From Aurantiacibacter spongiae (GTDB lineage: Bacteria; Pseudomonadota; Alphaproteobacteria; Sphingomonadales; Sphingomonadaceae): DNA of 64,000 nucleotides. The translations under genes and the position numbers were made by a program. A model generated the notes under the pieces. That model searched no databases and was not told where the DNA came from. It worked only from the letters and a program-made list of their open reading frames with translations. Of this stretch, positions 1 through 64,000 are shown one piece after another; within the stretch, counting starts at the first letter, position 1; every line of letters begins with the position of its first letter. The stretch is from NCBI RefSeq assembly GCF_003815535.1, contig NZ_RPFZ01000001.1, forward strand, positions 1,550,001-1,614,000, written 5' to 3'.

Positions 1-1371
1 TATGCGGATCGGGGTCTGCCCGCCAGCCAGCGCCGCGCCCCCGCAATTGACGACCAGCCTATGTTCGCCATGACTGAATTCGAACGCGAGTGTCGAGGCG
101 CAGCCGTGTCTGGCATGGCGACCGAGCGGCGGGGGCGATCCGTCGAGCAGCAGCGTGGACCGGCGCGCCGTGACGCGTGCGTAGCCCCAGCCGCGTGGTT
201 CCTTGAGAGGGCGGGCGCGCACGCCCGTCGCGTCGATCAGAGCTTTCAGTCGCTCCGCACTCGTCGCCGCCCCCCCTTGCCAGCTACCGAGGCCACCGTC
301 CGAATGGGTCAGCGCCAGCAAGGGTGGAACGAGCATCGCCAGCATCGTCTCCACCGCCTGCGGAACGTCCCTGTCGCAGGCGGCGTAGCAGGCCCGCAGA
401 TCGACAAGATCGGCGATGACGTCCATCTGTCCTACCGGGCTGCGCGACAGGACGCCTCCATCGTCGCCCACCAGTTCGCCCAGGGCACGCACCAGCCCGG
501 CCTCGCCGAAGAGGCGGCGCGGCTTGCCTTCGGGGAGCAACAGGCCGGCGGCGACGATCGCGCACCATCCCGTGACTTCCGCGAGTCGATCGGGTGCCCG
601 CCCGATGTTCCGGTCGAGCCAGCGGGCCGTGTCGGTCATGGCGTCGAGCATGCGCTGGCGAAGGGCGGCATGGTCCCCGCCCAGCAACAGCGGGGCATGG
701 ACCAACCAGTTGAGCAGCCGCGCACCGGCATGCTCGACCTTCCACGCCGGCCCCTTGCCGGGGCGCGGATTGGCATCGAGCCAGCTTTCCAGGATGCGCT
801 GCGCGGTTGCCGTGCACTGCTCGCGCGGCGCACAACTGGAAAGATCGCGCAACCAGGAAAAGCCGTGGATCGACCGCTCGACCGGGGGAACATGCTTGGC
901 GGTCGGCCCGAAATCCATCTGCGCGATGGGAGTTTTGACCCCGAAGATATGGAAATGCCCCGCGCGAAGCGCCGTCCCGGCCGGTCCGTCCCCCGGCAAC
1001 GGGCTTTCCACCGTCGCGAGCAGGCGGGGGCGCGCCGGCTTGCGGAACGGCGCGACGATCGTGGTGCCCGAAAACCCCATGCGATAGGCGAGACGGATGA
1101 GCTTCTCGCCAGCGGAGATGCGCGGCGGCTCGAAATCAGTAACGACGAGCGCGCGGTCGGCAGCGAGCGGGGCGGTGCCTTGCGGTGTCCCGCCGATGGG
1201 TGCGGATTCGCGGCGGGCGACTGGCCTGTCATGGGCCTTTGCAGGTCGCGTCTCGACCAGCGGCTCAGCGGTTTCGGTACCCAGCGGGATAGCGAGCTGT
1301 TCGGGGCGCGAGGATTTGGCCGATTTACCCTGCCGGGGTCCGTCCTTGAGTTCTCCGGCATGGGCGTTCAC
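1..1371 (-). CDS. Heparinase II/III family protein (3' end missing)
   Basis: An uninterrupted minus-strand frame of 457 codons enters from position 1371 and leaves the window at position 1, so the C-terminus is missing. The GTG start overlaps the rpe stop as GTGA, which fits translational coupling. The translation shows the alpha-helical heparinase-type core (FSWLRDLSS near residue 170, [16 protein letters not shown] near 210, [12 protein letters not shown] near 265). The beginning of the C-terminal beta domain follows ([20 protein letters not shown] near 425). Family members are usually polysaccharide lyases or lyase-like proteins. In sphingomonads a copy next to rpe is common and its substrate is not established. 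The first 60 residues are low-complexity and no classical signal peptide is seen. The family call comes from recognised sequence pattern; the substrate cannot be given. Confidence 0.85.
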
Positions 1372-2045
1372 GCGCGTTCTCCCCTCAGCGCAGCAATGTT
1401 CTCGCCGTAGCGTTCCGCCCCGCCTTCGAATGTGGCGGAGCCGGCGACGAGTACGTCTGCGCCCGCGTCCACGCACTGGCGCGCGGTATCCGCGTTGACG
1501 CCGCCGTCGACCTCGATCAGCACCTCGTGACCGCCCTTGTCGATCATCCGGCGAACCGCCTCGATCTTCTTGAGCTGACTGGTGATGAAGCTCTGCCCGC
1601 CGAAACCGGGATTGACGCTCATCACCAAGACGAGGTCGATCTCTTCGATCAGGTAGTCGAGCATCTTGGCCGGCGTTCCGGGATTGAGCGATATGCCAGC
1701 CTTGCAGCCTGCCGAACGGATCGCCTGGATGGTGCGGTGCACATGCGCTCCCGCCTCCGGGTGAATGGTGATGATATCCGCGCCAGCCCCCGTGAAAGGC
1801 TCGATCCAGTTGTCGACCGGCGATACCATCAAGTGAACATCGAAAGGTTTTTCGGAGTGCGGACGCAGCGCCTTCACCACGGCGGGGCCGATGGTGAGGT
1901 TGGGGACGTAGTGCCCGTCCATCACATCGACATGGATCCAGTCGCAACCCGCCTCGTCGATGGCGCGAACTTCTTCCCCCAGGCGAGCGAAATCGGCCGA
2001 CAGGATCGACGGGGAAATCAGCGGTGATCTGGACTGGACGGTCAT
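1368..2045 (-). CDS. rpe: Ribulose-phosphate 3-epimerase
   Basis: Interconverts D-ribulose 5-phosphate and D-xylulose 5-phosphate in the pentose phosphate pathway and Calvin-type reactions; cytosolic TIM barrel. Family motifs are present in order: [13 protein letters not shown] at the N-terminus, [12 protein letters not shown] with the metal-binding His and Asp, [12 protein letters not shown], and [11 protein letters not shown] with the catalytic Asp. At 225 residues the length is normal. The ATG at 2045 is preferred. A GTG four codons upstream at 2057 would add MIRA, and neither has a strong Shine-Dalgarno. The stop overlaps the GTG start of the heparinase-like gene by 4 nt. Confidence 0.96.
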
Positions 2046-2312
2046 GGCTCGGATCACTTCGTTAAGGATGTGCGAATCGCCCTACAAGCGGCGCGGACTT
2101 TCTTTTCCACCAATCGTGAGACGTATGCGGCGTTCCGCTTCTTTTCCTTCGGCTTTCACCTGACGAACGTTCTCTTCAGCGGCGGTTCACTGGCGAAACC
2201 TAATTTCTCCCGTAATTATCGGGTACACTTGGCGCGAGACTGTTCATGGCCGCTTCGGACAGGTCATGGGTCTGGTGGCCCCGCGCCCGGGCAATGACTG
2301 AAGGTTGTTTTT

Positions 2313-2813
2313 ATGATGAGCAGGTTCACACGTATCGCGGCTGCCACGGTCGCGGCGGGCGCCATGGCGACGGGCGGAGCGGTGCCGGTTGCCGCGCAGC
2401 AGTACAATCGCGAGGTGCGCCATTCGATCGCGCCGTGCCAGGGAAGTGGTCCGGCGGTTTGGATCAACGTGACCAATATCAAGAACTCGACAGGAAAGCT
2501 CCGCGTTCAGCTTTACCGCGGTACCGAACGCGACTGGCTGGAGGACGGCCGCTGGCTGACCCGGATCGAGGTTCCCGCCAGGCAGGGCGTCATGCAGGTG
2601 TGTATGCCCGTTCCCGCCGCGGGAAGCTACGCGCTGGCGATCAGGCACGACGCTAACGGCAATGGCAGCACCGATATCATGTCGGATGGCGGGGGCATGT
2701 CGAACAATCCGAGCATCAACATCTTCAACCTCGGTCGTCCGAGCATCAACCGAACGCGGTTTACCGTGGGCCGCGAGGTGCTCCCGATGACGATCCGCAT
2801 GCGCTACATGTAG
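2313..2813 (+). CDS. Secreted DUF2141 domain protein
   Basis: A 166-residue protein with an N-terminal signal peptide (Arg followed by an Ala/Gly-rich hydrophobic stretch, probable cleavage after PVAAQ near residue 30). The mature part fits the DUF2141 beta-sandwich family: VWINVTNIKNSTGKLRVQLY, a central GSYALAIRHDANGNG segment with Asp/Asn residues that look like a metal-binding turn, and a C-terminus ending in IRMRYM. Function of the family is unknown. A second, shorter DUF2141 protein occurs at 8189-8668 and ends with the same IRMRYM signature. An AAGG stands 8 nt before the ATG; a second ATG follows immediately. The gene is isolated, with a 256-nt upstream region in which I see no clear promoter. 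Confidence 0.85.
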   Translation: MMSRFTRIAAATVAAGAMATGGAVPVAAQQYNREVRHSIAPCQGSGPAVWINVTNIKNSTGKLRVQLYRGTERDWLEDGRWLTRIEVPARQGVMQVCMPVPAAGSYALAIRHDANGNGSTDIMSDGGGMSNNPSINIFNLGRPSINRTRFTVGREVLPMTIRMRYM

Positions 2814-2821
2814 AAGCCGCG

Positions 2822-3709
2822 TCAGGCGCGTCGCTTGGCGCGCCATACGCGCCACATTACTCCCGGCGCGGCGAGGACCGGGTGGCGTTCGCGCCAGGGC
2901 GTCAGCTTGACTGCGATGCCCGTATGCCGCTCGACCTTCCAGGCACCGTATCGGGCCGCCCCGTCGAATGTTCGCGTTGCCCGCAGCAGGCGCAGAATGT
3001 TGATCGGCTTGCCCAGGCGCCGCCGCGTTCGCCACCAGGCCTTGATCGACCGGCGCCTGTTCGCCGCCATGTCGGGCGCGATATGCGACCCGTGTCGTCG
3101 GAAATGGATGTCGTCCGACTTCAGGGCGTCGCTCAACAGACCGTCGAAATGGCCGGCGTTGAGTTCGAGTATCGAGTTTTCCCGCCCGGCTTTCTCGACC
3201 CGCAATTCGGCCTGGTAGGTTGCCCGGAACAGGGCCCGCCAGTAGTCCGCCTCCGTCCCGCTGCAAGGCCCGACTGCCACCGCAAGTCGCGCCGCCGTCA
3301 GGACAGCGGCCTCGGTCGCCTGCGTCACTTCGACGCGCGCTGCGTCGTCCCGATACCAGACCAGCGCGGATGGCTGCACGAAGCGCGCCCAGATCGTCGT
3401 GTCGAGCGTTTCTCCCCGCGCCGCCTCGGCGAATTTCGCGAGGGTCATGGTCGCGATCTTGGCGCGCAGGATCTCGTCTTTGCAAGCCCGTTCGCGATAG
3501 GAAACGCGGGGCCAGATGCCCCGTTCTGGTCGGCCGGGAAGCAGGACATAATAGTCGAGCACCCCCTCGCGCGAGCCTGTCCTGAGGTTCGAGCCGTAGA
3601 ACAGGACGGCCAACGCGCCGGCTTCCCGGGCCAGGACTGCGGCGAATTCGGTTACCGCTGGATCGACGGCTCGCGACAGCGCCGCCTCCACCCGCGCAGA
3701 CAGGCTCAC
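2822..3709 (-). CDS. Putative nucleotidyltransferase, Tam41-like
   Basis: A 295-residue protein I only partly recognise. Residues 35-57 read VLFYGS, a variable loop, then LDYYVLL. This resembles the nucleotidyltransferase core of mitochondrial-type phosphatidate cytidylyltransferase Tam41 (YGSG...D-hydrophobic). It is translated downstream of a lipid-kinase-like gene whose stop it overlaps by 4 nt, and phosphatidate would be the kinase product. A role in CDP-diacylglycerol or another phospholipid head-group step is therefore plausible. It remains inference, because the second catalytic acid and the rest of the fold cannot be verified by eye. The C-terminus is very basic (WRVWRAKRRA), which may favour membrane association. 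No signal peptide or membrane segment is seen. Confidence 0.6.
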   Translation of the reverse strand: MSLSARVEAALSRAVDPAVTEFAAVLAREAGALAVLFYGSNLRTGSREGVLDYYVLLPGRPERGIWPRVSYRERACKDEILRAKIATMTLAKFAEAARGETLDTTIWARFVQPSALVWYRDDAARVEVTQATEAAVLTAARLAVAVGPCSGTEADYWRALFRATYQAELRVEKAGRENSILELNAGHFDGLLSDALKSDDIHFRRHGSHIAPDMAANRRRSIKAWWRTRRRLGKPINILRLLRATRTFDGAARYGAWKVERHTGIAVKLTPWRERHPVLAAPGVMWRVWRAKRRA

Positions 3710-4734
3710 GGAACGACGAAGCGCAGCCTCGGCCCCGCCGACAACCGGTACTCGCCGGGGGGAAAGGCCTCCCCGTCGAGGATGAAATTGTTCTCGATGT
3801 CGAAATCGACCGTTTCGGCGCCGTAGGCGTGAAAACCGCGCTCCCGGGTCCGCTCGCTGGCGTTGCCTCGCAGGATTGCCCCCAGCCGCAGCAACAGGCT
3901 GCGCCGAACATTGTCCATCACCGCGAGACGCAACGGTTCCTCGATCCCGCGAAAGGGGGCAAGACCTGCGGGGAAGCGTTCGAGCGTAGAGGCGAACACC
4001 ATCCAGCGCTCGCCCGCCGGCAAACCCCCGCGATGCGGCAGGTCCGCGCCCTCGCTGTCACGAAGGCGCATCGGCGTGCCGCGCCGCCAGGCATTCTCGT
4101 TGCTGCCGAAAAAGGCCTGCGCGACGCTCCATGCCGTGGTCAGACCGACGACGGCATTGTTGAAGGCGCCCAGATCGTGGCTGCGCTGGCCAAGGGCGAT
4201 CGCGCGGGTGAAAGCGCCCGCGCCCAGCACGAAGCCGCGCACCTGCGCCCGCTCGTTCTCGCGCTGGGTCACGACCAGCGGGCGGCGGAAGGCTGCACGC
4301 CCACGCCGCGCCGCCTGGAGTGCCTCGTCCAGCGTCCAGCCGGAGGGCAGTCGCAGATCGTGCGCCAGTGCGTTTGTCTTGCCGTTGGGCAGGATGATGA
4401 GGCGCGGCCAGTTGCCGGCGAATACGCCCGCCCCACAGGTCAGCACGTCGCGCACCGTCCCATCGCCACCGTCGATGGCAATGTAATCGACCCGCTTCGA
4501 TGCGAAATCGGCAAGGATACCTGCCAGTTCCTTGCGCCGTTCGGGCATGGCCACGATCACGTCGTCGCGCAGGGTCGACGGCTCGAGGCCATTCTCGTTA
4601 CGATGGCTGCGCGAATTGCGGATCATCCCCACCAGCGGGCGGGCGCGCACGGGGAAGAGCGGCACGTCGTTGGCGGCGACGGGCTTCGCATCCATCTGTG
4701 GCAGCCGTTCGAAGAGGTGGATGGTCCCGTGCAT
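3706..4734 (-). CDS. Diacylglycerol/sphingosine kinase family protein
   Basis: ATP-dependent lipid kinase of the DAGK catalytic domain family. The nucleotide-binding signature AIDGGDGTVRDVL is at residues 86-98 (GGDGT at 89-93) and the LPNGKTNALAHDL loop, equivalent to PxGTxN, is at 115-127. The C-terminal half is the usual beta sandwich, ending with DGEAFPPGEYRLSAGPRLRFVVP. Length (342 residues) is typical. Substrate could be diacylglycerol, ceramide or another long-chain lipid; sphingomonads make sphingolipids, so ceramide-type kinases must be considered. Translation overlaps the downstream Tam41-like gene by 4 nt, so the two probably work on the same lipid. An alternative start at 4695 (MDAKPV) would remove 13 residues. 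Confidence 0.85.
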   Translation of the reverse strand: MHGTIHLFERLPQMDAKPVAANDVPLFPVRARPLVGMIRNSRSHRNENGLEPSTLRDDVIVAMPERRKELAGILADFASKRVDYIAIDGGDGTVRDVLTCGAGVFAGNWPRLIILPNGKTNALAHDLRLPSGWTLDEALQAARRGRAAFRRPLVVTQRENERAQVRGFVLGAGAFTRAIALGQRSHDLGAFNNAVVGLTTAWSVAQAFFGSNENAWRRGTPMRLRDSEGADLPHRGGLPAGERWMVFASTLERFPAGLAPFRGIEEPLRLAVMDNVRRSLLLRLGAILRGNASERTRERGFHAYGAETVDFDIENNFILDGEAFPPGEYRLSAGPRLRFVVP

Positions 4735-4938
4735 TATCCTTTTGCCTTAAACATGGGTTTCGTCAGTTTACCATGCCCAGAAACGAAAATGGGACGCCTG
4801 TCGTCCTCCTGCAACACGGCAAGCAGGCGATTTCCGGGAGAACCGGCGGCAGGCCGGAGTTGTTCCGTCCGCCCGTTTGCCGTTACAGATCGCGAATGAG
4901 CGCCCGGACCGCACGTGTGAACAAGGATTGCTGAAGCC

Positions 4939-6159
4939 ATGCTGACAAAAGCCCTGCTCGACGCCGCGCGCGGCCACGAAGAGCGCATCACCGCCTTGCG
5001 CCGGGCGATACACGCGGAGCCCGAACTGGGCCTCGATACGCCGATGACGCTGGCCAAGGTCAGGGCGGAACTCGCCGATCTTCCGCTGGACTGGCGGGAG
5101 GGGCCATCCTGCACCGGCGCGGTAGCGGTGCTCGAGGGCGCGCGCCCGGGCCGCACCGTGCTGCTGCGCGGCGACATGGACGCGCTGCCCATGCAGGAAG
5201 CGACAGGTCTCGATTTCGCGTCGACGATCGATGGGCGCATGCACGCCTGCGGACACGACGCGCACACCGCCATGCTGGCCGGCGCCGCGCGCGTGCTCGC
5301 AGAGCGGCGGGGCGAGTTGCCGGGGCGGGTGCTCTTCATGTTCCAGCCGGGCGAGGAAGGCTATCACGGCGCGCGTCACATGCTGCGAGACGGGCTTCTG
5401 GGCGGTGGGGACAGCGGCGAGGCGTTGCCCGATGCCGCCTTCGCCCTTCACGTGTGGCCCAACGCTCCGCATGGCCGCATCGAAGGTCGCGCCCCCGCCA
5501 TGATGGCCTCCGCCGATCAGTTCGACATCACTGTCGAGGGCGCGGGCGGCCACGCCTCCATGCCCTACGACGCAACCGATCCCGTTCCTGTCGGCGCCGA
5601 GATCGTCCTCGCCGTGCAAACCATGATGACCCGCCGCTTCGATGCTGCCGAGGCTGCGGTCGTGACCGTGACGACGATGCAGGCCGGTTCGGCGCACAAC
5701 GTCATCCCCGACCAGGTCGAGTTGAAGGGCACGATCCGCACTTTATCTCCCGAACGGCGTGCAGCCGTGCGTGACGCGATTTCCCGGGTCGTGGAAAACG
5801 TTGCCGCGGCGCATGACTGCACCGGCTCGGTGACGTTCACCGATGGATTTCCGGTCACGATGAACGACCCGCGCGCCGTCGCGCTCGCCCGCGACATCGC
5901 TTGCCAGATCGGCGGCGAGCACGGCTGGCACGACCGCCCGGCCCCGACGATGGGGGCCGAGGATTTCAGCTACGTGCTGGAACAGGTTCCCGGGGCGATG
6001 CTGTTCATCGGCGCCGCGGCGGAAGGGGCCGACTGGAAGGGATGCTGCGGCCTGCACTCCACGCGAATGGTGCTCGACGAAAGCGTCCTGCCGCGCGGCA
6101 CCGCCTTCCTCGCAGGTTGCGCCACGAAATTCCTCGAGACTGGATGGGCCGCCGAATAG
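4939..6159 (+). CDS. M20 family amidohydrolase (hippurate hydrolase type)
   Basis: A 406-residue cytosolic zinc-dependent aminoacylase/amidohydrolase of peptidase family M20D, which removes acyl groups from N-acyl amino acids or related amides. Metal-binding motifs are in place: RGDMDALPM, MHACGHDAHTAML, QPGEEGYHGARHM, and the C-terminal PTMGAEDFSYVLEQVPGA. The dimerisation domain lies between about residues 185 and 300. The gene stands alone, divergent from the lipid kinase with a 204-nt gap and upstream of tRNA-Arg. The exact substrate is not readable from sequence. Confidence 0.93.
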   Translation: MLTKALLDAARGHEERITALRRAIHAEPELGLDTPMTLAKVRAELADLPLDWREGPSCTGAVAVLEGARPGRTVLLRGDMDALPMQEATGLDFASTIDGRMHACGHDAHTAMLAGAARVLAERRGELPGRVLFMFQPGEEGYHGARHMLRDGLLGGGDSGEALPDAAFALHVWPNAPHGRIEGRAPAMMASADQFDITVEGAGGHASMPYDATDPVPVGAEIVLAVQTMMTRRFDAAEAAVVTVTTMQAGSAHNVIPDQVELKGTIRTLSPERRAAVRDAISRVVENVAAAHDCTGSVTFTDGFPVTMNDPRAVALARDIACQIGGEHGWHDRPAPTMGAEDFSYVLEQVPGAMLFIGAAAEGADWKGCCGLHSTRMVLDESVLPRGTAFLAGCATKFLETGWAAE

Positions 6160-6216
6160 ACTTGGCGACAGGCCCGCACGTTGCTAATCGCCCGCAACGA
6201 CCGGTCACAGACCAAG

Positions 6217-6293
<77 letters not shown>

Positions 6294-6461
6294 GCTTTTC
6301 CGCCGTCTGCCCGTTTTACCTTTATGCTGCACAGCAACCTGATCCGGTGCGTAGTCGGGTAGAGAGATCGGGCGGGCGGACTACGGTTGCCGGGTCGATG
6401 CCCGGACCTCGGGCATGGGCGCTAACCGGATGGAAACTTCGACGCGGTAGAGGCGGGGGCA

Positions 6462-6857
6462 ATGAACGCCATTCCCCCCAATTTCGGCTCTTCGCAGGCG
6501 CGCTCGACGGTGAGCGCCAGCACCACTTCGATGCGTTGGGCCGCGCTGAGCGAGGCGGCGCAGGTCGTCGCCATGCTGGCCGGCATCGAGCCGGAAAGAC
6601 CGGGCAAGGACATCCGCAATTTCCCGGCGCTCATCCGCGATGCCGAGCCCTGGCGGCGCGAAATGGCGGACAGGGGCTGCGCCGATCTGGCGGCAGTCAT
6701 GGAGCCGGGCATAGCGACCCTGCTCGCGGTTAACGCCCGCGGGGCCGACTGCAAACCGGCCGCGCTCGCCCTGTGGCGCGAATTCACGCAGGCGCGGTGC
6801 GCGGTGCTCGCACTGCTGCCCCCCGCCGGGGAGATGGGCCCCCGCCGCTACGCATGA
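6462..6857 (+). CDS. Conserved hypothetical protein
   Basis: A 131-residue soluble protein, not recognised. It is alanine- and arginine-rich, predicted mostly helical, with no signal peptide or membrane segment. A central segment reads EAAQVVAMLAGIEPE and the C-terminal part contains two cysteines (GADCKP, ARCAVL). A purine-rich stretch GAGGCGGGGGCA precedes the ATG, and codon use (G/C third positions) fits a real gene. It lies between tRNA-Arg and the MmcB-like gene on the same strand; no function can be proposed. Confidence 0.6.
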   Translation: MNAIPPNFGSSQARSTVSASTTSMRWAALSEAAQVVAMLAGIEPERPGKDIRNFPALIRDAEPWRREMADRGCADLAAVMEPGIATLLAVNARGADCKPAALALWREFTQARCAVLALLPPAGEMGPRRYA

Positions 6858-6917
6858 AGGGTTCGACCGCGCTTCCCCGCGCTTGACCGTGTTCTTATTT
6901 CGTTCCAGCATGCGGCC

Positions 6918-7448
6918 ATGCCCGATTCGCTGATCGCCGCCGCCAAGCCGGACCAAGATACCGCTTCCGCCCAGGATGCCTTCGCGTTGCGTTCGCGCGC
7001 CGTATGCCGGGGCATAGGGCGTTTGTTCGCCCGCAACGACATCTGGACGCTGACGGAAATGCCGCTGCGCAACGGTCGCCGCGCCGATCTCATGGGGGTC
7101 GATGCCAAGGGCAAGATCGTGATCGTGGAGGTGAAGACGGCGCGCGGCGATCTGCTGGGTGACGGGAAGTGGCCGGACTATCTCGACTTTTGCGATCGCT
7201 TCTACTGGGGCCTTCCTCCCGAACTCGATCGCGCGATCCTGGACGGGGCGGATTACCGACCCGAATGCTGCGGCGTGATCGTGGCCGACGAATACGATGC
7301 GGAGATCGTTCGCCCGGCGCCGAGCCATCCTCTCGCCGCCGCGCGCCGCCGGCTGGAGGTCGAGCGCCTGGCGCGCACGTCCATGCGCCGCCAGCTCGTT
7401 GCCGCCGATCCGCATTGCAGTAGCTGGGGCGCCGAACTGGCCGGCTAG
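6918..7448 (+). CDS. MmcB family DNA repair protein
   Basis: A 176-residue member of the MmcB-like (PF06319) family. This is a restriction-endonuclease-like fold protein named after the Caulobacter mitomycin-C-inducible gene mmcB. Conserved features are RADLMGVDAKGKIVIVEVKTARGDLLGDGKWPDY, i.e. an acidic residue before the central strand and an E-V-K (nuclease-like D..ExK pattern), followed by FYWGLP and GVIVADEYDAEI. These residues suggest a PD-(D/E)xK nuclease core acting on DNA, though the biochemical activity is not established to my knowledge. No SOS box was recognised in the short upstream region. Confidence 0.85.
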   Translation: MPDSLIAAAKPDQDTASAQDAFALRSRAVCRGIGRLFARNDIWTLTEMPLRNGRRADLMGVDAKGKIVIVEVKTARGDLLGDGKWPDYLDFCDRFYWGLPPELDRAILDGADYRPECCGVIVADEYDAEIVRPAPSHPLAAARRRLEVERLARTSMRRQLVAADPHCSSWGAELAG

Positions 7449-7502
7449 CGCGCGCGGCTCGTTCCGCCCTGTCAATCGCGTCCGAATGCGGGCATACGAA
7501 GC

Positions 7503-8222
7503 ATGGCCATGTGGTTTGCGATCGTCCTTTCCGCCCTCGCCATGACGGGTATCGTCGCCGCGCGCTACGCTTTGGCGAGCGGTGCCTTCGCCCTTGCGAC
7601 CTCGCGAAGACGCCCTGGCCTGTACGACAGGCTGGGCAAGCAGATCGGGCGGGAAATCCGCTGGTCTCTGGTTTCAGCGGCGATCTACGGCATTCCGGCA
7701 GGCGTGGTCGCCTGGGGTTGGCAGGAGCGAGGTTGGACGCGCATCTACACCGAATGGACGGCACTTCCGCTCTGGTACCTGCCGGTTTCGCTGCTGATCT
7801 ACCTCTTCGCGCACGATAGCTGGTTCTACTGGACGCACCGACTGATGCACCGCCCGCGCCTGTTCCGCATCGCTCATGCCGTGCATCATGCCAGTCGTCC
7901 GCCCACCGCCTGGGCGGCGATGAGCTTTCACCCGATCGAAGCGGTTACGGGCGCCGTCGTGATTCCGCTGCTCGTCTTCCTGGTGCCGGTTCATGTCGCG
8001 GTCCTCGCGCTCGTGCTGACGATCATGACCGTGATGGGCGTGACCAATCACATGGGCTGGGAGATGTTTCCCGCGCGTTTCGTTCATTCGCCCTTAGGCA
8101 AATGGCTGATAACGGCGAGCCACCACCACGTTCATCATCAGGCCTACAACTGCAATTACGGCCTCTATTTTCGCTTCTGGGATCGCCTGTGCCAAACCGA
8201 CCGCGGACTTTCCGCACCCTGA
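7503..8222 (+). CDS. Sterol desaturase/fatty acid hydroxylase family protein
   Basis: A 239-residue integral membrane di-iron oxygenase of the fatty acid hydroxylase superfamily. The characteristic histidine clusters are visible: HDSWFYWTHRLMH (residues 104-116), HAVHH (125-129) and HHHVHH (207-212), with membrane segments at about 1-20, 55-75, 90-105 and 150-180. Such enzymes hydroxylate or desaturate lipids, sterols or carotenoids; the length and layout are typical of the short bacterial members. The next gene starts inside its 3' end, so expression is probably linked. Confidence 0.9.
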   Translation: MAMWFAIVLSALAMTGIVAARYALASGAFALATSRRRPGLYDRLGKQIGREIRWSLVSAAIYGIPAGVVAWGWQERGWTRIYTEWTALPLWYLPVSLLIYLFAHDSWFYWTHRLMHRPRLFRIAHAVHHASRPPTAWAAMSFHPIEAVTGAVVIPLLVFLVPVHVAVLALVLTIMTVMGVTNHMGWEMFPARFVHSPLGKWLITASHHHVHHQAYNCNYGLYFRFWDRLCQTDRGLSAP

Positions 8223-8668
8223 CCTTCGTCACCGCCTCGCTCGTGCTGGCCGGATTCTCCACGCCGCTGGCGGCCGATCCGGCGCGCACGGGGGGGACCG
8301 AGGTGATCGTCGAGGTGACGAACCTGCGCTCGGGCGAGGGCACGGTGCGTGCCTGCATGACGGCCGATCCCGAGCGATTTCCCCGCTGCCGCGACGATGC
8401 GCGAAGCTTCCGTGTCGTGGTGCCCGCATCGCAGGCGCACGAATTGCATTTTCGCGGAGTGTCGCCGGGGAGATACGCCATCGCGCTACTGCATGACGAG
8501 AACGACAACGGTCGCGCCGATCGCGCTCTCGGCATGATGCCCAAGGAAGGATTCGGCTTTTCGCGCGACGCACCGGTGCGCATGGGCCCGCCCAAGTTCG
8601 ACGAGGCCGCGATAGCGGTTGGCGAAACGGCGCAGCACCGCTCGATCCGCATGCGCTACATGCTCTAG
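8189..8668 (+). CDS. Secreted DUF2141 domain protein (second copy)
   Basis: A 159-residue protein starting at GTG 8189, inside the end of the hydroxylase gene; the frame remains open further upstream. The start is placed so that a signal peptide follows (RTLTFVTASLVLAGF, cleavage near PLAADPA). The mature domain has VIVEVTNLRSGEGTVRACM, PGRYAIALLHDENDNGRADRA with a Ca-binding-like D/N loop, GFGFSRDA, and the C-terminus SIRMRYML. It resembles the protein at 2313-2813, but the two are clearly diverged. Function of DUF2141 is unknown. The 34-nt overlap with the hydroxylase argues for co-translation. Confidence 0.85.
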   Translation: MPNRPRTFRTLTFVTASLVLAGFSTPLAADPARTGGTEVIVEVTNLRSGEGTVRACMTADPERFPRCRDDARSFRVVVPASQAHELHFRGVSPGRYAIALLHDENDNGRADRALGMMPKEGFGFSRDAPVRMGPPKFDEAAIAVGETAQHRSIRMRYML

Positions 8669-8762
8669 CGACCGGGTTCGGCGATGCGCCGAAACGGGCG
8701 CAACTTCACGATTTATTTACCACGTCGCGCCAGAAAGGCCGTGCCAGCAAGGGATAAAGGGC

Positions 8763-10187
8763 ATGGACGGCATGGATCAGATGCGTGGAACTTTCGGAGC
8801 GTTCGATACGGACGAGATCGACGTGGTGGAAGACGAGCCCGCTCACTCTTCCGCCGACGACGCGCCGCCGCCCGCCATCGGCCAGGACGAGCGCCGGATG
8901 CAGGTACGCGCCTACAATTTCTGGGCCGGCCTGCTGGACGAGCGCAGCTTTCCCTCGATCGAGGATCTCGACCCCGATCTGCTTCCCGATTTCGGGCCGC
9001 ATTCGGTGCTGCTCGACTTCTCGCACGGCATCGAGGATCCGCGAATCGGCTATCTCGGTCCGAAACTGGCTGCGGAATGCGACGCGGCGGAGATGGATAT
9101 CGACCGCCTTTCGGATGTGCCGTCGCGCTCGCTGCTGAGCCGCATCACGGATCACTACATGCAGATCCTCGCCAACCAGGCGCCGATCGGGTTCGAGGCC
9201 GAATTCGTCAATCAGCGCGGAGCAACGATTCTTTATCGCGGCATCCTTCTGCCGTTCTCCAGCGATGACGAGACGATCGACTTCATCTTCGGCGTCATCA
9301 ACTGGAAGGAAATGGCCGACAGCCACTCGGCCGACGAGTTGCTGCTGGAAATCGATCAAGCGCTCGATTCGCCGCTAGCCGTGTCGCGCCGCGCGGCAGA
9401 TGGGCTGACCGACTGGGCCGATGGCCCTGGTACGCCGGCGGCGGTCGATAGCGAGCCGGTGCCGCACAAGGATTTGCCGGCACCGACCTTCGGCCTATCC
9501 CATGTCGAACGGCCAGCCGATGACGAGGACGTTCTCGATCTCGATGAGGTGGCCTTTCCGCAGGCTCCGGACAACGCGGACATGGCGCTGGGGGACTGGT
9601 TGGCCGTGGCGCGCGAAATGGCGCGAGCCGCCCGCGCAAGCGAGGATCGCACCCGGGCCGCCCTATACGAGGCGGTCTCGCGAGCGCACGATTTCGCGCT
9701 TGCCGCGGCCCGGGAGCCCGCTGATTTCGCGGCCCTGCTGGAGGATGCCGGAATCGCCATGCAGGATCGCGCGCCAATGACGCCGGTCGTGAAGCTCGTA
9801 TTCGGGGCCGATTACGACAAGACCCGCCTGACCGAATACGCCGCCGTGCTGTCGCTGGCGCAGAGAGAGGGTATTCCGCAAGGAGCGCTCGCCGGATATC
9901 TCGGCAATGCCGAAGGCGGTCTCAAGGGGGTCGTGGCCGCCGAGCGGGCCCACCGCCGCGCTGCTAGCGGGGTGCCGCAGGACGAACGGCCACGGGGTCC
10001 ACGCCTCGCCATCGCGAGGAAGCTGCGCGCGCTTGCCCCGCAGGATTTCACCGCCCTGTCCGATCGGGGCGAGGAGTTCGCCCTCGTCATGATCCGCCGG
10101 ACCGAAGCCGGAGAGGTTGTCGTGCTGGGCGAGGTTCCGGGCAATACGCCGCTGATCGAAAAGGCGGCGCGGGAATTGATCGGCTGA
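8763..10187 (+). CDS. PAS_5 domain protein
   Basis: A 474-residue cytosolic protein. After about 45 acidic residues comes a domain of the alphaproteobacterial PAS_5 type: RAYNFWAGLLDERSFPSIEDL, a long well-conserved run ending in SLLSRITDHYMQILANQ, then LPFSSDDETIDFIFGVINW. The C-terminal 250 residues are helical and variable, with no kinase, GGDEF or helix-turn-helix motif that I can see. The role is probably sensory or scaffolding. ATG 8763 is chosen because AAGGG lies 9 nt upstream; in-frame ATGs at 8772 and 8781 are alternatives, and the longer upstream frame is overlap with the DUF2141 gene. Confidence 0.85.
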   Translation: MDGMDQMRGTFGAFDTDEIDVVEDEPAHSSADDAPPPAIGQDERRMQVRAYNFWAGLLDERSFPSIEDLDPDLLPDFGPHSVLLDFSHGIEDPRIGYLGPKLAAECDAAEMDIDRLSDVPSRSLLSRITDHYMQILANQAPIGFEAEFVNQRGATILYRGILLPFSSDDETIDFIFGVINWKEMADSHSADELLLEIDQALDSPLAVSRRAADGLTDWADGPGTPAAVDSEPVPHKDLPAPTFGLSHVERPADDEDVLDLDEVAFPQAPDNADMALGDWLAVAREMARAARASEDRTRAALYEAVSRAHDFALAAAREPADFAALLEDAGIAMQDRAPMTPVVKLVFGADYDKTRLTEYAAVLSLAQREGIPQGALAGYLGNAEGGLKGVVAAERAHRRAASGVPQDERPRGPRLAIARKLRALAPQDFTALSDRGEEFALVMIRRTEAGEVVVLGEVPGNTPLIEKAARELIG

Positions 10188-10250
10188 GGGTTCGGCGCCG
10201 CGAACGCGGTTTTGCATCGCCGGGACTGAACGGCTAGCGCTTCGCCGCCC

Positions 10251-11381
10251 ATGCCGTTCATCCCCCGTCACCCCGTTCGCATCCAGCCGTTATTGGGCCA
10301 TCGCAGCCGCGACCGGCTGATCCTGTCGGCGCGGGCCCTGCGGTCGAGATCAGCGGATTTCGGCAAGGTGAGCCGGCTCGGCGCGATCAGCCGGATGGCC
10401 CGCCATTTCATCAGTCACGAGATTGCCGGGCTTAGCGTCCGCCTCGAGATCGCCGGTCCCAACGGTCTGCTGCTGCGCGAGGAGCGGATAACGGATAAGG
10501 AGGGCTACGTCCTGTTCGACGTCACCTTTTCCCGGCCCTGGGATCTGCCCGACCGTCCCGTCTGGGAGACGGCGAGCCTCCACTGGACTGGCACCGCCCG
10601 GCCGCAACGGGTCGACGCCCATATTCTCGCCCCGGGTAGCGACAGCCGGATCGCGGTCATCTCCGACATCGACGACACGATCATCGAGACAGGCCTGACC
10701 GGCGGCCTCAGGGGGTTCGCGCGAAACTGGGACCGGGTGTTCGCGCAGATGCCCGGCGACCGGGTCGCGGTCCCCGGTGCCGACGCTTTTTTCGGCCAGT
10801 TGAGCGGCGGGGTGCTGGAACCGGGCGAAAAACGCGCCAGGGAATGCATACCGGCGACCAGGCGGCCATTCTTCTACGTTTCAAGCTCGCCGTGGAACCT
10901 GTTTTCCTACCTCGTCGCCTTCCAGCGCGCCAAGGGACTGCCGCTCGGCCCCCTCAAGCTGCGCGACTGGGGATTGAACCGCGAGACTTTCGGGTCGAAC
11001 AGTCACGGCGCGCACAAGGACGCTGCCATCGACGAGGTGCTGGGAATGTATCCGGCGATGCGCTTCGCCCTGATCGGCGACGATACGCAGGGCGATCTGC
11101 CGGCCTTCGCCGGCGCGGTAGAGCGCTTTCCCGGACGCATCGCCGCGGTGTTCCTGCGCAAGGTTTCCGAGAGCGAATTTTCGCCCGCGGAAGTAGCGGC
11201 TCAGGCAGCGATAGAGGCGGCGGGCGTGCCGCTCTGGCTCGGGGAAACCTACGTCGAGGGTCGCGATTTCCTCGACACTGTCGGCTTCACGCCGGGCGGT
11301 GAGACGGAGCAGATCGTGAAGGCGGTCGAGAAGGTCGACACCGGTGCCGAGCCGATCGCGGGGGATCCGGGCGGCCCGTGA
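10251..11381 (+). CDS. App1 family phosphatase (phosphatidate phosphatase-like)
   Basis: A 376-residue protein of the DUF2183/App1 family, HAD-superfamily phosphatases typified by yeast actin-patch protein App1, a Mg-dependent phosphatidate phosphatase. The catalytic DIDDT motif (DxDxT) is at residues 139-143 within ISDIDDTIIETGLTGG. Downstream are FFYVSSSPWNLFSYL and GDDTQGDLPAF, matching the later HAD motifs. The N-terminal 130 residues form the usual beta-rich domain. It lacks a signal peptide. With the lipid kinase and Tam41-like genes 6 kb away it would add a phosphatidate-consuming activity, which is inference. Its end overlaps the open frame upstream of the M48 gene. Confidence 0.88.
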   Translation: MPFIPRHPVRIQPLLGHRSRDRLILSARALRSRSADFGKVSRLGAISRMARHFISHEIAGLSVRLEIAGPNGLLLREERITDKEGYVLFDVTFSRPWDLPDRPVWETASLHWTGTARPQRVDAHILAPGSDSRIAVISDIDDTIIETGLTGGLRGFARNWDRVFAQMPGDRVAVPGADAFFGQLSGGVLEPGEKRARECIPATRRPFFYVSSSPWNLFSYLVAFQRAKGLPLGPLKLRDWGLNRETFGSNSHGAHKDAAIDEVLGMYPAMRFALIGDDTQGDLPAFAGAVERFPGRIAAVFLRKVSESEFSPAEVAAQAAIEAAGVPLWLGETYVEGRDFLDTVGFTPGGETEQIVKAVEKVDTGAEPIAGDPGGP

Positions 11382-11427
11382 TCTTCAGTTCCGGTTCAGC
11401 GCCGAAGGGTCTAGGCAGCAATCGCAC

Positions 11428-12840
11428 ATGACCCGCAACCCCGCCCCGCCGTCCGCTCGTACGGACCGCATTCTCGCCCGCTGGAGCGCGCGGATGCTCG
11501 CCGTGCTGGCCGCTCTCGCCATGACCGTCCAACCCGTCGCGGCGCAAGGTGGCATGAGCATCCTGCGCGATGCGGAAACCGAGCAGCTGTTGCAGGACAT
11601 GGTGGATCCGCTGGCCGAGGCGGCGGGGCTGGGCGAGGGCGCTGTCGATGTCGTGCTGGTCAACGACAATTCGATCAATGCCTTCGTCGCCGGCGGCCAG
11701 CGCATCTTCGTGCATTCGGGCCTCATCAACGCCGCCGACAGCGCCAACGAGGTTCAGGGCGTCCTGGCGCATGAAATGGGCCACATTACCGGCGGCCACG
11801 TGAACCGCTATTCCGAAGGTGCCGGCAACGCCGCGAAGATCTCGCTGCTGTCGATGGTCCTTGCCGCCGCCGCCGCGCTGGCTGGTTCGGGGGACGCGGC
11901 GATGGGCGTCATGGCCGCCGGACAGCAGGCTGCGATGGGCTCTTTCCTTTCCTTCAGCCGCGTGCAGGAGGCGAGCGCCGATGCCGCCGGTGCGCAATTT
12001 CTTTCCGATGCCGGCATAAGCGGCCGGGGCAGCCTGGCCTTCTTCGAGAAACTGCAGAACCTCGAATTCCGGCACGGCGTGAGCCAGGCGGACGACCGCG
12101 AATACTCCCGCACGCACCCGCTGACCGGCAACCGGCTGGCGCGGCTTCGCGAAGGGTACGAAGCGGACCCGGCGTGGAACGCTCCCGGCGATCCCGAAAT
12201 CGAGGAACGCTTTCAGCGGGTTAAGGCGAAGCTCTACGGGTTTCTCGCTCCGCCGGAGCGGACGCTGACCTTCTTCCCCGAAAGCATGACGAGCGATCCG
12301 GCGCGCTATGCCCGGGCCTATGCCTACCACAAGGAGGCCCGCGTCGAGCAGTCGCTGGACGAGGTGAACGCCCTGCTGGAGCACGATCCCGACAATCCCT
12401 ACTTCCTTGAACTCAAGGGACAGGTCCTGCTCGAATCGGGCCGGGTGGACGAGGCACTGGATCCGCTGCGCGGCGCGACCCGGCTGACGAACGCCAATCC
12501 GCTGATCGCCTCCATGCTCGGCCATGCGCTGCTGGCGACGGAGGATCGCTCGCATCTCGACGAGGCGGAAACGGTGCTTCGGGCGGCGGTGGGCCGCGAC
12601 CGGGAGAATCCCTTCGCCTGGTACCAGCTGGGCATGGTCTACGGCATGCGCGGTGATATTCCGCGCGCCCGCCTTGCCAGTGCCGAGCAGCAGATCATGT
12701 CGGGCAATCCGCAGGCCGCGCTCGTCAGCGCGCAAAGCGCGGAAGCGGCGTTGCCGTCCGGCTCCGCTGACTGGATTCGCGCGCAGGACGTCGCCATGCA
12801 GGCCCGCGCGCAACTGGACGAACAGCGCTCGCGCGACTAG
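11428..12840 (+). CDS. M48 family metalloprotease with TPR region (BepA-like)
   Basis: A 470-residue periplasmic zinc protease. The ATG at 11428 gives a signal peptide (MLAVLAALAMTVQPVAAQ, cleavage about residue 38). The zinc motif HEMGH is at residues 115-119 and the third-ligand region reads EASADAAGAQF. The C-terminal 220 residues contain helical TPR-like repeats (for example LLEHDPDNPYFLELKG, GRVDEALDPLRGATRLTNAN). This is the layout of E. coli BepA/YfgC, which works on outer-membrane protein assembly. A DsbA-like thiol oxidoreductase follows 13 nt downstream, consistent with an envelope protein-folding operon. Confidence 0.92.
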   Translation: MTRNPAPPSARTDRILARWSARMLAVLAALAMTVQPVAAQGGMSILRDAETEQLLQDMVDPLAEAAGLGEGAVDVVLVNDNSINAFVAGGQRIFVHSGLINAADSANEVQGVLAHEMGHITGGHVNRYSEGAGNAAKISLLSMVLAAAAALAGSGDAAMGVMAAGQQAAMGSFLSFSRVQEASADAAGAQFLSDAGISGRGSLAFFEKLQNLEFRHGVSQADDREYSRTHPLTGNRLARLREGYEADPAWNAPGDPEIEERFQRVKAKLYGFLAPPERTLTFFPESMTSDPARYARAYAYHKEARVEQSLDEVNALLEHDPDNPYFLELKGQVLLESGRVDEALDPLRGATRLTNANPLIASMLGHALLATEDRSHLDEAETVLRAAVGRDRENPFAWYQLGMVYGMRGDIPRARLASAEQQIMSGNPQAALVSAQSAEAALPSGSADWIRAQDVAMQARAQLDEQRSRD

Positions 12841-12853
12841 CCACGGGGGCGTC

Positions 12854-13546
12854 ATGCGCTGGATTGTCACCGTCATCATCGCCCTCCTCGCCGGATTTGC
12901 CGGGGCCGCTGCCTGGGAGTGGGCGGGCCTGGGCCCGAGCGAGACGCGCGAATATCTTCTTGCGCACCCCGAAGTTCTGCCCGAGGCGATAGACGAATTG
13001 CAGCGACGCGACACGGTGGCGAAACTCGCACCGCTGCGCGGCGAGCTGGAAACGGCCTTCCCCGGGGCCGTGCTGGGCAATCCGGACGGCGCGGTCACGC
13101 TTGTCGAATTCTCCGATTACGCGTGTGGCTACTGCCGCCAGAGCGTCGACGACGTGAATGCCCTCGTCGCCGCCAATCCCGATCTGAAGGTGGTCATCCG
13201 TGAGTATCCCATCCTGTCCGAGGGCAGTGTCGATGCCGCGCGCATGGCCCTTGCCGCCGCGGGGCAGGGCAAGTTCGAAGCGTTCCACAACGCCATGTTC
13301 ACCGCCGATTCCCTCTCTGCGCAAAGCATCGCGAACGCAGCGCGCGCCGCCGGCGTCGATCTCGCGCGTGCGCGCGCTGCGATCGACAGCGGCGCGTTTG
13401 ACGGGCAGTTGCAGAACAACGTTTTCCTTGCGCAGCAGCTGGGGGTGGGCGGGACGCCCGCCTTCATCGCGGGCGACAGGATGCTGGCGGGCGCGGTCGG
13501 TCAGCAGGCGCTGGACGATGCGGTCGCCGCGGCGCGCGAATCCTGA
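12854..13546 (+). CDS. DsbA family thiol:disulfide oxidoreductase
   Basis: A 230-residue protein with an N-terminal signal anchor (IVTVIIALLAGFAGAAAW), a short helical copper-resistance-ScsC-like N-terminal region (TREYLLAHPEVLPEAIDEL) and a thioredoxin domain. The active site CGYC is at residues 91-94 inside FSDYACGYCRQS, and the cis-Pro loop is GVGGTPAF. Such BdbD/DsbA-like proteins oxidise or isomerise cysteines in periplasmic proteins. The gene follows the M48 protease on the same strand and precedes the histidine kinase by 30 nt. Confidence 0.92.
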   Translation: MRWIVTVIIALLAGFAGAAAWEWAGLGPSETREYLLAHPEVLPEAIDELQRRDTVAKLAPLRGELETAFPGAVLGNPDGAVTLVEFSDYACGYCRQSVDDVNALVAANPDLKVVIREYPILSEGSVDAARMALAAAGQGKFEAFHNAMFTADSLSAQSIANAARAAGVDLARARAAIDSGAFDGQLQNNVFLAQQLGVGGTPAFIAGDRMLAGAVGQQALDDAVAAARES

Positions 13547-13576
13547 GACGGAACGGGGGAAAGGGGAGATGCCTTC

Positions 13577-14827
13577 ATGCAAATCCCTCTGACGAGAGCC
13601 CCTGCGCCCGCTAGAACGGGCACCATGGCCATGCTGCCCTTTCAACCGACACCCTTCTTCGCGGACAAGAACCGCGCCTTCTGGCGGTTGCAGACCTTCG
13701 GCTGGGGCGGTTCCCTGGTGTTTCGGGCGGCGACTTCCATCGCCAACGAGCGCCCTTTCGACTTTCTCGTGGTGCTGGTCATTGCAGCCGTCGCCGGCTT
13801 TTCCATCAGCACCGTCCTGTCCGTCGTCTATTCGAACCTCATCAACCGCCGGCCCATCGTCACGTGGAGCGCGACCGTGGTGGCACTGGCGATCGCGGTG
13901 GCGGTCAGCGCCTTCATCGACGCCTGGACGATCGACGTCTATCAGGGAAGCGAGGCCAGTTTCGCGCAGCTGATGCTAGGCGTGTCCTATCTCGACATGA
14001 CCTTGCTGGGAGCGTGGTCGGCCTTGTATTACGCGATCAACTTCTTCCTTCAGGTGGAGCAGCAGGCGGACCGGCTTGAACGGCTGGAAGCCCAGGCGAC
14101 GAGCGCGCAACTCGCGATGCTGCGCTACCAGCTCAATCCGCATTTCCTGTTCAACACGTTGAACTCGATCAGCACGCTCGTCCTGCTCAAGCAGTCGGAG
14201 CCGGCGAACGCCATGCTGACCCGGCTTTCGAGCTTTCTGCGCCACACGCTCGTCACGCAACCCGGCGCGCGGGTCACGGTGGCGCAGGAGGTGGAAACGC
14301 TGAAACTCTATCTCGATATCGAACGCATGCGGTTCGAGGAACGGCTGCGTACCGATTTCCGCATCGATCCGCGCGCGGCGGACGCCTGCATTCCTTCTTT
14401 CCTGCTGCAACCGCTGGTGGAGAACGCGATCAAGTATGGCGTGTCCGCTCAGGAGGAGGGCGCACGCATCTCGCTCGCCGCGCAGATCATCGGCTCGCGC
14501 CTCAGGCTGACGGTGTCCGACACCGGGCCCGGCCTTCAGGGCAAGCAGCGTGGTGCCGAAACGCTCGCCAACCGACCTTCCTCGACCGGCGTGGGGCTCG
14601 CCAATATCGCCGAACGGCTGAACCAGGCCTATGGCGAGGAGGATCACCGTTTCGATATCGAGACACCGCCGGACGGTGGTTTTACCGTCATCATCGAAGT
14701 GCCCCACGAACCTGCCGAAAACGAGGCCGAGAGCGTCTCGTCCCCGGCGAAACCTACCCGCCCCTCGTCCGTTGATGCGGACAGGACCGACCGCAACAGG
14801 GCCTCACAAATCGGAACACCCGCATGA
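13577..14827 (+). CDS. LytS-type sensor histidine kinase
   Basis: A 416-residue membrane sensor kinase of the His_kinase (PF06580) class. About four transmembrane segments span residues 45-160, followed by a short coiled linker (QADRLERLEAQ). The phosphoacceptor region YQLNPHFLFNTLNS has His189, the N box is PLVENAIKYG and the G boxes are SDTGPGL and GVGLANI. A disordered Ser/Pro/Asp-rich tail of about 40 residues ends the protein. The start at 13577 is supported by GGGGAG about 8 nt upstream; ATG 13625 is an alternative. The stop overlaps the start of the response regulator (ATGA), so the two form a two-component pair. The stimulus is unknown. Confidence 0.92.
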   Translation: MQIPLTRAPAPARTGTMAMLPFQPTPFFADKNRAFWRLQTFGWGGSLVFRAATSIANERPFDFLVVLVIAAVAGFSISTVLSVVYSNLINRRPIVTWSATVVALAIAVAVSAFIDAWTIDVYQGSEASFAQLMLGVSYLDMTLLGAWSALYYAINFFLQVEQQADRLERLEAQATSAQLAMLRYQLNPHFLFNTLNSISTLVLLKQSEPANAMLTRLSSFLRHTLVTQPGARVTVAQEVETLKLYLDIERMRFEERLRTDFRIDPRAADACIPSFLLQPLVENAIKYGVSAQEEGARISLAAQIIGSRLRLTVSDTGPGLQGKQRGAETLANRPSSTGVGLANIAERLNQAYGEEDHRFDIETPPDGGFTVIIEVPHEPAENEAESVSSPAKPTRPSSVDADRTDRNRASQIGTPA

Positions 14828-15618
14828 GCATACGCACGATCCTCGTCGATGACGAGAAACTGGCCATCCAGGGCCTGCAACTCCGCCTCGAACCCTTTTC
14901 CGATATCGAGGTGATAGAAACCTGTGCCAACGGGCGCGAGGCGATACGCGCGATCAAGACGTTGAAGCCCGACCTCGTCTTCCTCGATATCCAGATGCCT
15001 GGTTTCGACGGCTTTTCCGTGGTCAAGGGGGTGATGGAGATCGAGCCGCCGCTGTTCGTTTTCGTCACCGCCTACCAGGAACACGCCATCCGCGCGTTCG
15101 AGGCCAACGCCGTCAATTACCTGATGAAGCCGGTGGACGAGGACAAGCTGGCCGACACCGTCGAGCGCGTGCGCCAGCGGATGGCAGAGAAGGCGAGCGC
15201 GCACGAGGCCGAGAAGCTGAAAGACGTGCTGGCGGAAGTCAGTCCGGAAAGCCTCGACGAGATGGAGGGCGGCGAGGAAGTCGCGGGCCGCTACGAGAAG
15301 ATGATCAACGTCAAGGATCGCGGGCAGATCTTCCGCGTGGATGTCGACACGATCGAGCATATCGAGGCTGCCGGCGACTACATGTGCATCTATACCGGCG
15401 ACAACTCGCTGATCCTGCGCGAAACGATGAAAGACCTCGAGCGCCGGCTCGATCCGAAGAATTTCCAGCGCGTGCACCGGTCCACCATCGTCAATCTCGA
15501 CCAGGTGCGGCAGGTGAAGCCGCACACCAATGGCGAATGTTTCCTGGTGCTGGAAAGCGGGCAGGAGGTGAAGGTCAGCCGCTCCTACAGGGATGTCGTG
15601 GCGCGGTTCGTGCATTGA
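14824..15618 (+). CDS. LytTR family response regulator
   Basis: A 264-residue response regulator with an N-terminal receiver domain (acidic pocket DD at residues 9-10, phosphorylatable Asp55 in FLDIQMPGFDG, conserved Lys in YLMKPVDED). A helical linker leads to a C-terminal LytTR DNA-binding domain (IEHIEAAGDYMCIYT, FQRVHRSTIVNLDQV). LytTR proteins bind direct repeats near promoters, typically of surface-polysaccharide, bacteriocin or virulence genes; targets here are unknown. The 4-nt overlap with the kinase shows co-translation. Confidence 0.94.
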   Translation: MSIRTILVDDEKLAIQGLQLRLEPFSDIEVIETCANGREAIRAIKTLKPDLVFLDIQMPGFDGFSVVKGVMEIEPPLFVFVTAYQEHAIRAFEANAVNYLMKPVDEDKLADTVERVRQRMAEKASAHEAEKLKDVLAEVSPESLDEMEGGEEVAGRYEKMINVKDRGQIFRVDVDTIEHIEAAGDYMCIYTGDNSLILRETMKDLERRLDPKNFQRVHRSTIVNLDQVRQVKPHTNGECFLVLESGQEVKVSRSYRDVVARFVH

Positions 15619-15638
15619 CCTCCCCCTCCGGAGAGATC

Positions 15639-16502
15639 GTGAAAGAGTTCCGCATCGAAGGCTTCGACCTTGCCACCTTTGTCCGCGACACGCTGGCCGA
15701 GGATCTCGGCGAAGGACTGCCCGGCGGCGGGGCGGACGTGACGGCCGAGAGCGTGATTCCGGCAGATGCGCGGTTCTCGGGCGTGATGGATAGCCGCGAC
15801 GCGATCGTCGTCGCCGGCCTGCCGGTCGCCGAGGCGTTCTTTCGCCGGCTCGATCCCGGGATGGAGATCGCGATGCTGGTCGAGGAGGGGGCCGAGGTCG
15901 AACCGGGCACCGATCTCATGCGCCTGTCGGGCAATGCCCGCGCCATGCTGACCGCAGAGCGCAGCGCGTTGAACACCGTGCAGCACCTGTCGGGTATCGC
16001 CACCATGGTGCGCGAATACGTGCGCGCGATGGATGATGCCGATTGCACCTTGCTCGACACGCGCAAGACCATTCCGGGTCTGCGGCAGCTGGAGAAATAC
16101 GCCGTCCGCACCGGCGGGGGCAGCAATCACCGCATGGGGTTGTGGGACGCGGCGATGATCAAGGACAACCACATCCTCGTCGCCGGAAGTGTTGGGGAGG
16201 CGGTTCGCCGGGCGCGCGAGGCGGGCGTGGGACGCATCATCTGCGAGGTCGACCGCCTGGACCAGATCGAACCGGCACTTGCCGCGGGGGCGGACCACAT
16301 CCTGCTCGACAACATGGACGCCGACACGCTGCGCGAGGCGGTCGGCATCATTGCCGGCCGCGCCGCGAGCGAGGCGTCGGGGGGTATCGACCTCACCACG
16401 ATTGCGGCGAAAGCGGCAACGGGCGTGGACTTCGTTTCGGTCGGACGGCTTACGCAAAGCGCGCCGGCGGCCGATATCGGGCTCGATTTCACGCCGCTGT
16501 GA
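15639..16502 (+). CDS. nadC: Nicotinate-nucleotide pyrophosphorylase (quinolinate phosphoribosyltransferase)
   Basis: Converts quinolinate and PRPP to nicotinate mononucleotide, CO2 and PPi in de novo NAD synthesis. The 287-residue sequence contains the family motifs: TLAEDLGEGLPGGGADVTAE, SGIATMVREYV, DTRKTIPGLRQLEKYAV, GGGSNHRMGLWDAAMIKDNH and a C-terminal FVSVGRLTQSAPAADIGLDF. The GTG at 15639 is chosen because GGAG lies about 6 nt upstream; the frame is open further upstream only as overlap with the response-regulator gene. No nadA or nadB occurs in the window. Confidence 0.96.
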   Translation: MKEFRIEGFDLATFVRDTLAEDLGEGLPGGGADVTAESVIPADARFSGVMDSRDAIVVAGLPVAEAFFRRLDPGMEIAMLVEEGAEVEPGTDLMRLSGNARAMLTAERSALNTVQHLSGIATMVREYVRAMDDADCTLLDTRKTIPGLRQLEKYAVRTGGGSNHRMGLWDAAMIKDNHILVAGSVGEAVRRAREAGVGRIICEVDRLDQIEPALAAGADHILLDNMDADTLREAVGIIAGRAASEASGGIDLTTIAAKAATGVDFVSVGRLTQSAPAADIGLDFTPL

Positions 16503-16921
16503 GGGTCGTGCGCCGCCGGTCCGGCCCGCGGCCCCTAGCTATCCACCTGTTCGCCGCGCTGTTTCTCGCGCAGGGGCTGATCGCCTTTGGCGCGGCCATG
16601 ACCGACCTTCCCGCCTATGCCGCCTGGTACGTGTCGCATCTGCCGGTGCCCGCGCCGGGGCGGGACGCCGCGATCGTCCTTGCCAGCGCCCGGCTGACCA
16701 TCGCCGCGATCCCGGTGGCGCTCGTGTGGCTGCTGGCCGTGCGCTTCGCCCGCTGGTTCGTCGCCGCCGTGGCACTGGCCCGGCTGGCGAGCGCGCCTGT
16801 CGCGATTGCCGACGGAACGGCGAGCGGGGCATGGTGGGCGAGCCTCGCGCTCGCGCTCTTCGCAGCCGTATGCCTGTTCACCCCTGCGGCCGCGGCGTGG
16901 TTCGCCGGGGGCCGCGAATAG
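16499..16921 (+). CDS. Small integral membrane protein, hypothetical
   Basis: A 140-residue hydrophobic protein with four predicted membrane helices (about residues 12-35, 57-80, 84-105, 112-132) and a basic start. The GTG at 16499 overlaps the nadC stop as GTGA; GTG 16508 is an alternative. It is not recognised as a named family. The position directly after nadC suggests co-transcription but not function. Confidence 0.65.
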   Translation: MRVVRRRSGPRPLAIHLFAALFLAQGLIAFGAAMTDLPAYAAWYVSHLPVPAPGRDAAIVLASARLTIAAIPVALVWLLAVRFARWFVAAVALARLASAPVAIADGTASGAWWASLALALFAAVCLFTPAAAAWFAGGRE

Positions 16922-17000
16922 GCGTCTGCCTGCTTTACCGGTTCGCCCGGCTGTGCCATTCGCCCCGTCGCAACAGGCGGCATCGCGCGAGGGGACAAGG

Positions 17001-17420
17001 ATGCGACCCGATTCCATCCGCAAGTTCGACATGTTCTACATCCTGTCGATTCTGACGGGGCTGGCGAAGACGCTTCTCAACCTCGGCACCATGCGTGCCA
17101 CGCTGGAAGCCGAACTGGCGCGCAGCGGCCTTGGCGGCATGGGATCGACCGGTGAGGCGACGCTTTACGCCAGTCTCGCCTTCGGCTTCCTGCTGTCGGT
17201 CGTGCTGTGGTGGCTCGTCTCGCGAAAGCGGCTGGGTTTCGTGAAGTGGATCATGCTGGCGATCCTTGTCTACAACGTCGTCACCATTCCGCTGGCGCTG
17301 ATCGCGGGTGTCGGCTCGGTCAGCATAACCGGGCTCGTCACGATCATCTTTCAGGCGGTTGCCCTATGGTTCCTGTTTCAGCCCGATGCCAGGGAATGGC
17401 TCGCCACGCGCGGTCGATAG
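17001..17420 (+). CDS. Small integral membrane protein, hypothetical
   Basis: A 139-residue membrane protein with three clear hydrophobic helices after an N-terminal amphipathic segment (ASLAFGFLLSVVLWWLVS, IMLAILVYNVVTIPLALIAG, ITGLVTIIFQAVALWFLF). A strong Shine-Dalgarno-like AGGGGACAAGG precedes the ATG at 17001. Family not recognised. The RNase T2 gene begins 25 nt before its stop, so the two are co-expressed. Confidence 0.75.
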   Translation: MRPDSIRKFDMFYILSILTGLAKTLLNLGTMRATLEAELARSGLGGMGSTGEATLYASLAFGFLLSVVLWWLVSRKRLGFVKWIMLAILVYNVVTIPLALIAGVGSVSITGLVTIIFQAVALWFLFQPDAREWLATRGR

Positions 17421-18142
17421 CGGCGGCGGGCACGCTGGCGGCGGCTGCCGCGGTCGCCCTCGCCGCACCGGGCATGCCCGGAAACGCGCGGGCGCAGGCC
17501 TACCAGTGCCGCGTTCCGTCCGGCCCCGTAATCCTGCCGAATGTCCGCCGTGACGGACCGGTGCGGAGGGTGCCGGTCGGCGGATACACCCTCGCCCTCA
17601 GCTGGAGCCCCGAATTCTGCCGCTTCCGCGAGGGAAATGCCCGCCACGCACGCCAGTGTTCGGGGCGCGAAGGACGGTTCGCCTTCGTGGTTCACGGTCT
17701 GTGGCCGGAAGGGCGGCGGGGCGGCTGGCCGCAATGGTGCCCCACCGACCGCCGCCCCTCGCAAACGGAGGTCCGCGCGAGCCTGTGCATGACACCCGAT
17801 GCGGGCCTGATCGCGCATGAATGGGCCAAGCACGGCTCGTGCATGGTGCGCGATCCGGACGGATATCTCAGAATCACGCGCATCTTATGGAATTCGCTGC
17901 GCTGGCCCGACTTCGATCGCCTGTCCCGCGACCGCGATCTGAGCGCCTCCGATATCCGCAACGCCTTCGCCGACGCCAATCGCTACTGGGAGCCGGAGAT
18001 GGTCGGCCTCGTCCTCAACGAACGCGGCTGGCTGGAGGAAATGCGTCTGTGCTACGATACCCGTTTCCGCCCTGCTCGCTGCGACGCGCGGCGGTTCGGC
18101 CCGGCGGACGCCGAGCGGGTACGGATCTGGCGCGGGTTGTGA
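17396..18142 (+). CDS. Secreted ribonuclease T2
   Basis: A 248-residue RNase T2 family endoribonuclease that cleaves single-stranded RNA through a 2',3'-cyclic phosphate. A signal peptide covers residues 1-34 (basic start, Ala-rich core, NARAQA cleavage). Both catalytic segments are intact: FVVHGLWPEG (His100) and HEWAKHGSC (His141, Glu142, Lys145, His146). Further family motifs are SWSPEFC and the cysteines for disulfides. It is probably periplasmic or exported, for RNA scavenging. The ATG is preceded by AGGGA and lies inside the upstream membrane-protein gene. Confidence 0.93.
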   Translation: MARHARSIAAAGTLAAAAAVALAAPGMPGNARAQAYQCRVPSGPVILPNVRRDGPVRRVPVGGYTLALSWSPEFCRFREGNARHARQCSGREGRFAFVVHGLWPEGRRGGWPQWCPTDRRPSQTEVRASLCMTPDAGLIAHEWAKHGSCMVRDPDGYLRITRILWNSLRWPDFDRLSRDRDLSASDIRNAFADANRYWEPEMVGLVLNERGWLEEMRLCYDTRFRPARCDARRFGPADAERVRIWRGL

Positions 18143-18225
18143 AGGCTTGCGAAGGGGGGCGTTGAAAAATGGCAGATCGCATCGCCTGTCGAACGCGGGA
18201 CTTCGTCTCCAACAAGGCGAGTATC

Positions 18226-18771
18226 ATGAAGCTGCCTGTGCGAATTGCCGTTCTCTCGGTGGCATGTCTGCTTGCCGGTTGCGGTCAGAACCTTGGAACC
18301 TACGCCGTGGAGTCCGTGCACATCGCCACCTCTCCGCCTGTTCGCGCCAAAACCGCGGCGTATTATGGAGAGTTTCTGGAAATTCGCTTGCGCTCCGAAA
18401 CGAATCTGACAGCCCTCGCGGACGCGGTAGATAGCGTGTACGTCCATGCCGATTTCTGTCCGCTTTCCAACCCACGCGGTCTTATCGCTTTCGGACCATA
18501 TAGCGGGAATGGCGACGATCTCGGCCTGCTCTCCGCATCGCCGGTATTGCAACCCGGTACTGATGACGCGTTTCACTACCGCGTCTACGTCCCGGTAGCT
18601 CATCGGGAAGTTCGGCCGGAGACGTCAGGGCAAGTTCGGCTGCCGACTTACGATCTTCGCGAAACGAAGGACGATCTGTGCCTGCGGCTGTTTTCGCCCG
18701 GTTACAACATCACCGATTCCCGTTCGAAGACGATAAGGGTTCCAGCGAAGATGATCCCCGCGCTGGAGTAG
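18226..18771 (+). CDS. Putative lipoprotein, hypothetical
   Basis: A 181-residue protein starting at ATG 18226 with AAGG about 8 nt upstream. The N-terminus is a lipoprotein signal with lipobox LLAGC, so the mature protein should be lipidated at Cys and exported. The rest looks beta-rich and contains three more cysteines (DFCPL, DDLCLR and the lipobox Cys). No family recognised. Base composition is visibly more AT-rich than its neighbours, which may mean recent acquisition. It lies 83 nt after the RNase T2 gene. Confidence 0.7.
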   Translation: MKLPVRIAVLSVACLLAGCGQNLGTYAVESVHIATSPPVRAKTAAYYGEFLEIRLRSETNLTALADAVDSVYVHADFCPLSNPRGLIAFGPYSGNGDDLGLLSASPVLQPGTDDAFHYRVYVPVAHREVRPETSGQVRLPTYDLRETKDDLCLRLFSPGYNITDSRSKTIRVPAKMIPALE

Positions 18772-18811
18772 CATCCTGGCGGCAAGCAGCCCCCGCCGGC
18801 GCGACAAACCC

Positions 18812-19240
18812 TCACCGCCGTTCCACAAAGAACGCGCGAAGCAGGCTCGCCGCCTCGCCTTCCCCAGTCCCCGCCGTCACCTCCGGGCTGTGAAGGCATT
18901 GCAGCTGCGCGAATATGCGCGCGCCGTGATCGACCGCGCCGCCCTTGGGATCGGACGCGGCGTAGTGGAGGCGGGCCAGGCGGGCGTGGGCGATGGCGCC
19001 GGCGCACATGGCGCATGGCTCGAGCGTGACGTAGAGTTCGCAGCCGGTCAGGCGCTCCTGCCCGAGCGTGTGGGCCGCGCGGCGGATTGCCAGCATTTCG
19101 GCGTGGGCGGTGGGGTCAGGCCGGCGGCGCGTCTCGTTCGCCGCCTCCGCAACGATCTCCCCGCCGCTCACGATAACGGCGCCGACGGGCACTTCGCCTG
19201 CCAGCGCCGCTTCGCGGGCCAGGTCCAGCGCGCGGTCCAT
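18812..19240 (-). CDS. tadA: tRNA-specific adenosine deaminase
   Basis: Deaminates the wobble adenosine A34 of tRNA-Arg(ACG) to inosine; essential cytosolic zinc enzyme. The 142-residue protein has HAE at residues 46-48 (zinc ligand His and proton-shuttling Glu) and PCAMC at 75-79, the deaminase zinc motif, with GEVPVGAVIV and VDHGARIF as further TadA signatures. The ATG at 19240 gives the usual length; an upstream in-frame GTG at 19258 is possible. The gene lies 40 nt downstream of a small lipoprotein gene on the same strand. Confidence 0.95.
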   Translation of the reverse strand: MDRALDLAREAALAGEVPVGAVIVSGGEIVAEAANETRRRPDPTAHAEMLAIRRAAHTLGQERLTGCELYVTLEPCAMCAGAIAHARLARLHYAASDPKGGAVDHGARIFAQLQCLHSPEVTAGTGEGEAASLLRAFFVERR

Positions 19241-19280
19241 GAACGGACGGCCGAACACGCCGGAACCAGCCGGTCGGGGT

Positions 19281-19529
19281 TTACTCTTCGTCGCCGGTGA
19301 CGGGCTCGCCCGCGGCGTCGTCCGCTTCATCGACATCGACGTCGAGGGTGGGAACCTCGACCGTCTCGGTGCCGGTCTCGACATCCACGTCCGGCGCGGA
19401 AACGTCGTATTCGGGCATGTTGCCACCTTCGACCTCGGGCAGCTCGGCCTCTTCGGTCTGGTCGACGTCGCAGGCGGCGAGCGACAGGGCGGCACCCGCC
19501 ACGGCCATTACGGCGATGATTTTCTTCAT
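19281..19529 (-). CDS. Small acidic lipoprotein
   Basis: An 82-residue protein with a lipoprotein signal (MKKIIAVMAVAGAALSLAAC) and a strongly acidic mature part dominated by Asp, Glu and Val, including repeated short DVDV/VEV strings. GGGAG stands about 7 nt before the ATG at 19529. Related small acidic lipoproteins occur in sphingomonads but I know no function. No cysteine other than the lipidation site is present. Confidence 0.75.
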   Translation of the reverse strand: MKKIIAVMAVAGAALSLAACDVDQTEEAELPEVEGGNMPEYDVSAPDVDVETGTETVEVPTLDVDVDEADDAAGEPVTGDEE

Positions 19530-19595
19530 GATTGACTCCCTTGGTTGCCCCGCCGCTATAGCCAAGCGGACCGCCGTGGCAAGCGCCCCCGGCGC

Positions 19596-19624
19596 TTGAC
19601 GAATCTGCACGGCGTCTGTAAGCG
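19596..19624 (+). promoter_or_regulatory. Candidate promoter of rpmB
   Basis: TTGACG at 19596-19601, then 17 nt, then TAAGCG at 19619-19624. The -35 matches the sigma-70 consensus in five of six positions and the -10 is weak. It lies about 60 nt upstream of the rpmB start, in the divergent region with the lipoprotein gene. Confidence 0.35.
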
Positions 19625-19683
19625 CGCGCCTTTCCCAGCTCATTGCTGTACCGTAAAACTCTTTTCCAAGCGAGAGAATCGCC

Positions 19684-19986
19684 ATGTCGCGCATCTGCGA
19701 ACTTACCGGCAAGGGCCGCCAGGTCGGCCACAATGTCAGCCACGCCAACAACAAGACCAAGCGCGTCTTTCTGCCGAACCTGCAACACGTCACGTTGCTG
19801 AGCGAGAAGCTGGATCGCAGCTTCAAGTTCCGCGTGTCGACGCACGGGCTGCGTTCGGTGGAGCACAATGGCGGGCTCGACAACTGGCTGCTGAAGACCA
19901 GCGACGCCAAGCTGTCGGCGCAGGCGCTCAAGGTGAAGCGCGAACTGAAGAAGGCGATGGCTGGATCGGACAGCGCCGCCGCCTGA
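19684..19986 (+). CDS. rpmB: 50S ribosomal protein L28
   Basis: A 100-residue ribosomal protein bL28. The start [20 protein letters not shown] and the central [11 protein letters not shown] are diagnostic of the family in alphaproteobacteria. A basic C-terminal helix ([10 protein letters not shown]) follows. It is monocistronic with a stem-loop terminator downstream and transcribed divergently from the small lipoprotein gene. Confidence 0.97.
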
Positions 19987-20017
19987 GGCCGCACGGCCTC
20001 CTTCACCAGATGAGAGG

Positions 20018-20054
20018 AAGGCGCGCGGGGGCTACCGGCTCTCGCGCGCTTTTT
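20018..20054 (+). terminator. Rho-independent terminator of rpmB
   Basis: GCGCGCG (20021-20027) pairs with CGCGCGC (20043-20049), extended by flanking A-T and G-T pairs, and is followed by TTTTT. It lies 32 nt after the rpmB stop and overlaps the last codons of the convergent phytase-like gene. Confidence 0.6.
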
Positions 20055-21018
20055 GGTGCACTTTGCCCGATGCGTAGTCGAGCCGCATCCGGACGAGCAG
20101 CGTACGCTGGAAGGCGGAGCGATTGTCGTCGGATATCATCCAGATTTCCGCCGCGTCCCGCCCGGCCCGGCGAACGGCCAGACCTTCGTAATTCTCGCTG
20201 GGCACCAGCCGGTCCAGTCGCGCCAGCAGATATGTGTTCCAGGGCTGGCCGGCTTGCAGGGTCGCGGGATCGGCGATGACCAGCAGGCTGGAGAATGGCG
20301 GGAAACCCCAGGCAACCCTGCGCATCAGGATGATCACGCGCCCGTCGGGAAGCTGGGCGGCGTCGGTGGGGTTGTAGCCCGCTATCGGCCAGCTCACCGG
20401 GGATGTGGCGAAGGAAGGGGTCTCGACCGGATCGCCGCGATAGATCAGCGCGTCCCGCCCGCTTTCGGGCAGGACGAGAAAGCGCCCATCGGCAAGCCGC
20501 ACCAGCGATTCGGCGCCGCTGTTGGAGGGCCAGTTCACGTCGCCCCCGATCAGTCGGACAGCCATCGGCGTGCTGGCGTTCGAGAATCGCTGGAATGCGT
20601 GGGTGCTCTCGTAGCCGAGCCAGTAATCGCCGCCATCGGGGTCGCGCGTGGCCGATTCGATATCCCACAGCTCCGGGGCGTAAGGGGCAAGCGCGAGCTG
20701 GCGCGACAGCGTCGGGAAGCGGCCTCGTGCGCCGGGTTCCGGAAAGGTCAGGCGGTAGCCGCGATCGGAAAAGGCGCGCAAGTGACCGCCGGCAAGCGGA
20801 AGCAGGGCGGAATATCCACCGAACTGGAGGTTGTCGGCCTGGATTTCCCACACGCCCTCGATCCGGACGCCGGTGGCGACCGGGTCACTGGTGAAGTCGG
20901 ATAGCGGCGTGATCCGGAAATCCGCAAGCTTGCCGTCTACGACCTCGCTGCGCAGCCATGTCGACGGGGCAAGGCCAAGAACGAGCGCGGCGATGGCGGC
21001 GATCCGCCGATGCCTCAC
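20032..21018 (-). CDS. Esterase-like activity of phytase family protein
   Basis: A 328-residue exported protein of the phytase-like (PF13449) family. It has an N-terminal hydrophobic signal (IAAIAALVLGLAPSTWL), followed by beta-propeller-like repeats: FGGYSALLPLAGGHLRAFSDRGY, ELWDIESATRDPDGGDYWLGYE, SENYEGLAVRR and a C-terminal WMISDDN. These are family hallmarks, including acidic residues that may bind metal. Biochemical activity is uncertain. Its start is 40 nt downstream of the M23 peptidase gene stop, on the same strand. Confidence 0.85.
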   Translation of the reverse strand: MRHRRIAAIAALVLGLAPSTWLRSEVVDGKLADFRITPLSDFTSDPVATGVRIEGVWEIQADNLQFGGYSALLPLAGGHLRAFSDRGYRLTFPEPGARGRFPTLSRQLALAPYAPELWDIESATRDPDGGDYWLGYESTHAFQRFSNASTPMAVRLIGGDVNWPSNSGAESLVRLADGRFLVLPESGRDALIYRGDPVETPSFATSPVSWPIAGYNPTDAAQLPDGRVIILMRRVAWGFPPFSSLLVIADPATLQAGQPWNTYLLARLDRLVPSENYEGLAVRRAGRDAAEIWMISDDNRSAFQRTLLVRMRLDYASGKVHQKARESR

Positions 21019-21058
21019 GCCGGCCCCTTCGCCGCCAGGCCCGGCCAGGGGGCGCAGA

Positions 21059-21997
21059 TCAGGGCATCGGCCCGGTGAAGAGGATCGGATCGAGCCGCGC
21101 GTCGCGCCATTTCAGGCTCCAGTGCAAATGCGGGCCGGTGGCGCGGCCCGAACTGCCGATATGGCCGAGCAGCTGGCCCTGGCGCACCCGCTCGCCCTCG
21201 TGCACCGCGATGTCGGTCAGATGCAGGAAGGCGCTGTTCAGCCCGGCGCCGTGATCGATGATGAGGAGGTTGCCCTCGAGGCTGAAGGGCGAATCGGTCG
21301 CCAGCGTCACCACGCCGTCCGCCGGGGCGACGAAGGGATCGCCGCTGCCGCCTGTCGCTATGTCGATCCCCGAATGGTAGCTTCCCGGTTCGCCGCGATA
21401 GATGCGTTGCGAACCGAAGCGCCCGGAGATGCGGCCCGTCAGCGGCCAGATGAAATCCTGCTTCCAGCCATCGGTATTGGAGTCGGCGGTGCGCGCGTCC
21501 CAGATGGCTTCGAGTTCGGGTTGCCGACGGCGCATGAACGCCTCGCTCGGTCCGCCGCTGCTGCGCGCGACGTTGACCCGCTCTATATTCCAGTCGCGCG
21601 CAGAAACGGCCAGTGGGCTGCGAATCGTGCGGCCGTCGTCCAGCGTGGCGACCAGTTCGGTCTGCAGGCCGGCATCGCGGTCGAACGCGGCGAAGAAGTG
21701 GCCGTCATCGTCCAGGACCAGCACCTCATCGCCCAACCTGGCCGACTGCGTTCCCCCGGGCGCCTGCCCGCGAATCCAGCCACCTTGCGTCAGCTCGCCG
21801 TCATAGACGAAGGTGCTGGGACCGGTCGGTGCCGGAGCGGGCGCGGGAAGGGTCACCGGAGCCGGGGAGGAGGTTGGCATCGGAACCGCCTGCACCGTCG
21901 ACGTTTCTCGGGGCGTATCCGTTTGCGGAACGACGGCGCATGCCGAAATCGACGCGGTCGCGGCGAGCGCCCATACGGCGCGGATCGTCCGTCTCAT
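21059..21997 (-). CDS. M23 family metallopeptidase (LytM domain)
   Basis: A 312-residue envelope protein. The N-terminus is a lipoprotein-like signal (TASISAC), followed by a Pro/Ala/Thr-rich linker to about residue 60, a beta-rich middle domain, and a C-terminal LytM/M23 domain. HSGID and HLHW supply the zinc ligands (HxxxD and HxH), with PADGVVTLA between them. Such proteins cleave peptidoglycan cross-bridges or activate amidases. It overlaps the DUF2093 gene by 4 nt. Confidence 0.9.
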   Translation of the reverse strand: MRRTIRAVWALAATASISACAVVPQTDTPRETSTVQAVPMPTSSPAPVTLPAPAPAPTGPSTFVYDGELTQGGWIRGQAPGGTQSARLGDEVLVLDDDGHFFAAFDRDAGLQTELVATLDDGRTIRSPLAVSARDWNIERVNVARSSGGPSEAFMRRRQPELEAIWDARTADSNTDGWKQDFIWPLTGRISGRFGSQRIYRGEPGSYHSGIDIATGGSGDPFVAPADGVVTLATDSPFSLEGNLLIIDHGAGLNSAFLHLTDIAVHEGERVRQGQLLGHIGSSGRATGPHLHWSLKWRDARLDPILFTGPMP

Positions 21998-22197
21998 TCT
22001 TCGCCGAGCGCCCGGCGAGTACTGAGTTCGGCGGTGGCGTAGGCTTCCTGGCGGTCCACGCTCCAGTAGCGCAATTCCTCCAGCGGCACCGGAATGCCGC
22101 TAACGGCGCAGGAGACGTAGTGGCCCGGTTTCACGACGCGAAAGCCGTTGGGGCCGTAGATCAGGGTGGCGGGTTTTTCCGAAGCGGACATCAACAT
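21994..22197 (-). CDS. DUF2093 domain protein
   Basis: A 67-residue cytosolic protein of the alphaproteobacterial DUF2093 family, recognised by FRVVKPGHYVSCAVSGIPVPLEELRYWSVDRQEAY. Function unknown. It lies between xseA and the M23 peptidase gene on the same strand, 27 nt after the xseA stop and overlapping the peptidase start by 4 nt, so the three are likely one operon. An alternative start is the second Met two codons on. Confidence 0.88.
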   Translation of the reverse strand: MLMSASEKPATLIYGPNGFRVVKPGHYVSCAVSGIPVPLEELRYWSVDRQEAYATAELSTRRALGEE

Positions 22198-22224
22198 GGA
22201 GCTGCATGTAATGCGCGTCTGTCC

Positions 22225-23811
22225 TCAAAGCAATTTGGGTTGTCCGTCCGCAGGTTTCGCCGCAGCACGTTTGACCGATGCACGCCTGCGCGGTGCGGAC
22301 GCGGCGGGCACCGCCTGCAGGGTGCCGTCGGCGAATTCGAGCGTCAGGACATCCTGCCGCTCCGCCACGTCCCTGCTCGAGATGACCGGATGGCCCGGCG
22401 CGCAAACCAGCGCGTAGCCGCGTTGCAGAGGCGCTTTGGGGTCGAGCTGGACGCGTAGCCGCTCAAGCGCGGCGAGGCGTTGTCCACGTTCCGCCAGCGG
22501 CCGGGTGACGAGGGCGGGGGTGAGCCGCGTCGCGGCGAGACGGTCCCTGGCACGAACGACAGGGGCGGTTGCGAGGTAAGGGGCGAACCGGACCGCTGCC
22601 AGCCGCTCTTCCGATCGCGACAGCCGATCCTGCATCGCGGCGGGGCGCGGCGTTGCAGCGGAAAGCCGGGTGCGCGCGGTTTCAGCCCGGTCACGCAGCA
22701 TCGCCGGGGAGAGACGCAGGTCCGCCAGCGCGTGCCGCCCGCGTGCCGCGCGGTCCAGCAGGGCGCGCCGCAGCCGTTCGCCTGCCTCGTCGAGCCGCTG
22801 CGCCTGCGCCTGCAACAGCGCTTCGGGTCGCGGCAGACGCGATACCCGCGCCCCCAGCCGTTCGCGGCCGAGCTGCACGGGGCGGTCGGCGCATCTGCGC
22901 TGGCGCAGGCGCATTTCCTCCAGCATGGCCGCGATCTCGCGCAGCACCGGCACCGCGATCTCGGCGGCGGCGGTGGGCGTGGGCGCACGCCGGTCGGCAG
23001 CATGGTCGCATAGCGTGGTATCGGTTTCGTGCCCGACGGCGCTGATGACGGGGATCGGGCTTTCGGCGACGGCACGCACCACGATCTCCTCGTTGAAGGA
23101 CCACAGATCCTCTATGGAACCGCCGCCGCGCGCCACGATCAGCAAGTCCGGCCGTGGCACTTTCCCCCCGCCGGGGAGTGTTCCGAAGCCGTGCACCGCA
23201 TCGGCGACCTGTTTTGCCGCGCCGTCCCCCTGCACGACGACCGGCCAGACCACGACATGCGTGGGAAAGCGATCCTCGAGCCGGTGCAGGATGTCGCGAA
23301 TCACTGCCCCGGTGGGCGAGGTGACGACGCCGATCACGCGCGGCGCGAAGGGCAGGGGGCGCTTGCGTTCGGTGGCGAACAGCCCCTCGGCCTCCAGCCG
23401 CTTCCGGGTCTTTTCGAGCAGGGCAAGCAGCGCGCCCTCGCCCGCGATCTCCATCCGCTCGATCACGATCTGGTATTTGCTGCGACCCGGATAGGTGGTG
23501 AGCTTGCCGCTGGCGACCACCTCGATCCCGTCTTCGGGGTGGAAGGAAAGACGCGGAACCGCGCTCTTCCACATTACCCCGTCCAGCACCGCCTTGTCGT
23601 CCTTCAACGCCAGATACATGTGGCCCGACGCTGCGCGCTTCACGCCCGAGAGTTCGCCGCGCAGGCGCACGTAACCGAACCGGTCCTCTACCGTGCGCTT
23701 CAGTGCCTGAGACAATTCCGACACGGAAATCGGCGCGGAATTGTCGCCCGCTTCGCTGGTCGCTAACAGGTCGGCCGAAGGCTGATCGTCGAACGGAGAA
23801 TTGCGCGGCAT
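22225..23811 (-). CDS. xseA: Exodeoxyribonuclease VII large subunit
   Basis: A 528-residue large subunit of exonuclease VII, which degrades single-stranded DNA from either end together with XseB. The N-terminal OB-fold ([24 protein letters not shown]) is followed by the catalytic core: [28 protein letters not shown] and [28 protein letters not shown]. Long Arg/Ala-rich coiled helices (about residues 310-440) precede a C-terminal PLQRGYALV segment and a basic tail. The ATG at 23811 overlaps the purD ATG on the opposite strand (shared CATG) and is preceded by AGGA in its own direction. xseB is not in the window. Confidence 0.95.
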
Positions 23812-25096
23812 GAACATCCTGGTGCTGGGATCGGGCGGACGCGAACATGCGCTTTGCTGGAAGCTCGCGCAATGCCGGGCGATCCGCGAAAACGGCGGAA
23901 CGCTGTTCGCATCGCCCGGAAACCCCGGCATCGCGCAATGCGCGACGCTGGCCAAGATCGACGCCGGCGATCACGCGGCGGTGGTCGCCTTCGCCCGCGC
24001 GAAGGATATTGGTCTGGTCGTGATCGGTCCGGAAGCGCCGCTGGTAGCAGGTCTCGCGGATAGCTTGCGGGGCGCGGGCGTGCCGGTATTCGGTCCTTCG
24101 AAGGCAGCCGCGCGGCTTGAAGGCAGCAAGAGCTTCACCAAGGATCTGTGCGCGCGGGCGGGAATTCCCACGGCGGGCTACGTCCATGCGACGTCGCTTC
24201 CTGACGCGAAGGCAGCGCTGGACCGATTCGCGGCGCCGTGGGTGCTGAAGGCCGACGGGCTGGCCGCGGGGAAGGGTGTCGTCATTGCCGAAACGCGCGA
24301 GGCGGCCGAGGACGCGCTGGTCGAGATGTTCGGCGGCGCCTTCGGAGAGGCCGGAGCGGAAGTCGTGATCGAGGAGTTCATGAAAGGCGAGGAAGTCAGC
24401 CTCTTCGCCCTCTCCGATGGCGAGACCGTTGTCCCCTTCGGCACCGCGCAGGATCACAAGCGGGTGGGCGAGGGCGATACTGGCCCGAATACCGGCGGCA
24501 TGGGCGCCTACAGCCCGGCGCGGGTGCTGACGGAAGGCTTGCTGGCGCGGGCCATGACGGAGATCGTCGCGCCGACCGTCCGCCAGATGGCCGCGGAGGG
24601 CGCGCCTTATTCCGGCGTGCTTTACGCAGGCCTGATGCTGACGGATGATGGTCCGAAACTGGTCGAATACAATTGCCGCTTCGGCGACCCGGAATGTCAG
24701 GTGCTGATGGTGCGGCTGGACAGCGACCTCGCCGACGCCATGCTCGCCTGCGCCAACGGCACGCTGGCCGGTCGGCCCGCGCCGCGCTTTTCCGACGAAA
24801 CCGCGCTCACCGTCGTCATGGCGGCGAAGGGCTATCCCGGCACGCCGGAAAAGGGCGGCTCCATCGATCTGGGAGGGGCGGAGGCGGACGGCGCCATCGT
24901 CTTCCACGCCGGTACCGCACGCGGCGAGGATGGCACCCTTACCGCCAATGGTGGCCGAGTCCTCAATGTCACCGCCACCGGCGATACGGTGCACGAAGCG
25001 CGGCACCGTGCCTACCGGGGGGTGGACGCCATTTCCTTTGCTAGCGGCTTCACCCGCCGGGACATCGGCTGGCGCGAGGTCGAGCGGGAGGGGTGA
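23810..25096 (+). CDS. purD: Phosphoribosylamine-glycine ligase
   Basis: ATP-dependent GAR synthetase, second step of purine biosynthesis. The 428-residue sequence shows [50 protein letters not shown], the ATP-grasp segment [28 protein letters not shown] and [14 protein letters not shown]. All are standard for PurD. The ATG is at 23810; GGAG lies 12 nt upstream, inside the xseA coding region. The stop overlaps a GTG start of a hypothetical membrane protein. Confidence 0.97.
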
Positions 25097-25521
25097 TACG
25101 TTGGACAAGAAATCTTCGCCGGAAACTGCGGAGAACGGCGGTCACCAAGTCCATATCACGTCGTGGCGATCGGGAATTCAACAGATGGTCCAAGTTGGTT
25201 ATTTCGACCGCCATGTTGGCCGCCTTGTTGCCATATATTCCGGTCGAACTTGGTCTGGTTGAAATCGGTTGGCCGGTGTTTGCGGTATCGATTGCACTGT
25301 TTCTCATGAGTGCCGGTTTTATCGGTCTTAATGTTTGGCAGGCCAACATGCGGCTCGTTCGTCGCCGCGACAATTTTCTTAGAAGCAAAGGCCTCATTTT
25401 CGACTGGTCGCTGTTGCAAAATTCGGCGGCTTGGCGCGTCAGCTTCTCCGGCGACCCTACGCCGCGCGATTTTATGAGCGATCCGAACGTATTGCGTAAC
25501 GCTCAGAACCGCATCGCGTAA
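25093..25521 (+). CDS. Hypothetical membrane protein
   Basis: A 142-residue protein with a strongly basic N-terminus (RNLRRKLRR) and two predicted membrane helices (about residues 36-58 and 61-82), then a soluble tail rich in Asn, Arg and Asp. GTG 25093 overlaps the purD stop (GTGA). The region is clearly more AT-rich than purD, with less biased third codon positions, so it may be an acquired or fast-evolving gene. No family recognised. It converges with the PAP2 gene, overlapping its 3' end by 19 nt. Confidence 0.55.
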
Positions 25522-26093
25522 CTCACCCCCGCGCCGTGAGCATCGCCCCATACCATCGTCGCCCTGTCGGGATGGCGTGCGTGCGTGAGCAGGATGCCCG
25601 ACAGCACGCCGATGCCGGCGCCCGCCGCCACGTCGTGCCAGTAGTGCTTGTCCGCCTGGACGCGCGCCACGCCCACGAAACCGGCAAGCGCGAAGGCGGG
25701 GATGCCTTCGCTCAATCCGCGCCGCTCGGCGATGCGGGTCGCCGCCGAGAAAGCCATGCTAGCGTGGCCGGAGGGGAAGCTGTTGGCATCGCTCCCGTCC
25801 GGGCGCCTCTCGGAGATAGTCGCCTTCAGCCCCTGCGCCGCCAGTTCGGCCGCGCTGATGGACACCCCCGCCTCGATCGCACCGCGCGCATCGCCCTCGG
25901 CCACCGGAACGCCGATGGACCACGCGGTGAGTGCGCCGACACCGACATCGCTTGCCGTCGCCCAGTCGCCCCGGGTATCCGCCAGGGCGGGCTGTGCGAG
26001 GATTATTGCAGGGGCCGCCAACGCGGCAAGCTTCTTCCCGCTGGGGGAGATCATTCGGGGCAATTTACGGCGTGGCGGCGTGTGACAAGCCAT
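25503..26093 (-). CDS. PAP2 family phosphatase
   Basis: A 196-residue exported phosphatase of the PAP2 superfamily. The catalytic signature is present in order: KATISERRPDG, SFPSGHASMAFS and the third motif ADKHYWHDVAAG. A signal peptide runs to about residue 39 (PAIILAQPALA). ATG 26093 is preferred because GGAGGA lies 7 nt upstream; ATG 26054 would give a shorter signal. Substrates could be lipid phosphates, undecaprenyl pyrophosphate or small phosphomonoesters. Confidence 0.9.
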   Translation of the reverse strand: MACHTPPRRKLPRMISPSGKKLAALAAPAIILAQPALADTRGDWATASDVGVGALTAWSIGVPVAEGDARGAIEAGVSISAAELAAQGLKATISERRPDGSDANSFPSGHASMAFSAATRIAERRGLSEGIPAFALAGFVGVARVQADKHYWHDVAAGAGIGVLSGILLTHARHPDRATMVWGDAHGAGVSYAMRF

Positions 26094-26158
26094 TGCGCGA
26101 TCCTCCGGCAGCGCTTCGTGTCTACTTCGCGCGCCGGTTCCGGACCATAAGCAACCGC

Positions 26159-26917
26159 CTATTCACGTGAAGCGGATACCCTCTTCGCGTCCGTTTCACT
26201 CATGAAGATGGTGTTCTTCCACGTACCGTCATGCGGACAAAGTTTTCTGCCGTCGAACGCATAGGGATCGAGGCCGAGCTCACCGAGCAGCCTGGTAAGC
26301 GGGGCGGATGGGTTTTCGATGATGCTGACCGGCCTGTGCCGTTCGAAGGTTTCGATGCCGCCGCGAACGACCAGTTCCTCCGCACCCTGGACGTCGATCT
26401 TCACAACGTCGGGCGACAGCCGGAGATCGTCCAGCCTGATCACTTCGACGACGTGTTCGTCCAGCTCCATCGCATTTTCGTCGAACCAGCTCATTGTCTT
26501 CGGATTGAGCCACGACCGGGCCTCCTCCCGGTCTATCGAGGCCAATCCGTCGTAGCTGTATCGACCGTATCGCGGGACGTAGAGCGTCATCTGACCGCTT
26601 TTGTCGGCGAGTGCCTTCGACACGACGTCCACCGTATCGTCGCGCGTGAACCGGGCCGCGAGCCGGTCGGCCAGTTCCCGGTTGGGTTCGAAGCTGAGTA
26701 TCCTTCCGGGCGAGGCGCAGCGCTGCAGGGCGTGGATGCTCTGGCCCCAGTTTCCGCCGATATCGAGCGCCAGGCCTATCGGGCGAAGCGCGGAAAGGAC
26801 GCGGAAGTCGATATCCATGTGCAGGCCGAAAGCGCGGGTCAGGAAGTTTTGGAAGGCAAACTTCGCCGGGCGCACGGACGGGAATTTCGTCTGCACGAAT
26901 CGCAACTGCCTTTTCAC
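26159..26917 (-). CDS. FkbM family methyltransferase
   Basis: A 252-residue SAM-dependent methyltransferase of the FkbM type, enzymes that often O-methylate sugars in polysaccharides. SAM-binding residues are in ALDIGGNWGQSIHAL (about residues 50-64), FEPNRELADRL and VVKIDVQGAEELVVRGG. It opens the surface-polysaccharide locus on the minus strand, 65 nt upstream of the PAP2 gene start. The modified sugar is unknown. Confidence 0.9.
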   Translation of the reverse strand: MKRQLRFVQTKFPSVRPAKFAFQNFLTRAFGLHMDIDFRVLSALRPIGLALDIGGNWGQSIHALQRCASPGRILSFEPNRELADRLAARFTRDDTVDVVSKALADKSGQMTLYVPRYGRYSYDGLASIDREEARSWLNPKTMSWFDENAMELDEHVVEVIRLDDLRLSPDVVKIDVQGAEELVVRGGIETFERHRPVSIIENPSAPLTRLLGELGLDPYAFDGRKLCPHDGTWKNTIFMSETDAKRVSASRE

Positions 26918-27138
26918 GCACTAGCCCCCCGAATGGTCCCACAAGGGCATAACGACCGAAAAGCAAAGGTCTAGCGATGGATTGGGCGATTGCGGGTCGA
27001 GAAGCACGATCAAGGCTCGCGGCGCATTATCCGACGCGGCCGCCGGCTCACCGGTCGAAGGGGCAATTCGCTAGTGCAACGCGCGTGATCGGCATGTAGG
27101 CGAGCGCGACGTTTCACGCAGCGAAAGTTCCCCGTTCC

Positions 27139-28116
27139 TTGCTAGATCCAGACGACCGGCGAGTATTGATCGTCAAGGCCAAGGGCGGCCTCGGCAACCG
27201 CATGCTGTCGGCGGTCACGGCCTGCGTCCTGGCCGAACTCGTCGGACGCGCGGTTGCGATAGACTGGCGTGACGGGATGTATCTGCCCGAAGGGCAAAAC
27301 CTCTATCCGCTGCTCTTCGATGATTCGCAAAGCCTCGATCCCGCGCGGTTCGACGAGGCGAGCGATGTCACGCCGGCGATCTGGGCCGGATCGCTGGACG
27401 AGCATCCCGCCGACATGATCCGCCGGCATTTCCCCGCTTCGCATCGTAACCCGCTCGTCTATCGCAAGCTGTGTGTCGATCTGGCGAATAGCGACCCGGC
27501 CAGCGAGGTCGCGGTCTTCTGGTCCTATTTGCCCAAGATGCCGCGTCTAAGGCGTCGCCTGGCGCATGACGCGCGGTTCGCCGGCAGGCCGGAACGAGTG
27601 ATCGTTCGCCAAACCCTGAAAACGCATTTTACCCCGGTGGAGCCGGTCCTCAGCGCCGTCGATGCCCTGTTCGCCCGGTTTTCCGGCCCTGTCATCGGTG
27701 TCCATATCCGCTTCACCGACCGCAAGGCACCCCTGCCGAAGATCCTCGAGCGTATTCGCGGACTTCGCGAACAGGAGCCCGATGCGCCCATCTTCCTCGC
27801 TACCGACAGCGCCGAGGCGCAGGATGCTGTCCACGCGTCTTTCGACAACGTCCATGCCCTCGAGAAGACGCTGTCGGCTGGCGATGCCGGCCTTCACTTT
27901 CGCAGCGACGAAGCTGCCGATCCGCTGACCGAGGCGCGAGCCGCGCTGGCGGACATGATCGCCCTTTCAAGATGCGAATGGCTCGTCCATTCGAGCCACT
28001 CCACCTTCTCGGTAACGGCGGCGCTGATCGGCGACATCCCGCCCGGGCGGCAGCGCGACGTCGATCGCTACAACGTGAAAGTGCAGGCCAAGCGCTGGTT
28101 CCAGTCCTGGGTCTGA
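27139..28116 (+). CDS. NodZ-like fucosyltransferase family protein
   Basis: A 325-residue GT23/NodZ-like glycosyltransferase. The N-terminus VLIVKAKGGLGNRMLSAV is the nucleotide-sugar-binding start of this family. GVHIRFTDRKAPLP at about residue 189 is the peptide-O-fucosyltransferase/NodZ HxR motif that contacts GDP-fucose, and DMIALSRCEWLVHSSHSTFS is the third family block. Predicted role: transfer of fucose or a similar GDP-sugar to the polymer. No ATG is available at the 5' end; TTG 27139 or TTG 27166 is the likely start. No GDP-fucose biosynthesis gene lies in the window. Confidence 0.8.
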   Translation: MLDPDDRRVLIVKAKGGLGNRMLSAVTACVLAELVGRAVAIDWRDGMYLPEGQNLYPLLFDDSQSLDPARFDEASDVTPAIWAGSLDEHPADMIRRHFPASHRNPLVYRKLCVDLANSDPASEVAVFWSYLPKMPRLRRRLAHDARFAGRPERVIVRQTLKTHFTPVEPVLSAVDALFARFSGPVIGVHIRFTDRKAPLPKILERIRGLREQEPDAPIFLATDSAEAQDAVHASFDNVHALEKTLSAGDAGLHFRSDEAADPLTEARAALADMIALSRCEWLVHSSHSTFSVTAALIGDIPPGRQRDVDRYNVKVQAKRWFQSWV

Positions 28117-28129
28117 CAGGCGCGGCGGC

Positions 28130-28948
28130 TCAGGATCGTTCGTATCCCAGCTGTTCGAGCAGGTCGCCGGCATGGTCCTGGAAAAAGGCGTTCTGGTCGT
28201 CGGTCATGCGGGAGCGCCAGTCCTTGCGTCCGCCGCCGCTGGCTCCGCCCGAGAACCCCGTTCCCCGCGCACTGTTCCAGCTCTGGAAGGTCTTGTGCAC
28301 CTTCCCGACGTCGCTGGCGGCGACGGCCGCCTCGCAGACCGCGCGATCCGCGTCGATTCCGCAAAAGGACAGGATACGCTCGGCCATCGCGACAGGGTCG
28401 GCCCGCATGTCCTCGTATCTTACCAGAAGCATGTTCGGATCGTCCCGGTAACCATACCAGGAGCCCACATTGTCCTGCCATGATCCGTAACGCATGCGGC
28501 CGGCCAGCGCCTTCTGCAAAAACTGGTCGAAACTGCCGCGATAGGCGTGGATGTGCTGGAAGTAATCGTAATAGGACAGGATCGTATCGCGGCCATCGCG
28601 CACGATGTAGACGACCTTCCCGTCGAGAAAATATGGCGCGAAGGGAAGATGCGATTTGATAATACGTTGGCGATCTCCCAGCTTCGCCAGGCGAGCGGGA
28701 AATTCCAGGGTGTCGACCGTAGGGATTTGCTGTTCGAGACGTTCCATGTCGGTCACGTGATCACGATTGAGCGCGTAGAATACGATATGCCGCAACCAGG
28801 TATTGCCGGACCGGGGATAGGAAAACAGGAACCGGTCATCCGGTCGCACATCCATCCAGGGTTGGCCAAGAACCCGGTATTTGAGATCACGCCGGACCTT
28901 TCGAACATTGCGCCAGCCATGCCGCAATCGGGTCGCCAATCCACTCAC
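28130..28948 (-). CDS. Sulfotransferase domain protein
   Basis: A 272-residue PAPS-dependent sulfotransferase of the PF00685 type. The 5'-phosphosulfate loop is YPRSGNTWLRH (residues 44-54) and the 3'-phosphate-binding segment is VVYIVRDGRDTILSYYDYF with Arg and Ser in the expected places. The C-terminal part carries GGASGGGRKDW, comparable to the RKGxxGDWK motif. Expected to sulfate a sugar of the surface polymer. It overlaps the GT2 gene by 4 nt and is translated after it. It is the first of three sulfotransferase-like genes here. Confidence 0.9.
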   Translation of the reverse strand: MSGLATRLRHGWRNVRKVRRDLKYRVLGQPWMDVRPDDRFLFSYPRSGNTWLRHIVFYALNRDHVTDMERLEQQIPTVDTLEFPARLAKLGDRQRIIKSHLPFAPYFLDGKVVYIVRDGRDTILSYYDYFQHIHAYRGSFDQFLQKALAGRMRYGSWQDNVGSWYGYRDDPNMLLVRYEDMRADPVAMAERILSFCGIDADRAVCEAAVAASDVGKVHKTFQSWNSARGTGFSGGASGGGRKDWRSRMTDDQNAFFQDHAGDLLEQLGYERS

Positions 28949-29994
28949 GATCGTTCGCCCGGAGATATCGGCCCCTTGCGAATAACGGGAATGTTTTCCT
29001 TGATGGTTTTGAGGTAGTCGCGCCTCTCGGGGCTATTGCGTGCCGTAATCGCGGAGAATGCGTGCATCAGGCGTATCCTCATGATAATCAGTTCGCGCAC
29101 CAGTCGCCCGCGTAGGGGCGGTAGATGTCGCTTCGCGATGCCGACGCGGGCCGCCGCGACGTAAGTTGCCCGCTGTGCTCTCAAAGATACACTTCGCCCG
29201 CCGTAGTGCACGATGGTCGCTTCGGGGGTGATGCGCGGGCGGGCGCCCCTGGCGCGGGCGCGGGCGCACAGGTCGGTTTCCTCTCCGAACATGAAGAACG
29301 CCGGATCGAAGCCCCCGAGCGCGTTCCAGAAATCGCGTTCGATCATCAGGAAACAGCCGGTAACGATGTCGACCTGCCGCTCGCTGTCGCGCTTCCATCC
29401 GGCGATGCGTTCGGGATTGAAGAAAGTGCTGCCGCGAAACAGGGCGCTCAGGCCGATTGACGAGAACAGGACGCTGCGCAAGGTCATGCGGTCGAAGCAG
29501 GACGTCTCGTTCAGCGTGCGGTCGCCGAACAGCGTGCGGCCGCCCCAGATCTTCGCTTCGGGCGTGCGCCGGGCGAAGGCCAGCAAGTTGTCGATGGCGT
29601 GATCGAGCGTCACCGTATCGCTGTTCAAGAGCAGCAGATATTCGCCCGCAGCGATCCTGGCCGCCTGGTTGTTCGCCTCGGCAAAGCCCACGTTCTCCTC
29701 GTTCGCGATGATGCGGACCTGGGGGAAGTCGTGCCTTACCCGCTCGACGATGCCATCGTCAGAGGCGTTGTCCACGAGGATCAGCTCGAACGGAGTATCG
29801 GTTTCGCGAAAGGCGCTGGCTATCGCCTCGCAGGTCAGGTCCGGGGTCTTGTAATTGACCATGATGATGCTGAGCGGCAGGCCGTCGCAATCGGTGGTCA
29901 CTCGGTTCAACGCCTCGGTTTCGTCCTGCCGCCGCCTGGGCAGGACTACGTGGTTCCCTCTAGGTTCGCGGTGGGTGGTTTGCAAGCGCAGCAC
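28945..29994 (-). CDS. Glycosyltransferase family 2 (rhamnosyltransferase-like)
   Basis: A 349-residue GT-A fold glycosyltransferase. SIIMVNYKTPDLTCEAI starts the catalytic domain at about residue 42. ELILVDNASDDG, NVGFAEANNQAAR, LLLLNSDTV (DxD equivalent) and a C-terminal GFDPAFFMFGEETDLC complete the family pattern seen in WbbL-type rhamnosyltransferases. The first 40 residues are basic and unconserved, and an internal GTG start just upstream of TTDCDG is plausible. dTDP-rhamnose made by rfbABCD in this locus is a reasonable donor. Co-translated with the sulfotransferase. Confidence 0.88.
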   Translation of the reverse strand: MLRLQTTHREPRGNHVVLPRRRQDETEALNRVTTDCDGLPLSIIMVNYKTPDLTCEAIASAFRETDTPFELILVDNASDDGIVERVRHDFPQVRIIANEENVGFAEANNQAARIAAGEYLLLLNSDTVTLDHAIDNLLAFARRTPEAKIWGGRTLFGDRTLNETSCFDRMTLRSVLFSSIGLSALFRGSTFFNPERIAGWKRDSERQVDIVTGCFLMIERDFWNALGGFDPAFFMFGEETDLCARARARGARPRITPEATIVHYGGRSVSLRAQRATYVAAARVGIAKRHLPPLRGRLVRELIIMRIRLMHAFSAITARNSPERRDYLKTIKENIPVIRKGPISPGERS

Positions 29995-30111
29995 CGCTGC
30001 CGCACCCGGTATTGTGCAGTGCGATAAGTCCTTGAACGCGCCCTCGCGTTCACGTTACAGGCACCGTTCCGCCGTCGACCGGTCCGGACGATCCAGCGAG
30101 CGAGGCCTTAG

Positions 30112-31377
30112 GTGAAAGTAGCTATATTCGGTCTCGGCTATGTCGGCTCGACCGCCGCGGGCTGCATCGCCAGCCAGGGGCACGAGGTCGTCGGTATCGA
30201 CGTCAGTTCCGCGAAGGTGTCCGCCGTCAACGAAGGCCGCTCTCCCGTCGCGGAACCGGGACTAGCCGATCTGATCGCGAAAGCACGGCGGGACGGACTG
30301 CTTTCGGCGACGACGCAGATCGGCTCGAACCTCGACGACTGCGACATCGCTATCGTCTGCGTCGGCACGCCCAGCGGGGTCGAGGGTGCGCACAATATGA
30401 GCTACATCGTCCAGGTGACCCGCTCCATTGCGGACGCTGTCAAACCGGACCGAGCAGCCCCCCTCACCGTCGCATACCGTTCGACCATGCGGCCCGGTTC
30501 AACCGATCACCTGATCCTGCCGATCTTCCGCTCGCGTCTGGCGGAGAGAACGGATGATCTGGTGGAACTGGTCTACAATCCGGAATTCCTGCGCGAGGCC
30601 AGCGCGATCAGGGATTATTTCGATCCGCCCAAGATCGTGCTCGGCACGCGCGACGGACGACGCTGCGCGCGGATGGAGGACCTTCACAACGGTATCGATG
30701 CCCCGATCTTCCATGTCGGCCTTCGCGAGGCCGAGATCACCAAGTTCGTCGACAATAGCTGGCACGCGGTGAAGGTCGCCTTCGCCAACGAGATCGGCCG
30801 GGTATGCGAGCAGCTCGATATCTCCGCCCGTCAGGTTCACGAGATCTTCGTGTCGGACACGAAGCTCAATATCAGTGCCTATTACACACGTCCCGGCGGC
30901 GCGTTCGGCGGGTCGTGCCTGCCCAAGGACGTGCGTGCGCTGCAACATATTGCCGCTGATGTGGGCGCCAACACGCATCTGGTCGACGCCCTGATGCGCA
31001 CCAACGAGGCGCACAAGCATCACCAGTTCCTGAAGGCCACGCACGGGCTCGAAGAAGGGGACAGGATCCTGCTCGTCGGCCTCGCCTTCAAGAAGGACAC
31101 GGACGATCTTCGCGAGAGCCCGGCGGTGGATCTGGCGCGCAAGATGCTGGCGGCAGGCTTCGATCTCGACATCTTCGATCCCGCTCTCAAGCCAGCTGAC
31201 CTGGTCGGTCAGAACCTGGGCTACGCCTTCGCCGCGCTGCCGGCGATAGAAACGCTGCTCGTCTCGCGCGAGGAGGCGGAAACGCGCGACTATGCCCGCG
31301 TCGTCGCGACTAACCGGCTGGTCGATGCGTTAGAGCTTGGCGACACTCCGGTGCTGGACGCGAGCGTCATCGCCTGA
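30112..31377 (+). CDS. Nucleotide-sugar dehydrogenase, GDP-mannose 6-dehydrogenase type
   Basis: A 421-residue UDP-glucose/GDP-mannose dehydrogenase family enzyme that oxidises C6 of a nucleotide sugar twice to a uronate using NAD+. The NAD-binding start is VAIFGLGYVGSTAAG and the catalytic Cys269 is in GGSCLPKDVRAL. The central helix FVDNSWHAVKVAFANEIGR and LNISAYYTRPGGAFGG resemble AlgD (GDP-mannose dehydrogenase) more than UDP-glucose dehydrogenases. The product would be GDP-mannuronate. The GTG start at 30112 precedes KVAIFG. It overlaps the next glycosyltransferase by one base (TGATG). Confidence 0.9.
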   Translation: MKVAIFGLGYVGSTAAGCIASQGHEVVGIDVSSAKVSAVNEGRSPVAEPGLADLIAKARRDGLLSATTQIGSNLDDCDIAIVCVGTPSGVEGAHNMSYIVQVTRSIADAVKPDRAAPLTVAYRSTMRPGSTDHLILPIFRSRLAERTDDLVELVYNPEFLREASAIRDYFDPPKIVLGTRDGRRCARMEDLHNGIDAPIFHVGLREAEITKFVDNSWHAVKVAFANEIGRVCEQLDISARQVHEIFVSDTKLNISAYYTRPGGAFGGSCLPKDVRALQHIAADVGANTHLVDALMRTNEAHKHHQFLKATHGLEEGDRILLVGLAFKKDTDDLRESPAVDLARKMLAAGFDLDIFDPALKPADLVGQNLGYAFAALPAIETLLVSREEAETRDYARVVATNRLVDALELGDTPVLDASVIA

Positions 31378-32621
31378 TGCCCGCCGCGCAGGCCGACTAC
31401 GCCTTCCCGACGGAGATAGAGGGCCGCCCGCTCGAGGGGCGTTCGATCCTCATCGTCGTCGAGAACCTGCCGCTTCCCTTCGATCGCCGCGTTTGGCAGG
31501 AAGCGCGCACGCTCAAGGCCGCAGGAGCGACGGTTTCGGTGATCTGTCCGACCGGCAAGGGTTACGAGAAGCGGTACGAGGAAATCGAGGGCGTTCACAT
31601 CCACCGCCACCCCCTGCCGATCGAGGCGAGCGGGGCGGCTGGATTCCTGCTGGAATACGGGGCGGCGTTGTTCTGGGAAACGGTGCTGGCCTGGCGCATC
31701 TTCTTCAAGCGCGGAATCGACGTGATCCAGGGATGCAATCCCCCGGACCTCATCTTTCTGGTGGCATTGCCGTTCCGCCTGTTCGGCGTACGCTACATTT
31801 TCGACCATCATGACATCAATCCCGAGCTCTACGAGGCGAAGTTCGCCCGGCGCGGATTCTTCTGGAAGCTGATGGTCCTGTTCGAGAAGCTGACATTCAG
31901 ATCGGCCGATGTCTCGATCGCGACGAACGAAAGCTACAAGGCAATCGCGGTGGAGCGCGGCGGAATGGATCCGGCAAGGGTCTTCGTGGTGCGATCGGGC
32001 CCCGATCTGTCCCGGCTGAAGCGTGTCGAGCCGGTCGAAAGCTGGAAGGCCGGCAAGCAATACATGGTCGGCTATGTCGGCGTCATGGGCGAACAGGAGG
32101 GCATCGACCTGCTGATCGATGCGGTAGAACATCTCGTCCGGAGAACGGGACGCAGGGATATTCGCTTCGTCCTGGTGGGCGGCGGGCCGAGCCTGGAAGC
32201 ACTGAAGGCGGATGTCGCCTCGCGCCAACTGGAAGAATGGATACACTTCACCGGACGCGCCCCGGACGACGATCTGTTCGAGGTGCTGTCGACCATGGAT
32301 ATCGGCGTCAATCCCGACCGCGTGAATGCGATGAACGACAAGTCGACCATGAACAAGATCATGGAGTACATGGCGCTCGGCAAGGCGATCGTGCAGTTCG
32401 ATGTGACCGAGGGCCGTTTCTCGGCGCAGGACGCCTCGCTCTATGCAAGGGCGAACGATCCGGTCGATCTTGCCGGACGGATCGTCGAACTTCTCGACGA
32501 TCCGCAGCGGCGGCAGGCAATGGGTGAACGCGGGCGGAAACGGGTGGAATCCGAACTCAACTGGAACCGGCAGATCGATCCTCTGCTTGACGCCTATCAA
32601 ATGGCGCTCTCGCGGCGTTGA
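31377..32621 (+). CDS. Glycosyltransferase family 4
   Basis: A 414-residue GT-B glycosyltransferase. The N-terminal domain holds ILIVVENLPLPFDRRVWQEARTL, an acceptor-side signature of WcaI/WbuB-like GT4 enzymes. The C-terminal Rossmann domain has GYVGVMGEQEGIDLLIDAV, FVLVGGGPSLEALK and MNDKSTMNKIMEYMALGKAIV with the nucleotide-binding acid region. It is coupled to the dehydrogenase gene by TGATG, so it may use the uronate or a mannose derivative. Its 3' end overlaps the convergent membrane-protein gene by 65 nt. Confidence 0.9.
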   Translation: MPAAQADYAFPTEIEGRPLEGRSILIVVENLPLPFDRRVWQEARTLKAAGATVSVICPTGKGYEKRYEEIEGVHIHRHPLPIEASGAAGFLLEYGAALFWETVLAWRIFFKRGIDVIQGCNPPDLIFLVALPFRLFGVRYIFDHHDINPELYEAKFARRGFFWKLMVLFEKLTFRSADVSIATNESYKAIAVERGGMDPARVFVVRSGPDLSRLKRVEPVESWKAGKQYMVGYVGVMGEQEGIDLLIDAVEHLVRRTGRRDIRFVLVGGGPSLEALKADVASRQLEEWIHFTGRAPDDDLFEVLSTMDIGVNPDRVNAMNDKSTMNKIMEYMALGKAIVQFDVTEGRFSAQDASLYARANDPVDLAGRIVELLDDPQRRQAMGERGRKRVESELNWNRQIDPLLDAYQMALSRR

Positions 32622-33189
32622 GGGACCGCATCCTGAACAGGTTGCGGATATACCACGCCGCGCACACGAACACGGCGGTCAGCATCGCCAGTTCAAGCAG
32701 CCAGTTCAGCCGCAGGCTTCCTCGATAAAGCAGCTTGTCAACCGTGTTCAGCGAGACGATGCGTAGGATCGAAAGCGGCACATGGGCTGCCGCAGCGACC
32801 TGTGCGATCAGCATCGCCGCCTTGCCTCGCCTTTGCCAGTTCGCGCGCAGGACGCGGAAAGCGGCATAGGCCAGTACGGTTACGAGCAGCATGACGAGCA
32901 GAATCGTGGGTGCCTGAACATACCATCGATCCGCATAGACGCCGCTCTCCCGAAACCGGCCCCTGACCAGGGCTTTTGCCGCGTCCTCGACCGCGAAGCC
33001 GCGATATGCGGCAAGGCAGACGAACCAGACTGCCAGTAAAATCCAACCCCGCACCTGATCTGCCGGGCGCACGAAACGCCGCGCCAGCGCACCGGTGGCA
33101 AGGGCGAGAACCGCGACAGCCAGATAGGCAAGCAAACCGATAAGGGAAAAACCGCTCAGAAAATCTACTCCGGTCAGCTGACGCTTCAC
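32557..33189 (-). CDS. Hypothetical integral membrane protein
   Basis: A 210-residue protein with five predicted membrane helices (about residues 10-35, 46-62, 90-115, 125-145 and 160-185) and a basic, disordered C-terminal tail. Family not recognised. It is the only minus-strand gene in the 30112-37457 block and overlaps the GT4 gene 3' end by 65 nt. It may be an accessory of polysaccharide assembly, but only position suggests this. Confidence 0.65.
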   Translation of the reverse strand: MKRQLTGVDFLSGFSLIGLLAYLAVAVLALATGALARRFVRPADQVRGWILLAVWFVCLAAYRGFAVEDAAKALVRGRFRESGVYADRWYVQAPTILLVMLLVTVLAYAAFRVLRANWQRRGKAAMLIAQVAAAAHVPLSILRIVSLNTVDKLLYRGSLRLNWLLELAMLTAVFVCAAWYIRNLFRMRSLNAARAPFDRRQAEDRSAGSS

Positions 33190-33329
33190 TGCAAGAATTG
33201 ATCTCCTAGCAGGGCAGGCGGCACGACGGAAAGTCGCGGTAATGTTAGGTATTGTCCCTTAGGTCTATCATCGGTAGTGCCACGCATGATCGTCGCGCCG
33301 ACGGCGAAGTTGGATGGGAAATTTCGGCC

Positions 33330-34037
33330 ATGAACATCAGGCGCCTTGTTGTCGTGCTGATGCTGCCAGCGGCAGCGTCCACCCTTGGCGCTTGTCGTAG
33401 CGGTCCCGACTTTCAATTGGGCCCGGCAGCGACCGCCCCGGTGCCGAGCCTGGGCCAGGTCGGATACGGAACGGCACTACCCGTCGATTACGTGCTTCGC
33501 CAGTCAGATGTCATCAGCGTCACTGTCTTTCGGGAACCCGATCTTTCACTTGGCGAGACGCCCATTTCGGCGGATGGCCATATCTCGGTGCCACTCCTGG
33601 GCACGATCCAGGCGGCCGGACTGACGACGTCTGAACTCGAATCGCAATTGGAGCGCAGCCTGGATGCGCAGTATCTGCGCGATGCGAATGTCAGCGTGAA
33701 CGTGCTCGAAGCCGCCTCCCACCGCGTCGTGGTCGAAGGTCAGGTGGAGCAGCCGGGCATCTTCACGTTTCAGCCGGGCACTCGGCTTTCCGGAGCGATC
33801 GCGCTGGCGCAGGGCATGGTTCGCGAGGCCGATCGTTCGAACGTGGCGATCTTCCGGGAATCGCCCGACGGGCCGACGGTGGCGAAGTTCGATTACGGGG
33901 CGGTCCAGGCTGGCCGCATGCTGGACCCCGTCCTGATGCCGGGTGATCGTGTGGTCGTCGGCACGAGCGCCCTTTCCCAAGGCTGGCAGGATGCGCTGAA
34001 GGCCATTCCGGTCTTCGCCCTGTTCACCCGCCTCTGA
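33330..34037 (+). CDS. Polysaccharide export outer-membrane lipoprotein (Wza family)
   Basis: A 235-residue export protein. The ATG at 33330 gives a lipoprotein signal with lipobox LGAC (Cys22). The poly_export domain follows (VDYVLRQSDVISVTVFREPDLS, PISADGHISVPLLGTIQAAGLTTSELE). An SLBB domain comes next (VVVEGQVEQPGIFTFQPGTRLSGAIALAQG) and the end is LMPGDRVVVG. It should form the outer-membrane/periplasmic pore with the Wzc-like protein encoded 12 nt downstream. The longer upstream open frame lacks a signal and is rejected. Confidence 0.93.
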   Translation: MNIRRLVVVLMLPAAASTLGACRSGPDFQLGPAATAPVPSLGQVGYGTALPVDYVLRQSDVISVTVFREPDLSLGETPISADGHISVPLLGTIQAAGLTTSELESQLERSLDAQYLRDANVSVNVLEAASHRVVVEGQVEQPGIFTFQPGTRLSGAIALAQGMVREADRSNVAIFRESPDGPTVAKFDYGAVQAGRMLDPVLMPGDRVVVGTSALSQGWQDALKAIPVFALFTRL

Positions 34038-34049
34038 TCGGGAACGAGA

Positions 34050-36245
34050 ATGAACCAGTCGAGCAGCATGTCCACACCCTCGGGGTCCGCGATCGAACGC
34101 TACATGCCCGGCGGCGACATGCACGATTCCGGGTCGCGGGTGGAAAACCTGTTCGATCTGGCCACGATACGGGGCATTCTCTGGCGCCAGAAGTTCATCG
34201 TGGCCGCCATCGTCGCTCTGGCCCTGCTGATCGGCCTGACCGCAACCTTGCTGATGACCCCGATCTACACGGCGCAGTCGACCGTGCGGGTGAACCCGAA
34301 CAGCATTCCCATTGTCCAGGGCCAGGATCTCGTTGATCCCTACATGGCGAGCAACGAGATTCCCGATTACATCACGACCCTCACCTACGTCATCGAAAGC
34401 CGGAGTCTCGCGAAGCTGGTCGCGGAGCGTCTGGAACTCGACACCGATCCCGATTTCGGCGGTGCGGCCGTGGAAGCCAGTCGCGATGCCAGACTCGCCA
34501 CGGCGGCGGCCGTGCTTCGTCAGGGAGTGTCCGCCGAAGTCGAGGATACTGCGCGGGTCATTACCATCTCGTATCGCTCCCCCGATCCCGGCATGGCGCA
34601 GAAGGTCGCCAACGCCTATGCAGACGCTTTCGTGGTCTACGATCTCACATCGGCGGCCGATCAGAACGTCTATGCCAGGGATTTTCTCGAAGGGCAGATC
34701 GCCGAGGTTCGCCAGAAGCTGCGCGACGCCGAATTGCAGGCCAACAATTATGCCAGGGCCAACCGGCTCGTCGGCCAGCCGATGACCGGGGAAGCGGGAA
34801 GCGCGGGATCGACCGGCACGGGTATTGCGCCGACGCTCACCGCCTCGAACCTGTCCGGTCTGAACGAACGCCTGATGTCCGCCCGTGCGGACCGGATAAG
34901 CGCCGAGCAGCGCTGGCGGGCCATCGCGGACCGACCAGCTGCGATCCTGCCCGAAGTGCAGCAAAATTCCTCCGTCCAGTCGCTCAACACCCGTATTGCC
35001 GAACTTCGTTCGCGCATCGCGAATCTGCGCGAACGTTACCAGGACGATTATCCCGAATTGCAGGAAGCACTGGTGGAACTGCGCACTGCGCAATCGGAAC
35101 TCAATTCCACGCAGCAGGAGATCAAGGCGGGTATCCGCAATCAGTACGAAACTGCGCAGATGCAGGAACAGGCTCTCGCCCAGGCTGTCGAGAACGCTGC
35201 CGACAGCACGCTCGACGAGCAGGATCGCCGGGTTCAGTACAATATCTACGACCGGGACGCGGAAGGTCTGCGGACCCAGCTCGCTTCGCTCGTCACGCGC
35301 TACAACGATCTGCAGTCGGCGGCCAATGCGCGCACGTCGGACCTCTCGGTCCTCGATTATGCCAACCGGCCGGGCGCACCGACGGAACCCAACCTGCTAC
35401 GCAATCTGCTCGTATCGCTTGTCCTCGGGCTTGGCATCGCCGCGCTGATCGTGATCCTGCGTGAACTTCTCGACGACCGCCTGCGCACGACGGATGAAGT
35501 CGCCCGCAAGACGGGCCTGCCGGTACTGGGCCAGACTCCGAACACGAAAGAAGGGATCGAGCATGAGCTCGAAAATCCATTCTCTCCGCTCGGGGAGGTC
35601 TATTCCTCCATTCGCGCTTCGCTCGATGCCGCGATGGATCAGAAACTTCCGCTGGTGTTGCAATTCACGAGTACGCAGCCCGGTGAAGGCAAGACGACAT
35701 CAGCTATCGCGCTAGGTGAGAAATATGCCTCCCTCGGCCGCAAGACGCTGATCGTCGATTTCGACCTCAGGCGTCCGTCCGCCGTCAGGTCGATGGGATT
35801 GAAAAAACCAAAGCTCGGCCTGGTCGACGTCCTCTACGGACGGGCCCGCATCGAAGATGCGCTGGTCGCGAGCGGATTTGAGAATTTGAGCGTGCTCGGC
35901 GTGGTCAAACCTCCTGAAAATCCGGTCGAGATACTCTCTTCGGGTCTCATCGACGAATTCATCGCCAAGGTTCGCCGGCAGTGGGATGTGGTCATTCTCG
36001 ACAGTTGCCCCGTGATCGGCATCGCCGACGCGCCGCTGATGTCCCGCCATGCCGACGGCGTGTTGTTCGTGATTGAGGCCAACCGCGCGCAGGCAGGACA
36101 GACCCGCCACGCAATTCGCCGCTTGCGGGACGTCGATGCTAACGTCGCCGGCGCTGTGCTGACCAAGTACAAGCCGCTGGAAGCCGGCGAGGGCTACAGG
36201 TACGCATACAATTATTACGCCTATGAGGCGGCGGACACGGCCTGA
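34050..36245 (+). CDS. Wzc/GumC-like polysaccharide co-polymerase with tyrosine kinase domain
   Basis: A 731-residue inner-membrane protein. A Wzz domain has its first membrane helix at about residues 50-70 (FIVAAIVALALLIGLTATLL), a large periplasmic part with coiled coils (about 200-430) and a second helix at about 450-470. The cytosolic BY-kinase domain shows Walker A STQPGEGKTTSA (about 541-552), Walker A' LIVDFDLRRPS and Walker B VVILDSCPVIG. The C-terminus has a tyrosine cluster (GYRYAYNYYAYEA), the usual autophosphorylation tail. It controls chain length and export with Wza and Wzy. No Wzb-type phosphatase gene is in the window. Confidence 0.94.
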   Translation: MNQSSSMSTPSGSAIERYMPGGDMHDSGSRVENLFDLATIRGILWRQKFIVAAIVALALLIGLTATLLMTPIYTAQSTVRVNPNSIPIVQGQDLVDPYMASNEIPDYITTLTYVIESRSLAKLVAERLELDTDPDFGGAAVEASRDARLATAAAVLRQGVSAEVEDTARVITISYRSPDPGMAQKVANAYADAFVVYDLTSAADQNVYARDFLEGQIAEVRQKLRDAELQANNYARANRLVGQPMTGEAGSAGSTGTGIAPTLTASNLSGLNERLMSARADRISAEQRWRAIADRPAAILPEVQQNSSVQSLNTRIAELRSRIANLRERYQDDYPELQEALVELRTAQSELNSTQQEIKAGIRNQYETAQMQEQALAQAVENAADSTLDEQDRRVQYNIYDRDAEGLRTQLASLVTRYNDLQSAANARTSDLSVLDYANRPGAPTEPNLLRNLLVSLVLGLGIAALIVILRELLDDRLRTTDEVARKTGLPVLGQTPNTKEGIEHELENPFSPLGEVYSSIRASLDAAMDQKLPLVLQFTSTQPGEGKTTSAIALGEKYASLGRKTLIVDFDLRRPSAVRSMGLKKPKLGLVDVLYGRARIEDALVASGFENLSVLGVVKPPENPVEILSSGLIDEFIAKVRRQWDVVILDSCPVIGIADAPLMSRHADGVLFVIEANRAQAGQTRHAIRRLRDVDANVAGAVLTKYKPLEAGEGYRYAYNYYAYEAADTA

Positions 36246-36290
36246 TCCGCGCGGTTTCATGTCGCACGTTCTCGTCCGTGTATTGACACC

Positions 36291-37457
36291 ATGAACGTTC
36301 TTCACGTTTCGAACGATCTTCCCGACCCTATAGAGGGGGACAAGACGAAGGCCATCGAAGCGTTCGTGAAGCTGAGCGACCGCGCATTTTCCAACCGGGT
36401 GATTTCCCTCAACCGGACATTCGGCGCATCTTTCTCGACCGCGGTCGGAACAATCTTCGGGAGAAGGCGCGACCCGATCATCTCACAGAAAGTTGCGTTC
36501 GGCCACAATGTCGCGGTGAGGTATCGCGCTCCGCCCAAAGGCATCCTGCACCGTACCCGCCTTGAGCGACTGGCCGGCGAACTCGCCCCCCCGCCCGGTT
36601 TCTCGCCGGATCTGCTGGTGGGTCACAAGTTGACCGTGGAGGGCTTTGTCGTCCACCGCATGGCGCGCGAGTTGCACCTTCCCTATGCGCTCACGATACA
36701 GGGCGACACGGATACGAAAATTCTTCGCGCGCGGCCCGACCTTCGGCGAAAGCTCGGTGATATTTATCGCGGCGCCGGCGCCGTCGTTTCCCTTGCCCCG
36801 TGGTCACTCGAGCAGGTCGAGCGTCTCCTGGGCCCCCGCGATGTCGGTACATTCGTCATTCCGTGCCCTACCGATCTCGACGGTGTGAAATCCCCCCGGG
36901 CAGGGGACGGCAAGTTCCTCACGGTGTTTCACCTCAAGAGCTATCGCCGCAAGAATTTCGCCGGGATGCTCTCCGCGCTCGACATACTCTCGCTACGCGG
37001 ATCGGAACCACGGCTCTGTGTCGCGGGGGGCGGGTCGGAGGATGATATCGAGGCCGTCACCCGCTTGGCCGGGACCAGGCCAGTCACGTTCGAAGGTGCG
37101 ATCGGGAGAGACGCGATGGCCGCCAGAATGAATGCCGCCTCCGCGTTCGTCCTGCCCTCCTTGCGCGAGAGTTTCGGCCTCGTGTTCATCGAGGCACTGC
37201 TGGCGGGATGCCCTGTCATCTATCCCGCCGGGCAGGCCATTTCCGGCTTTTTCGAAAAACGCAGCTTCGCCGTCGCGGTAAACCCTCGTGACAACAGGGC
37301 CATTGCCGCGGCAATGGCTCACATGCTCGAGAACGAGGCGGAAGCGAAAGCCGATCTGGCCGAGTGGCAGCAAAGCGCGGAAGCCCGTCGCTTCATGCGG
37401 GAGAATATCGCCGATGCCTATGTTGCGGCGCTCAGGTCCGCCGTTCGGCCAGGGTAG
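36291..37457 (+). CDS. Glycosyltransferase family 4
   Basis: A 388-residue GT-B enzyme. The N-terminal domain begins MNVLHVSNDLPDPIEGDKTK. The C-terminal domain carries FLTVFHLKSYRRKNFAGMLSAL, LCVAGGGSEDDIEAV and the donor-binding block ASAFVLPSLRESFGLVFIEALLAGCPVI, including the E-x7-E motif (ESFGLVFIE). Donor and acceptor are unknown. It follows the Wzc-like gene by 45 nt and its end overlaps the convergent polymerase gene by 26 nt. Confidence 0.9.
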   Translation: MNVLHVSNDLPDPIEGDKTKAIEAFVKLSDRAFSNRVISLNRTFGASFSTAVGTIFGRRRDPIISQKVAFGHNVAVRYRAPPKGILHRTRLERLAGELAPPPGFSPDLLVGHKLTVEGFVVHRMARELHLPYALTIQGDTDTKILRARPDLRRKLGDIYRGAGAVVSLAPWSLEQVERLLGPRDVGTFVIPCPTDLDGVKSPRAGDGKFLTVFHLKSYRRKNFAGMLSALDILSLRGSEPRLCVAGGGSEDDIEAVTRLAGTRPVTFEGAIGRDAMAARMNAASAFVLPSLRESFGLVFIEALLAGCPVIYPAGQAISGFFEKRSFAVAVNPRDNRAIAAAMAHMLENEAEAKADLAEWQQSAEARRFMRENIADAYVAALRSAVRPG

Positions 37458-38736
37458 CAGGACTACTGCGCAGACCGAGCGTGCCGAGCGATACGCAGCT
37501 TCCCAGCAGGAAGAAATACCAGGTCTGAAGGCTCAGCCATGCGGCGACCGAAACCAGCCCGAAGGCAAAGACCGCGAGAGAAACGGCGACTCCGACCAGC
37601 AACCGCCTGTCGATGATCGAATGGCGCTTGGCAGCTCGCGATATAGAGACAAGTGCGACGATCGTGCCGACTATCAGCAGAAGCGGGGGCAGAATACCGT
37701 ACTGGATCGCAAGCAGCAGCCAGTAATTGTCGACCGATGCCTGCATCCAGACCGGGCGCTCCCACTGGTCTATACCGCTGCCGAACAGAGGATTGTTTTC
37801 AACCGAGGCGGACCCGTACCGCCAGATCAGTACCCGGTTGAATGCACTTGCCGAGTTGAGCGAGGCGTAGCGAACCAGCAGCCGGAACGCTCCGGCCTCG
37901 GTCGCGAACTGGGCGACGAACAGGAATACCCCGCCGATCAGAAGGAGCAGACGCCAGCTCGCCTTGCGCACCCTTTCCACGAGGAAATTGTACCCGACGA
38001 GGGCGGTGCCGGATACGAGCGCCAGGATGGCCGCCGAGCTGATCGAGAAGAAGCCGCAAAACGATGCCAGGAGGCCGGCGATCCGCGGCCAACCCCTCAA
38101 GGAGGAAAGGGCGTAGATTGGCAGGAAGCTGCACAGGAACACACCTCCTAGTATCGGATGGGCGAACGGTCCGGGCGTCCGCAGCAGGCCCAGCCGCTCG
38201 ATCGGACGACCGATGTAGTTGTCTCCCATGATCTGCGCGGCGAGCGGCTGAATGATGAGTGTGCGGCTGACGGATTCCAAAGCCATCAGGCCGCCGACCA
38301 CGATCAGGCCCGGCGCGCTCATCACCAGCATGAAGCGCAAGTGCCGGACGCTGGTGATGCATGATCTGGCGAGAAAGTAGGACAGGGCAATCTCGATTAC
38401 CTGCCCGCCCCCGGTACTTAACGCGGTGGACAGACCCGTGTTCTGGTAAAGCGCGACGAATATCCAGAGGGCAGCGACGAGAACCAGCGAATCCACCACC
38501 CGCCAACGCCAGCGGCCTGCCTGCAGCGATCGCAGGACGTAAGGGATGCTCACGAGCAGGACGATCCGGAACAACGGCAGGAGGATATCGCCGACCGATA
38601 CGGAAAATTGCGGCGGCATGAGCATCGCGTAGATGAGGATTGCCCCGACATAGGCCCCGGTCATCCGCACCGGACCCGTTGCCTCGGCGTGTTGGCGCCG
38701 GTCGTCATTGCTAACTGGGGCGGGCACGCTGGCCAT
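37432..38736 (-). CDS. O-antigen/exopolysaccharide polymerase-like membrane protein (Wzy)
   Basis: A 434-residue protein with about 10-12 membrane helices, as expected of Wzy polymerases or O-antigen ligases. A periplasmic loop near residues 270-330 contains GAFRLLVRYASLNSASAFNRVLIWRYGS and NPLFGSGIDQW, comparable to the Wzy_C/ligase signature (R..W..al..i..~P~~G~G~). The ATG at 38736 (MASVPAP) is preferred over the longer frame, because the upstream extension overlaps the intergenic region and is not membrane-like. Predicted to polymerise repeat units in the periplasm. Confidence 0.85.
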   Translation of the reverse strand: MASVPAPVSNDDRRQHAEATGPVRMTGAYVGAILIYAMLMPPQFSVSVGDILLPLFRIVLLVSIPYVLRSLQAGRWRWRVVDSLVLVAALWIFVALYQNTGLSTALSTGGGQVIEIALSYFLARSCITSVRHLRFMLVMSAPGLIVVGGLMALESVSRTLIIQPLAAQIMGDNYIGRPIERLGLLRTPGPFAHPILGGVFLCSFLPIYALSSLRGWPRIAGLLASFCGFFSISSAAILALVSGTALVGYNFLVERVRKASWRLLLLIGGVFLFVAQFATEAGAFRLLVRYASLNSASAFNRVLIWRYGSASVENNPLFGSGIDQWERPVWMQASVDNYWLLLAIQYGILPPLLLIVGTIVALVSISRAAKRHSIIDRRLLVGVAVSLAVFAFGLVSVAAWLSLQTWYFFLLGSCVSLGTLGLRSSPATLAERRT

Positions 38737-38880
38737 GTTCGATCCGATCTCGCAACTTAGCGCCACAGCCGCATACCCCGCATGACGCGGCGCGCACAAC
38801 CTTGGCGATTGCAAATACTGCTTTCCTACATCCCCCGGCCTTCCACACGCGCCAGCTGTTCAAACATTAAGGAGCGCAAT

Positions 38881-39150
38881 ATGACCTACGATCCGTTCGC
38901 CCAGTTCGCCGATAATCCGATGGCACCGGCCGAGGAATGTTTCCCTGTGACGCCGGCGGACGATGCGGACCTGGCCCGGGTTACGAAGGCAATCTACATC
39001 GGCGAAGGTGGTGATATCGTGGTGCGAACGCTCGCGAATGATGAAGATGTGACTTTCCGTAACGTTCCGGCGGGCGCGGTCCTCAGCTTGCGCGTTCGCG
39101 CCGTGCGATCGGCGGGAACCACCGCCGGCGCCATCGTGGGCCTTGCCTGA
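38881..39150 (+). CDS. Spike base protein, RCAP_rcc01079 (GhsA) family
   Basis: An 89-residue protein preceded by TAAGGAG 7 nt before the ATG. Its pattern PADDADLARVTKAIYIGEGG, DIVVRTLANDEDVTFRNVPAG and SLRVRAVRSAGTTAGAIVGL matches the spike base protein family named after Rhodobacter capsulatus rcc01079. There, rcc01079 and rcc01080 encode head spikes of the gene transfer agent that help particles bind capsule. It overlaps the 704-residue downstream gene by one base (TGATG). There is no signal peptide, fitting a virion-type protein. No other particle gene is nearby. Confidence 0.78.
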   Translation: MTYDPFAQFADNPMAPAEECFPVTPADDADLARVTKAIYIGEGGDIVVRTLANDEDVTFRNVPAGAVLSLRVRAVRSAGTTAGAIVGLA

Positions 39151-41264
39151 TGGCTGGTCTCGGTTTCGGTTTCGGCGCGATCGCGGCGTCTCCGGTCTGG
39201 CCGGGCGGCGGGCCTGGCGCCATGCTACGATCCCTCAGCCCCGCGCCGGAATGGGACGGCATTGCCGGAAGCGGCTTCACGACCGTGCCGGCCGACCCTG
39301 TCCGCATCACCGCAAAACCGGTCTGCCGACTTCTGACGCCGCCGCGCCAATGGTTCACGGACGAGCTTGTCGTAGGCGTGGCTGCCGCGGCCAACTCCGG
39401 CGGGTCGCTGATCGACAATCTCGGGATGGACAAGGTCGTCTTTCATTTCGAGGGCAGCGCGGTCGAAGTCGATACGCCCGGGTTTCACACCTTCGCCGAC
39501 GTCAACGGCGACACCGTCACATATCTGGGCTGGTGGGTGCGCCTGAAGCGACCTGTTGGCGTAAAGGGCTTCGCCAACCTCTACGTGGAGGCAATTGCGC
39601 AGGACGCTTCCATGCAAGGGCGGGTGATCGGCCCTTATGTCTTCGCACCGCAAGATGTCGTTTATGAAGGAGAGGTGACGGTTGGCTCCGCCGGCGGCGC
39701 CGATTTTGCCACGCTGGACGAAGCGACGGACCACGTGAAGGCACGCGGTTGGCGCAGTTCGCTTATCACGATCATAGAGCCGGGGTTGTACGACATGACA
39801 GCCGATAACGCGCCGGTCATGAACGACATGCCCGGCTACTGCACGATCACAGCCAGCGTTCCGGGCGTGTCCATCGGGAAGTCCGCCTATGTCGATGACA
39901 GTTCGGCGGTCTTGCAGAACAACAACATGCCGATCCACTTCGCCGGGCGTGACCTGACGATCGACCGCAACAACGTGGTCGAGATCTGGGGACCGACGAG
40001 CGACGCCGGTTTTCACTGGCTGGACGGAATCAACGTATCGACCTCCGATCCTGCGGGGCGGTACGAGTTGCGGCGGGGTATCGCGGCGGATGCGTTCGGA
40101 TGGTTTGCGCGAGGATATCCGTGGGTCACTGAATGCGCGTTCAGCAAGATCGCGGGGCCCGCAAGTCGCTGCGCGCTTGTTCGCGGGTGCACCATGGAGG
40201 AAATCACCTACGACATCGCGACGCAGGCCCATTGTATCGTCGGCAATTCGATCTCGAACCATAGTTCGGAATGGTTCAATAGGGATAATCCGGTCTTCAC
40301 CGTCCGCTACGACGGCGCGGAAGCGGCCGCCACGCTGTCGCGTAGCGGCGGGGCCAGCGCGGCGAACGCGGTCTACACCGCGACATGGGGCACAAGCACG
40401 GCAACTTTCGTGACCGGCAATCTGGAGAAATACTACCTCGGCACCGATGGCGACGGCTACTTCTTTCAGGACGTGATCGACTGGGTGAATTCGCTGCCCG
40501 GCTGGAATGCGAGCGTGGATGATCCCACCTTCGCCAGGGAAGTCGCTGCGGGTCACGGCTCGCTTCGTCAGCTCAAGGGGCAGGGGTTCGGCGGCGGCGG
40601 CAACCAGAACGCTCCGGCGGATGCAAAGGCGCGCGACGTCCAGATCGTGGCGATGTTCGATCGCCACGGCGACTTCTTCCAGCACGGGACCGGCAATATG
40701 GAGAACGTCTACTGCGCCGACAATCTGCTCGATAACGTGGAGACGCAGTGCATCTTCATATCGACGACGAAGCGACCCGGTTATTCGAACGACATGGTGT
40801 TCATCAACAACACCTTCTTCATCAACCCCGTCGCGGGCGAGTACTATGATCCTGCCGCGCTTTCGAGCCAACTGGGTCGGCGCGATACGGTGGCGAGCCA
40901 CATCGTCATCGCCCACAATACCTTCGTCAACCAGCGCATCCTGATCCGCACGGATAATGCCGGCTTCGACCTCGATCGCTACTGCCTCATCGCGAACAAT
41001 GCCGGCGACCGGATCGAATTCGCCGGGGCGCCCGATGGCGATCTGGCGATCGCCGGGAACCACTTGCATGCCGGCTCCAGCGTGCCGGTGGGCGCAATCG
41101 GGACAACAATTGGCGGGGACGAGACCAGTCTGTACGCGAATGTGCAATCCGGCGACTTCAGACCCGCAGGAGCTTTGCTGACCGCCCTGCGGCCGCCCGT
41201 GGTGCAATACGACGCGCAGTTCGAGAAACGGCCCGTCCTGTGCGCTGCGGGAGCGCTTGCCTGA
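39150..41264 (+). CDS. Putative spike/beta-helix fibre protein (GhsB-like)
   Basis: A 704-residue protein without signal peptide or membrane helix. The N-terminus MAGLGFGFGAIAASPVW is Gly-rich like many tail and GTA proteins. Residues 60-170 form a beta-rich domain. From about 175 onward (GGADFATLDEATDHVKARGW) a pectate-lyase-like right-handed beta-helix is likely, with repeated short strands such as CTITASVPGVSIG, MVFINNTFFINP and IVIAHNTFVNQRIL. The gene is translationally coupled to the spike-base gene, so it is probably the spike fibre that binds or cuts polysaccharide. It lies inside the polysaccharide locus. A secreted lyase or epimerase is less likely because no export signal is seen. 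Confidence 0.65.
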   Translation: MAGLGFGFGAIAASPVWPGGGPGAMLRSLSPAPEWDGIAGSGFTTVPADPVRITAKPVCRLLTPPRQWFTDELVVGVAAAANSGGSLIDNLGMDKVVFHFEGSAVEVDTPGFHTFADVNGDTVTYLGWWVRLKRPVGVKGFANLYVEAIAQDASMQGRVIGPYVFAPQDVVYEGEVTVGSAGGADFATLDEATDHVKARGWRSSLITIIEPGLYDMTADNAPVMNDMPGYCTITASVPGVSIGKSAYVDDSSAVLQNNNMPIHFAGRDLTIDRNNVVEIWGPTSDAGFHWLDGINVSTSDPAGRYELRRGIAADAFGWFARGYPWVTECAFSKIAGPASRCALVRGCTMEEITYDIATQAHCIVGNSISNHSSEWFNRDNPVFTVRYDGAEAAATLSRSGGASAANAVYTATWGTSTATFVTGNLEKYYLGTDGDGYFFQDVIDWVNSLPGWNASVDDPTFAREVAAGHGSLRQLKGQGFGGGGNQNAPADAKARDVQIVAMFDRHGDFFQHGTGNMENVYCADNLLDNVETQCIFISTTKRPGYSNDMVFINNTFFINPVAGEYYDPAALSSQLGRRDTVASHIVIAHNTFVNQRILIRTDNAGFDLDRYCLIANNAGDRIEFAGAPDGDLAIAGNHLHAGSSVPVGAIGTTIGGDETSLYANVQSGDFRPAGALLTALRPPVVQYDAQFEKRPVLCAAGALA

Positions 41265-41270
41265 TCGTCT

Positions 41271-41879
41271 TCAGGGGGAGGGGCGGGTGTTTCGTGACCG
41301 GTCGGGCCGGTCCGGCAACCGCCGCTCTCCCACTATGCGGGCGGGCGATCCGGCCACGATTGCGAAGTCAGGCGCGTCGGTTTTCACCACCGCACCCGCC
41401 GCAATCACGGCGCCGCGACCGATGGTGACGCCAGGCAGGATAAGCGCGCGGGTGGCGAGCCAGACATCGTCACCGATGACGATGTCACCTTCTCGCATGG
41501 GTTGTTCCGATATAGGCTCGCCCGCCCCGATGTCGTAGGTTGCCGCCGTCAGCATGACTTCCGGACCGAACAGGACATCGTCGCCGATCCGTATACGGCC
41601 CTGAAGGGGACCGGCCCAGATATGGCAACGCGAACCGATCCGCACGCGCTTTCCAATCACGATATTGTGCGGATTTGTGAAGTTGGCATCGAAACTGATG
41701 TTGCTCTGCCGGCCCAGTGTCATTTCGCGCAGTGGGACAACGTGGCCGTAATTGTAGTAATTGACCATCTTGAGAAGATGCAGCCACGCCCGGGGATCGA
41801 GTATCGAGCGAACGAACCGCATCCGACGCTGGCGCTTGTCCGGCGGGTTCTTGTAAACAGGGGCGGGCGTGGTCATCAT
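41271..41879 (-). CDS. Hexapeptide-repeat acyltransferase (WcaF/maltose O-acetyltransferase-like)
   Basis: A 202-residue left-handed beta-helix acyltransferase, expected to O-acetylate a sugar. The hexapeptide pattern runs from about residue 60 to 185 (IVIGKRVRIGSRCHIWAGPLQGRIRIGDDVLFG, IVIGDDVWLATRALILPGVTIGRGAVIAAGAVV), ending with VAGSPARIVGER. The catalytic-type His in the loop appears replaced by the YDIGAGEP region, so the active His should be checked. It overlaps the sulfotransferase gene by 4 nt. Confidence 0.88.
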   Translation of the reverse strand: MMTTPAPVYKNPPDKRQRRMRFVRSILDPRAWLHLLKMVNYYNYGHVVPLREMTLGRQSNISFDANFTNPHNIVIGKRVRIGSRCHIWAGPLQGRIRIGDDVLFGPEVMLTAATYDIGAGEPISEQPMREGDIVIGDDVWLATRALILPGVTIGRGAVIAAGAVVKTDAPDFAIVAGSPARIVGERRLPDRPDRSRNTRPSP

Positions 41880-42721
41880 GCAGCCCGGCTGCGAAGGTGC
41901 CGCCAGATTTGCAAGTCCCTGCCATAATGGCGGCGGACAAAATCGCGCACTACTTCCCCGTCTTCCAGACGAACGCCCTCGTCCCCCGCCGCACGGTCCC
42001 GATAGACGAACCTTTGCAAGACCGGTTTCGCGCTCTGCGGCAGAATGGCCTTCACCGCTTTCAACCTTCCTTCGCTCCCTTCGGCGAACCTGCGCAACAG
42101 CGCGAAGCGGTGCGTCTTGGTCGTGTTGGCGCGTGTTTCGTGAAAGGGTGCGATCTTCATATCCCCCCTTTGGAGATATCGTTGCAGATCGCCGTGCATT
42201 CGTTGCAGCGTCCGCGTCGTAAAGAGCCGGTCCGCGACCGTTTCTCCATCGAGTTCGACAAACGCCGACTGTCTTTCGAAATGCACGTAGCCATACGGAA
42301 GATCGTTGCCGCTAATCAACAGCGGCTCGATCTCGCGAAGCGTTCGGCTCACCGCATCTTCCAGCGCCGTGGCGGACAGATCGCCCACCGCTACGCGGTG
42401 AAACTGCTTCAACCTTTGCGCCACCGAGGATACCAGGCGTTCGTGCGGCTCCCTGAGGATCGCATAGCACCGGTAATCGCGCAGTTTGCCGAATTCACGC
42501 GGGAACCGGTCCCGGAGGCAGCGAAGCGTCAGGTGATGAAAATCCCGATAGTCATGCTCGTCTCCCACGGCGAAGGTGAAAGCCCGCTCGGGATGGGGCG
42601 GCAGGCCGACGGCCATGCTCGCCCCGCTCTCGTCAAACGGTTCCAGAACGCTGCGAACGGACGTGCCAGCGCACTTCGGAATATGCACGAAGGCGAACCG
42701 ATGGGTGTCGCTGATTATCAT
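41876..42721 (-). CDS. Sulfotransferase family 2 protein
   Basis: A 281-residue protein of the carbohydrate sulfotransferase-2 type. The 5'-PSB motif FVHIPKCAGTSVRSVL occupies residues 11-26 with Lys16 as phosphate-binding residue. The 3'-phosphate segment is YAILREPHERLVSSV. The rest is helical and basic at its end. Donor would be PAPS, acceptor a sugar hydroxyl in the surface polymer. Second of three sulfotransferase-like genes; co-translated with the acetyltransferase. Confidence 0.88.
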   Translation of the reverse strand: MIISDTHRFAFVHIPKCAGTSVRSVLEPFDESGASMAVGLPPHPERAFTFAVGDEHDYRDFHHLTLRCLRDRFPREFGKLRDYRCYAILREPHERLVSSVAQRLKQFHRVAVGDLSATALEDAVSRTLREIEPLLISGNDLPYGYVHFERQSAFVELDGETVADRLFTTRTLQRMHGDLQRYLQRGDMKIAPFHETRANTTKTHRFALLRRFAEGSEGRLKAVKAILPQSAKPVLQRFVYRDRAAGDEGVRLEDGEVVRDFVRRHYGRDLQIWRHLRSRAA

Positions 42722-42831
42722 TCGCGGTCTGTCCGCCTGTTAGATCCTGGCGTGTCCGGATACGTCGTTGGCCCGAGCTCGGGCTGGATTTTGCACGCCT
42801 ATTCCTTCACGGCAACGTCGAATTTCACGCG

Positions 42832-44169
42832 ATGCGGATACGCACTCGCCCGGAGCCACAGTCGACTATGCCTTCCGGTCCACTCCGCAAGAACCTGAAC
42901 CGGGTGGCAAGCCGGCTCGGTCGACTCCGCTTCGAGCTCATTCTCGGCCTGGTGCTGCGCGGTGCGAGCGCGGTGACAGGGTTCGCCCTCGTCTGGCTGA
43001 TCGTCCAGGTATTCGGTGCAGAAGTCGTCGGTCTCTACCAACTCGGCATCGTGACCATGACGCTTTCCTCGGTGCTCGCCTGCCAGGGTCTCGACCGCAT
43101 TCTCGTGCGCGATGCATCGGTCGCTATTCACGAAGGAAATCTCGCCGAGGGCAAGGCCAAATTCCTGACCGCCTGCACGCGCATCCTCTGCGTCGGGATA
43201 CCGTTGACTGTTCTGATCGTCGTTTTCGCCGATCCGCTTGCCAATCGGCTCCTGAGGGAACCGGCCGCCGCGGTTCACTTGCGGATACTCGCTCCGGCGC
43301 TCGTCACGACTGCGATCATCCGCGTGAGCGCGTCCCTGCTGCGCGCGCGTGGAGATGTGATGCTATCCCAGTCTCTCGACGGATGGACCTATTCCGGCAT
43401 CGCCGCAATCGTAGTCGGGTCGATCTGGCTGTCCGGAATGACGGCAGACGCTCGGCTTCCGGCCGCCGCCTATCTCGGCGGGACGACAATCGTCATGACC
43501 GCGGGCCTGATCGTCGTTGTGCGTATGACCCGAGGATGGACCGTCGATCGCAAGGCCGCTCTCTCCGTCGCGCCCGGCCTGAGAATTGCCGGGTTCAACG
43601 CCCTGGCGCAGTTCAACACGTGGATCGGGCTGGCTCTGCTGACCGCGAGCGCGGGTGCCGCGAGTGCGGGGATATTCCGGGTGGGTTTCCAGTTCTGCCT
43701 GCTCTTCACGCTCATCAACAGCAGTTTCGCCATGATGATCGGCCCGCATATCGCCAGGGCGGCAGCGGTGCGGGACGCCGGCGGCGTCAAGGGCACGCTG
43801 CGTACCGCAACCCTTCTCGGCTGCGGCATTTGTCTCCCGCTGCTTCTGGGTCTTATGGTGTTTGCGGAAGACGCGATGCGCCTGTTCGGGCCGGACTTCA
43901 TCCGCGGAGCGAATGCCCTGCGGGTGCTGGCCGCCGGTCAATTCCTCAACGTTGCCTTCGGCCCGGTCGGTGCAGCGCTGACGATGATGAAGTCGGAAAA
44001 AGCCGTATTGCGGATCGAGGTCGTCGCGACCGCAGCGGGGGTCTTGCTGACCATTGTTTTGATACCGCCATACGGCATGCTCGGCGCGGCAATTGGAGCG
44101 ACGAGTGCGATCATCCTGAGAAACACCCTCTCATTTGCGACATTGCGCTTTCGCCTGCGCCGTATCTAG
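42832..44169 (+). CDS. Oligosaccharide flippase (Wzx family)
   Basis: A 445-residue membrane protein with about 12-14 predicted helices and the polysaccharide biosynthesis/MATE-like pattern. An early ELILGLVLRGASAVTGFALVWLI helix pair, conserved FGAEVVGLYQLGIVTM, and the C-terminal GMLGAAIGATSAIILRNTL are typical of Wzx. It flips undecaprenyl-linked repeat units across the inner membrane. ATG 42832 or ATG 42868 may be used. It is convergent with the third sulfotransferase, overlapping its stop by 4 nt. Confidence 0.9.
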   Translation: MRIRTRPEPQSTMPSGPLRKNLNRVASRLGRLRFELILGLVLRGASAVTGFALVWLIVQVFGAEVVGLYQLGIVTMTLSSVLACQGLDRILVRDASVAIHEGNLAEGKAKFLTACTRILCVGIPLTVLIVVFADPLANRLLREPAAAVHLRILAPALVTTAIIRVSASLLRARGDVMLSQSLDGWTYSGIAAIVVGSIWLSGMTADARLPAAAYLGGTTIVMTAGLIVVVRMTRGWTVDRKAALSVAPGLRIAGFNALAQFNTWIGLALLTASAGAASAGIFRVGFQFCLLFTLINSSFAMMIGPHIARAAAVRDAGGVKGTLRTATLLGCGICLPLLLGLMVFAEDAMRLFGPDFIRGANALRVLAAGQFLNVAFGPVGAALTMMKSEKAVLRIEVVATAAGVLLTIVLIPPYGMLGAAIGATSAIILRNTLSFATLRFRLRRI

Positions 44170-44933
44170 CCGCTTTCGGGGGATTGTTCACGCATCCAGG
44201 TTTCCACCGCTTCGTAAAGTGCCACATCCTGCGCATACCATCGCCGCAGGTTGTCCCGCGCCTTGTCGCTGAATTCGGGAGTGCCGGCGTAATCGTTGCT
44301 GTGCGCGCCCCTGCGTCCGGTTTGCAGTTCCGGACGACAGGCGATGCCCGCCCGCCGCAGAAACATATCGAGATCTTCTTCGAAATGTTCCTGGCGAATG
44401 ATCCAGATCGGCTGGCGCACAGAGAAGATATCGCCGGCAAGACCAATCCAGTCGGACTGGTTCTGCGAGGCATGGCGAATGGATTTCATTGCCGCGACGG
44501 CGCGCATGCCCGTCTCGCCCGGTTCGAACAGCGCCTCGGCAAGATCATTGGCGTGTTCGAACCGGGCGAACGCCGTCTCTTCATGAGGTGTCCAGGCGAT
44601 ATCGTTGAGAGGCCGACCACGCCGCTTGCGGGAGTAGAAGCCAGAGCGGAATCGACTGACCGGCTCCCGGATTGAAAAGAAGTAGTCGCTTTCGAGCGGC
44701 AGGTCTTCGAGATAGACGTCGTGGTTGAGAGAAAACAGCAGTACCCCGTCCTCGGCGCGGTTTATCTGTGCGATAGCCTGCTTGATCTGCGAACCCGCCG
44801 CCTTCCCGACATGCAGGAAGTAGATGACCCTCCGGCCCGGTCTTGACCTGCGGACGCGGCGGAAGCGTATTTCCAGCCCTCGCGCGTTGCTCCATTGCAC
44901 GACGCGTTCGGCCCATCTGCTGGTTGCTGACAT
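44166..44933 (-). CDS. Sulfotransferase-like protein
   Basis: A 255-residue protein with FLHVGKAAGSQIKQAI (His41, Lys44), the 5'-PSB variant found in heparan-sulfate-type and uncharacterised bacterial sulfotransferases. FFSIREPVSRFRSGFYSRKRRG serves as the 3'-phosphate segment. ATG 44933 is chosen because AGGAT lies about 6 nt upstream and this start leaves the rfbB end free; ATG 44996 would overlap rfbB by 43 nt. Third sulfotransferase of the locus, placed 20 nt downstream of the rhamnose operon. Confidence 0.82.
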   Translation of the reverse strand: MSATSRWAERVVQWSNARGLEIRFRRVRRSRPGRRVIYFLHVGKAAGSQIKQAIAQINRAEDGVLLFSLNHDVYLEDLPLESDYFFSIREPVSRFRSGFYSRKRRGRPLNDIAWTPHEETAFARFEHANDLAEALFEPGETGMRAVAAMKSIRHASQNQSDWIGLAGDIFSVRQPIWIIRQEHFEEDLDMFLRRAGIACRPELQTGRRGAHSNDYAGTPEFSDKARDNLRRWYAQDVALYEAVETWMREQSPESG

Positions 44934-44953
44934 GAGATCCTGCCCCGCGCGGC

Positions 44954-46024
44954 CTAGCTGGCTGAGAAGGGGTGGTTCGGCAGATTCCGCCACCATCCTT
45001 CATGGTCGAGATACCACCGCAGGGTCGATGCCAATCCGCCGGCGAAGCCGTGCCGGGGGGCATAACCCAGTTCGTTTCGCGACTTGCTTTCGTCGATGGC
45101 GTAACGGCGGTCGTGCCCCTTGCGGTCTGTCACGAAAGTCTTGAGTTCGCTGGTCGTTCGCCCGCGTGCTGCGGGCGCATCGGGATAGCGTTCGGATAGA
45201 CCGTGAATTTCGGTGAAGGCCCCGTCCACTTCCTCGCAGATGCGGTCGATCACGGCCATGTTGGGCAATTCCTCGCCTCCGCCGATATTGTAGGTCTCGC
45301 CGGGCCGACCACGCTTAAGGCACGCTTCTATGCCGCGGCAGTGATCCTCGACGTGCAGCCAGTCCCGCACGTTCATCCCGTCCCCGTAGATCGGCAGCGG
45401 CCGCCCGTGCAGCGCGTTGAGCAGAAAGAGCGGAATGAGCTTCTCGGGATATTGATAGGGACCGTAATTGTTGGAACAGTTGCTCGTTGTTACCTGCAGG
45501 CCGAAGGTGTGGTGATATGCGCGCACCAGGTGATCCGAAGCCGCCTTGGAAGCGGAGTAGGGTGAATTCGGCCGATAGGGTGTCGTTTCACTGAAAGCTG
45601 GCTCCTCAGGATTCAGAGAGCCGTAAACCTCGTCGGTAGAGATGTGATGGAATCGGTGATCGTGCCCCGATCCCCCATCGAGCCATACGGCACGCGCAGC
45701 CTTGAGAAGACTGTTCGTTCCGAGAATATTGGTATCGATGAAGGCATCGGGTCCGCTGATCGATCGGTCGACGTGACTTTCCGCCGCGAAGTGCACGATG
45801 GTGTCGATCGACCGCTCCGCCATCAATGTCTCGACCAGATCGGTGTTGCGAATATCGCCAACGATGAGCTCGGCGCCCGATGCTCCCTCGATCGTCGAGC
45901 GATTGCCGGCATAGGTCAGGCTGTCGAGAACCGTCACACTGTCGCCGGGGTGCCGGCGTGCCCAGTAACGCACGAAGTTGCCGCCGATGAAACCGGCCCC
46001 GCCGGTCACGAGCAGATCAGCCAT
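44954..46024 (-). CDS. rfbB: dTDP-glucose 4,6-dehydratase
   Basis: Second enzyme of dTDP-L-rhamnose synthesis (RmlB). The 356-residue SDR protein has TGGAGFIGGNFVRYW (NAD-binding, residues 7-21), ISTDEVYGSL with the catalytic Asp-Glu, YSASKAASDHLVRAY with the active Tyr and Lys, and NCSNNYGPYQYPEKLIPL. Last of the rfbA-rfbC-rfbD-rfbB set; overlaps rfbD by 8 nt. Confidence 0.97.
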   Translation of the reverse strand: MADLLVTGGAGFIGGNFVRYWARRHPGDSVTVLDSLTYAGNRSTIEGASGAELIVGDIRNTDLVETLMAERSIDTIVHFAAESHVDRSISGPDAFIDTNILGTNSLLKAARAVWLDGGSGHDHRFHHISTDEVYGSLNPEEPAFSETTPYRPNSPYSASKAASDHLVRAYHHTFGLQVTTSNCSNNYGPYQYPEKLIPLFLLNALHGRPLPIYGDGMNVRDWLHVEDHCRGIEACLKRGRPGETYNIGGGEELPNMAVIDRICEEVDGAFTEIHGLSERYPDAPAARGRTTSELKTFVTDRKGHDRRYAIDESKSRNELGYAPRHGFAGGLASTLRWYLDHEGWWRNLPNHPFSAS

Positions 46025-46874
46025 GCGCCTTCTCCTCGGCGAGCATGCGGCGCAGGTTCGAACGCCAGTGAACGGGCGTCAGCGACAGCACTTCGTGGGT
46101 CGAACGAGAATCGAGAACGGAAAATGCCGGGCGCGTGGCCGGAACCGGGTAATCCTGACTGCCGACGGGCAGGATCGTCACGTTCTTTTCGAGAAGACCA
46201 AGCAGCTGCGCCTCCTCGCCGATTGCGACTGCAAAGTCGTACCAGCTGGCAATCCCGGCGTCGCTGTAATGGTATGTCCCACTCACACCTCGCTGGACGG
46301 AGCGCCAGAGCACATCGGCCAGCGCACTCGCCCATGTGGGAGCGCCGATCTGGTCGTTCACGACAGTCAGCCTGTCCCGCTCACGCATCAATCGCAGCAT
46401 CGTCCGCACGAAATTGACACCGCCCGCCGCGTGGACCCACGATGTTCGCAACAGCAGATCCTGTTCACGCAAATAGTCTTCGCCGGCGGCCTTGGAACGG
46501 CCGTAGACGGAGAGCGGATTGCGTTTGTCGGCCGGTCGCCAGGCAGAGGCGCGGGCACCGTCGAAAACGAAATCGGTCGAGATATGCGCCAGCCTGCCGC
46601 CGTGCCTGTCCAGCGCGGCGACGATCATGCCGACCGCGTCGGCATTGATGGCCTGCGCCATCGCTTCCTCGCTCTCGGCCCTGTCGACCGATGTATAGGC
46701 CGCGGCGTTGAGAACGATGTCGGGTTGCAGGACCGCGATGGTCTCCTCGATTGCGGCGGAATCGGTCAGGTCTAGCTGGCATCGACCCAAGGCCGTGACC
46801 TGCGCGCCTTCGGGCGCAAGGGCCAGCAAGGCCCGTCCGACCTGTCCCGTCGCACCGGTAATCAGCGCCTTCAC
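46017..46874 (-). CDS. rfbD: dTDP-4-dehydrorhamnose reductase
   Basis: Final step of dTDP-L-rhamnose synthesis (RmlD). The 285-residue sequence shows ITGATGQVGRALLAL (NAD(P)-binding), NAAAYTSVDRAESE, ISTDFVFDGA, YGRSKAAGED with the catalytic Tyr and Lys, and RTSWVHAAGGVNFVRTM. Overlaps rfbC by 4 nt and rfbB by 8 nt. Confidence 0.96.
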   Translation of the reverse strand: MKALITGATGQVGRALLALAPEGAQVTALGRCQLDLTDSAAIEETIAVLQPDIVLNAAAYTSVDRAESEEAMAQAINADAVGMIVAALDRHGGRLAHISTDFVFDGARASAWRPADKRNPLSVYGRSKAAGEDYLREQDLLLRTSWVHAAGGVNFVRTMLRLMRERDRLTVVNDQIGAPTWASALADVLWRSVQRGVSGTYHYSDAGIASWYDFAVAIGEEAQLLGLLEKNVTILPVGSQDYPVPATRPAFSVLDSRSTHEVLSLTPVHWRSNLRRMLAEEKAHG

Positions 46875-47416
46875 GCGAACGGTTCCACCGCACTGAGCGG
46901 CAATCCATTTCGATCCTTGGAAGAGAGTTGAACGTCGAGGTCATCCAACGGCCAGTCTATGGCCACTTCGGGATCGTCCCAGGCAAGCGAATGTTCTGCT
47001 TCGGGTGCGTAGGCTGCATCGCACTTGTAGAGGAAATCCGTATCGTCCTCGAGCGTCAGGAAACCGTGGGCGAAACCCTGTGGCACCCAGAACATGCGCC
47101 TGTTCTCGCCCGAAAGCGTCACGCCGGCCCATTGGCCGAAGGTCGGCGAGGATCGGCGCAGGTCGACCGCCGCGTCGAACACCGCCCCGCGGACCACGCG
47201 CACCAGCTTCCCTTGAGGTCCGGGGTTCTGGAAATGCATTCCGCGCAAGACGCCCTTCTGCGACCGACTGTGATTGTCCTGCACGAAATCGCGATCCAGC
47301 CCTGCCTTCGCGAACGTGCGGCGGTTCCAGCTTTCCATGAAGAAGCCGCGTTCGTCGCCGTGCACGTCCGGCTCTATGACGAGCAGCCCGTCAATTTCGC
47401 ACGGGACGATCTTCAT
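46871..47416 (-). CDS. rfbC: dTDP-4-dehydrorhamnose 3,5-epimerase
   Basis: Cupin-fold epimerase, third step of dTDP-L-rhamnose synthesis (RmlC). Over 181 residues it carries [31 protein letters not shown] with the catalytic His, [18 protein letters not shown] and [15 protein letters not shown]. Overlaps rfbA and rfbD by 4 nt each, so the set is one translationally coupled operon. Confidence 0.97.
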
Positions 47417-48306
47417 CCCGCTCGGCCCATGTCGAGCAGGGCCAGCAGATAGTCGCCGTATCCGGACTTGCGCAGTGGCGCCGCAATGGCTGCCAGCGCC
47501 TCGTCGTCGATGAAGCCCCGACGCCAGGCTATCTCTTCGGGACAGCAGATCTTCAGGCCCTGTCGTTCCTCGGTGATGCGCACATATTCTGCGGCGTCGA
47601 GGAGCGATCTGTGGGTGCCCGTGTCGAGCCAGGCGAAGCCGCGCCCCATGATCTCCACCGAAAGCGCCCCCTCTTCCATGTACAGGCGGTTGAGATCCGT
47701 GATCTCCAGTTCGCCGCGCGGAGAGGGCTTCAGCGTGCGGGCGCGTTCGGCGACGGTAGCATCGTAGAAATAGAGACCGGTCACCGCGAAGGACGAACGC
47801 GGCTGCGCGGGCTTTTCCTCTATGGTCCGGGCCGTGCCCGCTCCGTCGAACGAGACGACGCCGTAGGCCGACGGATCCTTCACACGGTAGGCAAATACAC
47901 TTGCGCCTTCCCTTCGCGCATTCGCTGCGTGCAGGAGTTCGGGAAGTCCGTGGCCGTAGAAGATGTTGTCGCCCAGAACGAGTGCGGCGGGCGAGCCGTC
48001 CAGAAACTCCTCGCCGATCAGAAAGGCCTGCGCGAGGCCATCGGGACTGGGTTGTTCGGCATAGCGAAGCGAAACGCCGAAATCCGAACCGTCTCCCAGT
48101 ACGCGGCGGAACTGATCGCCGTCTTCGGGGGCGGTAATCACGAGGATATCGCGTATCCCGGCCAGCATCAGCGTGCTGAGCGGATAATAGATCATGGGCT
48201 TGTCGAAAACGGGCATCAGCTGCTTCGATACCCCGCGCGTCAGGGGATAGAGGCGTGTTCCGGAACCGCCCGCCAGTATAATGCCCTTGCGCGGCCTGTC
48301 CGCCAT
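47413..48306 (-). CDS. rfbA: Glucose-1-phosphate thymidylyltransferase
   Basis: First enzyme of dTDP-L-rhamnose synthesis (RmlA), 297 residues. The nucleotidyltransferase start is [16 protein letters not shown] and later blocks are [61 protein letters not shown] and [15 protein letters not shown]. All are standard. It heads the minus-strand operon rfbACDB; the promoter should lie in the 137-nt region shared with the divergent RiPP-cluster nucleotidyltransferase. Confidence 0.97.
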
Positions 48307-48443
48307 GATTGCGTAACTTTCCCTATGCCCGAAAGGCTCTGCTGCATCGCATCACGGCCGGTTACGGTCAACCATCCGCGGATGTCGCCGGCGGCCGGCG
48401 GGGTCATTGCCAAGCCTGGCAGGCGCTGGCACATCTGCGCCGG

Positions 48444-49589
48444 ATGCCCTCGACGTCCTCCATCGATGCCTTTCTGGCGTCCGCGCTGCGCGGCGATGAT
48501 CCAGCCTGGCCAGGCGATTGGCTCGCCGAGATGGCAGCCCGGGTAGCTGACCGCATAGCATTTCACGGCATTGATTACGCACTGTTCAGCCGCGCGGACA
48601 TGAGGCCGGGCTGGCCGAAGGCTCTTCTCCAGGGGCTGCGTAGAGGTGCCATGGATCGCGTTTTCTGGGAGGAAATGCATGTCCGCGCCCTGCTCCGCGT
48701 TCTTGGCGGGTTGCGACAGGCCAGCGTTGAAAGCGTACTGCTCAAGGGTACTGCGCTTGCCTATGGCATCTATCCCGATCCCGCAGCGCGCGGCCGGGGC
48801 GATACCGATCTGCTTGTCCGCGAAACCGACGTAAAGGCGGCGCGCGAGGTTCTCAAATCTGCCGGTTTCGTGCGCGCGAATGAGCCGTTCGGTTTGTATT
48901 TTCAGGAAATGTGGGTTCAGGCCCGCGACGACGGGCAGGATCACATCGTAGATTTGCATTGGCGACCGGTGGATTCGCCTGTTCTCCAGCAAGCACTCTG
49001 CGCGGAAGACTGTTTCGCTGACACTTGTGAAGTGCAAGGCCTGGGGCAGGGGGCGAACATGCCGGATCGCGTTTCGTTGTTCCTTCATGGCGCGCTTAAC
49101 CAGGCGTGGCATGCCCGTTTCGGATACTCGATGGGGGCCACCAAGGTATTCGGCGGAGAACGTCTCGTTTGGGCATGCGATACCCATCTGCTCGTGTCGG
49201 CGTTCGAAGCCAGAGACTGGGGGAACCTGGCGGAGCGGGCTCTTGCAGGCGGTAGTGCGCCCGTGTGCATTGCGGCGCTGGAATGGGCGAGGACTGCGCT
49301 GGGCACCGAAGTTCCGGGCGACGTGTTCGAACGCCTGGCCACAGCCGAGACCGATACACCGGTCATGCGCTACCTTCATTCGGAGAGTAACCAGGCCCGG
49401 TTCGTGGCCGACCTTCGGGAGACACCGGGAGTGAGGGAGAAGGGGCGCCTGTTGGCAGGCGCGCTGTTTCCGCCCGCGTGGCATTTGCGCCAGCTGTATC
49501 CCGACGACGCGGATTCGCCGCTCGCCTTTCTGCACATGCGTCGTCTCTCCCGCAATTTCACCAGGAGCGGGCGATTGCTGCGCCGATGA
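48444..49589 (+). CDS. Nucleotidyltransferase family protein (NTP_transf_5 type)
   Basis: A 381-residue protein of the PF14907-like nucleotidyltransferase family often found in RiPP and lasso clusters with an HPr-kinase-like gene. The core reads SVLLKGTALAYGIYPD and GRGDTDLLVRETD, giving G-x-x..D-x-D metal ligands near residues 100-125, followed by IVDLHWRPVDSP. In lasso clusters of Bacillus type, such enzymes further modify the phosphorylated peptide. The start at ATG 48444 is preferred; the upstream open frame has no supporting signal. It overlaps the ABC exporter by 4 nt (ATGA). Confidence 0.8.
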   Translation: MPSTSSIDAFLASALRGDDPAWPGDWLAEMAARVADRIAFHGIDYALFSRADMRPGWPKALLQGLRRGAMDRVFWEEMHVRALLRVLGGLRQASVESVLLKGTALAYGIYPDPAARGRGDTDLLVRETDVKAAREVLKSAGFVRANEPFGLYFQEMWVQARDDGQDHIVDLHWRPVDSPVLQQALCAEDCFADTCEVQGLGQGANMPDRVSLFLHGALNQAWHARFGYSMGATKVFGGERLVWACDTHLLVSAFEARDWGNLAERALAGGSAPVCIAALEWARTALGTEVPGDVFERLATAETDTPVMRYLHSESNQARFVADLRETPGVREKGRLLAGALFPPAWHLRQLYPDDADSPLAFLHMRRLSRNFTRSGRLLRR

Positions 49590-51247
49590 ATTCCCTGCGC
49601 TTCATTCTCGAACTGGCGCAGCCGTATCGCAAAAGTCTTGTCGGCATCAGCGTGCTGACCCTGGCAGGATCGATCTTCACGCTGTCGATACCCTGGCTCG
49701 CCGGGCAGTTGCTCGGCGGAGTGATTGCCGATCGGGCACCGGGTATCCCGCTGGTCGTCATCTTGCTCGTGGGTGCGCTCGTCGCAACCACGGGGCTGCA
49801 GATCGGCAGTACCATTCTTTCAGCCGCGACCTCCGGGCATATCCTCGCCGATCTGCGCTTGCAGGCCTATCGTCACGTTCAGACCTTGCCGCAGAGTTTT
49901 CACGATCGTTCGCGGCAGGGGGAAATGCTGACCCTCATCACCTTCGAAGTCGCGATGCTGAGCACCTTCCTCACCTCCACGCTAGCGACGGTGCCCTCGC
50001 TGCTGCTGACCGCGGCGGGTGCGGTCGTGCTGCTGTTCCTGATCGACCCCGCAATGGCCCTGTTCGTTCCGGTTCTCGTTCCGCTTTTCTACATTCTGGC
50101 GAAACTGGCGGGGCGCCGGCTACGGGTGCTTTCGCGACGAGCCCGCATGGCCGACGCCGATGTCGTCGTGGCTGCCGAGACGAACCTCGACATGCTTCCG
50201 GCGATCAAGGCCTTCGCGATCGAGGACGCGCGAGCCGAAAGCTATTCCAGGGCTCTCGAACGCGCCCGCCTTGTCGCCCTGTCCCATTCCCGTATCGATG
50301 CCGCGCTCGCGCCGGCGATGGGTCTTCTCGCAGCGCTCGCCGCGATCGGACTCGTCCTGACGGCAGGGGCGAGGTTCGAAGCAAATCGCGATCCCGGAGA
50401 CCTCTTCAGCTTTCTCTTCTATGCGGCCCTCCTCGCCCGTCCCGTAGGCGGACTGGCGAACCTCTACGGGCAATTCCAATGGGCGAAGGGTACGCTCACC
50501 CGGTTGCGCATCGTGCTCTCGCGCGATCCCGAACCGGGCTATGCAGCAGGCGAACGACCTTCGCGGATCGCGGGATCCATCTCCTTCCAGGACGTTCATT
50601 TCTCCTATCCCGGGCGCACCGGTCCGCTGCGAGGGGCAAGCCTGGACATCGAAAAGGGCGAGATCGTGGCTCTCACGGGCGCCAACGGCGCAGGGAAATC
50701 GACTCTCGTGAAACTGCTCACGCGATTTTACGAGCCGCAACGGGGAACGATCCTGCTCGACGATACGGACATAGCCGCTATCCACGTGCAGCATTTGCGA
50801 CGGGCGATCGGAATGGTGCCGCAACGCCCCTTGCTGTTTGACGGGACATTGCGCGAAAACATCACGCTCGGGATAAGAAACGTCGATCCGGACCGACTGA
50901 ACGCCGCGATCGATCTCGCGCAGGCTCGAGACCTGGTGAGCGCCCTGCCGGAAGGGCTGGAAACGCGCATCGGCGATCACGGAGTGCGCCTTTCCGGCGG
51001 TCAGGGGCAGCGTATCGGCCTTGCCCGCGCTCTGATCGGCAATCCGCCGATCCTCGTCCTCGACGAGGCGACATCGATGTACGATCTGGAAAGCGAAGCG
51101 GCCTTCGTCAAGGACTGCATGACAGCGCTCGTGGATCGCACGGTCATCATCATCACGCACCGGGCGGCGACGCTCGCGCTCGCCGACCGGGTGGCTGTCG
51201 TCGAGAATGGCGTAATCCGGACAGAAGAATGCAGGCCCACGCGCTAG
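49586..51247 (+). CDS. ABC exporter of the lasso-type cluster (permease and ATPase fused)
   Basis: A 553-residue half-transporter with six membrane helices (residues 15-300) and a C-terminal ATPase. Walker A is TGANGAGKSTLVKLL, the Q loop is GMVPQRPLLFDG, the signature is RLSGGQGQRIGLARAL, Walker B is PPILVLDEATSMYD and the switch His is in IIITHRA. There is no N-terminal C39 peptidase domain, as in lasso exporters (LasD type). Coupled to the nucleotidyltransferase. Its 3' end overlaps the end of the convergent RRE gene by 4 nt. It should export the mature peptide and provide self-immunity. Confidence 0.9.
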   Translation: MNSLRFILELAQPYRKSLVGISVLTLAGSIFTLSIPWLAGQLLGGVIADRAPGIPLVVILLVGALVATTGLQIGSTILSAATSGHILADLRLQAYRHVQTLPQSFHDRSRQGEMLTLITFEVAMLSTFLTSTLATVPSLLLTAAGAVVLLFLIDPAMALFVPVLVPLFYILAKLAGRRLRVLSRRARMADADVVVAAETNLDMLPAIKAFAIEDARAESYSRALERARLVALSHSRIDAALAPAMGLLAALAAIGLVLTAGARFEANRDPGDLFSFLFYAALLARPVGGLANLYGQFQWAKGTLTRLRIVLSRDPEPGYAAGERPSRIAGSISFQDVHFSYPGRTGPLRGASLDIEKGEIVALTGANGAGKSTLVKLLTRFYEPQRGTILLDDTDIAAIHVQHLRRAIGMVPQRPLLFDGTLRENITLGIRNVDPDRLNAAIDLAQARDLVSALPEGLETRIGDHGVRLSGGQGQRIGLARALIGNPPILVLDEATSMYDLESEAAFVKDCMTALVDRTVIIITHRAATLALADRVAVVENGVIRTEECRPTR

Positions 51248-51534
51248 CGGGTGCCCCCTTCATCCAGCGATATCAGTTTATGCTCGAGCATGTCGCTGGC
51301 GAGGGCCAACACGTCGGTTCGCGCGACCTGCGTGTCTATGCCGTATTTCTCGATCAGCAGATCACTCAGGGCGGCTATGGTTCGGCCATTGTCGGAAAGG
51401 GCCTCCCACAGTATCGCCCCCACCGAATTCAGGCCGTAATACGTGCCGGCGTCGAGGTGGAGCAGCACCATCTCGCCGCCCACCTGGCGAGCTACGACGT
51501 TGTCTGCCTGTACGATGCGGTCGTCGAGCTTCAT
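51244..51534 (-). CDS. PqqD-like RRE protein (lasso B1)
   Basis: A 96-residue PqqD-fold RiPP recognition element. The sequence VARQVGGEMVLLHLDAGTYYGLNSVGAILWEAL and LLIEKYGIDTQVARTDVLALASDMLEHKLI is typical of stand-alone B1 proteins, which bind the leader and deliver it to B2. It is the last gene of the minus-strand operon C-A-K-B1, 12 nt after the kinase. Confidence 0.92.
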   Translation of the reverse strand: MKLDDRIVQADNVVARQVGGEMVLLHLDAGTYYGLNSVGAILWEALSDNGRTIAALSDLLIEKYGIDTQVARTDVLALASDMLEHKLISLDEGGTR

Positions 51535-51546
51535 GAGCCTCCGGCT

Positions 51547-52485
51547 TCAGCGATACCGAGCGACGAGTGTCGCGATGACTTCGGGCAGGTGATCGAATTG
51601 CCGGGGGTAGTCAAGCGCTAGGCAGGGAACCATTCGTGCAAGGTCCGCCATGCGATCGAAATGGGCCTGCAGACGCTGTCGATCCTCGACATCCAGGATG
51701 AAAGCGTGGTTCAGCATCTCTGCGAGGGCGGCGGCCTCTCCCACCGGTTCGATCGAAACGGTTGGCGCCGTTCCCGGGCCGAGAATGTGAATGGCGGCCA
51801 GTGGCAGGCTGCGATCGGCAAACGGAATCTCGGCTGCGAACGCATAGTCGGCCTTCTCGCCGACCGCGCTGTTGGTCTCGCGCTCGCCGAAAAGATAGCG
51901 GGCGCTGTCGCCAAAGACGCGCAAGGATGGCCGCATCGGTTGAACCCAGAAGTCGTCGCCCCTTCGTTCGAGGGCGAGCACGTCTTCGCTGACCAGGGGA
52001 TGCCCGGTTCGCGCCATGGCCCCGGCCAGCGTCGTCTTGCCCCGGCGGGACAGGCCCGTGAACGCGACGGCCACATCTCCGATGGCGACCGCGCTGCCAT
52101 GCAGGTTCAGGCCGTTGCCGTGATTGCCGAGCATCGGCAGGACCGAGTTTCGGTAGAGGGTATCGACAACCGACGCTGAAAGGCCGGGAACCGGCACGCA
52201 AATCGCCACCTGCGTGCCGGCATCGATATGGAAGTCCGCTTGTCCGCGGAATCGAACGAGGTAGCCGCCGTTCTCGCGGTGGAACTCCGCCAGCGTATCA
52301 CCCGCGGGCGTAATCCAGCGGTCGTATGGTTCCCGTGCAAGCGCCACCTGTTCGCGGGCCGGGTGCTTTTCGAGACGCGTCACGAACCTTTCCCTGCGCC
52401 AGTGACTCGCACATCCGGGCTGGGTCTTGCCGGTGAGCGCGTCCGCACTGCATACGACAACGCCGGACCTCGCGGCCCGGCGCAT
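51547..52485 (-). CDS. HPr-kinase-like peptide kinase of the lasso cluster
   Basis: A protein of about 312 residues related to the C-terminal domain of HPr kinase/phosphorylase. P-loop VAFTGLSRRGKTTLAGAMA (GxxxxGKT), then HPLVSEDVLALE with the acidic pair position, and PMRPSLRVFG. In lasso clusters of Firmicutes (paeninodin ThcoK type) such kinases phosphorylate the C-terminal serine of the precursor. The start is uncertain: ATG 52485 is 25 nt after the precursor stop. The longer open frame overlaps the precursor gene and is rejected. Confidence 0.82.
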   Translation of the reverse strand: MRRAARSGVVVCSADALTGKTQPGCASHWRRERFVTRLEKHPAREQVALAREPYDRWITPAGDTLAEFHRENGGYLVRFRGQADFHIDAGTQVAICVPVPGLSASVVDTLYRNSVLPMLGNHGNGLNLHGSAVAIGDVAVAFTGLSRRGKTTLAGAMARTGHPLVSEDVLALERRGDDFWVQPMRPSLRVFGDSARYLFGERETNSAVGEKADYAFAAEIPFADRSLPLAAIHILGPGTAPTVSIEPVGEAAALAEMLNHAFILDVEDRQRLQAHFDRMADLARMVPCLALDYPRQFDHLPEVIATLVARYR

Positions 52486-52510
52486 GTCTGTTCGAATGGT
52501 ATCGCTCGGA

Positions 52511-52897
52511 CTAGTGAAGCGTAACGCCGATCTTGCCGTAATCCACGAGCCGGTATCCGTCCTCACGAGTGATGACAGCGTCAGGCGCGATATCGGCAAT
52601 CTCGTCCGCCATGACGCCGAAGCGACGACCGTGACCGAACTCATCCCTGAACTCGGCCTTGTAATCGAACAGATACAGGCCGAATCCGGCCGGATGCTGA
52701 CCGACCTCGACCACGTTTTCCTTGAAGCGCGGATCGGAACCGAAGCCGCCGCCGCCCTGCGTACGGGCGCGGACCCCGCCGCCGTCGTTCTGCGTTCCGG
52801 TGCTGCCGCCCGTCAGATTGCGAACCGTACCGTAAACGGTAAGCTGCGGACGCACATACTGGCTGTCGCGACTTTCATTTGCGTGATTGTTGCTCAT
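52511..52897 (-). CDS. Lasso-type RiPP precursor fused to an S74-like domain
   Basis: A 128-residue precursor. Residues 14-30 fit the canonical lasso leader YxxPxLxxxGxxxxxTx exactly: Tyr14, Pro17, Leu19, Gly23, Thr29 at -2. The core would begin at Gly31 and has Asp38 at position 8, giving a Gly1-Asp8 macrolactam. Residues 31-54 are GSTGTQND followed by a Gly-rich tail ending in FGS. From Ser54 the sequence SDPRFKENVVEVG, LYLFDYKAEFRDEFG, RFGVMADEIADIAPDAV and YRLVDYGKIG is that of peptidase-S74/tail-spike intramolecular chaperone domains, with Ser54 and Lys59 spaced as in the SDxxxK dyad. AAGGA stands 8 nt before the ATG. The gene lies between cyclase and kinase. Confidence 0.85.
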   Translation of the reverse strand: MSNNHANESRDSQYVRPQLTVYGTVRNLTGGSTGTQNDGGGVRARTQGGGGFGSDPRFKENVVEVGQHPAGFGLYLFDYKAEFRDEFGHGRRFGVMADEIADIAPDAVITREDGYRLVDYGKIGVTLH

Positions 52898-52909
52898 AAC
52901 CAGTTCCTT

Positions 52910-54796
52910 TCATCGGAGCGATGCGTCCAGCTCCGTCAATATTTCACCTACGTATACACCCCATAGAGGCCATAAGGGCTTTTCGTCAATTGCTGCGACG
53001 CAATAATCGGCGAAAAGTTCCGGAATTGCGTTGATTTTCAGAATTTCTGCAGCGCCCTGATGATGGGGAGCAGATATGTATCTTTGCTTAAGTGCCGGGA
53101 TGTGCCGATAGTAGGTTTCGCTGAATTCCGCCTTGTCGACCCGGGCGATGACACCGGGGGGAAGCAATCCGGTCATGGCGCGCCGATGCACGAATTTCCG
53201 GGTTCTTCCACGAAGGCGGATATGCTCGGGCGTGGCCGCAGAAAATTCGATAAATCTTCGCGATAGCATCGGGCTGCGGCTGGAAAGACCGTTGCGGGCC
53301 AACTGCCGTTCTCGCAGTTCGAGCGCCATCGCCAGCGCTCCGGATCGATGCTTTCGCTGCCGGAAACTTACCGACTCGTTGCGATCCAGGGTGTCGAGAT
53401 AGCGTTCGGCGCGCCGCATCACTTCCCGCCGCGATGGTTCGTCGAGCCAATGCGCCCTACCTGTCTCGCCGGGGGGCATTTCGCCGGTGACGCGGCGCGC
53501 GAATCGCTTCAGCGCGGGGGGCAGGAACTGGCCGAGGCCCAATCGCAGGAGCAGGCGTATCGCCCGGTAGGCACCGAGGTCGGCGGCATCATCCGCATAA
53601 CGGGACTTCAGGTTTCGCCAGTCTCGTTCGCGTACCAGTTCCCTGTAATAGCGGCGGCTGCCGTCCAGCCAATGATCGCCGCCATGGCCGTTGAGCGCGA
53701 CGCGGCAGCCATCTGCCGCCATCCTCTCCTCGAGTTCGAGCGACATCGCGGAATTCGGGTACATCGGCATGTCGCGATCGTCTCGCGCCCGCTCGGCGAA
53801 CCAGAAAAGGTCCGGAAAGACGAGAGGGGCGCGGGCGATCGACACGCCAAGGTGATCTTCTATCGCTTCGACGTAAGCGATCTCGTCCGCAGCGGAGCCC
53901 GGTTCACCAGTCAGAGTATAGCCGCGAAGGGCAGGAGCGGGCAGTCGACCTTCCTGTTCCAGGTTGTGCGCAACCGCGAAAACCGCGGAAGAATCGAGGC
54001 CGCCGCTAACTTCGCATGCGAGCGGACGATGGGTACGCGCGGCGTGCCCTACGCATTCGTTCAGCAATTGCCGGTAATGTTCGACGTAATCCTCTTCGCG
54101 CTGGTATCGAATTCGGTCCGAAGCGGGCAGTCTCCAGTATTCTTCGAGCCGCAGATCCCCGTCCCGCAACGTCAGTGAATACGCCTGTTCCAGTCGCTTC
54201 ACGCCGGACCAGACCGTCTCGTCAAGGCTCCACCATTCGTCCGCCATGATTTCCGCGAGGTAGCCCTCGTTCAGCGCGGGGGGATCGGCAAGACCCGCCA
54301 GCAGGGCCGCCATGTCGGAGGCGATTACGAGTGTCTGACCATCCCACCGGTACAGGAGCGGCCGCAAACCCTGGTGGTCGCGCGCCGCGTAGGCCATCCG
54401 CCGGCGCGCATCCCATACGACGAAGGCAAATTCGCCTTCCAGACGGCGAGGCAGGTCGGTCCCCCAGCGCCGCCAACCGCTCATCACCAGTTCGGCGTCG
54501 CTCCTGCCGGGCCGGACATGGCCCGACTGTTCCAGATCGCGCAGCAGGTCATCGCGGTTCGCAAGGTAGCCGGCGAATGCAAGGACCAGGTCGCCGGCCT
54601 CGTCCTGGAGCGGTTGTCTAGACTGCGCGCATTGCCGCGTGGTGTGCAGCGCACAGAAGCCGATCGCCGCCCCGTGACCGTGCCAGTGCGAGATGCCGTC
54701 GGGACCGCGATAGGCCATCGCATCTGTCATGGCTTCAACCACGGATGGTTCGAGCGACGCCCCATCCCTGCGGAAGATCGCGGCGATTCCGCTCAC
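52910..54796 (-). CDS. Lasso macrolactam synthetase (asparagine synthase-like, C protein)
   Basis: A 628-residue asparagine synthetase homologue. The GTG start (54796) with GAGG about 8 nt upstream gives VSGIAAIFRRDG. The N-terminal Cys2 of true glutamine amidotransferases is replaced by Ser, so no glutaminase activity is expected, as in lasso cyclases. YRGPDGISHW and GEFAFVVWD are retained from the Ntn domain. The synthetase domain has the PP-loop CEVSGGLDSSAVFAVA and HGGDHWLDG. Its role is to adenylate the side-chain acid (predicted Asp8) and close the ring on Gly1. It heads the operon C-A-K-B1; 12 nt separate it from the precursor gene. Confidence 0.9.
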   Translation of the reverse strand: MSGIAAIFRRDGASLEPSVVEAMTDAMAYRGPDGISHWHGHGAAIGFCALHTTRQCAQSRQPLQDEAGDLVLAFAGYLANRDDLLRDLEQSGHVRPGRSDAELVMSGWRRWGTDLPRRLEGEFAFVVWDARRRMAYAARDHQGLRPLLYRWDGQTLVIASDMAALLAGLADPPALNEGYLAEIMADEWWSLDETVWSGVKRLEQAYSLTLRDGDLRLEEYWRLPASDRIRYQREEDYVEHYRQLLNECVGHAARTHRPLACEVSGGLDSSAVFAVAHNLEQEGRLPAPALRGYTLTGEPGSAADEIAYVEAIEDHLGVSIARAPLVFPDLFWFAERARDDRDMPMYPNSAMSLELEERMAADGCRVALNGHGGDHWLDGSRRYYRELVRERDWRNLKSRYADDAADLGAYRAIRLLLRLGLGQFLPPALKRFARRVTGEMPPGETGRAHWLDEPSRREVMRRAERYLDTLDRNESVSFRQRKHRSGALAMALELRERQLARNGLSSRSPMLSRRFIEFSAATPEHIRLRGRTRKFVHRRAMTGLLPPGVIARVDKAEFSETYYRHIPALKQRYISAPHHQGAAEILKINAIPELFADYCVAAIDEKPLWPLWGVYVGEILTELDASLR

Positions 54797-54904
54797 GCCG
54801 GTATCCTCGCAAGCTGCATCAGCGAATTCCTCCGAATTGCCGCGCCACGGATGGCCGGGTCGCCCCTTGTTGGCTTGGAACCATGATTGTGCGAAGTCTT
54901 GCCC

Positions 54905-55372
54905 ATGAAAGACCGCCTCGCGCAACCCGCACGCTTTCGCGGATCGAGTTGGAGCAGTCCGCACCGTATCGTTCGGATGCTTCGCGGGGCGCCGCGCGCA
55001 ACCTATGAACTGTCGCGCGCGCGACTGGCCCTCCGCACGCTCGGGATCGCCGATATCGAGCAGCGAAACGCCCTGTCCAGCGATCGCGGGCGCGACCCCG
55101 ACGCCGCGCGTCCCGATGACGCGGAGATTGCCGCCCGCGCCGGTTTCGTGATCGAACGGCTTGCTTCGCGGATGCCCTTCAGATCGGACTGCCTCGTACG
55201 CGCCCTGGCGGCGCAAAGTTGGCTGACCCAAAGGGGGATCGCGACGCGCATCGTCATCGGCGCGCAATTCTCCCCCTCGCGCGAATTCGGACCGCACGCC
55301 TGGCTTTCTTACGGCGAAACGATCGTGACCGGAGGTGATGTAGCCCCCTATACGGTTCTTTATGACGGGTAG
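54905..55372 (+). CDS. Lasso leader peptidase B2 (transglutaminase-like)
   Basis: A 155-residue protein of the transglutaminase-core-3 family (lasso B2). The catalytic triad is readable: Cys96 in RSDCLVRALAAQSWL, His131 in FGPHAWLSYGE and Asp145 in VTGGDVAPY. It removes the leader after the Thr-x pair with help of the RRE protein B1. It is divergent from the cyclase gene, with a 108-nt shared upstream region. ATG 54905 is chosen; the open frame extends to GTG 54887. Confidence 0.93.
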   Translation: MKDRLAQPARFRGSSWSSPHRIVRMLRGAPRATYELSRARLALRTLGIADIEQRNALSSDRGRDPDAARPDDAEIAARAGFVIERLASRMPFRSDCLVRALAAQSWLTQRGIATRIVIGAQFSPSREFGPHAWLSYGETIVTGGDVAPYTVLYDG

Positions 55373-55419
55373 CGGATACGGATCTCGCATGCGAATCGGA
55401 ACGAAGGTTCCTCAGGGTA

Positions 55420-55463
55420 ATTACGTAATCGACCTTGAATTTTTTGCTGCGTTGCGGTAGAAA
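55420..55463 (+). promoter_or_regulatory. Candidate promoter with adjacent 10-bp palindrome
   Basis: TTGAAT (55435-55440), 17 nt, then TAGAAA (55458-55463), a sigma-70-like arrangement 44 nt before the ATG of the small secreted protein. The perfect palindrome ATTACGTAAT occupies 55420-55429 just upstream of the -35 and may be an operator. Confidence 0.4.
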
Positions 55464-55506
55464 AGGGCAAATCGAACAAATCCGTGGCTATTTCAGGAGC
55501 CAAACA

Positions 55507-55773
55507 ATGACGAAGAACATTCTCGCCGGACTGGCCGCCACGACCATGGTTTTCGCCCCGATCGCTGCCCAGGCCGGTACTCGTGCCATCGATTCCGATG
55601 TGTCGCTCGCCTCGCTCGATCGCGCTGGTGCCGATTACTCTGGTGGCGAGGAAATCGGCCTCGCTGGCAAGGTGGGCTACCTTCTTGCCCTCCTTATTGC
55701 CGCAGGCGTCGTCATCGTCATCGTCACCGATGGTGACGAAGATAACGGCAACGCGTCGCCCGGCGCCAACTGA
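55507..55773 (+). CDS. Small secreted/membrane protein
   Basis: An 88-residue protein with AGGAG 7 nt before the ATG. A signal peptide (ILAGLAATTMVFAPIAAQAG) is followed by a short acidic middle (SDVSLASLD, GGEEIG), one membrane helix (VGYLLALLIAAGVVIVIV) and an acidic tail DGDEDNGNASPGAN. Small proteins of this layout are common near polysaccharide genes of sphingomonads but I know no assigned function. It has its own promoter candidate and a strong terminator, so it is a separate, probably highly expressed unit. Confidence 0.8.
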   Translation: MTKNILAGLAATTMVFAPIAAQAGTRAIDSDVSLASLDRAGADYSGGEEIGLAGKVGYLLALLIAAGVVIVIVTDGDEDNGNASPGAN

Positions 55774-55797
55774 CCTGATCGGCTGAACAGTAAAATG

Positions 55798-55830
55798 CGG
55801 CTCGCAAGGTGACTTGCGGGCCGTTTTTTT
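55798..55830 (+). terminator. Rho-independent terminator
   Basis: An 11-bp stem CGGCTCGCAAG / CTTGCGGGCCG with one T-G wobble encloses loop GTGA and is followed by seven T. It stands 24 nt after the stop of the small secreted protein gene. Confidence 0.9.
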
Positions 55831-55876
55831 GCATGCATGATCGGGTCTTATAATCTCGGGACGTCAGATCAGGACA

Positions 55877-57247
55877 ATGGCCACCGCTCCCCCCGTCCCG
55901 CCGCCCAAACCGGTCAGGCGCCAACTGCTGCGATCGCCAGTGGCGCATCTTCAGATCCTTGTCGTTCTCGCGGTTCTTGTCGGTGGGGGAGGCGTTGCGT
56001 ACGGTCTGCGCAACCTCGCCGTGCAGCTTTTCGCTCTATTGGTCCTCGCCCTGAATGGTCGGCGGACCATCGAATTCGTCCAGCGCGGCCCGCGGGTGCT
56101 CGTAGCCCTCGTCCTGGCCACCTTGGCCTTGCCCCTGCTTCAACTCGTTCCCCTTCCGCCCGCCGTCTGGCGATCTCTTCCGCAGCGCGATCTCGCCGGT
56201 GAGAGTCTGGCGATTGCCGGTTACGATGCTGGTATCTGGTACCCGTTCAGCCTTGATCGTGCCCGTACGCTCGTCGCGTTTTGCGGCACGCTCGCCCCTG
56301 CGACAGTGATAGCGGTGGGCACGACCTTGGGGCAACAAGGGCGCATCCGCCTCGTCCGGACATTGATCGTCGCCGCTCTTGGTGCGTTCGCCCTCGGAAC
56401 CATACAGATCCTTTCGGCCAATACCGCGGCTTTCCCGTTCATCAACCCGCCCCGGCCCGACATTCTCTACGCAACCTTCGCGAACCGCAATTCCACCGGC
56501 CTGTTCTTCGTCATTACCCTTGTCGCGCTGATCGCCGTACCGTGGCCGAAAGGAAGAGGGTGGTTGGCCGCGGCCTGGACCGCGGGGGCCCTGCTGACGC
56601 TGGGAACGATCCTGACCCAGTCGCGCAGCAGCATCGTCCTCTTGCTGGTGCCGATTGCCTTCGTGGTATTGCGGGTGGCGTTCGCCCGTTTCAGCGCTTC
56701 CCGGGCGAACCGGGTTTCCTTCTCCCCGAGAATAGTCGTCAAGACGGGGCTCGCAGCGCTGGCCGCGGTGATCGCGGTCGTCGCCGTAGCGCCCGACGGC
56801 GGACGCGTAGCGAGCAGTTTCGCGCGCTTCGAGACGATCGAAACCGATCGGCTGGGCATGTGGGACGACGGTACGTACGTCGCCGGGCAATACTGGCCGG
56901 CCGGAAGCGGCATGGGGACGTTCGACGAGGTGTTTCAGGTTTACGAATCGCTCGAATATGTTTCGCCGAGGCGCGCCGGCCGCGCGCATAACGACTATAT
57001 CGAGATGGCGATCGAGGGCGGTTTGACCGCATTGCTGCTGGCGTTCGCCTGGCTGGCCTGGAGCGGCTTTGCGGCCTTGCGCCGCCGCTCCGGCGGGGAG
57101 GACTGGCTCTGTCTCGGCGGCGGGCTGGCCATCGCCTGCGTAGCGGCGCAATCGTTGGTCGACTATCCGCTCCGCAACCAGAGCCTGCTGTGTGTGGTGG
57201 CGTTGATGGTCATCCTGATGGCGCCACGGCGGGATCTGGAACCGTGA
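55877..57247 (+). CDS. O-antigen ligase family protein (Wzy_C)
   Basis: A 456-residue membrane protein with about 10-12 helices. The Wzy_C block includes ATFANRNSTGLFFVITLVALI (conserved NRN), LTQSRSSIVLLLV, and a large periplasmic loop with GSGMGTFDEVFQVY and RRAGRAHNDYIEMAIEGG, where the H-N-D-Y is diagnostic. It may polymerise or ligate a second polysaccharide. It begins after the terminator and is followed by two helical-repeat proteins with overlapping starts. Confidence 0.9.
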   Translation: MATAPPVPPPKPVRRQLLRSPVAHLQILVVLAVLVGGGGVAYGLRNLAVQLFALLVLALNGRRTIEFVQRGPRVLVALVLATLALPLLQLVPLPPAVWRSLPQRDLAGESLAIAGYDAGIWYPFSLDRARTLVAFCGTLAPATVIAVGTTLGQQGRIRLVRTLIVAALGAFALGTIQILSANTAAFPFINPPRPDILYATFANRNSTGLFFVITLVALIAVPWPKGRGWLAAAWTAGALLTLGTILTQSRSSIVLLLVPIAFVVLRVAFARFSASRANRVSFSPRIVVKTGLAALAAVIAVVAVAPDGGRVASSFARFETIETDRLGMWDDGTYVAGQYWPAGSGMGTFDEVFQVYESLEYVSPRRAGRAHNDYIEMAIEGGLTALLLAFAWLAWSGFAALRRRSGGEDWLCLGGGLAIACVAAQSLVDYPLRNQSLLCVVALMVILMAPRRDLEP

Positions 57248-57960
57248 TCGCCAAACTGCTCTGGATCGCAGCCTTGCTGGCGACCGGCGTGGTCGCGGTC
57301 TTCGCCCAGGTCGATCGGCAGGTCCGCTATCAGCCCGAGCTGACGCCGCTTGTGCCCCGGGCGTTTTCGGGTTTCGCCGCGGCGCAGCGGGTGCGCACGG
57401 ACATCGGGACCGAAAACTGGGACGCTGCGGCCAACTCCGCCCGCGACCTGCTCCTTCGCAGGCCGATACCGGCGGAAAACCTGACGCTTTTCGCCCTCGC
57501 AATGGCGCGCAGCGGGCAGGACGAAGCGGCCATACCCGCGCTCGAGGCCTCCGCCAGGCGCGGCTGGCGCGAGCCGGTCGCCCAGCTCGCCGCGGCACGA
57601 GCGGCACTTGCCTCGAACGATGCGACTGCCGCGGCCCGGCGCGTATCGGCGCTGCTCGCCGTGGGCGAACTGCGGGATGACGCGCTCGATTTGCTGGCCG
57701 GACTGCTCCGGTCTTCCGAAGGCCGTGAAGCTTTCGTTTCGGTTCTCGCCGACCGCACTGGCGCGCAGGATTACGCCTTGACCGCGATGAGCGCGCGCGC
57801 CGCTCCCCGGGATACCGCGAGGACCGTCACCCTCGCTCTGGCCGAGGGGGTGACCTTCTCCTGCGCACAGCTGCGCCGCGTAGGGCAGGCCTTGAAGCGC
57901 GAGGGATACGGGGCCGATCGCGGTCGCCTCTGGCAGGACCGATGCGCTCGTCGGCGCTGA
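57244..57960 (+). CDS. TPR-like repeat protein with N-terminal membrane anchor
   Basis: A 238-residue protein. GTG 57244 overlaps the ligase stop (GTGA). One N-terminal helix (LLWIAALLATGVVAVFA) anchors a periplasmic domain of Ala/Arg-rich helical repeats (DAAANSARDLLLRRPIPAE, GQDEAAIPALEASARRG, AAAARRVSALLAVGEL), ending with a pair of cysteines (FSCAQLRR, WQDRCARRR). The same layout, including a final C..C, appears in the next gene, so the two are probably diverged duplicates serving the ligase. Confidence 0.75.
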   Translation: MIAKLLWIAALLATGVVAVFAQVDRQVRYQPELTPLVPRAFSGFAAAQRVRTDIGTENWDAAANSARDLLLRRPIPAENLTLFALAMARSGQDEAAIPALEASARRGWREPVAQLAAARAALASNDATAAARRVSALLAVGELRDDALDLLAGLLRSSEGREAFVSVLADRTGAQDYALTAMSARAAPRDTARTVTLALAEGVTFSCAQLRRVGQALKREGYGADRGRLWQDRCARRR

Positions 57961-58679
57961 TCCCCGCATACGGTGTATTGCAGGTCGCCGGCGCCGTCTG
58001 CCTGGCGATCCTGGCATGCCTGGCGATTCTCGCCGCGCTCGAGGTCGACGCCCGGCGCATGCCTGTGGCGGCGGCCCTTGTCCCAGCCTGGATGTCCGGG
58101 GAAGCGGCAGGGGCGAGGGCGCGGCTTGCGCTGGGCAGGGGCGATGGGCCGGGTGCGGTGGGCGAAGCCCGGATCGCCGTACGCAACCGGCCGATCGCGC
58201 CGCAACCGCTCGTCCTGCTGGCGCGCGCGTCGCGGGCGGCGGGCGTCGAGGATGCCCGCGCTCTGCGAGCGGCCGGGACACGTGGCTGGCGCGCCGGCCC
58301 CGCGCAACTCGCCGCCGCGGACGGGGCGTTGGCCGGGCGACGTTACGAAGAGGCCGCGCGGCATATCGCCGCCCTGATGGCGACGCCGGACCTTCGCGGC
58401 GAGGGCTCGGGACTGCTCGACATCTTGCTGCGAACACCGGCCGGGCGCGACGCCTTTGCCGACCTGCTGGGCGAGGGCGGGCGCTGGCAGGGTCCGGGCC
58501 TGCGCCTCGCCAGCGCCGTCAACGAGCCGCACAATCTCGCGACCACGCTGGAACTGGCGGCCCGTCGCGGCGCCGCCCCTGCCTGCCGCCATCTGCGCGT
58601 CGTCGCGATCACGTTCCGCAATAGCGGTCTCGACGAAGAGGCGGCGCGCTTCTGGCCGGGGGAATGCCGGGAACGCTAG
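57942..58679 (+). CDS. TPR-like repeat protein with N-terminal membrane anchor (second copy)
   Basis: A 245-residue protein whose ATG lies 19 nt before the stop of the preceding gene. N-terminal membrane helix (VAGAVCLAILACLAILAALEV), then helical repeats (GDGPGAVGEARIAVRNRPIAPQ, RYEEAARHIAALMATPDL, GLLDILLRTPAGRDAFADLL). The final segment APACRHLRVVAITFRNSGL ... FWPGEC parallels the C-terminus of the preceding protein (SCAQLRRVGQALKREGY ... WQDRC). Function unknown; the operon context points to polysaccharide assembly. Its end overlaps lptA by 4 nt, convergent. Confidence 0.72.
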   Translation: MRSSALIPAYGVLQVAGAVCLAILACLAILAALEVDARRMPVAAALVPAWMSGEAAGARARLALGRGDGPGAVGEARIAVRNRPIAPQPLVLLARASRAAGVEDARALRAAGTRGWRAGPAQLAAADGALAGRRYEEAARHIAALMATPDLRGEGSGLLDILLRTPAGRDAFADLLGEGGRWQGPGLRLASAVNEPHNLATTLELAARRGAAPACRHLRVVAITFRNSGLDEEAARFWPGECRER

Positions 58680-59257
58680 TCGGACTGGGGCACCGCGAAG
58701 GTGCCTGACACACGCCCCGCCGGCTGCCCATTGGCGGGCGCGCCGCCGGCCCCGTCCACGCTCGACACGCCCGATCCCAGATCGACGGTCAGCCTCCCGC
58801 CGTTCAGCGTATCGCTGCCGCGGCGTAGCGCGACGTTGCCCGACAGGACGATCACCCGCCGGTTGAAGTCGTACACCGCCGCATTGCCGCTGGCCCGTTC
58901 GTCGCCCCGTGTCACCACCACCCCGCCGGTGGCGTCGATGCGCTGGATTTGCAGCGTTCCCGCATCGGTGTAGGCCACGGTGGTGCGCTGTGCGGTCAGC
59001 CTGAGATCGCCCTGTTCGATCACCACCCCGCCGGTCAGCACGACGCGGTTCTGGCGGTCCTGCAACTCGATGCGGTCGGCCGCGTAGTTGACCGGCTGGT
59101 TCGAGTTGAAACCGGCGATGTTCTGCGCATCCGCGACCGAGCCGAAGGCGAGCGAGGCGATCCCGCCCGCAATCAGCCCACCGGCCAGCGAGCGCAGCGC
59201 GACGCGCCGCAGTCGCGGCGTGCTGCCAGAGCTTTCGTTCACAGTCATTCTCGCCAT
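58676..59257 (-). CDS. lptA: LptA/OstA family LPS transport protein
   Basis: A 193-residue periplasmic protein with a long N-terminal signal (ALRSLAGGLIAGGIASLAFGSVADAQ). The OstA beta-jellyroll pattern follows: NYAADRIELQDRQNRVVLTGGVVIEQGDLRLTAQ, IDATGGVVVTRGDERASG, AVYDFNRRVIVLSGNVALRRG, TLNGGRLTVDL. It bridges the periplasm in lipopolysaccharide transport. Directly downstream of lptC (4 nt apart). Confidence 0.93.
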   Translation of the reverse strand: MARMTVNESSGSTPRLRRVALRSLAGGLIAGGIASLAFGSVADAQNIAGFNSNQPVNYAADRIELQDRQNRVVLTGGVVIEQGDLRLTAQRTTVAYTDAGTLQIQRIDATGGVVVTRGDERASGNAAVYDFNRRVIVLSGNVALRRGSDTLNGGRLTVDLGSGVSSVDGAGGAPANGQPAGRVSGTFAVPQSD

Positions 59258-59261
59258 TCCC

Positions 59262-59915
59262 CTACAATCCCCCCGGCATCTGCAACCGTCCGGGCACCAT
59301 CGTCATGCGCGCCTGGCCGGCAAGCGTGATGGTGCGTTCGGCCAGGTCGACGCGCATGGTGTTCGCCGAAAACCTCCCGGCAGGTATCGTCCCGTACACC
59401 CGCCCGTCGCCCACCAGCAGCGTATCGACCAGGTCCAGCGTCACGTTGCGCGCCGACAGGGAATAGCCGTCGGCGGCCTCGAACCGGATGATACCCGGCA
59501 CCGAAACCCGCTCGTCGTCGATGTCGTATTCCCCGGCCCTGGTGCTCAGCACCGCGGGGCCTTCGGACAGCAGGATGCGCGCGGTCAGATCCTCCATCTC
59601 TACCAGCGGCACGGCGTTGGTGCGCTGCACGGCTTCGCCGGCGACCAGCGAGAAGGGTCGGCCGCGATTGTCCGATCCGCGATACATGGCGTTGTCGACG
59701 CGCAGCCGGTCCTTCGCGGTCGGCACCTTGTCGCGGTCGAGCAGGAAGCTGACCTCCCCCTTGGGACCGAGCGGCGTAATCAGCATCATCGCCGCGATCA
59801 CGCCGACCCCCGCCGGCAGCACCACCGCCAGAACCCGCACGATCCGGTCGAGCGCGCTTCCCGGCGCGGCGAAGCGCTGGCGGCGGTTGCGGATGCGGTC
59901 GGCGCGGGCGGTCAT
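59262..59915 (-). CDS. lptC: LPS export ABC transporter periplasmic protein LptC
   Basis: A 217-residue protein with one N-terminal membrane anchor (IVRVLAVVLPAGVGVIAAMMLI at about residues 25-46) and an LptC jellyroll (MYRGSDNRGRPFSLVAGEAVQ, LEDLTARILLSEGPAVLSTRAGEYD, VFGDGRVYG-like segment, ERTITLAGQARMTMVP). It links the LptBFG pump to LptA. The genes rnd-like, lptC and lptA run in this order on the minus strand, an arrangement common in alphaproteobacteria. Confidence 0.92.
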   Translation of the reverse strand: MTARADRIRNRRQRFAAPGSALDRIVRVLAVVLPAGVGVIAAMMLITPLGPKGEVSFLLDRDKVPTAKDRLRVDNAMYRGSDNRGRPFSLVAGEAVQRTNAVPLVEMEDLTARILLSEGPAVLSTRAGEYDIDDERVSVPGIIRFEAADGYSLSARNVTLDLVDTLLVGDGRVYGTIPAGRFSANTMRVDLAERTITLAGQARMTMVPGRLQMPGGL

Positions 59916-59940
59916 GGGCTGGCTCTACCACAGTCGCCGA

Positions 59941-60558
59941 TTACTCGTGACTGAAGATGTCCTTGTCCGCCCAGCCGGCAATGTCGAGCCGCGCGCGGGT
60001 GGGCAGGAAGTCGAAGGCCGCCTGCGCCATTTCCAGCCGCCCCTCACGCGCCAGCCGCTCTATCAGGATGTCGCGCAGCCGGTGCAGGAAACGCACGTCG
60101 GAGGCGGCATATTCGCGCTGCGCCTCCGTCAGCGTGGCGGCGCCCCAGTCGCTCGACTGCTGCTGCTTGGAGATATCCTCCCCCAGCAATTCGTGGATCA
60201 GGTTTTTCAGACCGTGGCGGTCGGTATAGGTGCGCGTCAGCTTGCTGGCGATCTTGGTGCAGAACACCGGCGCGGCGACGACGCCCAGGTAATGCTCGAT
60301 CGCGGCGAGGTCGAAGCGGGCGAAGTGGTAGATCTTCACCCGCGACGGATCGCCCAGCACCGCCTTCAGGTTCGGCGCGTCGTAGGGGCTGTTGTTGCGG
60401 AAGCGGACGAGATGTTCGTCGCCCCCGCCATCGGAGATCTGCACGACGCACAGTCGGTCGCGCGGGGTGACGAGACCCATCGTTTCGGTATCGACGGCAA
60501 CGGGGCCGTGGGCGAGAACACCTTCGGGCAGGTCTTCTTCATGGAAATGCACTGTCAT
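59941..60558 (-). CDS. Ribonuclease D-like 3'-5' exonuclease
   Basis: A 205-residue DEDD exonuclease. Motif I is VAVDTETMGL (DxE), motif II lies in VKIYHFARFDLAAIEHYLG, and motif III is EYAASDVRFLHRLRDIL (Y-x3-D). It lacks the C-terminal HRDC domains of full RNase D, as usual for the short alphaproteobacterial form upstream of lptC. Role: 3' trimming of RNA or single-stranded DNA. Confidence 0.92.
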   Translation of the reverse strand: MTVHFHEEDLPEGVLAHGPVAVDTETMGLVTPRDRLCVVQISDGGGDEHLVRFRNNSPYDAPNLKAVLGDPSRVKIYHFARFDLAAIEHYLGVVAAPVFCTKIASKLTRTYTDRHGLKNLIHELLGEDISKQQQSSDWGAATLTEAQREYAASDVRFLHRLRDILIERLAREGRLEMAQAAFDFLPTRARLDIAGWADKDIFSHE

Positions 60559-60638
60559 CCCGCCGGCTCTAGGCGTATCGTCGATGCGAGGGAAGGGCGG
60601 CTTTGCATCGTCGCCCCGCGCGCCCTATCGCTGCCGCG

Positions 60639-61337
60639 ATGATCGCCCCGCCCGCCAGCTGGTCCGCCATTCTCGATCCCGTGCTCGGCACCGCCGGCGC
60701 GCGGGCGCTGGATCGCTGGCTCATGGACGAGGAGGCCGCGGGCAGGCTTGTCTTTCCCCCGGCTCGGCAGCGCTTCCGCGCGCTCGGACTGACCCCTCCC
60801 GACGCGGTGAAGGTCGTGATCCTGGGGCAGGATCCCTATCACGGCGCCGGGCAGGCGCACGGCCTTGCCTTCTCCGTCCCCGCGGGCATCAGGCCGCCGC
60901 CCTCGTTGCGCAACATCCTGCGCGAGCTGGAGGACGATCTCGGCGTTCCCGCGCCCGAAAGCGGCGATCTGACGGCGTGGGCGAGGCGCGGGGTTCTCCT
61001 GCTCAACACCGCGCTGTCGGTGGAGGAGGGGCGCGCCGGCAGCCATGCCAGACGCGGCTGGGCCCCGATCACCGATGCCATCCTGCGCGCGGTGGCGCGG
61101 CGCGACGCGCCGACCGTCTTCGTCGCCTGGGGCAGCCACGCGCAGACCCGGGCGCGGGCCATTCCGGACCTGGTCGAGGATGGCCCGCACCTGCTCATCG
61201 AAAGCCCGCATCCCAGCCCGCTGTCGGCCTATCGCGGCTTCTTCGGTTCGCGCCCCTTCAGCCGCGCCAACGACTTCCTGATCGCCAACGGACGCGAAGC
61301 GGTCGAATGGCGGCTGGATCCGGATCACGCAAGCTGA
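60639..61337 (+). CDS. ung: Uracil-DNA glycosylase (family 1)
   Basis: Removes uracil from DNA, first step of base excision repair. The 232-residue sequence has the water-activating motif GQDPYHGAGQAHGLAFSV (Asp65), GVLLLNTALSVEEG, FVAWGSHAQ and the minor-groove loop SPHPSPLSAYRGFFGSRPFS. ATG 60639 is preferred; ATG 60603 would add 12 Arg-rich residues with no family support. Confidence 0.96.
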   Translation: MIAPPASWSAILDPVLGTAGARALDRWLMDEEAAGRLVFPPARQRFRALGLTPPDAVKVVILGQDPYHGAGQAHGLAFSVPAGIRPPPSLRNILRELEDDLGVPAPESGDLTAWARRGVLLLNTALSVEEGRAGSHARRGWAPITDAILRAVARRDAPTVFVAWGSHAQTRARAIPDLVEDGPHLLIESPHPSPLSAYRGFFGSRPFSRANDFLIANGREAVEWRLDPDHAS

Positions 61338-61501
61338 CGAAGTTGACACCGTGTAACCCGTGCTTTCGCGAAGGAAATCTCGGCTTATCAAGATTTTATC
61401 CTTCCCGTGCGAAGGTGACACTCCGTCGGCACGAAAACGGGAAGAAGGGCGCGCGATCATGCTCTCCCTTTGACAAGCCGCCCGTGTGTAGGAAAGCTGC
61501 G

Positions 61502-61840
61502 ATGGCCATGACGCCAGCCCAAGCCCGCACCGCCCTTGTCGCCCGTCTCGCCGAACTCGACGCGCTCGATGCCTCGGGCGAGGAGGCCGGCAAGCCGGTC
61601 GAATTGCAGCAGGACAGCGTCGGGCGACTGTCGCGCATGGACGCCATGCAGCAACAGGCGATGGCGCAGGCCGAACAGCGTCGCCGGCGGGCCGAGCGGG
61701 TTCGCATCGGTCAGGCGTTGGAGCGCATGGAGGAGGGCGAGTGGGGCTGGTGCGTGACCTGCGGAGAGGCGATCGCGGCGGGCCGGCTGGCGAGCGATCC
61801 GGCACGGGCGACCTGCGTGACCTGCGCGCAGGGCGGATGA
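61502..61840 (+). CDS. TraR/DksA family zinc-finger protein
   Basis: A 112-residue DksA-like protein. An N-terminal helical coiled region (residues 4-75) is followed by MEEGEWGWCVTCGEAI and ATCVTCAQGG, with Cys84, Cys87, Cys105 and Cys108 as the zinc ligands. The acidic coiled-coil tip DxxDxA of true DksA is not obvious (DSVGRLSRMDAM), so an RNA-polymerase-binding regulatory role is likely but specificity is open. A much longer in-frame open reading frame upstream is non-coding overlap with ung. Confidence 0.88.
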   Translation: MAMTPAQARTALVARLAELDALDASGEEAGKPVELQQDSVGRLSRMDAMQQQAMAQAEQRRRRAERVRIGQALERMEEGEWGWCVTCGEAIAAGRLASDPARATCVTCAQGG

Positions 61841-61867
61841 GCAGGGTGCCCGCGTCTGCGGATCGGC

Positions 61868-63307
61868 ATGGCCGTTCGCCCGGCCTTCCCTACCGGCTCC
61901 TCGATGGTTGAGCGTATCGCACGCGCCGTCCGGCGCTTCGCCCCCGCCGCGATCCTCGCCGCCTCGGTGCTCGCGCTGCTGATCATGCGAGCGAGCGACT
62001 GGCGCGGGGACGAATATACCTATTCGGCAATGGCCCGGGCCGTGGGCGAATGGTTGCGCGGGTCGGTTTCGGGTCGGCAGGCGATGCAGGCGATCTTCGG
62101 AACGGGCTGGTTCATGCCGGGCATCGCGCTGATCGGCGCGCCGCCCTTCGTGCTGACGGACGATCCGCCGCACTGGCTGCAACGCGGCTGGCTGCTCGCG
62201 ATCAACCTGGGTCTGACGGCGCTGCTCATCCGCCGGTTCGCACGCCAGTTCGGACCGCGACACGCGGCGCTGGCGATGCTGTTTCCCGGCCTCGCCGCCG
62301 GTTGGTATTTCAGTGCGCTATCCTGGTTTCCCGAGATTACCGCCGGGCTGCTGTCGACTCTGGCACTGCTGGCCGGCTGGCGCTGCGCGGTGCGGATTTC
62401 GCGCGGCAGCTTGCCGGAATGGCAGGACGTGGCGGCGATGGAAGTCTGCCTGATCGCGGCGCTCTATCTGCGCGGACCGGCGCTGCTGCTGGCGCTGGCG
62501 TTGAACGGGTTCCTGATCCTGCTGGCCGTCCTCGCCATGCGCGGCGCGCTGCCGCGCCTCGCGGCCGGGTGCCTCGCCATCGCGCTGGCGCTGGCTCCGT
62601 GGAGCATCGCGGCGAGCCGGCACTTCGATGCGACCGTCATCACCACCACCAACGTTCCGCTGGTGCTGGCGGACGGGTTCGGCGACCCGGCGCGCACCTG
62701 TTTCGGGCGGTGCCCGGCGGGCCGCGACATCTGGCCCGCCTGGCAATTCGCGCAGGGGCGCGCGGCGCAAACGGGGGAAAATCCGCTCGTGGTAGAGCGG
62801 CGCATGATGCGCGCATCGCTGAGCGGCCTGTCGCCACGGACATATCTGCGCACGGTGCGAGCGAACTTCGCTCGTTTCCTGTTCGAGCCTTCGCATGTCG
62901 CCCGCCTGTTCGAGCCGGTGATGCACGGCGTCCCGCCCGGCATGCGCGCCGGGCTGCTCGCCTTCGTCGCGCTCGCCACCTGGCTACTCTACGCGCCGAT
63001 GCTGGCCGCCCTGCTGCTCGCGAATGTCGCGCGGCTGCGCGGCGGCGACGGGCAACGGCTGCAATCGCTGCTGATCAAGCTGGGCACGGCAGCGGCGTTT
63101 GCCCAGCCCTTCGTCCACAAGTCGAGCGGCCGCTACTGGGTGGCCTTCGCGCCTTTGATGGCGTGGTCCGCCGCGCTGCTGATCGCAGCCTGGCGCGATC
63201 GCCCCGGGCACCGGCGCCACTCCGCCGTGGCAGGCGTGCTCGACGCCGCGCAGACCACCTACGCCGCCGCCTTCGCGCTGGCCGCGCTCGTCCTGCTGGC
63301 CGCGTGA
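61868..63307 (+). CDS. GT39-like glycosyltransferase/integral membrane protein
   Basis: A 479-residue membrane protein with about 11-12 helices. The segment SDWRGDEYTYSAMARAV between the first helices contains the Asp-Glu pair typical of the first extracytoplasmic loop in lipid-linked-sugar transferases (ArnT/PMT, GT39/GT83). The rest of the loop region (RTCFGRCPAGRDIWPAWQFAQG) is periplasmic. It could transfer a sugar from a polyprenyl-phosphate donor to lipid or protein. The start may also be ATG 61904. Not recognised beyond the superfamily. Confidence 0.65.
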   Translation: MAVRPAFPTGSSMVERIARAVRRFAPAAILAASVLALLIMRASDWRGDEYTYSAMARAVGEWLRGSVSGRQAMQAIFGTGWFMPGIALIGAPPFVLTDDPPHWLQRGWLLAINLGLTALLIRRFARQFGPRHAALAMLFPGLAAGWYFSALSWFPEITAGLLSTLALLAGWRCAVRISRGSLPEWQDVAAMEVCLIAALYLRGPALLLALALNGFLILLAVLAMRGALPRLAAGCLAIALALAPWSIAASRHFDATVITTTNVPLVLADGFGDPARTCFGRCPAGRDIWPAWQFAQGRAAQTGENPLVVERRMMRASLSGLSPRTYLRTVRANFARFLFEPSHVARLFEPVMHGVPPGMRAGLLAFVALATWLLYAPMLAALLLANVARLRGGDGQRLQSLLIKLGTAAAFAQPFVHKSSGRYWVAFAPLMAWSAALLIAAWRDRPGHRRHSAVAGVLDAAQTTYAAAFALAALVLLAA

Positions 63308-63375
63308 ACCGCTTGACGCGGGGGCGCCGGGGTGGTGAGCCGCGTGCGGGACGTCGACACGAGGACATGACAGCG

Positions 63376-64000
63376 ATGAAACGGATGATGGTAGGGTTCG
63401 CCCTGGCGGCGACGGCCTGTGCGGGGGCGACGGGCATGGCGCAGGTGGCGGGCGCGCAGGACGCTCCGCCCGCGGCCGAGCGGCCGGTTTACGATCTTGG
63501 CCCGCCCTATCTGGGCGGACAGCCCATCCCCGGAACCGAGGCGCTCGTGCCCCCGCCGCCGGAACAGGGATCGGCCCGCCAGCGCCAGGATGCCGAGGCG
63601 AATGCCCGCGCGCTGACGCTCGCCGACACGCCGCGACGCGCGCTGGCGCTGGAGGATGCGAGCCTTGCGCCCGGCTGGTTCGACGCGGCCTTTTCCTGCG
63701 CCGCCGGGGTCAGCCTGACCGATGCGAACACGCCCGCCATCGCGCGGTTGGTACGCCGCGCGGCGGCCGACTTCGCGATCTCGACGAGCGCGGTGAAGGC
63801 CCGCTATTCGCGCCCGCGCCCGTTCGTCGCCAATGGCGCGCCGACCTGCACGCCGCGGGACGAGGCGGCGCTGGCGCAGAATGGTTCCTACCCGTCGGGC
63901 CACTCGGCACTGGGATGGGGCACCGGGCTGGTTCTGGCGAGCGTCTTTCCCGACCGCGCGAGCGAGCTGGTGGCGCGGGGGCGTGCGTTCGGCGATAGCC
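63376..64000 (+). CDS. Class A acid phosphatase, PAP2 superfamily (3' end missing)
   Basis: The first 208 residues of a secreted phosphatase, cut by the window edge. Signal peptide MKRMMVGFALAATACAGATG with cleavage near QVAGAQ. Motif 1 is KARYSRPRPF and motif 2 is GSYPSGHSALGWG, as in class A nonspecific acid phosphatases. GAGGA lies about 10 nt before ATG 63376; ATG 63367 is too close to it. It is a second PAP2-type enzyme besides the one at 25503-26093. Confidence 0.92.
   Translation, partial: MKRMMVGFALAATACAGATGMAQVAGAQDAPPAAERPVYDLGPPYLGGQPIPGTEALVPPPPEQGSARQRQDAEANARALTLADTPRRALALEDASLAPGWFDAAFSCAAGVSLTDANTPAIARLVRRAAADFAISTSAVKARYSRPRPFVANGAPTCTPRDEAALAQNGSYPSGHSALGWGTGLVLASVFPDRASELVARGRAFGDS

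What the first reader, a model, noticed from the sequence alone, without database searches (positions are those of the whole stretch)
52511..52897. Lasso precursor fused to a peptidase-S74-like domain that could release its own core
The leader fits YxxPxLxxxGxxxxxTx at every fixed position, and Gly31 with Asp38 gives a Gly1-Asp8 ring. A normal lasso core is 15-25 residues, yet the protein goes on for 97 residues after the cut. The extra part resembles the S74 intramolecular chaperone of tail spikes and begins with SDxxxK (Ser54, Lys59). In characterised S74 domains a Ser-Lys pair in this motif performs self-cleavage next to the Ser. Cleavage after Ser54 would leave a 24-residue core, exactly lasso-sized. 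The hypothesis is that the domain is a built-in protease or solubility tag that trims the C-terminus. Alternatively it is a structural tail and the product is a ringed protein.
Basis: partly seen in the sequence, partly recalled or inferred. Interest (0 to 1): 0.93.

Follow-up and report, generated by a model that had tools for sequence, protein, structure and literature searches.

The report
Lasso precursor with phage-type tail domain
A bacterial gene for a small knotted peptide carries, on its end, a protein domain best known from viruses, where it cuts itself off; more than two hundred relatives share this design, which suggests, but does not prove, that the precursor trims its own tail to release the peptide.

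Summary
The finding holds. On the minus strand (52511-52897) a 128-residue protein joins a lasso leader, a core with Gly31 and Asp38 placed for an 8-residue ring, and a Peptidase_S74 domain starting at Ser54 (Pfam 27.4 bits, cut-off 22). It sits in a lasso cluster (C, B1, B2, HprK-like kinase, ABC exporter). It is not a one-off: in 220 of 220 sequences read, the window's included, D or E stands at core position 7-9, the Ser position is Ser in 219 and Cys in 1, and the Lys is present. Unfused precursors at the same locus have cores of the same length (median 17 against 18 up to Ser54) with similarly Met-rich ends, so the domain seems attached where a normal core ends. In one further relative a stop codon stands exactly at the Ser position. 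Best reading: a removable follower that self-cleaves. MyRF, the S74 protein whose cut I could check, cuts BEFORE the Ser, giving a 23-residue core, not 24. Against it: the domain lacks the C-terminal trimerising helix that MyRF needs for cleavage, and no cleavage has been shown. Seven paper searches listed nothing on such a fusion.

The parts
52511..52897 (-). lasso precursor A fused to S74 domain, 128 aa
52808..52897 (-). leader, residues 1-30 (YxxPxLxxxGxxxxxTx)
   Evidence: conserved Y14 110/111, P17 109/111, G23 and T29 111/111
52739..52807 (-). predicted 23-residue core, residues 31-53, ring Gly31-Asp38
   Evidence: sequence; D/E at core 7-9 in 111/111 and 109/109
52514..52738 (-). S74 follower domain, residues 54-128; Ser54 codon 52736-52738, Lys59 codon 52721-52723
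   Evidence: Pfam, AF2 block means 84-94 for residues 51-120 and 83 for 121-128, fold searches
52910..54796 (-). lasso cyclase C (asparagine-synthetase type); start not fixed, placed by homology near 54796, the ORF runs on to 55390
   Evidence: NF033535 292 bits (below its cut-off 525), Pfam Asn_synthase and GATase_7 over cut-off
51547..52383 (-). HprK-like kinase, GTG start placed from relatives (ORF to 52644)
   Evidence: TIGR04352 25 bits and Hpr_kinase_C 20 bits, both below cut-off; same position in relatives
51244..51534 (-). B1, PqqD-like leader-binding protein (RRE, by analogy)
   Evidence: Pfam PqqD 63 bits
54887..55372 (+). B2 leader peptidase
   Evidence: NF033537 61.3 bits, cut-off 33
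49478..51247 (+). ABC exporter
   Evidence: Pfam ABC_membrane and ABC_tran
48309..49589 (+). NTP_transf_5 nucleotidyltransferase of the cluster
   Evidence: Pfam PF14907 95 bits

Best explanation
It is a lasso-peptide precursor of three parts: leader, core, and a C-terminal follower that is a minimal phage-type S74 autoprotease. Proposed course: B1 binds the leader, the HprK-like kinase may modify the core, B2 cuts after Gly30 and C closes the Gly31-Asp38 ring while the core tail is still held by the folded S74 domain. The domain then cuts the bond in front of Ser54 with Ser54 as nucleophile and Lys59 as base, freeing a 23-residue lasso peptide for export. Shown here: domain order, conservation, cluster, match of fused cores to unfused cores. 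Inferred: the order of steps, the self-cleavage, the phosphorylation, the export.
For: Ser54 is Ser in 110 and Cys in 1 of 111 aligned sequences, Lys59 in 111 of 111, although the stretch just before Ser54 is variable; 109 of 109 further sequences have Ser and Lys. In MyRF, S587A and K592 mutants block cleavage and S587C keeps it (PMC3742440 passages), which fits the single Cys. Phe77 and Tyr79, aligned with MyRF Y615 and Y617 (numbers counted by me from K592), whose double mutation stops cutting at P586-S587, are invariant in 111. Core length from leader cut to Ser54: median 18 (14-30) in 111 fused against 17 (15-26) in 18 distinct unfused cores, p 0.10; Met in the last five residues 26% against 22%. 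In relative L001 a stop codon stands exactly at the Ser position, with S74 still in frame behind it. All ten phage matches begin at residue 54 or 55. C-protein tree of 22: the fused/unfused label needs 4 changes, at least 2 forced by starred branches, so the domain behaves as a detachable module. Lasso enzymes of pandonodin mature a precursor with a 98-aa C-terminal extension (PMC13003496 passages).
Against: No cleavage was observed. The domain lacks the C-terminal helix (MyRF N670-K705) that drives trimerisation; MyRF cuts only as a trimer and zipper mutants do not cut. The Ser-Lys pair also stands in S74 proteins outside this family, so its conservation is not specific to a lasso role. Five of 11 fused clusters have no B2 inside the cluster, and two fused genes lie alone, without lasso genes near them. 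An ABC exporter lies by only 3 of 11 fused clusters, in two of them a distant match. The stop-codon case is one metagenome-assembled genome and may be an error. The window's own core is Gly-rich and has no Met, unlike the relatives that make the match with unfused cores most striking.
Confidence: 0.6

Rival explanations
1. The S74 domain stays on: the product is a ringed or lassoed protein, in which the domain anchors or displays the ring or acts as a permanent plug against unthreading.
For: The domain lacks the trimerising helix needed for cleavage in MyRF; an ABC exporter lies by only 3 of 11 fused clusters against 9 of 12 unfused ones (one of the 9 at an unusual place); Fisher p 0.03 for 2 of 10 against 9 of 12 (before L148 was known, not corrected for relatedness).
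Against: Ser/Cys plus Lys kept in 220 of 220; fused cores match unfused ones in length and end; a stop codon exactly at Ser in L001.
Confidence: 0.17
2. The domain is a removable folding or solubility follower, but a separate cell protease cuts it off; Ser54 and Lys59 are kept for fold.
For: Same evidence that the core ends before Ser54; the missing helix may have cost self-cleavage.
Against: In 111 sequences only Cys, once, replaces Ser at the edge of a variable stretch, and S587C is active in MyRF. A protease gene common to the fused clusters was not searched for.
Confidence: 0.13
3. The leader is not removed and no lasso forms in part of the family; kinase, methyltransferase and cyclase modify an S74 protein for another purpose.
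For: Five of 11 fused clusters lack a local B2; two fused genes are orphans.
Against: All six genomes read whose cluster lacks B2 carry a B2-like gene and an ABC gene at a second locus, which has no cyclase-like gene in 5 of these 6 but has one in 5 of 5 comparison genomes (p 0.015, relatedness not corrected; about 0.08 by my own reckoning, run in no call, if the unclear locus L149 is counted against it); the ring residues are kept in all 220 sequences read; the window's own cluster is complete.
Confidence: 0.08

Closest known systems
Lasso peptides from split-B clusters with HprK-like kinases (paeninodin, BsfA; PMC10368454 passages)
   Same: leader motif, B1, B2, C, kinase; BsfK phosphorylates a ring Ser (Ser3)
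   Different: those precursors end with the core (recalled, and the passages speak of C-terminal Ser or Asp residues); here a 75-residue S74 domain follows
S74 / ICA domain of phage tailspikes and of MyRF (7dc3, 3gw6, 3gud)
   Same: fold, start at the Ser, Ser-Lys pair, aromatic residues around the cut
   Different: no C-terminal trimerising helix; the N-terminal partner is a peptide core, not a triple beta-helix
Helix-less S74 domains at the end of phage structural or ejection proteins (Rhizobium phage RHph_N2, Octadecabacter Antarctic DB virus 2, Pseudoalteromonas vB_PspP-H6/1)
   Same: Ser, Lys and a similarly short C-terminal end
   Different: attached to virion proteins of 301-358 aa; whether they cut is unknown to me
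Bottromycin-type follower peptides (PMC10885120 passages)
   Same: a part C-terminal to the core that must be removed
   Different: bottromycin's follower is removed by a separate enzyme, PurAH/BotAH
Engineered lasso fusion proteins (astexin-1, pandonodin; PMC13003496 passages)
   Same: lasso core with a long C-terminal part
   Different: man-made; here natural

Membership tests
lasso peptide precursors | leader YxxPxLxxxGxxxxxTx | tested here: met
lasso peptide precursors | curated cut-off of NCBIfam NF033521 (19 bits) | tested here: not met
   16.6 bits; a 20-position model, in my view not a defining feature of the class
lasso peptide precursors | acidic residue at core position 7-9 for the ring | tested here: met
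   Asp38 = core 8; 111 of 111, 109 of 109
lasso peptide precursors | B1, B2 and C genes in the cluster | tested here: met
   window; five of 11 fused clusters lack local B2
lasso peptide precursors | core of lasso size | tested here: inconclusive
   23 residues only if the chain is cut at Ser54; otherwise 98
lasso peptide precursors | threaded lariat product | not testable with these tools
   needs mass spectrometry and NMR
Peptidase_S74 / ICA domain | Pfam PF13884 gathering score | tested here: met
   27.4 against 22 bits
Peptidase_S74 / ICA domain | ICA fold | tested here: met
Peptidase_S74 / ICA domain | Ser-Lys dyad | tested here: met
   Ser54, Lys59
Peptidase_S74 / ICA domain | C-terminal trimerising helix as in MyRF | tested here: not met
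   the chain ends 8 residues after Tyr120; model aligned to MyRF 606-679 while the helix is N670-K705
Peptidase_S74 / ICA domain | self-cleavage | not testable with these tools
   needs purified protein

The most novel reading that the evidence does not exclude
A large, overlooked class of lasso precursors uses a minimal phage S74 autoprotease as a built-in threading tool. [quoted passage not shown] if this domain does the same, it would hold the core tail like a peg while the cyclase closes the ring around it, then cut without the trimer that MyRF and the phage proteins need. This would be a RiPP with a cis-acting self-removing follower.
Probability: 0.25. Interest if true: 0.92.

Novelty: new variant of a known kind. 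Interest (0 to 1): 0.78.

Why it matters
If true, the last step of a natural-product pathway, release of the C-terminus, is written into the substrate itself by a domain known from phages. It would explain why some of these genes carry names such as 'tail fiber domain-containing protein' and may be passed over when lasso precursors are sought as short ORFs (my inference). It gives a directly testable question on how lasso threading is held until the ring is closed, and a possible self-removing tag for lasso engineering.

Tried and rejected
Chance leader match: rejected by the ring acid in 220 of 220 and by the cluster. Spurious ORF: rejected by ribosome site and conservation. Remnants of S74 behind the stop of unfused precursors: one search was given 21 loci and printed 20 rows (18 different cores; L081 and L083 gave none), no remnant seen; nor in four more unfused rows; only L001 has one. 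That S74 fusion goes with loss of the methyltransferase: no, the gene is in 17 of 21 cluster loci and is missing from window and fused L086, L087 but also from unfused L039, L092. How common it is in genomes: full-length fused precursors in 5 of 397 genomes of the family, 6 of 396 of the order, in 2 of 84 genera, 9 of 40 of the genus, 3 of 398 of the phylum (17 had any match, the rest S74 part only), 2 of 148 relatives of the L001 genome, one with the stop, and 0 of 369 of the class of G838, another unnamed class, with no positive control, so that it shows nothing. So it is rare among held genomes although many metagenome proteins match. Plasmids: one S74-only match. PDB Foldseek E-values alone are weak.

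Rows dropped and limits: A2 leaves out 6 of the 108 first proteins (P0029, P0088, P0099, P0100, P0101, P0103) and adds 9 loci; L001 and L148 are not in it. One search reported 2363 proteins at E 1e-3 but listed 120; I read the 109 new ones, so how many of the 2363 carry a leader is unknown. Second-locus count: of 35 loci fetched around B2-like genes, 11 are of this type (L063-L066, L068, L100-L102, L104, L105, L110); the other 24 matched poorly or not at all and were left out; L149 has a B2-like match (49%) without the rest within 12 kb, in a genome 74% complete; one place (G411:C27) was not fetched. The B2 Fisher test (5 of 10 against 11 of 12) gave p 0.056, and none of the Fisher tests is corrected for relatedness. 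L085's contig ends soon after the cluster, which limits what can be said of its ABC gene.

Full report
WHAT IS THERE. The gene lies on the minus strand, 52511-52897, and encodes 128 residues. Residues 1-30 are a lasso leader (Y14, P17, L19, G23, T29), residues 31-53 read GSTGTQNDGGGVRARTQGGGGFG, and residues 54-128 are a Peptidase_S74 domain that begins with SDPRFK. The Pfam match runs from residue 54, profile position 1, with 27.4 bits against a gathering score of 22. The short NCBIfam leader model gives 16.6 bits, under its cut-off of 19. An AAGGA stands 7 nt before the ATG and the cyclase ORF ends 12 nt upstream.

THE CLUSTER. Around it are the cyclase C, a PqqD-like B1, B2 (over its curated cut-off), an HprK-like kinase (weak matches, below cut-off), an ABC exporter and a nucleotidyltransferase of family NTP_transf_5. 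The set stands between a Wzy gene (Pfam Wzy_C) and an RmlA-like gene (named by eye); both flanks were also found in 17 of 22 relative loci, not in L148.

THE FAMILY. A protein search gave 108 proteins, the query included; 97 keep the whole leader motif and all 97 have D or E at core position 7-9. In an alignment of 111 (the query, 101 of the 107 others, 9 loci) the acid is at 7-9 in 111 of 111, the Lys in 111 of 111, the Ser in 110, and one has Cys. A second search with a profile of 21 distant members reported 2363 proteins at E 1e-3. The 109 new ones among the 120 listed were read: 109 of 109 have the leader, the acid at 7-9, a Ser, and a Lys five residues on. Source names include Burkholderiales, Ca. 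Competibacteraceae and Erythrobacter, with names such as 'tail fiber domain-containing protein' or 'hypothetical protein'. In held genomes it is rare: 5 of 397 of the family, 6 of 396 of the order (2 of 84 genera), 3 of 398 of the phylum. The window's genus is most likely Alteraurantiacibacter, inferred from a contig of identical length (535547) in a same-genus genome and in A. aquimixticola.

FUSED AND UNFUSED AT ONE LOCUS. Of 40 genomes of the genus, 9 hold the fused form and 11 match in the leader part only. The clusters read share the order C, A, (methyltransferase), kinase, B1. Unfused cores are, for example, GSAGPNGDVMGTFMAMP, GSGGTTTGDSTTMDMF and GSAGPANGDAGIMKF; fused ones, up to the residue before the Ser, GSLGTAGDGGVMNMLM, GSLGDVGDGGVQSMVM and GSIGDVGDAAGMNMVM. 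Lengths do not differ (median 18 of 111 against 17 of 18, p 0.10), and the share of Met in the last five residues is similar (26% and 22%). The window's own core, 23 residues, Gly-rich and without Met, is at the long end. This comparison is the main argument that the natural core ends in front of Ser54.

A STOP CODON AT THE SER. In L001 (VMTF01000282.1, a metagenome-assembled genome) the Ser position is a stop codon, and the S74 reading frame goes on intact behind it (the tool itself reports one TAG). If real, this gene makes exactly the core that a cut before the Ser would give. It is a single case and could be an error.

MODULARITY. In a tree of 22 cyclases the fused and unfused labels need 4 changes, at least 2 of them forced by well-supported branches; the window's cyclase groups with two unfused clusters (89/86, not starred). 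So fusion was gained, lost or swapped more than once.

WHERE WOULD IT CUT. MyRF is cut between P586 and S587 (PMC8326128, passages; PMC6972908, passages). S587A and K592 changes block cleavage while S587C keeps it (PMC3742440, passages), which fits the only substitution seen here.

THE MAIN OBJECTION. In MyRF the C-terminal helix N670-K705 forms a three-stranded coil, and cleavage happens only in the trimer; zipper mutants do not cut. The lasso S74 chain stops 8 residues after Tyr120 in 80 of 111 sequences and at most 19 after it in the rest. Helix-less S74 domains are not peculiar to this family: they end phage structural or ejection proteins and some other proteins of the same bacterial family (L008, L009, L011, L023; others such as L024-L028 have a longer tail). 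I know of no test of cleavage in this helix-less type.

B2 AND EXPORT IN TRANS. Of 11 fused clusters, 6 hold B2 (window, L001, L085, L086, L087, L148) and 5 do not. Six genomes read have a cluster without B2 (five fused, one unfused), and all six have a B2-like gene beside an ABC gene elsewhere. In its full form this second locus also holds another cyclase-like gene; it is absent in 5 of the 6 and present in 5 of 5 comparison genomes (p 0.015, relatedness not corrected). I completed this control by fetching 16 more loci around B2-like genes of the genus: none is of this locus type; L149 is unclear. This suggests, but does not show, that leader removal and export can be supplied in trans. Two fused genes (L035, L099) stand alone.

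LITERATURE. Searches for lasso peptide with S74, endosialidase, tail fiber domain, C-terminal extension/follower, self-cleavage, Erythrobacter/HPr kinase, and RiPP with S74 terms listed no paper on such a fusion by title or abstract; I saw listings, and passages of PMC13003496, PMC10885120 and PMC10368454. Several listings were cut at 15 or 20 rows, and only open-licence papers are in the library. PMC13003496 reports that pandonodin enzymes close the ring despite a 98-aa C-terminal extension, so a bulky follower is compatible with ring closure. PMC10368454 reports a kinase acting on Ser3 of a lasso core; here Ser is common at core position 2 (63 of 111), a candidate site only.

VERDICT. A real precursor design, present in over two hundred sequences read, for which I found no report. 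That the core ends before Ser54 is well supported; that the domain removes itself is likely (0.6) but unproven.

Noticed in passing
L001 8066-8450 (+): In-frame stop codon exactly at the Ser position of the fused precursor, S74 intact behind it.
   Followed up: partly
L034 7739-8863 and equivalents: A 322-386 aa class-I SAM methyltransferase, PRMT-like by eye (no family search run), sits between A and the kinase in 17 of 21 relative clusters but is missing from the window.
   Followed up: partly
own genome C1:848000-867500 (L063); L068, L101, L104, L105, L110: A second cluster type in which no YxxPxL leader was found: cyclase-like gene, HprK-like gene, sulfotransferase-like gene, mostly a nucleotidyltransferase, B2-like, ABC and a PAS/LOV-like gene (names partly by eye).
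   Followed up: partly
L035 9782-10174; L099 9330-9695: Fused precursors standing alone, without lasso genes next to them; L099's contig length fits Erythrobacter sp. F6033.
   Followed up: no
window 55435-55773 (+): Small protein with a signal-like start (by eye), between B2 and Wzy, found in many of the relative clusters, no Pfam or NCBIfam match.
   Followed up: no
L091 8934-9107 and 9463-9591: Two tandem unfused precursors in one cluster.
   Followed up: no
P0100 (80 aa): An S74 protein that starts three residues before the SD motif; perhaps a split leader-core and S74 gene pair. Contig not available here.
   Followed up: no
L118-L122, L124: S74 domains without an evident coiled-coil tail at the end of Gly-rich open frames of 559-589 aa in other genomes of the same class.
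   Followed up: no
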